Shown piece by piece: positions 1 through 64,000 of a stretch of DNA of 64,000 nt. Each line of letters starts with the position of its first letter. Position 1 is the first letter of the stretch. The translations under genes and the position numbers were made by a program. Under the pieces are notes generated by a model. That model was not told the origin of the DNA and ran no database searches. It was given only the letters and a program-made list of their open reading frames with translations. The stretch is from the NCBI RefSeq assembly GCF_018320785.1, contig NC_054873.1, positions 29,602,196-29,666,195 on the forward strand. Direction: 5' to 3'. The DNA is from Cheilinus undulatus (lineage: Eukaryota; Chordata; Actinopteri; Labriformes; Labridae).

Positions 1-40
1 CAAGGGTTTTTTAAAGATCCGTTTAGGAGAGAATTCTTAC

Positions 41-3000
41 CCAGCTTTTCTACCGGTGAGCTGGTCAACTGAGAGGAGCTGGGGGCCGACTGAGTGCACT
101 TCACTCTATCTGCCCAGCTGGGGCCTGTGTGGGAGAGGCGAGCTGCAGCCAGTGTAGGTGGTTGACCCCTGGTTAAGACACATACAGACAGAGCTTACAT
201 GAGAACAAAGAAGTGGGCACCTTCACAGCATCGCCTTTAATGTCAGCAGATGGGATTGTTTTTACATTTTAATGACATTTCATGTTATCTCTATGCAGAG
301 CTGCCTAAGACACTTCAGCAGCCTGAACAGAGTCCATCTAACACCCTAACGCTCCACTCTGATAGCACAGGACTGTATCGGACAACAGGCCTCCGTCATG
401 ATCAATATCCATTTCCTGCAGCATCCGATTACAAAGCCGAGCGCATATTGAACTGATGCTTCAGCACTCTTTAACTGACGCTTTTATCTACACCTTCCAC
501 CAAATCTGTGCCCAAAGTGTGAGACACTCAACAAAATGAATTAAACAAATGCGTCACTATTAGTAATCAATAGCTGCTCTGTTATTTAACATAGTCGAAG
601 ATTCCTAACCCCTTCAAAAGAAGGCATCATTTAAAAGTGGTTTATTGATAGAGGGATGTCATATAAAAAATCTAAATCAAATTAAATGTTGTGTTGATCT
701 TTACAAAATCAGAAGCGTAATGGTGATGGGCAAAGTGGGTACAGAAAAAGTGCTGGACAATTAACTGAAATTTAACTGGAATCAGACTATCACCCTCTGC
801 ACCCCAGGAGGTGCAACATCTCTTTAATGTGTGCCAAAGATCCATTTTCAAGTACCATTTCAATTCAAGTACTTTGCAGCTGAAATGTCTTGGTGCAAGT
901 TTAATCAAAGATGTAAGTATAAATTCTCTCTGTTAATGCAGGAATCTAAAAAAATCATACCCATCAATCATGTTTTATACTCATTTAATTATCACTTAAT
1001 GTTTTTCAGTTAGAGAATAATGACTTTAGAATTGTCTTTCTCTATTACCCCTTATCATATCAAAATCACAGTATAAATTAAAATAATTGCAATTCAATAT
1101 TTCATCAAAATTGTTTAGCTCTATACAGAACACAAGCCTTAAAGCAGGACTAGGAATAATGTCAGACAGACATAGCTTACCCAAAATTAAGGGTGCGACG
1201 TGCACCTGGAGAAGGAACCATCCTGTCAGCTGAGGGGCTTGGCATCACATGTCGCCCTGGAGACATTTTACGCACCTCCCAGGCTAAAGATGTGGGCCTG
1301 AAAAAACAAAAAAAAAAGTCAAATCAGCTGACATGACTTTGATAGCATTAGTTACAATTCCTACTTGTAAAATGCTCAAACAGTAGACTTGGCACACACT
1401 TCGGGTAAATGGCTGCCTCACAATTGCTGCATTAAATGCAGCAAGTAAAAGTTTCAGGTTGTCTCATTGATTTAACGTGTGTGGTAATTAAGCAAATTTG
1501 GAAGCGGGACTGAGAATTTCATTTCTCAATTAATTTACAGTTGCAGGGGTCACTGTGTTAAAGACAAGCCAATAAACTCTCTGAATTGAGGCCAATGCTG
1601 ATAAAATGCTCTGTTTGTGACTTAAAGCCAGGGAACAGATGCCATAGCTTGTAGTTTTACCGTGCAAAAGAAAATAAACATCACCTGTTCTGGGCATCTG
1701 TTTTCTCCAACTTTTCCTGAAGCTGGATCCAGTCTATGAGAGCTTTGAAATCCCGGACGTAGTTGTCCAACATCATCAACACTTCCTGAAACCAAGAGAT
1801 AGAGAGTAGAAACTGATCAATGTGTCCTTTAAGAATATCTATTCTATAATCCCATGCATTTCTAACCAGTTCTGATTCAGTTCCTTTTGAATCTAAACAA
1901 CAAATGAAAGATTTAAACTCTAGAACAAAACTGGTAACACTTTTTTGAAGGGGTATGCATAAGACAAACATGGCACTGTCATAATCATGACATGACGCCT
2001 GTCATTCACATAAAAGAGGCTTTATGAATGTTTGTGAATGTGGTCATTAAGTGTCAATCTATCAGTTATTTCAACTGTAATGCAAAATTGACATTGCTTG
2101 ATCCCTTTTTGCCTCATTATAGAGTAAGGTAAAGCTGTAGCCAGCTGTCGTAGCCTACTATAAAGAATGGAAACAGAGGGGAGAGTGGATTAAGATCCAG
2201 TTTTTACTTATGTAGCTCTCCAGGAAAGGAAAAAAGCTATCGGCGTCAACCAGACAGAGAGCAAGACACACCAAAACTTTCACTCTGGATTTGGGATGTC
2301 TATTGGTATAGTGGTGTATGTAGAAGTGGGTATGCTCTTAATTTATTGCATTAAATGTGACCTAATTGACCGAATGACACTTAATGACAACATTCATAAA
2401 GCCTCCTTCATGAGAATGGCAGGTGTCATGTCACAATTATGAATACCGCTTTAAGAAAAGTGTTACCACAAAACTTAACCCAACTTTCTCAAAGATTTGA
2501 TGTCTTGATATATGCTGCTGCATAATGTAGATAAACAATGATCTCCCTACATGTATGCAAGTAGTTTTCTCCTTGGGACTTGTGATAATGATCAATCAGT
2601 CAGATACAACTGAAATGCTGAATTCAAACCATTAAAAAAATCACTTGTACAAAGTCCAAATATCCTGAGTCAGTTTAAAACTTTACAAATGGGCCTGGAC
2701 TAGACAAAGAGTGCAAAACCTGGCTTACAAACATGCAAAGACAAACTCTTCATTGAAAGTTTGAGGACAAACAAGGAAGATGAACTCCTAACAGCATATG
2801 CATTTTATCTGCACTTGCACTGACTGACAGTTTTTGTTATCCAGAGGTGGAGGGCCATGTGGGGCTTTTTCCCAGAGCTCTAATGAAACCAACTGGACTG
2901 ATTGATGGGCGGCGTGAGGGGAGTGGTAATTGAGAGTAAAGCTTCACAGTGCTTTTAGTTAATAGACAAGTCAGGATGGTGAAAGATGTGTCCGGCAGCA

Positions 3001-6000
3001 GGTTCACTGATTACAGCTGGTTAACAGGCAAAGACCACCGCTACAGCCCAGCATTCATTTGGTAATGAAGGCTGAGCTGGAAAGAGCTTTGCTGCTCCTC
3101 TGACAGATAAAACAACTGAAGGCACCATAAAGTGGCTTTCAGCATGTTAACAGGCATACTTACCTTAATACAAGCCTCACATAACATTTCACGAGGAATG
3201 ACAAAATGTTTAACCTTCCAGAGACATTGCCATCTAGCTGGATGGGCAGTAAAAGGCTGTGACCCATGCAGAGGAACAAGAACAAACAGGTAAAACCAAT
3301 ATCCAAGGAAGTGACCTCATGTTAATGATTCAGGGAAAGGGAGCTGGTTTTCTATCACTTTAAACAAAATATATCAATTCAAATAAAACAACTCAGTTGG
3401 CTCCCAATAATCATCAACAGCCCATATCTTCATTGTTTAGTCTTTTTAATTAATCAGATGAATCAAAGATGAGATAAAGAAACCGTTAATGGAAGCTAAT
3501 GAGGTCTTTGTGCAGAGGCTTCAGAGGTGTGGTACTATTGAAAACCACAGGAGACGCACTGATTGCAAAATACAGAAGTTTCATGTAAAAATGTCGCCTA
3601 AAGCTGACACCAATAGTTTTTTCATTACTTCTTTTGGTGGGACACTTCCACAGCACACACATTTTCTCATATTTGACCATAAAAAAGGATCAGTGTTTGC
3701 CCAATGTTTCATTTCTTCAGCCTTATTCTCTGAATCACTAGTTAGGTGTACTGGATGCAAGTATTGCATTGATATGGCCCAACAGATCAACATCTGCTGC
3801 TGAAAGCTATCCCTATTGTTTGCTGTTGTCTGTCAAGAGGGCCAGTATCCGATGTTACCAATGTTAAATCGGCGAAATGGTGCATCCTTATAAAGTTTAC
3901 AAATTATTCTGCAGGATAAACATTTTCCATGAGTGAGAAAGCATACAACTGCATAAAGATTCTCCTCCAAAATATTAATAACTATCTGGAAGCAGCAGTA
4001 AAGTAAGCAACACTTTCAATGATGGGTAGTTTGGGGAGGTGGGGGGTGGCTCTGCACGTAAGAGCTCACAAATTATGCCCACAGTTACACCAGGGCTTTG
4101 TGGCTAGGGAAATCAGAGCACTCTGCTTCCCCTCCAGATGACTCCATCATCTATCAGTGTCCATTAGGAGCTGGGTGGGATGGGGGATTACATACAGCAC
4201 CCAGCTCCTTGACTTTGAGAGAGCATTAGGATGTAGAGAGATACAGTGGTATGATGGGAAAAATAAGTAAAACGGCCAGATGTCAGACACAGGCTGATCA
4301 ACAACATGCTGATCATCACACCACAGGAAACTGTGCTGTGGCACTGACAGCCTTTCAAACAGACCACAGGGAGCTGAGCAAAGGTACTGACCACAGAACA
4401 TCACCAGAACCGTGCTCAACATAATGCAGCACGGCACAAGAATCAATAAACACAGGAACAATGGCATCATAACAATACACCCCTGGAGCAACATCACAGT
4501 GCCACATCAAGGCTGCACCCAAACAAAACTGGAGAAATTACAAAACTGATATTAATCTTATGTGTAATTCATGTCAAAAAAGAGCTAAATCAGGCAAGTC
4601 TTACTGCAGTTAATGCTCAGTGACAAACAATATGTTGTTTTTGTTCCATTATTATTTTTCAGACATGCCAGCCAGGCCAAAGAGAGTCCTGTGTTAATTC
4701 TGTCATCAGCGAGTCTTCAGAGAAACGCTCTGACATAAAGCAGAAATAAGAAAGAATGTGAACTGGGATGGAGAAATTTTGTTAAGATCTCAACATCGCC
4801 CTCTAGTGTTCATTCTCTGAACTTTCAGTCCCCTGGAGAAAGCAGTTCTTGATCATCAGTTCAGGACCTGAATCCACTGATTCTGAAGCTAGACTTCAGG
4901 CAAATCTGTGCAGACTTACCCTGCACTCCACAACGCTCTGATCTGATTCACAGGTGACATAGATTTCATCCACAGCTCGCCGCAGGTTGTCAAAGAGGAA
5001 AGCCCAGTAACGTGCCCGCAGGTCCACTTTTCGAGGTTGCCTCGTTTTGGTGGGGCTCTTCTCAGACCCCTTGTCCAATAAGGCACCAGATGCGCTTTTA
5101 ATGTCGACACCAGCATTCTGTGGAGACAACCAAACATCACGGTTACAAAAACAAACTTATCATGCACAAAAACGTACTCAATTACATATAGAAATGAAAG
5201 AACATTTTCCTTTGTTTGCTGAAGCAGAGGCTCAAAGTACTGCTTGACTTAATAGCACCCTTTTTGTTTTTGCCTTAGTTCTTATGCTTTCTTTTTTTTT
5301 TCAAAGATTGATTTTTGGGCCTTTTCATGCCTTTATTAGATAGAGGAAGGACAGTGGATAGCCTTGGAAACAGAGAAGAGAGTGGGGAGAAACATGCAGT
5401 AAAGGGCCACAGGCCGGATTCAAACCCGGGCCACCCGCGTACATGGGTAGCGCCTTAATTCACTTGACCATCAGTTCTTATGTTTTCAAAGTAAGATGTT
5501 ATTCATGAATACCACACTGCTAACCTAATTAGCCACTAAACAAATGTGTAAATTATTAGAAACCTGAAATGACAATAAAGTCTTCTTTGTCTTCACAATC
5601 ACACACACAAAGCTAAAAATTATCATTAGAATGTGGGAAAGAAGTTGCCGTTGTGGTGACACTGATGTGACACATTTTCCTTAAATTGCTGATGATGAAG
5701 AGTAAGTATCAATGTGGGACCCATTTCACAGCCTGTTGTAGTTTTATGCACATCCAAAGCTACTTTTTTTCACTACTATCTAACTGACAAAAGGCTACAA
5801 TATGTACAGTGAGGTATTAAGACAAATACAATGTAAAACTAAAAGATTAAAAGCAATTTCAACTTAATTTACAGTTTAAGGTAAAAAAAAACAGTTATGG
5901 CTATGCTGGCTATGGCTATGCTGCCCTCTAGTGTGAGAAGATGGTACTGACCTGTTTCTTATTTCTTTGTTGCCCAGAATTGATCCTCTGAGCTCTTGAA

Positions 6001-9000
6001 CTGCCACCAGAGTTGCTTTTAGATTTTGCTATGTAAAGAGAGAGAAAGAGAGAAAAAAAAACATTTTATAAAATAATCAGTGGTGATCCTGATAAAGTGA
6101 ACCACCAAAACATATCAATGTTGACTTCAGAAAACTTTTATATCTGTTGTAGTTGGGGTTTTTAAAGTGGTGATATCCAAATGTCACAAACAGCCAACAA
6201 TAGAAAGTTTTAAACCAGTTGATTTAACAAAAGTAAAATATTAATGAGTAGTTCATGGAGCTGCACATTCACAGAACACCTAATATAAGACCTAAAACTG
6301 GAACATAGTTTCAGAAGATTTCTGGCATTCATGGCCCAAACTCAAGAGCAGCAAATAAGCTTTGAATAAAATAACTGCACTGACCCACAAAAGAAGAGGG
6401 AGAGGGAGTGTGAGAGTGAGAAAATGTGAGAGGCTGTAGAGGGGGTGTCTAAGTGGGTTGGTGTGACAGGAGCTTTCTTTCATACAAAGCTTGAATAATA
6501 GATTGGATCAGAGAAATGAAACAAAGGAAAATATATACCTAAACAATCAAGTTCATGTCAGACACATAACAGAGTTACTCCTCATTGAGAATTTCAAATA
6601 TAAATCCAATTAAAAGTGTAGAAAATTCAAAGCTATGAATCAGGAGGGACCAAAAATAGGGAAATATTCAATGGTTTCCTCAAAAGAGCATCATTTGACT
6701 GTCAGTCTCACAGTCAAACACATGCTTATGAAAGAAGCATCATTCTACTCCAACTATAAGGGGATGCAAAGTGTCTACTTTTACATATACTTGCCTGTTT
6801 TCTCTAAATAAATCATGACTCATAGCATACACTGGTATACACATCGGCTTCTGAATACTTTGAATGCAATTCTGAAAATAACTTATGTACTTCAACTCAG
6901 TCTCTTTAGTACGTGTATAAATGAATCACCCCAGTAAACAAAGACAGGCTATCTCATTTTTAAGGTGGCACTGTAGCAGTAGCATATTTGCTGGTATTTA
7001 AATCTTTTTAGTTTCCTATTCATTTTCTATGTCACGGGAAAAAAATGACGTATGTGATCATACATAAAATACAAGTTGCATCAACAGCTTTGGTTATACC
7101 ACTTGACATCAAGTGACATGGCCCACCATTTCAGATGGGCAGGTAGACTATAGGCTCACCATGACGATCACGAAGCTATAAGACTTCTGTATTGTAATCA
7201 GGCATATGTGATATTGTTACAAGGTCACCATCATGCAGACTTTATGAGTGAGAGAAAGGATGGACCAGTGGTTATCCCTTATGTTGAAAATGAGGATATG
7301 GATCAGTGACAAAATTTCATTCTACGTATAGGCTATAGAGCAATCTGACCAATCAAATTCAAAAAAATAAAGCTTTAGTCAGTGACATTCCAATTCTGAA
7401 TTTTATATTCCACTGCACTGACTGAAACAGGGCGCACAGGATTTTCACCTGAGCCATCACACACATTAGTGCTCTACTAACAGAAATCCAGACCCAGGTG
7501 AAAGATTCAACCTGCATAAGAGATTTTCAGCACTCTTTTATCATTTATCAATATAGCTAAACAATGAAAATTGGTCATTGTGTTCCAGTTGACTGTTAAG
7601 GTGATTGGGGATGCATTGATGCCGCATTTTTCTAGACCAAGTATAAGACACTTATCAATGCAAAGTACAAATATGAGCACTTAATAGCATAACTGTTCTT
7701 TAATTATTTTGAAAGTTCGTTTTATCTTTATTCCTGACTATTTATCAGTGCAGTTTACATTCTTCTCTCCTTTTTCCAACCTCCAATTTTAACTACGCAC
7801 AAAATGAAGGGCTAACATCATACTTTAAAATGATACTGAGTACATTATCTGCAATGTTATGTGAGTATGAGTACTTAAGGCTTGGTATCAGCACTGATGC
7901 CCAATACAGGTTAGGGGTGAGTATTGGCAAGAACCTCACGATACGATATGCATCATGATACTTGGGTCACGATACGATAGTATCACGATGTATCAGGATA
8001 ACATGATATTGTGATATATTGCGATATTCTACACAGTTAACTAAGAAAAATATAGAGATGTTGTATATGTAAATCACCACAAAACATTGGTGGTGTTCCC
8101 GCTATATTTCATGGCAGCAAGACAGAGCTTGCAAACGGCATTTCCTTTCTCTAATTTGCTGTTTGTGCTCCCCATTCTAACTTTGAAGTCTAAATACTTC
8201 CAAACGTCTTCTCTGAATTGTGCAGGTATTATTATTTTGTAAACCATGTGGAGATGCGGAAGTCATATTTTACTAACAACTCGGCTAAAATATGAGTTTT
8301 TACTTTTTACAAAAAAATCGTTATTAAGAGTTGAAGTATCGATATTGTATCGGATGTCAAAGTATCGCGATATATTGCCGTATCGATATTTTTTCACCGC
8401 TCTTATACAGGTACTGGAATTTGTGCATCACTTGAAGTGATTACAGATTTGGAGCATTGTCAATGGATGGTATCATAACACTTGAAAGAATAAACTGAAA
8501 TTTTATGTTGAAATATACATCAAATTCACAAATTGTTAACATCAGCACATACATCTACTACTGCACAATGAACACATGCACAACAAAATCCTTCTGTATT
8601 TACTTGTGTGAAGTTTTAGCTGAGAAAACAGACACAAAATATGCAGCAAGCATATCAGCATGCAGCTACCAACCTTCCTCCTCTTTGTTCTCCAGAGGTA
8701 CACTCCAGGCAATGAGGTTTCGAGCAGCACGGCCTTCTTCAGCAACGATCTTCCTCACTTTGTCGAGGCTGTTGGAGCGCTGAAAAGACGCCTGCAAGAA
8801 AAGGGGAATTGCACATCAATTCTGTAGTTCATCCAGGAAAAAAAGAGTGTGTAGAGCTGTATGACATAGCACACTTGATGATATTTATGGAAAATAAAAA
8901 CATCACACTACTTATACAACATAAAGCTTCAACACATAGTTCTGACTGGAGTCTGTTCAAAGAGAAACATCTGGGTATATATTGAACCCTTCAGGCTGCA

Positions 9001-12000
9001 AAGTTAAATTCAGCCTTCTTTGTCTTTGTGGCTTAAGCCTCAGATACTATAACTTATTCCTCTATGCCACAGAGCTTTCTTGTTATCTTAACTATTAAAT
9101 ATACCCATAGGCAACTTCTTCTTGAAGTAGATTTTAACTAATAAAACACACCCCAAGCTCAAAATGTTCCTCCTACAGAAATGCAAACACCTGTTATAGT
9201 AATAATACTTGTACTTGTAATAACTCATTAATCAAAGCAAGGCTGATTTGACTGAAATAGCCCATAGGTAAATTTTACCCAGAAAGCCTGAGTATATCAG
9301 TTCAATTGTGTTTGTTAATGTTCAAATATTAATCAGATTTATGCAACTTCAGGTTGGCACACCCAGCATTGCTTTTGTTTTGTTTGGTCTCCTGCTGGGA
9401 TGAGCTAGCAAAAACAGCAAAATATGCCTTAAACCAAAATAGTTTAACTGAGCTAACTGATAACACAGCCTAAGGCAACAGAACTGTTGCTATGGCTACC
9501 TCCATTTATACACATAGCACACCGCTCTTGTACAGTAGAGAAAGTACTGTGTTCAGCAGTAAACTGTTACAGCTTTTACAATCGCAAAATATTTTGAGGT
9601 AAGATCACCAAGGGTTATCAGCATTTCGTAATGCATCATTTATTTCAATGCAAACAAAATTAAAACACAGATAAAGAGTTCATTTTAGCTATGTATTCTA
9701 ATCTAAAACTGAATCTGCTATCACATACAACATTTTTAACATTGCTCATAAAGAAAGCCACATCATGTGCTTGAATCTTAGTATTTCCAAAAGAGGTTTA
9801 CAGCAAATTCAACATAAATCAAAGATTTTTAAAAGGTATATTTAATATCTGCTTTTTTTATTATGTGTCCCATCCTTGTGTGTATTTGTGAGCTGCGTTG
9901 AAGTCACAGCATTGCGCACATTACGTCTACTGAAAAGGAACGACTGGCACACACTGTGACAAGAAACAGCTAGAGGCAGAAGCTCTGCACCCGCTTTGTG
10001 CCCAGCGTGCATCATGGTTGACCTACACATTGAATATGCATCAGTGAACTTGACTGTAATCTGGGTAGAAGCAGAGCCCCTGTGAACCAAAACACATCTT
10101 GAGAGAGATTTTTTTTTTTTATCATATCCTTCACCTACGGGACAACGAGATGCTGGAAGGCATTAGCATTTCTTTTCATCCCCTTCTCACTGTGAAACAT
10201 TAAGACACATAACAGTTCTGCAAAACATGTATTCATCAATTTTTAAAGTAAACCTGCCTTGCATTCTTTGTATAAGCACTAATCCTTTTTTTTTTTTTTT
10301 TTTTTGCAATGAAGAAGACCAAAAATGCCCTTTGCAGCTACTTGTTAACAAGCTTGTTCTTGTTGTTTAGTTAGTTTCTGACAGTCTAGTTTCAAAACAA
10401 CACAGGAGCTGAAACCTAGAGGTTTATTGTTCTGGATGTTCAGCTCACTGTGCTCCCTCTCTTTCTGTACCATTCATAAATGATTCAATCAAATGTTGAC
10501 AACATCCACAGCAAACTTAGCTATTTTGGTAGGGCAACATTAAGACAAGATTTTAGACTTAAAATGAAATGTTAGCTAAATCAAACACAATAATGGAGAG
10601 CTAGTTGTCTTCTTAATAACAAATGAGTCATAGAACAAACTGTTCTCTCTTTTTCTAGCTGCTCTCTCTAACACTAATATTCAAAGCTACTGCAAAATTA
10701 TTCATCTACTTGTCTACTACACTTGACTGCATTTAAGAGGGGGTAAACAGGTTTGTGTTTTATCCAGGGCTTTGAGAAAATAACATTTTGCGATGCTTAA
10801 TATATAGAAAAAACATGCAACAATCTTTTCAGACTATCCTTCAGGGGTAGCTGAATAATGACAATTTTGAGCATGGCTCATTAGGGGTTACATATGCAGA
10901 AACAGTATGCGTGTATTGGTCTGATACTACTTAATGTCCCTAAGGGAGATACCCAGCTGACCTACTTTTGCAGAGCGAAGTTCTTTACATGTGGAGTGGC
11001 CTGGGCTTTATTTGGCCATGCAGAGAAAGACTACAAAGAGATAAAAGGAACATCAAACAACACATGCAGACCTCGCTTTCATAAACTGGTGAGGTTGCTC
11101 AGCATCCATGCTTTGTCTCCTATTAAATAACTGTGGATGTTTACTTGGTGTTCATTAAAAATTGGCAGCTACTACATAGTGGACCAATGTTTTGAGATTA
11201 TCTTACCTACTCAAACTATGAGCTAACTGTGCATCAGCAGCAGCCTGAGGCAAAAAAAGGCTTACAGCAACATTCTCTTGATCCACTTAATCAGCTACAA
11301 ACAGGCTGTCTCCTGGACTGCACTGTAGAAGAACAAAATACAATATGGAGCAAAACTCTTGTGTTCCCTTAACGCAGTGAGCCTTTCCCATGCACCAGAG
11401 ACTGTGCTTACTTTCTAAACTGTGCTGAGTAAGAAACAAGTGTAAGGTTTCCCTTTTGGCAGGGTCCACAAACAGATGCAAGTCATGCACTGCATGCAGC
11501 CAGTTTGAGCTAGCTCACTAGTAGAGACACAGAAAATTAAAGGATTAGAGGATACATACACAATAGAAGTACAGTCTGTAAGCAGGTTCCTCGTCCTTAT
11601 CAACCCCTGACATACTTTTGGAGCCACCTTTAGGCAACCTGCTCCCCCTCACCAGCACTGCCACTTGTGCAAGGTGACATCGTCATCTGACGGCAGGACC
11701 AAAATAGACTTCTGCTGTGTAGTCCACACTGTCATAGCAACTTGCCCAGTTGTGTCAACTCTTCTCCCAGTGGCGATTGAGAGACACAAGTGCTCAGTAG
11801 CCCGCCAGTCCCGCCTTTCACTTGGACTATTCTGTCCGTAACTGTCTGTAATCTAGTCTGAGCCCTCAAAGCTCTGCTGAGTTAGCAGCCACTTCTTGGG
11901 CTTGATTCTCTACCTGCTGTCGTCTATCCGCCTGTTACTCTCCTCTGCATGTAGCCTCCTGTATTTGCAGCCTCTTTCTTCTGCTTTCCTTGCTCTGCAT

Positions 12001-12844
12001 CAAAGCCCCCACTCTCTCTCCGTTGCTCATCTCTCACTCTCCTTCTGCCACAACACTGCGCAGTCATGTGCATACAGCAGGAGTGCCGCTCTGCCCCCCC
12101 ATCCTGTGTTGCCAGTGATGAATGTAGCTGCAGGCTCAGACTGTGTGCATTAAGCACACAGGGTGATGCTCTGGATCTGATTGGACTCGGCATTTGATGA
12201 TTCATAAGCTGCTGGGGGACAAAACACGCAAGTCCACATGGGTTGACAGACAAACCATGGTGGACTTAATTAAAACTGAGATCGTTTAAGAAAAACAGTG
12301 AGAGCAGGATGCTTTTACATCTAAAAAAGTCTTTCAAATCCTGAGAAGCTCCACTTTCACTTGCCTCTAAGTTAGGCTACATTGTTGCGTGGTTGGGGGG
12401 AAATGACAATACATGTGGTACAGCACCTGTTAAACCATTAACATGTTAAACAATGATATTCATGGGCTGAGAAACATTTCATTGATTGGGGAGGTCATAA
12501 GATCACACCCACTCAAGGTAAAGTCACGGAAAAGAGCTGCTTTCCCTCTGGAGCAGTTAGCCAACTGAAACCATCAGTGACTTAGCTCATGCTAGCTCTA
12601 AGTGTACCAGGATGATGTTAACTGAATCTCCAGCTCGTTTAAGTTCACAGCAATGAGCTAAGAAGTCATCACATACCTTCAAAGCGGAAATGGTTGCATT
12701 CTTGCTTTTGCCCCCTCCATGCGAAGAGCCAGAGCTGTTGCTACCCGACCTCTCCCTCCCGTCCCCACCTTGACTAACTCTCGGGCCGAGACGGTGCTGC
12801 CCAGCGCCACGCCGCCGTCCATCATGGCGGTTGTCTTTGGACAT
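41..12844 (-). CDS. scaper: SCAPER, S-phase cyclin A-associated protein in the ER (5' part; gene continues past the left edge)
   Basis: Seven coding exons on the minus strand, in transcript order: 12677-12844, 8674-8791, 5952-6028, 4920-5117, 1685-1785, 1181-1297, 41-168. All have GT-AG borders and phases agree, giving about 302 N-terminal codons. The block with DLRARYWAFLFDNLRRAVDE, ALIDWIQLQEKLEKTDAQ and MSPGRHV matches the conserved N-terminal part of vertebrate SCAPER; a GPSWADRVK motif follows in the last visible exon. SCAPER binds cyclin A/CDK2 at the endoplasmic reticulum and is linked to cell cycle and cilia. The start ATG at 12844 follows an in-frame TGA 16 bases upstream. The first exon adds 56 Gly/Ser/Arg-rich residues before the ASFQRSN where the mammalian protein begins. 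Introns hold two hAT-like MITEs and a SINE-like copy. The rest of the protein lies outside the window. Confidence 0.93.
1933..2467. mobile_element. hAT-like MITE with long imperfect inverted repeats, in a scaper intron
   Basis: The element starts GGTAACACTTTT and ends with the inverse AAAAGTGTTACC. Imperfect inverted repeats run inward about 100 bp on each side, with shared stretches such as GGCTTTATGAATG and GTCATTAAGTGTCA and a short extra segment in the left arm. An exact 8-bp direct repeat, ACAAAACT, flanks it (1925-1932 and 2468-2475), the target-site size of the hAT superfamily. No coding capacity is seen in 535 bp, so it is non-autonomous. It sits in the intron between the exons at 4920 and 1785. 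Confidence 0.8.
5291..5472 (-). mobile_element. tRNA-derived SINE-like repeat, scaper intron
   Basis: Read on the minus strand this copy has a B-box-like GGTTTGAATCC, then the motifs CTGTGGCCCTTTACTGCATG, CCCCACTCTC and CTATCTAATAAAGGC. I recognise this order from a dispersed teleost repeat. The plus strand shows a poly-T start, the complement of an A-rich tail. A second, more diverged copy in the other orientation lies at 31765-31905. I cannot name the family with certainty. Confidence 0.6.
7912..8404. mobile_element. hAT-like non-autonomous transposon, scaper intron
   Basis: A 493-bp element flanked by an exact 8-bp direct repeat ATACAGGT (7904-7911 and 8405-8412). The left end TAGGGGTGAG is loosely inverse to the right end CACCGCTCTT. 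Both subterminal regions are rich in ACGATACGATA / TATCGCGATA motifs, typical of fish hAT elements with GATACGATA repeats. No transposase frame remains. Confidence 0.7.
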
Positions 12845-13590
12845 CGACTCGCCGTATTTTCAATGCTCAGTCTGTGAGAACGAATATAAAACGGACAGCG
12901 TCCCTCCTTGTCAGAGTTGATGGGAAAACATGTCAGATAAATACATGGCAGTGAAGACAACCTAACAAAAGCAGGAAGTCCTTTTAATTGATATTTTTGA
13001 CAAACAACAGGACTATCCAATCACTGCACGGTAAGTTTCAGACAACATACTCGCAAGCCAATCATATGCATTGAAGTTTAGGTCAAAGGGCGGGACATTT
13101 AATCCTTGGGAGGGACTTAAGGCAGCCTACCATGGCAACCAAGAAGATCGGGCGGGATGTTTGGTTGATTTGTCAGTGTTTGTAAAGTCGTCTGACTGAC
13201 TGAAGGAAACCAGAAAATAAAGTCATCTGCCTTCAATATAAAAACGTGCAACATCTCGCGTGAAAATCCTGTCAGCAATGAAAAGACAGCCAAAAGAACG
13301 TAAGAAGTCAAACTGTTTAGTTTGTCATTTGCTTGCATACTTTTGTTAGTTCACTTTGTTGTTACTCATTGCTAGACGGTGTTGTTTGTCGCATTTTATG
13401 TGTTCTTTAACCTACCTTACTGTGCAAAGCTATTTTGTTTCAGCTTAGCCTCAATAAACTCCCTAAAACCTACTTCATGTTTTACTGTAAAAAATCCATT
13501 TAACGTGTATTCTGATCTTTTGTCAAATTTTTTTATTATTGCAGTGTTATTGTCATTACTTGTCTTCGCTATGTGTGTAAAATTTGTGTG

Positions 13591-13645
<55 letters not shown>
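13591..13645. repeat. (CTAT)n microsatellite
   Basis: About 13.5 uninterrupted copies of CTAT. Confidence 0.98.
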
Positions 13646-13784
13646 AGTGAAGGGAAAAGCACAGTCAACATCATCCGTCTTTTTCAGTTGTTTATAGTAA
13701 TTCCTGTTTATCTAACACGGTACGTTTTGTTTATATTGAGCCACTCAGCCATCTTGTCTAGTGACAGTATTTTACATTACTTGA

Positions 13785-13818
<34 letters not shown>
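13785..13818. repeat. (AAT)n microsatellite
   Basis: About eleven uninterrupted AAT units. Confidence 0.97.
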
Positions 13819-13819
<1 letters not shown>

Positions 13820-14047
13820 ATGTCAGACATGGGCTTTCAAATAGCACCTATTTGTGCATTACAAAGTGTCACCTATCACCCAAGACTTTTTAAGATAAAA
13901 CTGTACTTTATTTTGGCGATACTCTTAAAATATTACCATTTTATCCCTGTTTACTCGGCATAATCTCCTGGACAGTGAACAGACGTAATCGCAAGTTTAG
14001 GTTACAGAAAGCTTCAGAATACTTTCACACTTATTTTGAAACGTGTT

Positions 14048-14116
14048 ACCGGAAGTTTATCAGTCACTTGCAGAGGAAGGCAGTTGCGTCAACGCGGGTA
14101 CGGAGAACTTTTCAAG
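14048..14116 (+). promoter_or_regulatory. rcn2 promoter/5' non-coding exon with ETS site
   Basis: ACCGGAAGT at 14048-14056 is a perfect ETS/GABP-type site, common in TATA-less housekeeping promoters. About 60 bp downstream TTTTCAAG is followed by a donor GTAATA (14117), which I take as the end of a 5' untranslated exon spliced to the acceptor just before the ATG at 14617. The transcription start is inferred. Confidence 0.5.
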
Positions 14117-14616
14117 GTAATAAAAGCTTCTGCTAACATTATTGCACAGCTTTAATGAACTCTCTTTCACGTTGTTTTGTCCACGTTGTTATGTCACTTT
14201 TATTCTTTCATTTTGACTGAAGCTAGAGGTTGTTTCCTCCATTCTGGCAGTAAATTAACTTGTCTCATTTGTACTCTCTTTCAAACAACAGGTTAAGAGA
14301 AAATATAAATCGGAATTAAGTAAACTTTGGGAATAAGTCGTACCCCGTTTACAAGGCCGTTGTTGACACTCGGTCGTCTTACAGTTAGCCCCTTCCCAAT
14401 TTCTCTGCCATTTCTGTCATCATAGCTTACTTGTTTAGTCGAGGCTGAAATACAAACGTCATTTTCTTTGAACCCTCGGTAGCTGACCGCAAGGTTACAC
14501 AGCTGTTTGGGAATGCTGTTTACCTTTGCAAACTAGCCTTAAGGGGCTAATAATTAGCACATAGCTGTGCTTTCCAACCATGTACTACGTAGTAATTGCA
14601 TGTGTTTGGTCAACAG

Positions 14617-16188
14617 ATGGCATCCTTTGCATTGTTGTTGATGGTGGTGGTGCTACTTCGGTTTGAATCTGGACACAGCTCCCATAAACATCATGAAGAT
14701 CATTACATTGGCCAACAGCACAACCCTGAACATGACATGAACATCCTGATGGGAGATGAGGTTGTTACATATACATCCTACCTGATATTATTTCTTAAAC
14801 TCACTTTTATTATTCCTCAGTCACCCACTCTTCTATTATGTGCTCTTACAGGACACAGATGAGATAAGGAAACTGAGCCCAACAGAACAGAGGAAAAAGA
14901 TGATGGAGATCGTGAAGAAGATTGACACGAATGCTGACAGCCTGCTAAGCACAGGTAAATGTCTATTTAAAAAGAAAACACAAATCTATTGATAAGATGT
15001 TGTACTCATGCTGATGTGTTGTTTTTAACCAGAGGAAATCACACTTTGGATTCAGCATGTCTACAGAAAATATGCTCTGGATGATGCAAAAGAGCGCTTC
15101 CCAGAGTTTGACACTAACAAAGATGGTGTTGTAACATGGGAGGAATACAACAGTGTTGCTCATGACCAGCTCATTAGTTTTGATGACGATGCCATCCTGG
15201 AAGATCCAGAGCAAGAGTCTCTCAGACATGTAAGAAATTTCATTTTCTTGGTAAATCACTTTATTAGGAGACAGGTTTATTCATCTGTAACACAGTAACA
15301 CAGAGTTATATATCCCCATTAGCTCCATTTTAAGGAGAGGAGGCGTTTTGACTTTGCTAACGCTGACAACACATCAGGACTCACTGTGACGGAGTTTCTC
15401 GCTTTCACCCACCCATCTGAAGTAGATCACATGGCTGTAAGTCAAGCTTCTGGCCCTGGAAAACCAGATATGTTAAAGCATTCTCCCACCTGTTTTAGAT
15501 TTATCTTTGTGTTCTCTTAAAATTGATTGATTCATTATTTATTTTTATCTGATAGGATTTTGCCATTGAAGATGTGCTAAATGAATATGACACAGATAAT
15601 GACGGATTTATCAGTCTAAGTGAATTCATCGGGGATGTTCGTGGTGATGGTAAGGCCTTTTGAAGCACAGAATGGTCTGTTTTGTTCCTTTTTCTACCTT
15701 TTCTGGCACAGCCATCATGTAGCTTTCACACTTGTTTGTTATCAGATGATTCTCCTTCTCAGTGGGAGATTGAAGAAACAGTCCGGTTTAAAGACCTGTA
15801 TGATCAAGACAAGGATGGCAAGTTGAATAGAGAAGAGCAGCTCCGCTGGGTTGCCCCTAATAGCTATGGTTCAGCAAGAGAAGAGGTGAGAGGCAGCAGG
15901 AGTTTGCCTAGAATTTGCTTGTTTATACATAAAATCAATACAAATGTTTTGTTTAATTGTATGCACTGTTGGTAATCTTAGTAGAAGCTCATTCAGCTGT
16001 TAAAATATCTTAGAACAAAATTCACTTTTCTTTGTTATTAACAGGCTCTTCACCTCCTCAAGGAAATGGACCACGATGGTGATGGGCAGATTTCAGAGGC
16101 TGAAGTTTTAAAAAATCAAGAAACATTCTTGCACAGTGAAGTGACAGACTATGGCAGACAGCTACATATATCTCACGATGAGTTATAA
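14617..16188 (+). CDS. rcn2: Reticulocalbin-2 (ER lumen EF-hand calcium-binding protein)
   Basis: Seven coding exons: 14617-14760, 14852-14954, 15033-15229, 15323-15436, 15556-15649, 15746-15885, 16045-16188. Phases agree throughout; 311 residues against about 317 in mammals. The ATG directly follows the acceptor CAACAG and begins a hydrophobic signal peptide (about residues 1-21). EF-hand loops follow: [60 protein letters not shown] and [12 protein letters not shown]. The first and third are degenerate and probably bind calcium poorly. The end DYGRQLH...HDEL carries the ER-retrieval tetrapeptide and matches RCN2/ERC-55 of the CREC family. The donor after the first coding exon (GAG|GTTGTT) is weak and its intron only 91 bp. 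An ATTAAA signal lies at 16437-16442. Confidence 0.95.
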
Positions 16189-16845
16189 CCAAAGTGTTAA
16201 TTTTTGTTTGTTTTCTTAATTAGTCTCATGAAGGTGTAATTTCCTGTTTTGCACTTTGATACTTGTCTTTGGATTTATGTTGCTGATCTTATCCATCCTG
16301 GATTGAGTTGCGTCAGTGACTGATGTTGTCAAAGTAACAGAGAGCCATGTATTGCTATACAAGAATTGTGCATCACTATATTGTGCCACTGCAGGATTGT
16401 TTAAGCAGTTGCTCATATCAGTGAAATACGAATTACATTAAAAGCTTCACAAAAAGTATGCAATACCATGGTATTTTAATACTCCACATGCTCCCTAAGA
16501 GCAGGAGAATTCAAGTAGGTGTAGGACTCTAACCACTTTTGTAGAAAACGGCACATATTTAGTGAGAAAATGTCAACTAATGTTTGTTTCAATTCTGGCT
16601 TTGTACTGTCTTTTCATGCGTGCCAAAAATGGTCTGCAGTAACTGCTGACAGGCTGCAGCTCTTCCTCATTTAAATCAAATGAGTGAGAGAGTAAGCGTT
16701 GCTGTGTGAAAGCTTGTTTCCTGAATGTGTCATGATCTGTTTCATTTGCATTGAGCGACTGCCTGGTAAACTGCTTGGCGTTTAAGTGTGATTTCAATCG
16801 GATTGAATTCTTGAACTTGGATTTTTTTTTTTAACCTTTTGTGAG
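16189..16845 (+). other. rcn2 3' UTR and short rcn2-pstpip1 spacer
   Basis: The ATTAAA at 16437-16442 is the first good poly(A) signal after the rcn2 stop. The pstpip1 start codon follows about 400 bp later in the same orientation, so the pstpip1 promoter must overlap or directly follow the rcn2 3' end, unless an upstream non-coding exon exists. No coding sequence is seen between. Confidence 0.5.
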
Positions 16846-19800
16846 ATGAAATTAGAATTTAAAGATGCCTTTTGGGTAAGTCAAAGTGATGCTACTAACC
16901 CTTTAATTTTGTATGTTTCTGTGTAGCGCTGAAGCTGAGCATGAGCTTTTTACCGTGGTGTTATGCAAATGTTTAACATGGTAGTTCACTGAATTTTTGA
17001 GGGTATAATCTTTTATTTACTTTATTTATGCGTTATATTTTGTGTTCACAGTTTCTACTGTACCACTGATAACGTGTTTAGCTAAACATGTTTTTCTTCC
17101 ATTTAAACTAAATGAATTGCTGAATTCATGCTTTTATTATAAAAAGAGACTTTAAATTTTACCTTTGTGCTGATATCACTCATTAAAGAAAATGTTTTTT
17201 ATTTCAAGCCATACATTTCAATGAACCAGGGTAGTCAAAAAAGAACTAAAAATGTTCATGTAAGCATTGACCAACATATTTTTGGCCAAAACCACAAGAG
17301 CAGCACAGGAACTGCCCTGTCAGATACATCAGTTTAACTTAAGTTTTAGTTTACAATGTGAAATTTTGTTCTTCCCTTTTCAGCTCTCACCTGTCAGTAT
17401 TTAAATCTTTGATGGAACTTCAATTGTAATATGAAAGATTATCATAGATTTCTACATCAGTGAGGTTCTGGCATTAGTCATGTTTCAGGAGAGTGAGAAC
17501 ACTGACATGAGAAGGGACTTTTGGTTGGTTTCTTGCTTGGCTGTTTTCCTGTCAGACCCCGCAGAGAGCATGCAACTATTTTCATTCTAGATAAGATACC
17601 ACTACAATACCTCTACGTGGGGAAAAACAGTCTCAGAAGTCATCACATTAGAGCTCGCATTGGGGCATTATTATTTCTTACTTGCCATAGATTGTTTTTC
17701 CATTTGTTTCATATTTAACAGACATCAAACCAAATGAAAATGGAGAAAAAGTCCACAGAACTTCAGACTAAAAGAGGCAGTCATTTAAAATCATAATGAT
17801 TACCAACATCCCAGATAAATCTACTTCTGCATTTGCACACATGCAATCAGTGTGTGCCTACAAAATCATTCAAACCCTGTTACACATTAACCTGATCTTA
17901 CCTCTTCGAAAAGACATGAAAACTTCACACTTTGGCTGGTTGTGGTTAGAGTGTTAATTTGTCTGTCCAGTCTTTTGCCAGAGATGTCTGTCTCTTTATA
18001 GTTTCAGCCACTATGTGCAGTCCAGTTTAAGGGGGCTCTGCCAACAGGACATAACAAAACCGGACTGCCAAAAACATCCGATTAATTTCAGTCCAGTCTC
18101 TGCGTTAGATATGTTTGGGGAAGGGGGGGGGGGCATCTTAGAACAGACTGTTAATGCTTCAAGACTTTTCAGTGCGCCACTCAAGAATGGCATTACCTCA
18201 AGCCCATCAAAGAGTGTCTGGCCTAATGCTACAGTGGAAAAAATTATCTATATTCTCATTTATCTACACCCAGTAGGGGAGAGTGGGGGGATTTGTGCCA
18301 AAGGGGAAGTAGTGCCACCCCTTGTTTATAGAAAACCATAGAAGAAATTGGTCATGTGACCACATATTTTTGAAGAGCCATCCATTTTACTCATTCTGCA
18401 TAAAAGGGAAACACATGGCATCAGAGGTAAGCACATTTTAGCTCAAAAAATTTTTTGCCTTTCAAAGTAAAATTTCTATGATCAAGGTTTTTTGATTGTT
18501 GTGTCTGAACAATTACAGACAACGTTGAAAACATTTCACACATGTTTTAGTGCTTTAGTAGGCTACACAATAAGTCTATACAGTTAGCATGATGTTAGCT
18601 CTGAACTGCTGGATCATGATAGTTTTTCAAAATAGTAGGGCTGGGGTGATTTGTGCCTAAGGGCCTGGGTTAAGTTGTGCCAGTGGTAACCCACAAACCC
18701 AGACCCACAGACACACCAGAACCCTGACACCCACACAACCAGACCCAAACATGCAGACCCACACACCCAGAGACACAAATCCCAGACCAACAGACCTAGA
18801 CCCTAACCCACACACCCTCCCAGCCAAACCCACACACCCAGTCCCACACACCCAGACACACGAACACAACAAATCCACACAACCACACACTGAGACCTAC
18901 ACACCTAGAACCCAGTAAAGAAAGGCCAAGAACAGAGAAGTGAGAAGTGAGGAGATGGGCATGCCTCATCAGTGTTTGATGTACCTGCCATTTGTTTAAT
19001 TTAGCTAACACTAATTTCAGTTTTGAGTTTGCACTATGTTATTAAAGAGCAGTTTTATTCAGTTTTTAAGTGGCCTAAGTCACAATGGGATATTCAGAAA
19101 CTGGCCTAAATCCCTTTATTCATATATGTTCCATAATTGACAGACAAAGTTCTATGTATGAAATGATTAACAAATATATAATGTGTATTTAGGTTTTTTG
19201 TGTTTTTCCTAAAAACTAGAAAATATGTCTTATGCCATTAGTTTAATAGGGTGACGATATCTAAATAAAACTTAAAAGAGTAATTTTGTATTGAATTTGT
19301 CTTGGTTTAATATAGTGTTACACTTTATGAAATTAAAATGTTCTGTTTTACTTCAATAATCACTGGCACAATTTACCCCAACGTATTCTCCCAAAAAGCA
19401 CAACTTACCCCGCACCGGGGGCAAGTTGTGCTACAAGACCACTTTTTTTTCTGAAAGCTGTATTTTTTAAACAGTTTATTTCAGATCCAAAGTTACTGCT
19501 CCCAGGGATGCACCACATCCTGAAATATATGTACGTACTTAAGTTGGACGCATTACTGTCATGGCCTCACTTTAAAGTCACTTTGAGTAAAAACTGGCAC
19601 AACTCACCCACCCTCCCCTACCTCATAATGATGAAGTGAAAAAATAATTTTGAGGTTTTTTGCAAATGCATTTAAAAAAAACTGAAATATCACATTGACA
19701 TAAGTATTCAGACTGTTTGCAAAAACACTTGAAATTTCACATAGGTGCTTCTCATTTCTCTGGATCTTTACTGAGATGTTTGTATACATTGTTTAGAGTT

Positions 19801-22800
19801 CACCTGTGGTCCACTGATTGGGCAGAAGGCTACAAAAATATTGTGCTGAACTGAAGGCTTCCAAAAGCACAGTGGCCTCCATAATTCTCAAGTTTGACAC
19901 AACCAGGACTCCACCAAAAGCTGGTCGCCCGGGCCTTGGTGAGAGGTGACAAAGAACACAATGGTCACTCAGACTGAGCTCCAGAGATCCGGTGTGGAGA
20001 TGGGACGGCCTTCCAGAGTTACAAACATCACTCCTGCTACTACCAATCTGGGCTTATGTCAGGGTGGCAACCATGTTAGAGATGCACCAGTTGGGAAAAC
20101 TGAGGCAGATACTGATTCTGACGTTGCAAATAATAAATCAGCCGATTGGCGATATGTGCAGATGTTGTTTTCATCACTTCTTCATGTTACTCTCATTCTG
20201 TGCCAGCAGTATGGGAGTTGCTGTGTTTGACCATGAAAACAGATCAGAGTTTATCCAAGAAGTGACTACTTCTGTCCTGTAAAAAAACAGATTGACTTCT
20301 GCTACTGATAAGTGTTCATACCACAGTATTTGCTGATGGCTGATGTTTGTCAACGAGGCCGATATCAATGCTAAATTAATACTTCAGTGTGTCCTTATAG
20401 TTCATTTACTCTAATTTTAAAGTAAGATAAATTTAGACTTTTATAAGTTGTTTGCTATTAGACTGCTATAAAAGGCCTATCTGTAAAAGGATGATTATTA
20501 TAATGGTGTATTACTGTTCTAGGTGGAAGACTTCATCAGTAATGTTGGATATGACATCATCAGCCAGAGACTCAGTGATGGCCGGCGGACGTGCAAAGAC
20601 ATGGAAGAGCTCCTTAAAATGAGGTGGGCTCTCTTCTTTTTTTTTTTATATTCAATATATATAAATAAAGTAATCTCATTATGGGGTGTGGATTGTGCAT
20701 GCAGGGCATCAGCTGAGGAGAAATACGGAAAGGAACTGGTAGCAATTGCCCGCAAGGCTGGAGGTTTATATGAGATCAGGTATGTGTGCGTGCATTTATG
20801 CATTAATACAGTCAGTCACTAAATTGTATCTGAAAAGATCTGTAACCTACCGTATGTTTATTTTGTTTTTACAGCACTTTAAGAACATCTTTTGACATAA
20901 TGAAGACACGTAAGCAGCCCACAGTTCTTTCTTTGCTTCAGTACAATTCTCCTGTCTGTTCTGAGTTTTTAATTTGAATTTTGTTGGTGTTTCCCAGAAA
21001 TTGAAAATGTTGGAAACTTGCACATTCAGCTTTCTTCATTGTTAAAGGAGGAGGTGAAGAGAATGGAGCAGTTCAGAGAGCGGCAGAAGGAACAGAGAAA
21101 AAAGGTAATCGTGAAATGCTAAATGTTACTCAGAGATAAAAAAAATACTTACTTCTCCCCCTGTTTTTTGGATTATGACCTTTTAAGTGAAATTATCTTG
21201 TCCTTTACTTTTCAGTTTGAGACCATCATGGATAAGGTCCAAAAGACAAAAGTCTCCCTCTACAAGAAAACAATAGATGTAAGGTTGTGTCACATCTTAT
21301 TATAATGATGGTTTGATGTCATGTTTGTGCGGACCATTACACAGTTTCACAGCTACAGGCATATCAGTTTCTGCTAGTTTATTTTCATCACTGTAAATGT
21401 GATTGTTATGCCTGAAATGATCTCATGATCTTTTTTAGTAAAGCTACATCCTGCTGTCTAAAAAACGCATATGAAACTCATGTTGGTCTAAAATATACAA
21501 GAGGAAGATGGTTTTGCAAGGCAGTAAGTAAATGTAAGTTATAATACTAGATTGACAGAAACATGATACCTCTCTGCCCAGAAGAAGGAAGTGAGGTCTT
21601 ACTTTGTTTTTCCTGCAAGTGCATGTCATCCTTCCCCCTCCCTAACCCCCACCTTTTTCCTGTTAAGGGGTTCATAGAGCCATGTGGTGGTGAACAAAGC
21701 AGGGGTGTATTAGTTTCGTAAGGTTTCTATTCTGTTTCCTCCACAGTCTAAAAAGTCCTATGAGCAGCGCTGTAAAGAGGCGGATGAGGCAGAACAAAAC
21801 GCAGAGAAGATTGGTAATGCTCCAACTTCCACTCCAAAACAGATTGAGAAGGTAAATCTGCTTTTCATTGAAGGTCCAGTGCAGAGATGCCAAATCACAA
21901 AGGTCTAATCTAGGCTTGCTGCTTCAATCCAGTCCAATCCATAAATCTTTAAAGACTCCTTTGATATGTGGGTTCAGGCATAGAATATAAAACTCTGCTA
22001 GTTAATTTATGTTGTAGTTTTAATTTATTGACTAGATTTCATTTTAAAAAATAAGTTTGAAAGGTTTAGATGGAAATTTTAATACAAATATATCCTTTTT
22101 TCTACATTACACTTGCTGGACACATGTTTCTAGTTTTCTCTGTACACAAATGAAGTTAAGGATCCCTGCTGTGATGCATGGGCTTTAAATCTAGTTGTGC
22201 TGGTTAATAACTGAGATTATAAAAATAGCTCAAGTGTTTTTTCTCATTTAGAAAGACTGCTTATACATGATTCTACTGACTGATTCTTAAATGTGCCTTT
22301 GTAATGGAATTCTTTCAGAATGTCAAAAAATGCCATCCTACAGATGTAGGCAGAGTCACTTCAATCTGATGCGAATGACAGAAGATTTTATCTGGTTCAA
22401 AAAAAGGGTATAATGACAAAAAATACAAAATGCACTGTCCTACAGTAGGAAAAACTACGTGCTCCCCTGCTTCAAGCAGCTCTTTCTCATCTCTACATCC
22501 AAGCCTGTGATGTCACTCAGTCTTAAAGGCAACACGCCACCTGAAATTTACCAATTCTCAACATTTGTATGAATGTACCCAAGCAATCCTCTGTAAAACA
22601 TACATAGGAACAAAACAATGTATATGCTTGATAAATTTGGCTTCAGGTTTTGGCTCTTACACCTTAATTAAAAAAAAAAAAAAGACTCATTTGAGCCTAA
22701 CAGAAAAAAAATCCTTTTGTGTGTTTGTCAGATGAATACAAAAATAAGTAGACAAATTATAAACAGTCTGCGTCCGTATGTTTTAACTTTAACTGACTTA

Positions 22801-25800
22801 AACTATCGCAGTATTTCACAATTTGCTAAAACTAAACAAGTGAAGTTCATTACATTAATTGAGACAGCTATGGAGAATGCACTAATTTTTTCCAAAAACA
22901 CTTGCACAGTCAAACAGGTGCATAGGAGAGAAGTCCACAATCAAAATACTCCAGCACACTGTCTCCAGCACAATGCCAAGGTTTACTAAGTTGCTTCATA
23001 ACGTTGTGTTACTCAGTCCTTCGTGTTAACTTATTTCAATATCACAATCAGCATGACGAAGGTCTAAGTACCCAAATCTTGTAAGGCAATTAGAACTGGA
23101 AGAGCCCACAGCGTGTCAGGTTCTATGCTTTCTACTATTTTTCAAGAAATGTTAAAATCTCAGTCATAGTTAAAATGTTACATAGCATAAGTAGCATTTT
23201 GCCCTCATTGTCACTCCATGAGGAAGTACTCATTCAATCAAATATATCACATTTCTTCTGAATTTCCTCTTCTTGGTTTTGCTCTTTGTTGTCATCTGAT
23301 GAAGAAATATCGAACTGTCTACTTATATTGAAATGTAGCGTGACTATACATCCCTCATATACAGTAGACTGTAACTTTATAAAGCAAAAAGATACACAGA
23401 AGAAGGAAAACTGGGATACTGGGGGTGAAACAGCAGCCAAGAGCAGCTATATCAAATGCTTTCTAAAAAGATAAAATCGTGCACAGTTATGGTAACTCTT
23501 TTTTTTTTTTTTTTACTGAACAGTTAAAAACAACTAAAAAGAGTTTTAAAAGGTGTCACAAAGAGTATAAACAGAAATATTTTATAGTAGTTTCCAATTT
23601 AATTGTTTTGAACTTCTAGTACGAGTCAGCCACTCGAGCAAATTTGATGTAATGTCTTCTTTAATTTACAGACGAACAACAAATCTAAACAGTGCAGAGA
23701 GGCTGCAGAAGAGGCTGGTAAGGACAAAAGTACATAAAATACCGAACTCCTTAGAAAGTCTTTTCTTGGAGAAACCACTTTGGTTTACCAGATACAGTTT
23801 TTAGAGATGGTGGTCACATTTACTTCTCTTTTGTTGAGGACTCCAGAAACAGATGTGTATATGGCTGTTAACCATATTACATATTACAATATGATAAAAC
23901 ATTACAGTTTAAATGTATGTCACTGAAAATGTGTGTTTTTAAAATGATTTCTCACTCTTCTTTAGAGAAACAATACCAGTCAAACATTGAGCAGCTTGAC
24001 AAGAGTCGCCAAGAATGGGAAGCAACACACGTCAGCACATGTGAGGTAAAGTACTAGAGCTGCTATTACATCTATTAAAAAAGAAGCAGTGTACACTGTA
24101 GTTGATTGCATTGTAAAATGTACTGACTTAGACCAATAGTGGCAATACCCATGACCTGTTTTGACAGTGAGGATGTGCAATACTTCCTACTAGCAGATTA
24201 AAAGTGAGTCACTCATGAAAATGCTTCTGTGCAACAAAGAGTTCCTCCATGTGATAAAATCAACAAAGCAGAGGCAGCCAAAGATGAAACACCTCTGCAG
24301 TAGTGTGAAAAGTACACACGTTGAAGTTTTGCAAATGCATCGTACTTTCATGTTTTATCTTTAAAATCTTACTGTTTTGCAGATGTTCCAGCAACAGGAA
24401 GAAGACCGCCTGAGTGTAGTAAGGAATGCTTTGTGGGTGCACTGTAACCATTTATCAATGCAGTGTGTCAAAGATGACGAGGTGTGAGCAGCTCTTTACA
24501 CGCATTCTCTTTCCAGTGTCCCACACTGTATATCGAAAATCTCTATAATGAAATAAAATGTTCTTTCAGTGTTACGAGGAAGTGAGGACAACTCTGGAAA
24601 AGTGTGACATTATCAAAGACAACAACTGCTTTGTAGAGATGAAAAAGACCGGCTCAATCCCTCCAGGTATGATTCACTCACCGTGCAGTGCTACTCATTT
24701 AGATTTGAATATGTTCCAAGTTGGACATTTTAATGTTATCTCTAAATGACTGCTTAAACTAGAAACAGACTGAAGCATCTGATTTATCATCTTCTGAATG
24801 TCATTGGTTCTTCCACAGCTCCAATTGAATATCAGAATTACTATGAGAGGAATAATACAGCAGACAGAAATGGCAGTGCTGGGTTTGTAGGAGGGGTCAT
24901 GAAAAGGTGAGACTAATGGAAATAACAAATGTTCCCTGCGTTATATTTCTGTGTAATCTCTGCTGACTCTGTCTCTCTTGATTTGTAGGTTTTCAAATCT
25001 TCTGCAGGGAAATATTCCCAGTGGCTCCAAAATGAGCCTTAATGAACCAGTTGCACAAACTAATGGTATGTCAGCAAAAAAGAGACTGCAATTTCAAAAC
25101 TGAAAAAAAAAAATATATATCAAAAGAAACCAACATGTGTCTGAATCTTTATGGTTGAATGGGAAAAAAATGTGTTTGGTGACAAATTTGCATAAACCAC
25201 CAACCAGAACGGACAAGCAAATAACTTTCCATCAGCCTAAAGAAGCTGTCCTGTTTATACAAGAACTGAAGTTTAGAGTGAAAAATTTAAAGAGAAAAAA
25301 GGTTAACAAGTACACAGAGTAGCTATAATAAAAAAAATATTTATTATTCCCTTGTACTAGCAATGTGATGTGAATACAGACTTACCAAAGTATGGTGCAA
25401 GGCATTGATTGATTGCACCCACTTTTTAATACTGACAGTCTCTGCTAAGTCTAAGTTTCTGGTCTAGAGAGAGAACAGAAAATGTAACTAGCTTGACACA
25501 GCGCTAATCATGCCTTTACATCCTCAACAGAAATGTCAGACGGAGTTTATGCTACCATTCCTGGAGCGCAGGTGTCCAATCAGAAGAAAGATGAGTACAA
25601 AGTCATGTATGACTATGTAGCACAGGTCAGATTTCTCCTCTCTACTTATTCAGAGCCTCGAATGCTTGTTATTTGTCAAAGAGATATTTCCTGACTGGGT
25701 GTTTCTGTCTTTGTTTTAGGGGACAGATGAGCTCTCAGTGTCTGTCGGGGATGTTGTTGAAGTCACAGATCAAGGGGAGGATGGCTGGTGGACGGTGCAA

Positions 25801-25851
25801 AGAAACGGTCTTTCTGGATTGGTTCCAGGTTCTTATCTCACCCAAGAGTGA
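16846..25851 (+). CDS. pstpip1: PSTPIP1, F-BAR and SH3 adaptor (proline-serine-threonine phosphatase-interacting protein 1)
   Basis: Fifteen coding exons: 16846-16875, 20523-20623, 20705-20779, 20875-20909, 20998-21104, 21216-21278, 21747-21851, 23672-23717, 23966-24045, 24383-24481, 24570-24666, 24819-24906, 24989-25065, 25531-25625, 25720-25851. Phases close exactly, giving 409 residues (human 416). The protein starts [10 protein letters not shown], then [20 protein letters not shown]; residues about 10-257 are the helical F-BAR domain with [14 protein letters not shown] and ERQKEQRKK. Residues about 355-409 are an SH3 domain with the MYDYVAQ...DELSV...GDGWW-type core and closing VPGSYL. 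The family links membrane curvature and actin to PTP-PEST phosphatases and pyrin in blood cells. The tyrosine in DGVYATI matches the known phosphorylated site region. Intron 1 (3.6 kb) holds nested transposons. Poly(A) signal AATAAA at 26600-26605. Confidence 0.95.
18276..19618. mobile_element. Non-autonomous TIR DNA transposon (1343 bp, TA target), inserted in the Tc1 relic
   Basis: Left end GGGGAGAGTGGG...TTTGTGCCA and right end TGGCACAACTCACCCACCCT+CCCC are inverse over about 24 bp with one indel and about three mismatches. TA stands on both sides (18274-18275, 19619-19620) and one TA is expected at this point of the interrupted Tc1 sequence. The motif TTGTGCC or its inverse recurs inside, near both ends. 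No transposase frame was found, so the superfamily is unknown; the TA target suggests an IS630/Tc1/mariner-type or pogo-like transposase. Confidence 0.72.
18685..18915. repeat. CA-rich degenerate minisatellite inside the TIR element
   Basis: About 230 bp of plus-strand sequence almost without T, built from variants of ACACCCAGA and CCCACAGACACACC. The 77-residue Cys/Gly/Val-rich minus-strand frame across it is a composition artefact. Confidence 0.85.
20076..20385. mobile_element. Probable hAT-like MITE relic
   Basis: Begins TTAGAGATGCACCAGTTGG and contains GATACTGATTCTGA, AATCAGCCGATTGGCGATAT and, near the end, GAGGCCGATATCAATGC. This resembles the fish elements with many CCGATATCGGC motifs. 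The right terminus and target duplication are not clear. It lies directly after the Tc1 relic and before pstpip1 exon 2. Confidence 0.4.
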
Positions 25852-27801
25852 GTTCACTGGAAAGCAACTGGAAGAAGTGCGATACTACAAAAGTCATGTC
25901 TTCTTGTGTAAAGCCCTGTCCTCGCAAAATATCTTAGTGTGTTGTTTTAAATAGTTTTTTGTTCATATAAGCCCCCTATACGATGAGAAAACTTAGAACT
26001 TTGGCGCCCTCTTTGGGAATAATGCAGAACCAACATGAATGCCTCAGAAAAGATGTGCTTTCTTTAAACTTGTTTTCAAATGTAAAAGGGTATTCATATT
26101 TTTAAAGAAGAAACCTACATTTCTGATTTCTCCAACACCACCTGGAAAATGTCTACACTTCTACAAAGACTTGTGGCATTAAAATGAGGGTGTTATAATT
26201 TTATTCTACAGATGGGAGCTTTAACTTACATTAGACTGAGACAAAGTTAAATGGTTGAATTATTTATTTCTGTCATGTGTTTGTATTACTTTGACCTTAC
26301 TGCTTGTGCATTGACTGCTTGTCATTCCAATGACAGCGGGGAGATCTGCTGCACGCGTTTGTTGCATTCAGTTCATTCTTACATTTTTATAAATGTGGTT
26401 TTCCTTATATGTTGACTTCTTAATAGTAGCTTTAGAACAATGTTTATTCTATTCTCAATGCTATTTTTAGTGAGAAAATTGTATTTATTATTGGTTGACT
26501 TTTTTCCTCTTTAATGCACTGTCAACAATGTTCATAGCCTTGAAGAAAAAACAATGCAAAGACAGAACTCCGTTCTCATTACTCAATTATTGAGGGGAAA
26601 ATAAATCTGAAAGATTGATCACACTGAAGAGGACCTGACCGGAACAATAATAGGTGCTGAAATGCAATAGGTTACTGTTAAGGGGTCATGTGCTTAAGCA
26701 GTTTGCTCTATTTGGTTCAAATGTATTAAGTTACTTTGCCAGGGGTGATACATTTCTTACTCAGTCTATCAAGTAACAGACACTGCATCAGTTTACCTCC
26801 AGTGGAAGTAAACATAGAGGTCTGCAATGGTTGTTCAGCAGTTTCAGGTTTTTTAACATGAAGACTAACTAACAGATTATTCTATTTGAAGATGTGAACC
26901 CTTTATAACCATTTTTGGAGCTAGTTGATTCATTCTGTCCCTGTCTACAGCCTAATGTCTAAACAAAACAAAGGCAAACGTTGTCTAGCTAAGTAGCCCC
27001 AAAGAAAAGACTTTGTCAGGGAAAGACAAACAATCAATAAGGGTACATAGCCTCATATTTTCAAACTTTTCAAATATTTTATTTACATTCTATCCAATGC
27101 TACATATCGGCAATTTAAGCTCTAAAACTACCATCAGTAGACTCTTCAGACAAAAAAGAACAACCCAGTAAAAGCACAAGGCTGATCTAGATTCAAGAAT
27201 TTTCTAAGCATTTCTACTTGAAAAATTCCACGTACTGAAGGGGATTGCAAGATTTACTTCTTAAAGAGAAATCAGATTAGCTGAAGCCAGATATAGTTTA
27301 CAGAACTTTCTGCAAAAGTGACTTTGGTCTTGGTGTTTCTTTGCCAAATACTGCTGGTGAAACTGGGCTCGGTTAGTAGTTTTATGAACAGAGAAGTAGA
27401 AGTAGTGGAGATTTAAGGTAAAACTATACATCTCTTTCCTTCAAGTGTGTGACAGATTTAAATATAAAATATGCAAAGCCATACACAGTGCAAACTAACA
27501 CAGAAGTAAAATACCCTGTCCACCATTTACTTAACACATGACTTATAAGGTTTCAGTTTGGTAAAATTAAGGTCATCCACCCTCACACCTTCCTCAGAGA
27601 ATCAGAGTACCTTCAACATCTCATTTACATTGACCATTACAGGATTTGGTCAATAGCTTTTTTAAGAGACTCTGGTTAAATATATCACATTAGTGTGGTT
27701 AGTGTTTTATGTTTAGCGTGGTAATAGGTTATTTTCATGCTCTCACCGATTTAACATGTAAATACTTGAAGTCTGCCTTAAGGTGAGAAATGTGTTTTCT
27801 T
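25852..27801. other. Tail-to-tail spacer: pstpip1 3' UTR (plus) and tspan3 3' UTR (minus)
   Basis: pstpip1 has an AATAAA at 26600-26605. On the minus strand the tspan3 3' UTR runs from 27801 to an AATAAA (plus-strand TTTATT) at 27078-27083. About 450 bp separate the two predicted ends. Nothing else coding is seen. Confidence 0.6.
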
Positions 27802-36857
<9,056 letters not shown>

Positions 36858-37691
36858 CTATTTTATAGCAGCAGCAAAGCTGAAATCAGCATGTGTGCCA
36901 AATATTTTATCCCAGTGGGTAAAATGCGGTGCAAAATTGCTGTTAGGTTTCTGATGGTGCACATCGTGTTTGCTGGGGCCTCCATAGATACCAAATGGAA
37001 TCAGACGCGATGTGGACCAGGGGAAATCATAGCCACAGTGATCTTCGATGGAAACATAAACATGCACCACCATGAAGATCCAGGTAGTGAGGAGGTGGCA
37101 TCTCAGGATCACAGGATTCAGAGTAGTCCAAAAGCCTACCGTGACCAGTTCCCAGCCACCGAGACACTGAGTGGCAAGAGCAAAGGGTGAAGAGTAGTTA
37201 TGGTGGATGGCATGGAAAGTGACATACAGCCAGCGAATCCTGTGATGGAGCAGGTGCCAGATGAAGTACTGAAAGTCAAATAGTAGAAGGTTGCCAATCA
37301 TCCCAGCAATCAGCTCCAGCATGGATGGAGCCTGTTCTGGCAGGTCTATAGGTGGCCTCCATGCCCACTGAGCCACTGATGCTGGCAGCACCAAAAACAA
37401 ATGGTTGTACAGGGTGACACCTGCACAGTGCAGCAGTGTAGAGGCTGTGGGACGACGGCCTGGTTGGATCTTGAATTGTTGCACCCATGCCAACTTATCA
37501 CCCATAATGTCACAAAAAAGAAAAGGAAGGCACAAAACAAAGTATGAAGACACAGTCAGAACAACAGGGAAAAGTGGAGATCTCAAATAATCTCTGTAAT
37601 GGAGCCGCAGGTTGTCCCACAGAGGCTGCAGCAAAGAGTCATTTCCTAAATATTTTATCCAAAGATCTACACTGATGCATGCTGGATCCAT
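36858..37691 (-). CDS. ch25hl: Cholesterol 25-hydroxylase-like protein (first copy)
   Basis: A single uninterrupted reading frame of 277 residues, as expected for the intronless CH25H family. It has the three histidine clusters of the fatty acid hydroxylase superfamily: HLLHH (146-150), HAIHH (160-164) and HDVHH (242-246), which hold a di-iron centre. Hydrophobic segments near residues 40-60, 90-110, 128-145 and 195-212 fit an ER multi-pass protein. The motifs EDHCGYDFPW and SNFAPHFTHWDKIFGT are family signatures. Mammalian CH25H makes 25-hydroxycholesterol; fish have several like-genes and I cannot tell which one this is. The copy at 45119-45955 is clearly related but diverged, so the duplication is old. 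The reading frame is intact. Confidence 0.93.
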   Translation of the reverse strand: MDPACISVDLWIKYLGNDSLLQPLWDNLRLHYRDYLRSPLFPVVLTVSSYFVLCLPFLFCDIMGDKLAWVQQFKIQPGRRPTASTLLHCAGVTLYNHLFLVLPASVAQWAWRPPIDLPEQAPSMLELIAGMIGNLLLFDFQYFIWHLLHHRIRWLYVTFHAIHHNYSSPFALATQCLGGWELVTVGFWTTLNPVILRCHLLTTWIFMVVHVYVSIEDHCGYDFPWSTSRLIPFGIYGGPSKHDVHHQKPNSNFAPHFTHWDKIFGTHADFSFAAAIK

Positions 37692-37716
37692 CTTGATGAA
37701 AAAGTCAAAAAGTGAC

Positions 37717-37724
37717 TATTTATA
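37717..37724 (-). promoter_or_regulatory. Possible TATA box of the first ch25h-like gene
   Basis: Minus-strand TATAAATA ends 26 bases before the ATG. If used, the 5' untranslated region would be almost absent, so the call is weak. Confidence 0.25.
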
Positions 37725-39062
37725 AATGTCTTTGAATTTTAGATACAGCAAGGAAAGTAAAGACTGTGCCCAACGAGTCTGCTTCTGCTTCTGTTTTGCT
37801 CACTGTGTGGTATCAAGTGACGGCTGGGTTCAGCATTACAACAAATTATTCATACACCCTGGTAAACAGGTTACATATAGCTTTCCCCATAATTAATCTG
37901 CAGTAGGCTACTGGAATGATTTTCAAAATACTTTTTAGGCCTAACCTTCTGTCAGTGTATGCCTCAATTGAAGCTGTGAAATATATCATTCAGCTTATAG
38001 GTGAGAACAAGCACATTCAAATTATTGTGTTGCTTCATACACCAGTGGAGGAAAGACTATACTTAAGGGGGAAATATGTGGTTTTAAACTGAGAATTCTT
38101 TTTGATAATTGCACCATGTAACACAATAGCATAAAGGGTAATATTAAAGAAGATTAAGGGAAACATTCTGAGGTTTAAAACATTTTAGCATTTCAGCAGG
38201 CACATTATTTGCTTTCTGAGGAGACACTTTCTCAAAGAAGTGTTGTAAAAACCCACCCTTCACAAGTTCTTGTATGTTAATGTTCAGAACTTGCAGCAAG
38301 GTTGCTGTCATTGATGAAATTATGATTGTAATACATATTTACATTTTCCTAAGAGCACTTAAGAAAGTCTATTATCTATTTGTGCCTGCACAGACGAATC
38401 TACAGAATTTACAGAATGTGTTCTAACTCAGTTTTAATCTTCTTTATTTTTAAAGAAGGCCTTTGGGTTGATGGGGAAATTAAGATCTACATTTCCAGGA
38501 TTACTGTACACATTTTAAGAGTTTACATTATTGCAGGATTGAGAGAGAACTCAATTTAAACTTCTTTACCAACCTTTATGTGTAGATATTTATCATTAAT
38601 CAAAACACACCTGTTCATTTGGATTACTTAGGTGCTATTTTCCAAGGGTAAGAATGAACTTTGTATGAAAAATAGCCACAGACCAAGGACAACACAAACT
38701 GAGCTTTAACAAATGCACAGAGATATTTCAGCATGTTGTTCTAAAATCCCCGTGACATTTCTGTACAACAGTTTCATTCTTTCAGTTCACTGTCCAGAAT
38801 GTCACCCTTACATTTTTAATAACAGATTTCATTAAGGAAAACAGTTTTGCAGAGTTAAAAACAAAAAATAAGACCATATGACAAATATATACGGAAGCAA
38901 AAGTAAACAGAATATACAAACATATATCAAATGACAGTATGTAAAGTGAAAATCAAACAAACATTTAAAATTTGGATCATTTCAGGTTTAAGAGGTTTCT
39001 CTTTCACTGGGCAAGTCCGGTGCAGTCACCCTGACAAATTCGAGACCTTACGTTGTACGTAA

Positions 39063-39087
39063 TGACGTAAAGCCACAGCGCTTGCGC
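39063..39087 (+). promoter_or_regulatory. CRE-like and NRF1-like sites upstream of the CCCH/CHY gene
   Basis: TGACGTAA (39063-39070) resembles a CREB/ATF site. GCGCTTGCGC (39078-39087) is close to the palindromic NRF1 motif. They lie about 250 bp before the start codon in the only CpG-containing patch nearby and no TATA box is visible, suggesting a housekeeping promoter. Confidence 0.4.
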
Positions 39088-39333
39088 TGTTGCTTCACCG
39101 CGCAGCCCTATTTCCTGAAGCCCTAAACGGGGCGTCCAGTTGACAGGTAATTTTAGCTGTGAAAGCCATTTTGATACGGTTTTTTCCCCAGGTTTTAACA
39201 ACTTTCATTTTATCAATAAAAGGAATTTTCATTTGCGTGGACCCCTGTGTGTATTTGAGGTAATGTCTTCTCCTAAATACAAGTCTTTTGATCTTAAAGA
39301 AGCGATTTAACATGAATTAGCAAACCGATTCCC

Positions 39334-42300
39334 ATGACGACTCTGTGTAAGTTTAGCTAGCTAGATGATCATATTACTGTTTTGGGGAAGGTAAAGAAAA
39401 CTTTGGTTCTCAATAGCTTGACATTAACTCTGGGCGTGAAGTCTTTTGTCGGGAGTGTATTATTTGGGTGTCGACAGATCGATCTATTGAGCAAAATCTA
39501 ACCAGATTAAACAAACTTTGATTGGCAGTTCACACCTCACACTGGTTTATCATATGACGCAGATAAAAACAAAAATCTGGGTTAAAGTCAATTTGACTGA
39601 CCTTTGGAGGAAGTGGTTACTCATTAGAATTAGATTATCAGAACAAGTCTGCAAAAAGCCATTTGGACTCCTCTTTACATACATCTCAAACATGAAGTTT
39701 TCTGTGGTTTTGATTTGTCCTTTTTATCAAATAAGTATTTTTAAGATTCAGCTGAAATAACACTGAGCCATCCCCGTTAGAAAAAAAAAACTGCAAGTTT
39801 ATTTTAATGTTTTGTTAACTGTTCATTATAACGTGGAGAAAATGTTTGTTTTATATTTTGTTTAAAGCCATCCTGGAGTTTCAGATAGGATGCAATATTT
39901 GTATCTACAAATGTTTTTTTCTGTTTTTCTTAAACAATGAAATAATCAGACACATCTCTTAAATCTGTCACTTGTATCTTTTTATTCTGCTTAACAGTGA
40001 TGAAGACTGATGATGGAGAAAAGACGGGGGAATCAGCGCCTGCTCTTCAGGCCCAGCCACTGTGTCGCTTCTTCTCTCAAGGAAGACACTGTAATTTTGG
40101 AGCGAGATGCAAATTCCTGCACATAAGAGATGACACCAAAGTTACTGAGAAGAAGACTGGATCTCCCAGTGAAACAGAAGTCACATCTTCAAACCCAAAG
40201 GCCCCTGGAGGAAATGGGGTGAACAGGCCTCCTCCAATCAGTAATACCAGGGTTGCCTCAGCAGCTGGCCGCCGACCCTGCCGCTACTTTTTGTCAGGGC
40301 ACTGCGCCATGGATGATAGATGTCGCTTCTGGCATCCACAGCAGTTACCCAGTTTGGAGGATGTACCGGTTTCAGGCCATGATGCAAGACCTGCACAGAG
40401 GATGCCACCAGTGCCGCACCCCAATGCCTTCCAGGGGATCAAGCTGAGTGACCTGACAGAGGAGGCCTCCAAGCAGCTGCGAGACACAGAGATCAGGCAG
40501 CTGATTAAGCGTTTTCCAAAAGACCAGCTGATTACTCAGGAACGAAGTGATGGAAAAATGACTTATTACAGGGCCAGTGTTGAGGCCACCGATCCAGACT
40601 GGGTAAACATTTATTTCTTTGTTCTTTATTTTCCCATCTTTCCCTGAGGTTGGACTGAAAATCCATGCAGTCATTGTTTCCGTGGTACAGTTCAGCTTAG
40701 TTTCAGTCATTGTGTTTAATAATTGTATTAATGCAAGCTTTAGACTAATGCTAGAGCCATCAAATAGACATAAATTAGTAGGCCCCTCTGTACTGTCCTT
40801 TAACAGCACTAATTGCAAGTAGGTTTTCATCACTGAGTTGTTTATTACTACAGAATAACATGGGATTTAAAGTGAAGTTCTGATAAAAAGTTGGATGTTT
40901 TGAGGCTATATTTAAGGATGATGTAACAATAGAAAGATATATTTTCCTGATAAATTCCCTCTTATTCACTAATTGTGAAGAGAAAGGAAACACTGACTTA
41001 AAATTATGAAATGTCGAAGAGTTATTTATCTACCTAATCAGTTAATCATCCTGGTAGTGAAAACCATAACCTACAAAGTTTTCTTCTAATAATTTAGAAA
41101 CAATTCTCTTGTATGTAACATGCCTTGCTTTACAATATGTTTCAGAGATCTACAGCATAATATGTTAAAAATAATAAAATTGAATTTTTACTTGCAGCCT
41201 TTTGATCTGAAAGAAATCGACATCATGGTGAGCTTCCCAGACAATTACCCCCAAGAGGTAAGATCAGCTGCTTACAGTTACACTTTATATTTTGTGGTAC
41301 ACTTTACAGTAAAGTGTTCAACATATAAAGAATCATTCCTAACCAACTTCATGATTTTATTAGGTGTTTACGTTGGATATCCCATTAGATCAAGATCTTC
41401 CACCAGTAATGGCAAGGTAAAAGAATCTGCAGCTTATAGAAACTTTTGATGCGAATGGTTGTTTTGACATTTTTTTCCCTCTTTCTCAACAGATATGTAC
41501 AGGAAGCATCCATTGAGTGGCTTCAAGCCAAGCATGCAACCAATCAGCTTCTTGGAAAGGTAGAGCTGCTCTTCCTGCCTTTTCTTCGCTGGCTAGATCG
41601 TAGTTTGGAGCGACTGTTCACGGAAGGAGCCCGACAGGTCAGACTTCACACTGCTTGATTGTTTTCCCTTTGATCTAACTGTAATGACCTGTTGAGTACT
41701 TCTTTAGATGTTTTTTTTTAATGCTGATAACAATATTTCTCTTATTTTGCAGTTGAAAAAAGATATTGATCTAGAAAAAGCTGGGTTTCAGTTCATATCA
41801 TACAAAGAGCTGCAAGCGACAATTTGTGAAAAATCTGGAAATGATATTTCATCTGACCTTGCCTCTGACAACCCAGCAGATGATGTTAATGATGAAGGGA
41901 AAGCAGAAAAGAGAGAAGGCAAGGGAACAGTGGAGGGGGAGAAGCAAGAGGGAATAGCCAATGATGAAGGGCAGAAGCAGGAGGATGAGGAGGCCAGTCA
42001 TCTGGTGGAGAACATAAAGATCAGTGATCCCCGCAGAGGCACAGAGATTAAGCTGCTTGGACTTAGACTGGGAGAGAACACTGCCACTGTGGTTGCCCAA
42101 CAAATCACAGTTTGCCTTCAATGTAACAGGTAAAGAAAATTAACCAAATTTAAGACATCCATGCCACAAGTTGGTTTGCATGTTAAAATGACCAGGATTG
42201 AGAACTTATCTGTGTGTACTGTCTGCAGGTGTAAGGTGACTGCAGACCTGACACTGACTGGAAGGACACCCTGCACAGCTCAGTGTGAAAAGTGCAGTTC

Positions 42301-44702
42301 AAGCATCAATGCTGCGTTCAGGCCCTGCATGCTGCACCATTACAGTGATGTCCTGGGGTACCTGGACCTCCACAATGCTACACCTGCTGACCTTGTACTC
42401 CAGGAGTGTGACCTCTCCGTGGGCTGCCTCAGCTGCTCTCAGGATGGTCCATTGCAGGTGATGAAACAAGCTTACACCGTTTTGGTGCATTATGTAAAAA
42501 GTACCTGAAGTATGTCTTAATATGAACGCTGCCTGCTCTGAAACTACTTTTTTGTCTTTCTTATCATCAGAATGTTTCCTATGGTCAGACTAAGGAGTTG
42601 AATTGTGAACACTGCCACAGCAAACTCAGCATTCTTGCAGAGAGCACAAGATTTCAGTACATTCCTCCTCGTGCCAACAAAACAGGTCAGAATCACTAAC
42701 AATACATTGTTATATTTGTCTGTCTGATAATGCTACGATATGTGGTTACACACTGTATAACATGAGCATTCATACATTTACAAATGTTCTTATTCTTAGG
42801 CCACTGCAGTGTTTTCAGTCGTTTTCAGTGGTTCTGTGCTTAGATATTTCCTGAAACGATCCTGTCTTTACGGAAAACTTTTTCAAAACGAAACAGCAAT
42901 ATATTGTTTTCATTTCTGTGTGGACGGGGCCTTAGTGTCCCTAAATACACCTAAAAAGACGAGCAAATAACACCCTCCCCCCTCTTTTGCAGGTTCAAGC
43001 ACTGGTGCTCCCAATTACAAGTCAATAAGAGATCCTGCTGTCCAAAAGGGGAAACCACTGCCTGAAAAGGGAGCATGCAAACATTACAAACAGAGCCATC
43101 GTTGGCTAAGGTACAAGCATCACTGTCCTATATTAGTTTCATATTTCTGGCATGGAGAGAGAAACCATGTGAGCTTACAGATCCGAAATGACGCATCTGG
43201 AGAACCAGGAGAATAGGTAATACAGGTTGTACTCACAAGGAATGAGAACAAGTGCTCTCACATTAATGAATAAACTCAACTAATTATGTGGTGTTTTATG
43301 GCTTAATATATAAATGGGAATAGGCTGTTTGCAAATAGTAGCTATGGTCCAACAAGAACTAAGAGTGAAACATGCTATGTAATGTCTCTGTAGCAGCTGC
43401 AGCTCCTCGAACAGTTAGCTGCTGCCCGTGAGAGGGAGGAAGAGCCACCACCACTACCAAGCACAAGCCATGAGCAAGGATTCAGTCAGTGAATGGTGAA
43501 GACTAGCTTTATATGAAAAAACATTCAGTGGTTGTTAAATCAAACTCACTTTGCTCAAGAAGGATCGAAAAGTAAACACTTTGTAGGGGAGTATTGTAAA
43601 ACTGCAAAACTGGTCCTTGTTAAGAAATGATAAACTCATGGTGGTAAGAATTATTAGATATTCATAACTATAAGACAATTTTTAAAATTGATCTTTGTGC
43701 CAGTAGCAGTGTCAGGACCCTGTAGCATGTCCCATTCAGTTGTTGCTGCTAATAAAGCAGTGGTGAGCTGTCGTCCCAATGTGTGAAATCTGCACATGAT
43801 CATCTGAGTTTGAATTGTTCAAAGTTCAAAATATGCTTTAATGGCATGAATGGTTGCCACCTTTGTCACCAGTTAAGAAGAATACTAAATCCACTATTAT
43901 ATAACTCTAGTAGAGGTTGTTACTTAAAATGGAGTGGTCTGAGCGATGAAGCTCCATGGCTGAAATTAGTCCCTCCTGGTACTGTGAACTTACATGCCAC
44001 TCGTCTTTTCCAGGTTTCCCTGCTGTGGCCGGGCTTACCCCTGTGATGTCTGCCATGATGAGGACCAGGACCATCCTATGGAACTGGCCACCCGGATGAT
44101 CTGTGGCTACTGTGCCAAAGAACAAGTGAGTCATACAGTTTTTACATTAAGTGACATGGAGGTCACTTTACACAAAGTTTGCTGACAGAAAAGTACAGTG
44201 TTGTGAAAAAGTATTGGCCCCTCACCTGATTTCTTTTTTTTTTTTTTGTCACATTTAAATGTTTCAGGTCAAACAAATTTTAATTTTAGACAAAGATAAC
44301 TTGAATAAACACAAAATGCAGTTTCTAAATGATGATTTCATTTATTAAGAGGTATTTTTTTTCAAATCTGATCTCCACTGTTTGCTGTTGCAGCCTTATG
44401 GAAATGGAAAGCCATGCATCAGCTGTGGAAGCATGATGACAAGAGGCACACGCTCCAGCCACTGGGAAGGAGGACTGGGATGCAGAAACAAGGTCAAAAT
44501 GAGCAGGTACACTTAACAACATAAAGCTCAACATGTTGAAAATATTTTAACAGCAGTAGAAAGGACTCATGAAAAATGTGACTTGCATTTTAATTTACAG
44601 ACATTTTAATTGTTTTTTTTTTCTCTCTCTAGAAATGATCGACAGAAATATACCAGCACTAACAAAACCATTTCAAGGAAGGCTGCTGCTGAAAAGAAGT
44701 AG
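39334..44702 (+). CDS. CCCH-, RWD-like- and CHY-type zinc finger protein, unnamed
   Basis: Twelve coding exons: 39334-39346, 39998-40602, 41198-41257, 41364-41416, 41493-41637, 41753-42129, 42229-42457, 42571-42685, 42993-43110, 44014-44125, 44394-44506, 44633-44702; 669 residues with consistent phases. Two CCCH fingers: C27-x8-C36-x5-C42-x3-H46 and C99-x7-C107-x5-C113-x3-H117. Near 200-245, VSFPDNYPQEVFTLDIP looks like an RWD domain core. An acidic linker follows, then a Cys-rich region with several CxxC pairs. The C-terminus is a CHY-type finger: CKHYKQSHRWLRFPCCG, CDVCHDEDQDHP, CGYCAKEQ and CISCG. Such fingers occur in RCHY1/Pirh2 and yeast Hot13, but I know no named mammalian protein with this combination. 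RNA binding through CCCH is inferred only. If ATG 39334 is not used, the next in-frame ATG is at 40000. Poly(A) AATAAA at 44785-44790. Confidence 0.88.
44196..44345 (+). mobile_element. Fragment of a fish Tc1-like (or related) transposon end in an intron
   Basis: The run ACAGTGTTGTGAAAAAGTAT, TGGCCCCTCACCTGATTTC, ACATTTAAATGTTTCAGGTC and AACACAAAATGCAGTTTCTA matches, in order, the outer end of a very common fish DNA transposon. Only one end is present. It lies about 50 bp before the acceptor of exon 11 of the CCCH/CHY gene. Confidence 0.6.
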
Positions 44703-45118
44703 AAGAGGATCAGATTGTTGCCTTGCCAAAGAAAAAAAAAACACGATTTGATAAATGATTTCAATGAAATTTTTAAGTAAACCTAATAAATCATATTGTC
44801 ATGATCATTCAGCATGTGAAATGTTGTTTTATTTGATATTAAGAGTCTGAAAATTCTAGATGCTTTTTGTTGAATGTACAACCTTGTGCTTGTAACAGTC
44901 TGGAGCTTATCAAGGTGTTATGTCTAATGCATGTTCTTGAACAGTGTTAATCTTCTTGTGAAGGTCTGGTCATTGACACTGAGCTGCTGCTGTAGAAAAA
45001 GGCAGGTCTGTACACTTTAGAAAAAAAGTCCCTTGCGTTAGGCTTTCCATATATAAAGGCATGACTCTATCATGATCGAGAGACTTGCAGCAGAAACTTT
45101 CAGAGGTACAACAGCGAG
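44703..45118 (+). other. 3' UTR of CCCH/CHY gene and promoter of the second ch25h-like gene
   Basis: AATAAA at 44785-44790 ends the first gene. TATATAAAG at 45050-45058 begins the promoter of the next. The two same-strand genes are thus under 300 bp apart. Confidence 0.6.
45050..45058 (+). promoter_or_regulatory. TATA box of the second ch25h-like gene
   Basis: TATATAAAG stands 61 bp before the start codon. A transcription start about 30 bp downstream would give a 5' UTR near 35-40 bp. TATA promoters fit inducible genes such as CH25H. Confidence 0.7.
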
Positions 45119-45955
45119 ATGTTGAATATCAGCGAGCAGACGTCTCTGCAGCTCCTGCCCTCCAGGGTCTCAAACCGTCTTCTGCAGCCATTCTGGGATT
45201 ATTTGCTTCTGCACCACCTGCCCCTCATCTCATCTCCTTTCTTCCCTGTCCTCCTCGCTTTCTCCAGCTACTTCTTTTTTAGTATACCTTTTGCTGTGCT
45301 GGACCTGTTGGGAGACAGAGTGCCCTTTTTCTATCAGTATAAGATCCAACCAGACCGGCAGCCAACACTGGGGATGATGGCAAAGGGGTTCATGATAGCT
45401 GTGTATAATCATGTATTCTTTGTTCTGCCAGCTGTCTTAATCAGCATGTTCATCCTGCCTACACCAACCCTGCCTCAGGATGCTCCGACTCTTTATGAGG
45501 TTTTTATTGATGGACTGGCTGCACTTCTCCTCTTTGACACTCAGTACTTTATTTGGCATGTCATACATCACAAACATCAACAGCTTTACCGCTGGATCCA
45601 TGCAATCCACCACGAATATGTGGCTCCTTTCTCCTGGTCCACTGAGCAGCTTAGCATCCCAGAACTGATGACCGTTGGTTTCTGGAGCAACCTGGACACA
45701 ATTCTGTTGAAATGCCACCCTCTCACTACATGGTGCATCACAGTTTTCAGCATCTGGATGTCTGTGGAGGACCACATAGGCTACGACCTACCATGGACCC
45801 TCAACCACTTGGTGCCTTTTGGTTTGCTGGGTGGAGCACCAGCTCATGACATGCACCATCAGAAGCCGAGCAGCAACTTTGCTCCTTTCTTCAGCCACTG
45901 GGACAGAATCTTTGGCACAGCTGTCCCTCTGAAGAAAAAAACTGCCACGAATTAA
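45119..45955 (+). CDS. ch25hl: Cholesterol 25-hydroxylase-like protein (second copy)
   Basis: Single-exon frame of 278 residues. Histidine clusters HVIHH (147-151), HAIHH (161-165) and HDMHH (243-247) form the di-iron site of the fatty acid hydroxylase superfamily. The N-terminus has an NIS glycosylation motif, as the CH25H family often does, followed by hydrophobic segments near 38-62, 90-112, 128-145 and 200-216. EDHIGYDLPW and SSNFAPFFSHWDRIFGT are family signatures. The protein probably acts in the ER membrane on sterols; its exact substrate cannot be read from sequence. It differs at many sites from the copy at 36858-37691 and lies in the opposite direction, with the CCCH/CHY gene between them. 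Poly(A) AATAAA at 46229-46234. Confidence 0.93.
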   Translation: MLNISEQTSLQLLPSRVSNRLLQPFWDYLLLHHLPLISSPFFPVLLAFSSYFFFSIPFAVLDLLGDRVPFFYQYKIQPDRQPTLGMMAKGFMIAVYNHVFFVLPAVLISMFILPTPTLPQDAPTLYEVFIDGLAALLLFDTQYFIWHVIHHKHQQLYRWIHAIHHEYVAPFSWSTEQLSIPELMTVGFWSNLDTILLKCHPLTTWCITVFSIWMSVEDHIGYDLPWTLNHLVPFGLLGGAPAHDMHHQKPSSNFAPFFSHWDRIFGTAVPLKKKTATN

Positions 45956-46993
45956 AAACAAGTGAATGCAATACAATCTGTAAATACTAAATGTTTCTTT
46001 GCAAGTTGGAGCAATTTGTCAACATCATAATGATGTCCATTGTGTATCTTAAATTACCATTGCAAGTTTTTGGATGTGCAGCTTCCTGCTCCTTAACTTT
46101 TTACTTTGTATTCTGCATTCTCAATGACATACCATATGAAGCACAATATAAATCTTCTATATTACATCTCACAACACAAAATCATTAAGTTCTCACTTGT
46201 GTACTACTTTTAAATATTTGTTATATGAAATAAAAAATATGAATCTCTTTATTACTTTATTCTTAATGCAGCATGTTAACCATAATTCTGTCAAATCATT
46301 CCAGTGATGTAACATGCAGCAATTAATAACAAGTAACATTTCTATAGGCAACTTCCTGCCCATGCAATCCTCTTACATAATGCAGCCTTTGCAAGAGCAT
46401 TACTGAGCAAAATTTTGCTGACAAATATGAATGGTTAAGGAGCTTTTGAACTAGAAAAGTGAGCAGTTAGTTCAACCAGTCACACAGAGGTCAAGTACAG
46501 AACAAGTAGACTCAATGCTAACCCCTACTTAAGAAAATGCTGAGCTCTGACCAGACCAAGTGATCAAGGCTGACTGAGTAGAAATTCTTCCAGCAATGAC
46601 ACAGCAAAAAAATGGAATGGCATGAAGTGGCTGAAAGTTTTTATTCTATATCAAACATGATTCTCTTATATTGAGCTGTGAGGTGATGTAAGGGTCTACA
46701 ATCTACCGTACCAACCTCTATTCCGGTATTAGACTTTCCTTCCCCTTTCTCAATTTGAGAAATTAGTTTGCAAATTATATTTAAGGGGACTGTTTTTGTC
46801 AGGCAGATTTAACTTTACTCTTACACTCAACAAAGTTTTCTGTAGTGAGTCATTTTTATTACAATTCAAAACAAAATGTTTATGAATGGATATTACTAAG
46901 CTAAGCTGTAAGCAAACCATCAGGGGCACAAACACAAAAAATATTTAAAAGAATTTATTTTTGACAGGAAATAAAAAACAATGCTTTAAAATG
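45956..46993. other. Tail-to-tail spacer: ch25h-like 3' UTR and kti12 3' UTR
   Basis: Plus-strand AATAAA at 46229-46234 ends the ch25h-like gene. The kti12 3' UTR is very short: its AATAAA (plus-strand TTTATT) is at 46954-46959, about 35 bp after the stop. No gene or clear repeat is seen between. Confidence 0.55.
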
Positions 46994-49900
46994 TCAATGT
47001 AGACTCTTATTCAAATACTGCACAAACATGTTGGATATTTGTGCGGTGTTCTCTGTCGGATGCATCTTGGTGTAACTGATGAACTGGCGTCTTAACTTCC
47101 TCAGCTCTGCCATGTTGATGCTCCGGGTGAGCTCGATGTTAAAGGTCGGGTTAAGGTCAATACAGAACAAGTTGTCTGGAGTGCAAAGTGTTCTCTCAGG
47201 AAGAAAGATAACTTGCCTCAAGGTTTCCACAGTACAGCTCAAATACAGAGGGAGGTGATAGCCCGCTGACAAAGTCAAACCATGCACCTGCCATTAAAGG
47301 CTGACCAGTGTTCAAAGGAGAAAATCAAAGGGTTTGCTTCGGAGGAGGTCAGACACAGTGCAGCTGCTAGTAAATATCCACTCATCTATGAAATTTGGTT
47401 CCTCAAAACATATCCTAAAGAACTTTATTACAGCAAAGACCTTTGAAAATTAATGGCTGCCATGCCTTTCATTTATGCTCTTTGATGAACATGAATTCAT
47501 CCACCCTACCTTTGAACAAGTTGCTTAATCCAGTACTTTGCCTACTGCTGTAGAGAGGAATGACAGTCTTTGGAAATAAATCATGTAAATGTGGCTGCAC
47601 AAATCAAGCTTCTTAAAGACATTAGTTTTGAATGAAAATTGCTACTTGCTACAAAGGAAAACAGATCCAGAAAATAAACTTAAAAAGGGGGCATGTAATT
47701 GTGTTAAAAGGATATTTTTTCTGTAGCTCCTGGAACTGTGACAAGATCCCCTGGAACACTTGTCTTCTGTGCATTGAAAATTACCTGAAAAACATTTAAT
47801 ATACAGGAATTTTAATTAACCAAGATAAACAGAATGTTTTACTCCAGACCATTAAGATGGGTACACAAACATGAATTCCCATTTGCAAACGACAATTATG
47901 AAACCCAACCTGTGACGCAGGACCAAGACCAAATGTAATTACAAAACAAGACAAACAACTCGATACTAATAATGACACAACCATGAAGTTATTAGTCTAA
48001 AACTGAAGGACACCGTGGGGATGACGCTGGTCAAATCTTTTAAATGAGCGCTGTAGTGATAATCAGAGTTCTACTCCTGTTTTCACCACTTCACCTTTTT
48101 CGACATATGCATGTGTATTTAAAAGATGCTGACACATTTAGAGAAGTCAATACTGACACTGGACAAAATAATAGGTTTCTATTCAGCTAATGTGCTGCTA
48201 GTTCTTTTGAAACACTCATCAATTTTATTTTCTTGGGTTTCTTAAAATACCCCCCATTCCTTATAGAGATCTTTAAAGGTATGACGACTGAGCAGTTAGC
48301 TGTAATTATTTGCCTGCTTACTGGTTCTACTTAGTGGCATTTGTCTGTTGATTGCTCTCAGCCAATAAGCTGCTGTTTGTTCTCTTCCCTTGATTTGCTG
48401 CTCATGAGGTCTTACGTCAAACGACTGAACGGTAGACAAGAGAAAAGAATTATTGGGATTTTAAAAGGATATAGACAACTTAGGTCAACTGGATTGCTAA
48501 ACCATGACTTGTGCATCCGTGTTTACAGAAACTGTATCATTAAATTATTTTAATTTGTGTTAAATAACCTTAATGACTGATTGGAAAGAGACTTTCTGGT
48601 TTTCTGGCAATTCCACAATTTTAAGTGCTAAGCTGGATATATAAGCATCTCTGAGCTCGTTGCCCTCTAGCCATTATTTAAACTTGACAGCTGATGTAAA
48701 CACTAGTCTCTAAATAAGGTTAATTGCCACAGCTCAGAATGTAGAATTCGTAGACCCTACCAAGGGGCTGTAAATACCCGTTTCAAGATGCAATGTGAAA
48801 ACTATTATGAAGTATTTTTTCTGAACATTAACTTATATTTCTTTTTTCATCATGAAAGCTGACATTGCGTCAACAGACTGTTAAAAACAACATCCAGGAA
48901 CAAAGAAAAATCTAATTAACTGATATTAAAATCAGCAAAACATAGAAACCCATACCATTAACACTTCTTGCGTGATTTTGTCCAACTCATACAGAAAGTT
49001 TGTGGAAGACAATGGTTGCTGTAGAGAAGAAGAACAGAAAAGTTACCACCTAAAAGTCAAGAGGGTGGAATGATATAGCACACTCTTGCAGCTTTGTCAA
49101 CTGAGTATTGTGTCCTTATAAATATGACCTTACACTTTGTGTAGACTGGTTCGGTGGGGGTGCTTTCCTTTTGAAAAGTGCATCAGAGATGGCTTCAAAT
49201 GGCAGGGTTTCATCCTTCGGTATAGTGAAGAGAGGACTATCCCATCTATTTCTGGAGTCTGGAGCTTCAAACCTCAGCACTAGAGCATCAAAGCTATGCA
49301 GGACAAAAAAAACACAAAAACAAATCCTGACAATGCTAATTTTTTGACACTCACAGGAAGAGATTCTTACTTACATGTCTTGTGCATACTGCTCAGAAGG
49401 ATTTCTTTCAGTATTCCACGTTGAGCTCATTTCATCTGACGTCAAACAGTACACCTTTATGAATAGAGATCAGTTATTTTGACTGAGCTTAGGTATTGTT
49501 GTAGATATTAAAGCAATCATTTGTCTCTGATACTTACCAGGCAGTGTGGTGTCTGTGTGTGTTTGATGAGACAGAACAGTTCATACCGGTAACCTGAAAA
49601 GGTTGTCAGCTTGAGTGTAAAAGCTTATTAAATGTAATATTTTAGCACAGCACACTGTGTTAGCAAGTCTTACCTTTTATGTAATTTAATGAATCCAAAA
49701 TAACAATGTCATCCTTGTTGACCTTCCTAGACAACAGATACATAGATGTTAAAATGGCTGTAGGGGGAGAATATTACTAAGCAACTTAATGCAAAAACAG
49801 ACTTGAAAACCCACCTCTCCACTTCAGCTTTCAGAGCTGCTCTGACATTTTTCTCCTTTTGGGAATCTGCAAGGTATCCAGCAATGTTAAAAAGACTACA

Positions 49901-51008
49901 TGCAAATGTCTGAAAACTTGTAGGAATCCAGAACTTGCTTGATTATGCTGTTTGTGACTCCAACATAAAAAAAACTAGAGATGTGCAAAAGGTAAGAAAG
50001 GTTATTTCAGTTTTTCATCCCTTTTCTAGTTCTCTTCAGTAAATCAACCATTGCCTTTCACCAGATTGATTCCTCCAGTGACTTTAAGTGATCTGTACAT
50101 TTGAATACTTAACAGGATTTCTGTCTAACTGATCTTATACATTCCACCCACCTTTATTCTTAAATCAAATAAGTGTATTTAACAGGGGACAGTGGGGACA
50201 ATCAAACGCCAAACCCCATTCAAAATTTCAATGAAATTAAAATTCGAGCATTTTTGATTCAAAAACACATTCGAGTTGCACTGTTTCGATTAATAGTTCA
50301 ACACAGGACTTCAGAGTGAGGGTCTTAGAATGGATGTTTTATTAGAAAAGCGTATTGGTTCCTCAATTAAGGTTTGCATTTCACTCATCCTGGTTCACTG
50401 CAAAGCACTCGTCCGGTGTTACGGTTTGAAGAGTGACCGTGTTGACATGTGACTGAATTGAACGCGTCTCTGTCTGTCGCAGTTAAAAACGATGTCGAAG
50501 ACGATGCGCGTCCCAAAATACTGCCTTGTTTTTTATTTATTTTTGTAAAAGGCAATTTCTGGTGGTTTTTTTGACACTATAACAAAAACGAAACAACGAG
50601 GCATTTAATATTTTTTTTCTTCAGTATCAGTTGTAACAACACGCGTCCTCAATTAACACGGTGACTTTTTCAACCATAACACCGGTAAAATTATCGTGAA
50701 ATTTTGCTGTTGTATTAGACATATTGCCATTTTGTCAGTTGTTAACATAAAACAATGAATATCTAAGTTAACATGAAATATTGACAACTCATTGACGGCT
50801 ATTAAACACGGTATAAACCACATGAATGAGTACAGTGCTAATATTAGCTTAACTTGCCTGCGTAGACAGTGTTTTTCTCAACGTCAAGGGTTCCGTCTCC
50901 CACGACATGAACCTTTCTGCCTGTGTTTTGTTTGAAATACTCCTTCAGTTCTTCAGCCCTTCGAGTTTTACCACTACAGGGGTAACCACACATCACAATA
51001 AGAGGCAT
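46994..51008 (-). CDS. kti12: KTI12, P-loop factor for Elongator-dependent tRNA wobble-uridine modification
   Basis: Nine coding exons in transcript order: 50858-51008, 49815-49866, 49674-49726, 49538-49593, 49375-49454, 49134-49293, 48956-49018, 47716-47784, 46994-47137; 275 residues. It starts MPLIVMCGYPCSGKTRRAEE, with the P-loop GYPCSGKT at residues 8-15. A Walker-B-like segment VILDSLNYIKG follows, then RFEAPDSRNRWDSPLF and the end RRQFISYTKMHP...QYLNKSLH, all matching KTI12. KTI12 is an ATPase that binds tRNA and supports Elongator in cm5U34 modification. The protein is shorter than human (354) because a variable middle region is small. Intron 1 has a GC donor (GCAG|GCAAGT). Intron 8 is AT-AC (ATATCCTTT ... 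CCTTAAC ... AC), and only this join aligns gaplessly with the human protein. Both unusual sites keep the frame. Confidence 0.93.
47138..47715 (-). other. Minor-spliceosome (U12-type) AT-AC intron of kti12
   Basis: On the minus strand the donor reads ACAGAAAAA|ATATCCTTTT, a perfect U12 AT-AC 5' splice site. The 3' end reads TTGACCTTAACCCGACC then TTTAAC|ATCGAG. CCTTAAC fits the U12 branch-site core and 12 bases separate it from the exon, the usual U12 distance. No polypyrimidine tract precedes the AC. Joining GCTACAGAAAAA to ATCGAGCTCACC gives PGATEKIELTRSINMAEL, aligned without gap to human PGTTEHLRFTRPLTMAEL. Length 578 bp, phase 0. Confidence 0.88.
50851..50857 (-). other. GC-AG intron donor of kti12 intron 1
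   Basis: Minus-strand GTCTACGCAG|GCAAGTTAAG matches the AG|GCAAGT consensus of GC donors. The phase-1 end joins the exon at 49866 to give VYADSQKEKNVRAALKAE, which parallels human VYGDSAREKALRGALRA. Confidence 0.85.
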
Positions 51009-51536
51009 TTCCCTCTCAGTGTATTTCAGCTAACTAGACTTCTGTGACGAAAGGCATGTCTCCACTTTTACCCGGATACAAATGTGGAAGTAATGTCTTG
51101 GACAACCGACAGGGGACGCCATAGCTCTGTCATTCTATACATCAGTCACTTTGCATCTATGTTTTTAATTACGTGGACTTTCTTACACAGTATTTTAGTC
51201 GTCGCTTTTCATCAAATGATGAATCCCCCCATAAAAATTCAAGAAATAAGGCAGAGCCGAGTGATATGACTGTAAGTATTAGTTTATTAACAGGTGGCTC
51301 CAAATAAATATAGTTTGAATAACTGGACCCCGAAATTGATCACATTAAAACGCAGACATTTTGATATTATTTTTCATTTTCCCAGAGGAAAATAATATCT
51401 TCTCTTCATCAGAAGGGTTTTCCTTTGTGCCAGTGATAGGAAAACTCAGGCAGCATCTCTTCCATTTCTAAGTGGGTGGAAAATAATTAGTTGTACAGTT
51501 TTGGAGATGCGCTACTGAAAATGGAAAAAAATGTGA
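51009..51536 (-). other. nmb 3' UTR and kti12 promoter
   Basis: A minus-strand AATAAA (plus TTTATT at 51283-51288) probably ends nmb. kti12 starts at 51008 on the same strand, leaving some 200 bp for its promoter. A 19-codon open segment near 51418-51475 was considered as a third nmb exon but is not supported by a good donor. Confidence 0.5.
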
Positions 51537-51976
51537 TTATACTGACATGTCCAGTGCTTGTTTTTGTTGAGGAACTTGGGCAGTTTTTAACATCTGGATC
51601 AGCAACGCCTGTTGGTCCTCTGCTCCATACAGAGGGCTTTCATCTTCAGTGGGAACCTTTACATCTTCAAAGGAAGACTCCATCAAGGAGCTATCCACAA
51701 CACTTTTCTTTCCCATGAAATGTCCTTAATCAATTACAAACACATCACAAAATATGTTCAAAGCTCAGGAAAGAACACAACATAACTTCCAACATTAATA
51801 ACACTGATCTTACCTGTTGCCCACAGATTCCCTCTTGGATTCACTTTGATCTTTGACACTTTATTTCTCAGTTCAGTTAAATCAAGAGTCATTGAAGAAG
51901 CCATTGCCATGTATGAGATGAGGATGAAAGAAGACAGGAGTCTTGCTCTGCAGATCGTTGCCAACGTGCCAGTCAT
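51537..51976 (-). CDS. nmb: Neuromedin B precursor
   Basis: Two coding exons, 51814-51976 and 51537-51724, give 116 residues. The first 25 or so residues are a signal peptide rich in Leu, Ile, Met and Ser. The peptide GNLWATGHFMGKKS follows KIKVNPR: the decapeptide GNLWATGHFM is identical to mammalian neuromedin B, with a Gly amide donor and KK cleavage site. The intron splits the peptide between ATG and HFM, as in mammals. The rest is an acidic propeptide. Neuromedin B is a bombesin-like neuropeptide acting on NMBR. The stop used here, after DMSV, comes by reading on from the second exon; mammals have a third coding exon, so the last residues are less certain. Its neighbour znf592 fits human 15q25. 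Confidence 0.93.
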
Positions 51977-54045
51977 CCCTTGAATGTTTTGTTGTGCAAT
52001 TTGGTGTCAGTTCATTAAAAGCTCATTGCTCTTCTCTCGCTTTGTGGACATGTAGTTATACTGACACAGGATGGGCTTAATATTCAGATAGGATGAAGTC
52101 ATCTGTCTGTGGCTGGTCCCTTATTGGACAAATGATACCCATTAGGATGCCTTGTGCCTTCTGACTTGCTATCAAGAGTGTGACCTCATTACTAAACCTC
52201 TAATTATCACATCCAAATATCGTTAAATGCTTCCCTCTGCTTCCAGTGCTTTTATACACAAGACAGCCTGTCACATAAAAGACAAAACAGATGTGTTATT
52301 AAATGCACCAGTTTAATTTGAAGTACTTAATGTAAACATTACAGCAAGGCACGTGGGCCACTGCAAGCTGAATAGATGTAATGGCTTAAGAAATGCTGTG
52401 AATCCAGGGTTCATTGGCTACTGTATATACAGAGGGTTTCTTTCCTATACAAGTCCTCACTGTACACAGTATCAAAAGTACAAATATCTTTCAACAAGCA
52501 TTACAAAATAAGTCGTCAACAAGTCATTCTTTTTAGCATCTGCAGCTGAACATCTGCAGTGGGGTGATTACAGGACTTTACATTACACAGAAACAGAGCT
52601 CTTATAGCACTTAAATAGAAAAATGTTGCCAAGCAAAGTCAATATGACCATATAGCCTTAATATCCTTCACAAAATAATTTATAAAATTTAATAATGTGG
52701 GATAACACACATTTTATAAACAAATCTTTACATTGCACTTAGATAACCTGTAACTCCTCAAAGCCTTTTGTTAGAAACAATCACTGCCTTTGTCCATGGA
52801 GGTAGGAACTGTCATGTATTCAACACAAAACAAGAGGTGCTGCTTTATAAATCAGGACCTGCACACATCAATAGAATCCAATATTATGAAATTTTTTTCC
52901 TCAGACCTGATTCCTTATAAATCCTATTAGTATTATACAAGGTAATAATTAACGTAATAAGCAGCTTCATGCTCACAAGTCCTGGTTCATAAAACATGAT
53001 CTCTGTCAAACTTCACTTTCAAACCTGCTCTGGATCATCCAAAACAATATACCCTGATTTCAAATAACATTGACTGTTCACCTGCCTAAAAAAATACACT
53101 TCTGGCAATTTGAGGTAATTTCAACACTGCTGCACCACACATCCAATACCTCCCAAGGTTTCCCCTGAATGCTTTTTCAAATAAAAAAATAAGAAAAATT
53201 AATTAGGGGCGAAATCTTAGACAACATGTGCAGCAACTACTCTAACATGTTCAGTAAACACCAAAACAAAAGCATTTAAGAATGCTTAAATAGTCAAAAC
53301 GAATTTGTATGAGTAGCCAGCCGCCTGCAGATTTTGCTGAATGGGTCTTACTTTGATCATTCCGGAAATAAGTTTCAGATTGTGGTTAATTAACATGTTG
53401 GGAATAGAGATGTTAAAGTGATTCTGAATTAAAATATGCTTGTTTTAAAAGGTGACTAAAATAATTGGGTTTAACTGCAAATAAATTGCAAAGCAGCCAT
53501 GTCAAAGAAGCTGTAAGCTGAATACAATTCGAGTTTTTGTGAGTTGCATAAAACATTTAAAACAAAATGCAAGAAACTGAAATTTCCATCAATAAGAAAG
53601 GCAAACACCCTCTACTTCACTGAACCGTCAATCATCACAAGAACTACAAACTAACAGAGATTCCTGAGTCTTCTGTCAGGCTGGATGCAACATTTGGAGG
53701 GAAAACACAATAAGTACTTGCACAAAAAGGCTCTGCTAAAAAAGGTGTGCAGTTCACTGAAAGGCAAGATTAATATATTAACAACATGCATCATTAAATA
53801 AAAATACTTAAAAGATGGATATAAATTTATGAAAATACTGTTCTTTACTAAATGTTAAGGATCTGTTTGAAAATACTGCATGGGCTCCTAACAATATGAG
53901 ATAAATTTAGAATTAAAACACTGTACGGCCTCCATGCAGAACACGTCCTGTTGCTTTCATGTAAAAACTGAAGACATTAAAGCAGCTTTTAAGAGGTGTT
54001 CAGAGACTTTTTGTGTCTAAGTGACTCCTCGCTTCTGAATTGCTG
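51977..54045 (-). other. Probable znf592 3' UTR and nmb promoter
   Basis: AT-rich, no coding sequence and no clear transposon. A minus-strand ATTAAA (plus TTTAAT) near 52310 could end a znf592 3' UTR of about 1.7 kb, but other signals may serve. The nmb promoter should lie just above 51976. Confidence 0.4.
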
Positions 54046-57000
54046 TCACAGTGCAGACCTGCTGGCTCTTTTGTCTTGTAACGAGTCTTTCTCCTCATCT
54101 ATATCTGCGTATCTGACTGGCTGACTGTCCTGGTCCTTCTCTCTAACCACTGCTGCAGCAGCAAACTCTTCCTCCTCTTCTTTCTCCTCCTCCAGGTCTT
54201 TGACTTTGTGTACAATGAAAAGGTGTCTGTTAAGAGAAAGCACAGACGTGAAACACAGGCCGCAGTGAAGGCACTGAGGAGTGTTTTTATCAGTTTTATG
54301 GTGCGTTATGTGCTGCTGGAACTTTGTTTTATCATCTGTGATGAAACCACAATTTGAACAGCGGAAAGAAGCTTTGAGACGCTTTGCAGAAGGAGCTTCA
54401 AGTCCAGAAGAACGGCCCCGTCCTTCCTCCTGAGTGTCCTGGGAAGGTCTTTCTGGCACAGGTCCCTGCAAATCACACCAGTAATGTTTTAAATAATGTT
54501 TAGAAACATCTGCATTTGTATCAACAACTTAAACTTAATTGTTTTAGCATACTTATGAATGAATACCTTCCGTAAAACCTTTTTAGATTCCAGGACGGAT
54601 GATTTTGGCATCTGGCTGAGATCGGGATTCTTGATTCCATGCATTAGACTGATGTGGTTTTTCAACATGACACTTGTAGTAAATACTGTCTTGCTATCAG
54701 TGCAATACCTGAAGCACACGGAATAGGGTTGAATCACTATCTGATTTTAACAGTTCAGAGTAACATCAGGGATTTTTTTTATTTTTTGTTTTTTTAAATC
54801 TTACCAACAAGTGTAATTTTTCTTTTTTCCATCATGGTCACTGCGAATATGTCGTCTCAGACTGATGGCAGCATTGAAAGAGCGCTCACAATGTCGACAT
54901 GGATACTTCTTTATTGACTAGAGGAAAAAGATTAAAAAAACCAAAGGTTTCACCTTATGGACCAGACAAATAATTGCAGATGTATCACCAGATTTGTTGT
55001 TCTCACTAATTTAAGTGGTGAGGATTAGAGTAAGAAACTGGCTAACACTGTTGAGGGGAAAAACATCTGGAGCCTTGTCCCTTGTCACATTGACAAAAGC
55101 TTTGTACTGTTTACCTTAAGATAAATACATTTAACATTAAATGATACACATTTCAATAGAAAATACTGCTCTTTCCTACAATTATAGCATAAATCTACAC
55201 AAATCCAAGTGTGATCTGTTGTTTGAGTTATATAAATTCTACTTTTTTGAGTATTGTTAATTGTAAACAAAGCAAGAAACATTAAAAATGCATGTGTGCA
55301 TTCAGGCTTTGAGTATGCGCATCAGTATTTCGTCATGAACTCACCTTTCCATGGTTGATCTTTACGTGAGAAACATATGAATCTCTTTCAGGGAAAAACT
55401 GGAGGCACTCCCCGCATGTCCAACCAGTAGGTTTCCCACGTGGTCGGCGGTCCTGCTCAGCTTTTTTTCTGGGACTTTCCGTATGTTTAACGGGATTCTT
55501 CTGTTGTCGGGTCAAAAGACCATCCTGGTGCCAGTCAGCATCGCCTGGTTCTATACTGGGTTCCTCTGTTTCTCCTGTCATGTTTCCAACATGAACACCC
55601 TGCAAAACAGAACATTTTATCCTCTAATATCACAATGACAAAAAAATCTTAATACAGCCCTGTTGGTTATATAAATCTTTATAAAAGTATGATAAATGCT
55701 AACCTTAAAGTGCTGCATTAACAGATACTTTTGTGGAAAGACCGAGTTGCATTCTGGACACTTGAACACACATGTAACTCGCTTGTTGGCATTCTGATGA
55801 AAATGCTGAAACAGTAACTGCTTTTTCTTGAAAACTGTCTCGCATGAACACTTAAAGATGAGCCTGCAAAAGAAAAGGCTAATCAGTTAAAATGAACCAG
55901 AAACAGATAGGCACACCTTTTAACAGCTGGGTCATGAGATGTTGACTTACTGAGGGGATACTTTGCTAGCATTGTGTTTAATGTTTAAATGCACTTCACA
56001 GCTGTCTGGGGTCTTGAAGGCAACTGGACAGATGGAGCACTTGTAAAAGACTTCACAGTGTTTCTCCCCAATGTGATTCTTTTGTCCTTGGAGGGTTTTG
56101 AAAACCATATCACAGTGAAGACATCTGGAAACAAATAATACATTATGTGATATTTTTGGAACATTGTAGGTGTTCAAAAACGTTTTTTTTCTTTTTGTAA
56201 TCCATGCATACTTACTTGTACCAGGCCTTGCGTGCGTAGTGAAGACAGTTTTCCTTAATGTGCTTCTGTATATCTACAGAACGACTCATGGCACCACACT
56301 CTGGGCAGCTATAGGGAGACTTGTGTGTGTGAAGTCGTCCATGAGCTTTGAAGCTGCACTTGTTGGGTAATAACATGGAGCACACCTGACACATCTGTAC
56401 AACACAAGAAAAGAGTGAAATAAACAAAAAACATACATGAACGTAGTGAATAAATACACCATAAATGTGTATTTAAGGGATTTCTCTGGTAATATTAAGT
56501 AAACAATTTATCACTTGTAACAGTGTAACCAAAAGCAAATAAAGCCTTTCATTCTCATACCACAGACCTCAGCTGTTTGGAAAAATATAAAGTATAAAAT
56601 TTTTGGCATGTTAAACAATTTTTGTTAACAGTCACTAAGAAAAGTTAATTAAGACAATTCAATCTTGTTTAATAATATTAAGGATATATAACCAAATATT
56701 AGTTATAATACAAATTCGATGTACATAAATACAATATGTCCAGCTTTTCCCACTATATTTATTTAAAATATGCACTCACTAGTCCTTCCACGTCTTCTGA
56801 TGACCTCTGGTAATGGCCTGCGAGTGCTTTGTAGTCAGGCAGCTGCTTGTTACACTCGAGACAACGATGTTGGTGGTTAATGAAATTGTCCAAATACAAT
56901 GGGAGGACAGGCTGGCTTTTAAGTGAGGATGACCAAGAGGCGTAAGAGTCCACATTTACAGGATCAGCACTCAGGGGTACAAACATTTGTTCCTCTGCTA

Positions 57001-58954
57001 TAGGTTTCATATGAAGCTGTGTGCACTGCATCACCATGCCGCTCTTTTTGTGCTCCCGTGCATGTGCCAACAGGGCACACTTGTTAAAGAACACCATAGT
57101 CTTTGCACAGTGCGTACATCCTACTTCAATGTGAACACTCCTCCTGCTGTAATGATACGCAAGACTTCTCTCCACCCCAAATGAGTCCCCACACTCAAGG
57201 CAGCAGTAACCGCGTGGTGGAAGTTTGATGTTGCTCTCTGGAGGGGGGTTCAGATTGGGCACATATGCAGGCAAAGGGTTGGCGTTGTTTAACAGCCTGT
57301 TTAATGTTCCTGCTGCTGTGTTGTGAATGGATGTGCGTGGGTATGGGTTGGCTGTTTTGATCTGATGCACCAGCGGGACAGTGCTGTACACAGTAGAGGA
57401 GAGTGTATGTTTAGTTTGATGATGGGAGGTGGATCGTGCAGCAACTGAAGCAGCAACACTGTGGGGGACAAGATTAAGACTAGCAAGGTGCATTGCTTTG
57501 GGAAGAAAGTTTGTGCCTGTTGTTTGGCATATAGTTGTTGATTCTCTCTTTGTTTTCTGCTTATGATGTGCAACAGATTGCTTGACAGGGCCACTAGTGT
57601 TGTTAAATATTGTGGAAGACTGCGATTTACTGGTCTTCCTCGTGTTTTCCTCTGATCTGTTAGGAACAACCTTCAGTGAGGATGTAGTGGCTGGTATATT
57701 TTTAGTCTGTATTCCAACATCACCAGCTGCACTTTGAGATGGACGTGGAGATGTATTACAGAAAGAATCTTCACTAATCATACTTTGAGATGGAGAGGAT
57801 TCATAGGCAGAATGAATGTCATCTGTTTCTGAATCAGGCAGCACACTGGTCACTGTACGCTTGATCTGTCCAGATGTTGTTTTTATGGTCTTAATTCTGA
57901 CCTTGGGTATGGCAGCAGGTGACCCTGATGCCACTGCTGGGGATGCCTTGCCACTACTATCACTGCAGATACTAATCGGACTATCAGAGGGTTTAGTTAA
58001 CCGTTTCACAGTTTCAAGCGGACTTCTGGGGCTTTTTGGGGATACAGGCATGTTGGGACTTGCTTTCATGCATTCATTCTGACTGGTTGAAGACTCTCTG
58101 AGATCTTGTCTAGCATTCAGAGCCACCAGAGCCTCAAGGCAAGAGGACAATTTAGATGTCTGAGATTTGCCAGAAGGATAAGAAGTAGAAACATCTTTTG
58201 AGGTTCCTGAATTGCAGTTGGTATCAGTAAAGTTCTGGCTACTACTTGGTGGTGGAAGGGCAGTTTGTATTCTGTGTGTTATATCCATTTCTTTACAGAC
58301 TAAGAGGTCAGAGGGCTCCTTGCTTCTATCACTGTGTGCTGCTGTCCTCCTATTGTTCTCGGAAATATCAGAGTCCTTAGAGTATTCATCAAACAGGCCA
58401 AGATCCAGATGTTTTGTACCATCTGCGACCGAGGGCTCCATCGAAACAGAAGCTTCAGGAAAACAGGGTTTCTCTTGTTTAGGGTGCATCTGAGTGTCTT
58501 CAGACTCCGGACTGGAGATGGGACTAGAATGAGAAAGTGACTGTGAAAATATTGGTGTTCCATCTGGTTTGTGCTGAATAGGAGCCTTTCCAAAAAGCTC
58601 CTTTGAACTCTCACCATTCAAGGCAGAGACAAATGATTTGGATAAGTCAGTGTTGTCAGTGTCAACAGAAGGTTCTTGTCCCTTGAATCCATTTTGCAAA
58701 GCTGGTCCAAAGCCTTCAGATGAATCCTGGCGACTTGTGTTTTTCACAATAACACTTACAGTAGGAATATCAGAAATCGGAACAGCCTTGTTACTCACTA
58801 AGCTATCATCCAGGCATATTCCTGTGTGTTTCTGCTGACCCTCGGTCTCCTCATGACCCCCCTGTAGGGGCTCTTTGGCATCCAGCCCAGTGGCATCTGG
58901 GATGTCAAAGGCGGCCAGAAGATCATCAAAATCTGGGGTTTTCATGTCACCCAT
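54046..58954 (-). CDS. znf592: Zinc finger protein 592
   Basis: Eight coding exons in transcript order: 56780-58954, 56216-56394, 55951-56124, 55704-55863, 55345-55599, 54805-54917, 54567-54708, 54046-54465; 1205 residues (human 1267). It starts [20 protein letters not shown], shared by ZNF592 and ZNF687. The large first coding exon is mostly disordered, with [37 protein letters not shown] and [12 protein letters not shown]. The C-terminal half holds about a dozen C2H2 fingers, some split across exons, then an acidic tail after [13 protein letters not shown]592, ZNF687 and ZMYND8 form a chromatin complex in the nucleus. The C-terminal text and the nmb neighbour favour ZNF592 over ZNF687. The start is fixed by the family N-terminus; a non-coding exon precedes it. 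Confidence 0.95.
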
Positions 58955-59650
58955 GGCTGTTCAGTCTCATCAACCTACGGGAATAAAAACACACATATGG
59001 CTCATCATCCCATACTCAAATAAGCACAAAAGTCACGCCAGAAAGGGCGGAAGGAACTTGATTCAGGGCATAAGTGACAACTAATGTCAAATATTGCACA
59101 ATAGGAGCTTGCCTGTATCCTCTATGTTAACGTTAGCTAAAGCTAGCAGGTATTCGGCTCTGTGGCTACTATTTTGTACCACTGCCTATACCGACATACA
59201 CACAAATAAACAAATACTTATTTAATGCAGCATATAAGACCCACTTTTGTTAAAAATATAAACTGTTTCACTACATAGTTGTGACCGATTCTCTTTGTAG
59301 CTGGCAGAGAGGACAGCTTGAATACGGACAGCTAGCCCATTAGCCACTTAGCTTAGCAACATGCTATCGCGAAAATCGTTAAACAATCCGAACAACTCGA
59401 AACCTATAAATGCAAACACGCTTACCATTTGATCCAGTTACGTTAAACATTGCTAGTAAAGTAATACTATAGTCACTTAACCTTCTACACTAATTTGGCT
59501 CGCAACATTGGACTGTAGCAATATTTCATAGCTAGGCTACAAGCTACTAGCACTTCGTTTTCTTTTTCCTGTTTGGGTGTTTGAAGCCCTCATCGTTGTC
59601 TTGCAGACGCGAGGCGGTGCCACTTACTGCTTCTGCTACGTCCTAGGAGG
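58955..59650 (-). promoter_or_regulatory. znf592 5' UTR exons and promoter region, with a start-overlapping uORF
   Basis: The coding exon extends upstream to 58974, where CCCGTAG|GTTGATG is an acceptor. A likely first exon ends at 59426 (AAATG|GTAAGC). Joined, an upstream ATG made by the last three bases of exon 1 opens an 11-codon frame ([11 protein letters not shown]) that overlaps the main start in another frame. CpG-containing sequence at about 59580-59650 is the probable promoter. Confidence 0.5.
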
Positions 59651-62322
59651 ATGTATAGTTCAGAGTTTTTGAGTTTGTTGGCGACTCCAACACACAAACG
59701 TTGGCATCGTTCAAGTGGTAGGTCTTAAATAGTGGCAGGGAGGTGAGGCATAGGCTTTATATAGTACTATTCAACCGTTTAAGCCTGTAAAACATTAATT
59801 TCTGGAACAATGCCAATGCCAGGGACCTTGCCAAGGGCCTCTGCTATAAGGGTTTGCTATGACTGGCCCCTGACTATTCAATAATCATTTCTTTGATCAT
59901 CCAACTCCACATCCCCCACTTTGTCTTACACTGCTTTAAACATTACATTTGATATTATATTGAAAGAAAATCTATTATTAAAGCTCATGTTATACAATTC
60001 TTTGGTGCTGATCATTTAGGCCATTTAAAAACAGACTTTGGATGCAGGGGCCTAGTAGTTTCCAACTTTCCTTCCTTGGAGCCCCCCTTCTACTATTTAA
60101 GAGAAGACCAAAATGGAGAAAGTGACACAGTGCTGTCAAAATGTAACAGATTTCAATTGTTTCGTAGATACCCCCCACAGATATATATTCATTTAAAACA
60201 AATACCTTTTTGTACATTACTTGTCATTCTATCATGAGTGGGGCTATTATGTGCAAATCACATTTTGACAACCTTAGACCAGACAAAGCCTTTTGCCCCC
60301 CTCACACACACACACAGGTATTTGGGGTACCCTCTAGGGGGTCCCAGACTCCAGTTCGGGATCCAATGTCATAACCTACACATCAAATAGGGATAAACAC
60401 ACTCAAAGGCTATAACATATAATCCTGTGAAAGGGAAGTTTGCTGAAAAGGAGTTACGACAGAGACTCAATTTGCACAGGAAGATGCAAGGAATAAAAAA
60501 TACTATTAAAGTGGACAATTTCTGTGCCAGCTATTCTAATTAAGACAACTGTTCAGTATCCTGTAAGACAGAATTGAGGGCTTAATGAAAAGTGCTAAAA
60601 TCTTCCTTCCCTCTAGTCAGGCTGAAAAGTTGTGCCATCAGGTCCAGCTTGGGTCCAGCTCAGTTCACAGACACACAGGCCTGCTGAACTTTGGCAACTG
60701 ATAAATAAAAGCGTATCAGCCCATCTATTTACTTAAACTGTGTAATGATGTAACAGGACATAATAGATAGCCTTTGTTGATCGCCAGTGACATCAGGCAG
60801 TGGTCATGGTTATGTAATTTGATGGTAACAGATTCAGTTTAGGTCGACCTATTGCATAATGTTTTTTAAGCTGGTAAACAAATTTAAAAAAACACAATTA
60901 GTTGTTCTGATTGATAAGATAATGCATAAAATCCGAGCAATACTGCATAAATCAGAACTATGGTGTTTTTCTTTCTTTCTTTTTTTATTAAAAGTCAAAT
61001 TTCTGGGGTACTGTGAAAAGGAAGATGAGAGACACCAGACTCAACAATACAGACAGACCGAAGGCTGCTATCAGAGAAACCTGGGCTTCATAAGACCCCA
61101 GTGCCACAGACTAATTGGCTCTATGCTACAGACAAAAGGAGCTCCAACCAAACACTGAGTAGGTAAATTAAGATAATTTTCCATAAGGTCAGCATTTCTG
61201 TATTAAAAATATTTTTTCTGCTTTTATTTGGTGTTTTGTAATATTCTAATTTGAAATAGTAGATTATCAATTTTCATGAGCTGTATGCTGTAACTGTAAA
61301 GATTAAAGAAAAAACAGGCCTTGAAATATTTCACTGTGTGATGACTCTCATTTATAAGGACGTTTCATTTTTTTAATTAAATTATGGGGGGTGTCTACTG
61401 TTGAGCTGCACCTGTATTTGCATATCCACTGAGACAGAGTCAAGTTAAGGAGTTGAGCCCTTTAGCCCATATCTGTTTCTCTGAAGCTTTTTTCCCTATG
61501 TGTTTAGACAAAAAAGTCTTTCTGTCATGATAACAAGGTGAACACTGAGAGTGCATTTCAGTTATACAACTGATGAGCTTATTTCTTGCAATTATTATCT
61601 ATATGTTTTTCTTTACCTGCCTCATTGGTGAGTAAAATTGAATATGGTGGCAAACAAGCTGATGTTGTACATAAGAAGACTGTCTTGGTTTAACACACCC
61701 GGCATTTAATTTAATGCTTTGAAGTCTGTTATCATGCCATTAACTCTCAATGGGAAACAAGAGTGTCTGAACACACTGTGAGCACAAGTACTGTCCTTAT
61801 AAACCAGAGTTAATGTTTATCACCTCTGAACAGACTTGAGCCACCACTAAGCATCGTGAACTATAGGCAAACACCATTTTATTGGTGTTCAGAGAATTGT
61901 TTTTCTGTGACGAAGTCAAATTTGAAGAGCAGCCAGAAGAACAAATAGCTGCCATTATGTCTAATCATGAATCATTAACCCTGAAAAGTGAGATACAGAT
62001 TGCACTGCTATATATCTAATGGTCCAGATAACAGCTTTAACTAGTTTCAGATTCTGTAGACCTCAGTGTACTAAAATAATCACCAAAAAAGATGACATTC
62101 TGTCATCAAATAAAATGATTCAAGTTAGTGACTTTGAATCACAAAAATACAGTTTTTGTATTACAGCAGAGAAATGACTTCAGAGAAGTATATTTGGGCT
62201 ATAAAGATAGGGATGGTTTAAAAATGAATCCTTGATATTTCAACCATACAACGTTTTTTTTACTCGTGTAGATTGAAAATCAACCACAAATTCATGGTTC
62301 ATATACAACATTCATTATTCAC
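59651..62322. other. Spacer without recognised gene
   Basis: Only short frames, a small CA tract at 60304-60316 and unclassified repeat-like scraps (for example near 60030-60110) are seen. No conserved coding signature was recognised on either strand. Confidence 0.5.
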
Positions 62323-62602
62323 AATGCTGATCCTGTTCTGGGTCATGGGGTGCTGGAGCTGATCCCAACTGACACTGGGTGAGAGGCAGGGTACACCCTG
62401 AACGGCAGTTGTACAGAGACAAAGGATCAGGCTTAGTATTGGGTAATTTTGAGTCACCATTTAGCATTTCTTTGGTCTGTGGGAGGAAGCAAGAGTACCC
62501 AGAGGGAAACCCACATAGACAGGCCCCATCTGAATGGGATTCAAACCTGGAACCTTCTTACTGTTAGGCAACAGCGCTAACCTCTGTATTGCTGTGCATC
62601 CC
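62323..62602 (-). repeat. Common teleost dispersed repeat
   Basis: GGTGCTGGAGCTGATCCCAA, CTGACACTGGGTGAGAGGCA, GGGTACACCCTGAA, TTTGAGTCACCATTTAGCAT, TCTGTGGGAGGAAGCAAGAG and ACCTTCTTACTGTTAGGCAA follow a repeat seen throughout fish genomes. Class not assigned. Strand is set relative to the copy at 62995-63150. Confidence 0.65.
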
Positions 62603-62952
62603 CTTTTCACTGTATTGAGTATGGAAATATAAATATAAAATGACAGAAGAAAAAAACACTGTCTTAAGATAAAGTATCTTTTCTGGGATGAGCCATTGAT
62701 TACAAATCAATAAGATAAAAACCAAGGAGGGCAGAAATAGCCAGAATCTGGACCTTGCCGAAGTCCCACTAGGATGCAGATTTGACGCAGGACCCCCCTT
62801 AGCCTGCTAGCCATCAAAAGTGTTGCATTGTTTTACAAACATTAATGCATTATTATTATGAACAATAATTTCCCTGCATTCATGTGCAGTATTTTTTTTT
62901 TTTTTTACAATGGTTACACTGAATTTACTTCTATTATTTCTGGGCTGCCAGA

Positions 62953-62973
62953 TGGGGTGGGGGGTGGGGGGGT

Positions 62974-63004
<31 letters not shown>

Positions 63005-63007
63005 GGT
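62953..63007. repeat. G-rich and (TG)n tract
   Basis: Runs of G (GGGGTGGGGGGTGGGGGGGT) pass into (TG)n and end with a run of ten or more G. The plus strand could form G-quadruplex structure. Confidence 0.9.
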
Positions 63008-63150
63008 AAGCACTATTCCCTTACAGAAAAAAAGGTTCCTGGTTCCATTCTCAGCACCTTTCTGTGTGGAGTTTGCATGTTCTCCCCTGTGCATGTGTGG
63101 CTTCGCTCTGAATACTTTGGCTTCCCTCCACCACCAAAAACAATCTTGTT
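62995..63150 (+). repeat. Second, inverted copy of the teleost dispersed repeat
   Basis: AGGTTCCTGGTTCCATTCTC, CTTTCTGTGTGGAGTTTGCA, TGTTCTCCCCTGTGCATGTG and ACTTTGGCTTCCCTCCACCA are the complementary text of the family at 62323-62602, so the two copies face opposite ways about 400 bp apart. Confidence 0.6.
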
Positions 63151-64000
63151 AGATTTAATGGTGACTGTCATCCTCATCTTGCTCACTATCCCTGCTTTCT
63201 TCTCCTCCTTCTTCATTTTGATCTCTGTCCCTACTTTGTTCTCCACCATCATCCTTGTAATCTTGATTTGTGTCCCTGCTTTCTTCTCCATTTTCATCTT
63301 GCTCTCTGTCCCTGCTTTCTTCTCCTCTATCATCCTTGTCTCTCTCTCTGTCCCTGCTTTCTTCTCCTCTATCATTCATCTTGATCTCTGCCCCTGTTTT
63401 CATGTATTTTATCATCTTTATCTTGCTACCCCTCCCTGCTTTCTACTCCCTCATGATCCTCATCTTGCTATTTCTCCCTGCTTTCTTCTCCTTCATCCAC
63501 CTCATATTGTTTTCTGTCCCTGCCTTCTTCTTCTCCATCCTCCTCCTCTTGCTCTATGTTCCTACATTCTTCTCCTCCATCATTCGTTTTACCCTCTGCC
63601 CCTGTTTTCTTCTCCTCCATCCTCCTCATCTTGCTTGCTATCACTGCTTTCTTCTCCATCATCCTTATCTTACTTGCCATTCTTGCTTTCTTCTCCTACA
63701 TCATCCTCATCTTGCTTGCTATCCCTGCTTTCTTCTCCTCCATCATTCATTGTACTCTATGCCCCTGCTTTTTCTTCTCCATCATCCTCATCTTGCTTGC
63801 TATTCTTGCTATCCCTACTTTTTTCCCTCCATCCTCATCATCTTTCTCTCTGTCCCTGCTTTCTTCTAAATCCTGTTCATCTTGCATTCTGTTACTGCTT
63901 TTGTCTCATTCATCATTCATCTTGATCTCTGTCCCTGCTCTCTTGTATTTCATCATCCTCACCTTGCTGTCTCTCCCTGCTTTCTTCTCCCTCATCATCC
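63150..64000. repeat. CT-rich minisatellite, period about 42 bp, reaching the window edge
   Basis: Units vary around TCCCTGCTTTCTTCTCCTCC followed by ATCATCCTCATCTTGCTNTC. CCCTG starts at about 63310, 63352, 63392, 63434 and 63476, a spacing near 42. Because 42 is divisible by three, long frames stay open: a Leu/Ser/Pro/Phe-rich one on the plus strand and a Glu/Lys/Arg-rich one on the minus strand. Neither looks like a real protein. Confidence 0.85.

Follow-up and report, generated by a model that had tools for sequence, protein, structure and literature searches.

A predicted AT-AC intron of the U12-type class at the end of kti12 in Cheilinus undulatus

The last intron of kti12 in Cheilinus undulatus begins with AT and ends with AC, and in all likelihood it is a substrate of the minor (U12-dependent) spliceosome. 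We propose that U11 would recognise the donor ATATCCTTTT of this intron, intron 8, that U12 would pair with its CCTTAAC, and that exon 9, the source of the last 47 residues, would follow exon 8 in phase 0. Intron 8 is very probably a further example of the established U12-type AT-AC class, and from the gene model we infer that kti12 RNA is actually spliced at this join. The initial annotation had placed an AT-AC intron near the 3' end of kti12 at 47138..47715. These coordinates are exact, the intron running from 47715 to 47138 on the minus strand.

Gene model and the join of the last two exons

The window, that is, the whole 64-kb stretch of DNA analysed, carries a complete kti12 gene on its minus strand (51008-46994). 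It consists of 9 exons, which encode 275 aa in a single open frame once they are joined (Table 1). Exon boundaries were picked by eye, and the check on them was the single open frame together with a full-length Pfam match. The joined protein scores 340.5 bits against Pfam KTI12 (PF08433; cut-off 22) and spans positions 1-271 of the 271-position profile. Its N-terminus bears the P-loop NTPase motif GYPCSGKT (residue 8), and its sequence matches structure 6qp0 with E 9.2e-23; this entry bears the name putative chromatin binding protein, and PMC11995267 gives it as Kti12 of Chaetomium thermophilum. Judging by its coding sequence, kti12 of the window is apparently an intact multi-exon gene. Among pattern matches in prokaryote (23) and virus (5) contig collections, no encoded relative was confirmed. 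Two introns of kti12 have non-GT donors, intron 1 (GC-AG) and intron 8 (AT-AC); the ends of the remaining six of eight are GT-AG.

Table 1. Features of kti12 and of a neighbouring gene (positions of the window)
Feature	Coordinates	Strand	Details
Neuromedin B-like bombesin-family gene	~51976-51546	-	GNLWATG at 51832, HFMGKKSV at 51722, intron between; Pfam Bombesin 35.2 bits
kti12 exon 1	50858-51008	-	start codon; P-loop GYPCSGKT
kti12 intron 1	50857-49867	-	read as GC-AG, donor GCAAGT
kti12 exons 2-7	49866-49815, 49726-49674, 49593-49538, 49454-49375, 49293-49134, 49018-48956	-	five GT-AG introns between
kti12 intron 7	48955-47785	-	GT-AG, 1171 nt; contains second ATATCCTTTT at 48472
kti12 exon 8	47784-47716	-	69 nt, ending ...PGATEK
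kti12 intron 8	47715-47138	-	AT-AC, 578 nt, phase 0, last intron, predicted U12-type
Intron 8 U12-type 5' splice site (predicted)	47715-47706	-	ATATCCTTTT; from sequence
In-frame TAA upon intron 8 retention	47706-47704	-	protein would end ...PGATEKISF, 231 aa
Intron 8 branch-site core (predicted)	47156-47150	-	CCTTAAC; from sequence
Intron 8 3' splice site (predicted)	47139-47138	-	AC; from sequence
kti12 exon 9	47137-46994	-	residues 229-275 and stop; basic K242, R244, R245, K252

The AT-AC join reads ...PGATEK/IELTRSINMAEL... in phase 0. When scored alone, the exon 7-8 piece matches positions 190-226 of the KTI12 profile, its final residue K being unmatched, and exon 9 matches positions 229-271, its first residue being left out. 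Extrapolated, the two pieces would meet at profile 227/228 with neither gap nor overlap. A gapless join in phase 0 had initially been described against human KTI12; it holds against the Pfam KTI12 profile, which was the reference used here in place of the human protein.

Altogether, 122 in-frame stop-free joins were listed (25 GT-AG, 14 GC-AG, 28 AT-AC, 29 AT-AG and 26 GT-AC). Nine of the 122 were scored, along with the skipping of exon 8. The AT-AC join 47715/47138 gave the best score of these nine joins and the exon skip, its C-terminal piece reaching 85.6 bits against KTI12. The AT-AG join 47715/47132, which uses the same donor, reached 78.0 bits, two GC-AG joins 71.5 and 72.8 bits, five GT-AG joins 63.6 to 72.7 bits and exon 8 skipping 50.3 bits.

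These scores bear on the conventional reading, a GT-AG or GC-AG intron whose donor would be a weak site within exon 8 and whose acceptor would be an AG close to exon 9. We consider it very improbable, even if 39 in-frame stop-free joins of these two kinds exist. The seven of them that were scored lie at 63.6-72.8 bits against 85.6 for AT-AC, and all 39 use donors inside exon 8, so that residues before the end of PGATEK are lost. The major-class donor consensus is GTRAGT, and GT donor contexts such as ACA/GTTCCA and CTT/GTCACA are poor by comparison. The stretch from PGATEK to the in-frame TAA (47706-47704) is free of GT. The earlier statement that a GT-AG model fails is supported, with 7/39 GT/GC-AG joins scored and all of them lower. 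Equally real is the overlong open frame reported upstream of the 3' exon: ORF 46994-47293 runs 52 codons upstream past the exon 9 acceptor, and only the last three codons of this upstream frame enter the KTI12 match. A gene finder that allows only GT-AG introns would get the last exon of kti12 wrong.

Splice signals of intron 8 and their chance expectation

The consensus of U12-type 5' splice sites is RTATCCTTT, and the donor of intron 8 agrees with it. The branch consensus is approximately TTCCTTRAC near the 3' end of the intron; the branch region of intron 8, GACCTTAAC, contains the 7-base core CCTTAAC exactly, while the two preceding bases deviate. The core is separated from the end of the intron by 12 nt, CCGACCTTTAAC, which puts the last intron base 13 nt from the second A and 14 nt from the first. 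The initial annotation had matched the donor, CCTTAAC and an AC 12 bases further on to the minor-spliceosome consensus; the core proved exact and the spacing was confirmed. The termini AT...AC are one of the pairs allowed for U12-type introns (AT-AC or GT-AG). According to PMC3584512, mixed ends (AT-AG and GT-AC) are disfavoured, either branch A is usable, and the optimum distance from the branch to the 3' splice site is 11-13 nt. The spacing in intron 8, 13 nt from the second A, lies at this published optimum (PMC3584512).

Removal of the AT-AC intron by the major spliceosome would place it in the U2-type AT-AC class. Such introns exist, but in zebrafish AT-AC ends make up 0.02% of U2-type introns as against 22% of U12-type introns (PMC7367187, Table 2). 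U12-type introns are marked by the want of a distinct polypyrimidine tract. The pyrimidine fraction at -20..-4 of the intron 8 acceptor is 0.71, inside the range of the seven other kti12 introns (0.59-0.88), and therefore provides no argument against a U2-type intron. As PMC3584512 describes, the U12-type class is defined by 5' splice site and branch sequence, not by terminal dinucleotides, and both the donor and the branch of intron 8 are U12 motifs. We thus regard removal by the major spliceosome as extremely improbable and keep the assignment to the minor one.

Compared with vertebrate U12-type AT-AC introns, intron 8 is alike in its ATATCC donor, CCTTAAC core, AC end and short distance from branch to acceptor, and also in being a lone minor intron among major introns of its gene. 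It is unlike them in being in phase 0, in being the last intron and in belonging to a gene whose human counterpart is reported as single-exon. Phase 0 is avoided by minor introns (about 22% on average, PMC10639083), and intron 8 goes against this bias.

There are two aspects of chance expectation to be considered. Firstly, ATATCCTTTT occurs three times in the 64-kb window (plus strand 22090; minus strand 48472 and 47715), with 0.17 expected per strand; the donor string by itself is not unique within the window. Secondly, there is the combination of signals. On both strands of the window, intron 8 has the only branch and AC that pair with an ATATCCTT donor within 1.5 kb, and two donors, 48472 and 47715, are within their range. 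We simulated 200 strands of 64 kb with a second-order Markov model and searched them for ATATCCTT, a CCTTRAC at 40-1500 nt on its 3' side and an AC at 8-17 nt beyond the branch A, which yielded 0.095 such pairs per 64-kb strand. For the place where homology requires an intron, counting 24 possible donor starts and allowing branch and AC a stretch of 56 bases, the joint chance of the signals is about 9e-7, a post hoc estimate that assumes independence.

The second exact ATATCCTTTT on the minus strand, at 48472 inside intron 7, has 12 bases in common with the real donor and no adjoining exon end. Segmental duplication was rejected as its source, the identity run being just 12 bases. No repeats of at least 14 bases linking 48472 and 47715 were listed, a minimum length that would miss a 12-base repeat. 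An Rfam scan of the window gave 0 families at gathering score.

Intron retention and the C-terminus of Kti12

From the gene model it follows that the C-terminus of Kti12 depends on minor splicing, as the initial annotation had put it; the functional sensitivity suggested along with it would be a further step. The predicted retention product, 231 residues long, still matches the KTI12 profile at 1-229 and lacks residues 229-275, the 47 C-terminal ones. Retention of intron 8 would accordingly be expected to deprive the protein of the basic residues in its C-terminal helix. Junction-dependent decay requires an exon junction downstream of the stop. The retained transcript would have its stop in the last intron and no exon junction after it, and would presumably escape this decay. 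For comparison, PMC8034651 describes that premature-stop isoforms arising under inhibition of minor splicing escape decay and bind polysomes; the isoforms in question arise by exon skipping.

What such a protein would be worth can be suggested from yeast, as studied in PMC11995267. There, Kti12 is needed for the wobble-uridine modification by Elongator, its C-terminal domain binds tRNA, and neither domain by itself supports function. Combined substitutions of basic residues in helices alpha9/alpha10 (4KRA and 7KRA) abolish the binding of tRNA as well as the wobble modification that depends on Elongator; the alpha10 residues tested include 281, 283, 284 and 291 (PMC11995267). The basic residues 242, 244, 245 and 252 of exon 9 are spaced as these four, with a constant offset of 39 (yeast positions from PMC11995267), a correspondence that is a match of spacing and not an alignment.

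A refinement of our main reading would be that intron 8 is U12-type yet often retained under normal conditions, the 231-residue protein being a regulated product. The in-frame stop arises three codons into the last intron, as such a product would have it, and the length of intron 8 (578 nt) may be set against the minor introns of zebrafish zrsr2 mutants, where the median is 451 bp for retained introns and 1398 bp for others (PMC9501576). The single AATAAA in intron 8 lends no weight here, as random stretches of 578 nt from the window carry one in 43% of cases; for this reason an intronic poly(A) signal was dropped as a regulatory switch. We deem regulated retention unlikely.

Surveys of minor introns provide a wider frame. 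In zebrafish, 662 U12-type introns in 612 genes were reported, 218 of them retained without Zrsr2 (PMC9501576). The main texts of PMC9501576, PMC13216214, PMC6865273 and PMC8034651 do not name kti12. None of the papers searched linked KTI12 to minor or U12-type introns, and species-wide intron databases may list intron 8.

History of the gene and its neighbours

Human KTI12, which shares its protein name with the gene of the window, presumably belongs to the same family, PF08433. The gene of the window has eight introns, whereas human KTI12 is reported to consist of one exon and to lie within intron 2 of TXNDC12 (PMC3192792), and it has been called a retrogene (PMC5408686). With one exon reported for the human gene, kti12 cannot be on human lists of minor-intron genes. 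The simplest reading is that kti12 of the window represents the intron-bearing parental form, and a retrocopy would then have replaced parental kti12 in mammals.

Although absent from human minor-intron lists, fish kti12 could add to the phenotype of minor-spliceosome mutants, and this link would tie minor splicing to the Elongator modification of wobble uridine (mcm5s2U). We put forward, quite tentatively and with more doubt than belief, a broader scenario in which Elongator-dependent wobble-uridine modification in the lineage of this fish is tied to the minor spliceosome via kti12. Faltering splicing would leave intron 8 retained and produce a truncated but stable Kti12 from which the tRNA-binding helix is missing, and mammals would have escaped when the intronless retrocopy replaced the parent. 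If this were true, tRNA modification would be defective in fish models of minor-spliceosome disease but not in patients.

Upstream of kti12 and on the same strand lie an nmb-like bombesin-family gene (at least 2 exons) and a ZNF592-type zinc-finger gene. In humans, we take NMB and ZNF592 to be neighbours on 15q25, whereas TXNDC12 is on chromosome 1. A six-frame search of the window for W[CS]G[APHYE][CK], a pattern that a TXNDC12 active site would fit, gave no match; as a test of whether a TXNDC12-like gene is there, it is a narrow one.

Other genes of the window include two fatty-acid hydroxylase genes (PF04116), each a single open frame, at 36858-37715 on the minus strand and 45065-45955 on the plus strand, about 7 kb apart; we assume that they resemble cholesterol 25-hydroxylases. 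Further, an exon of a CCCH zinc-finger protein (PF00642) is located at 39946-40647 on the plus strand.
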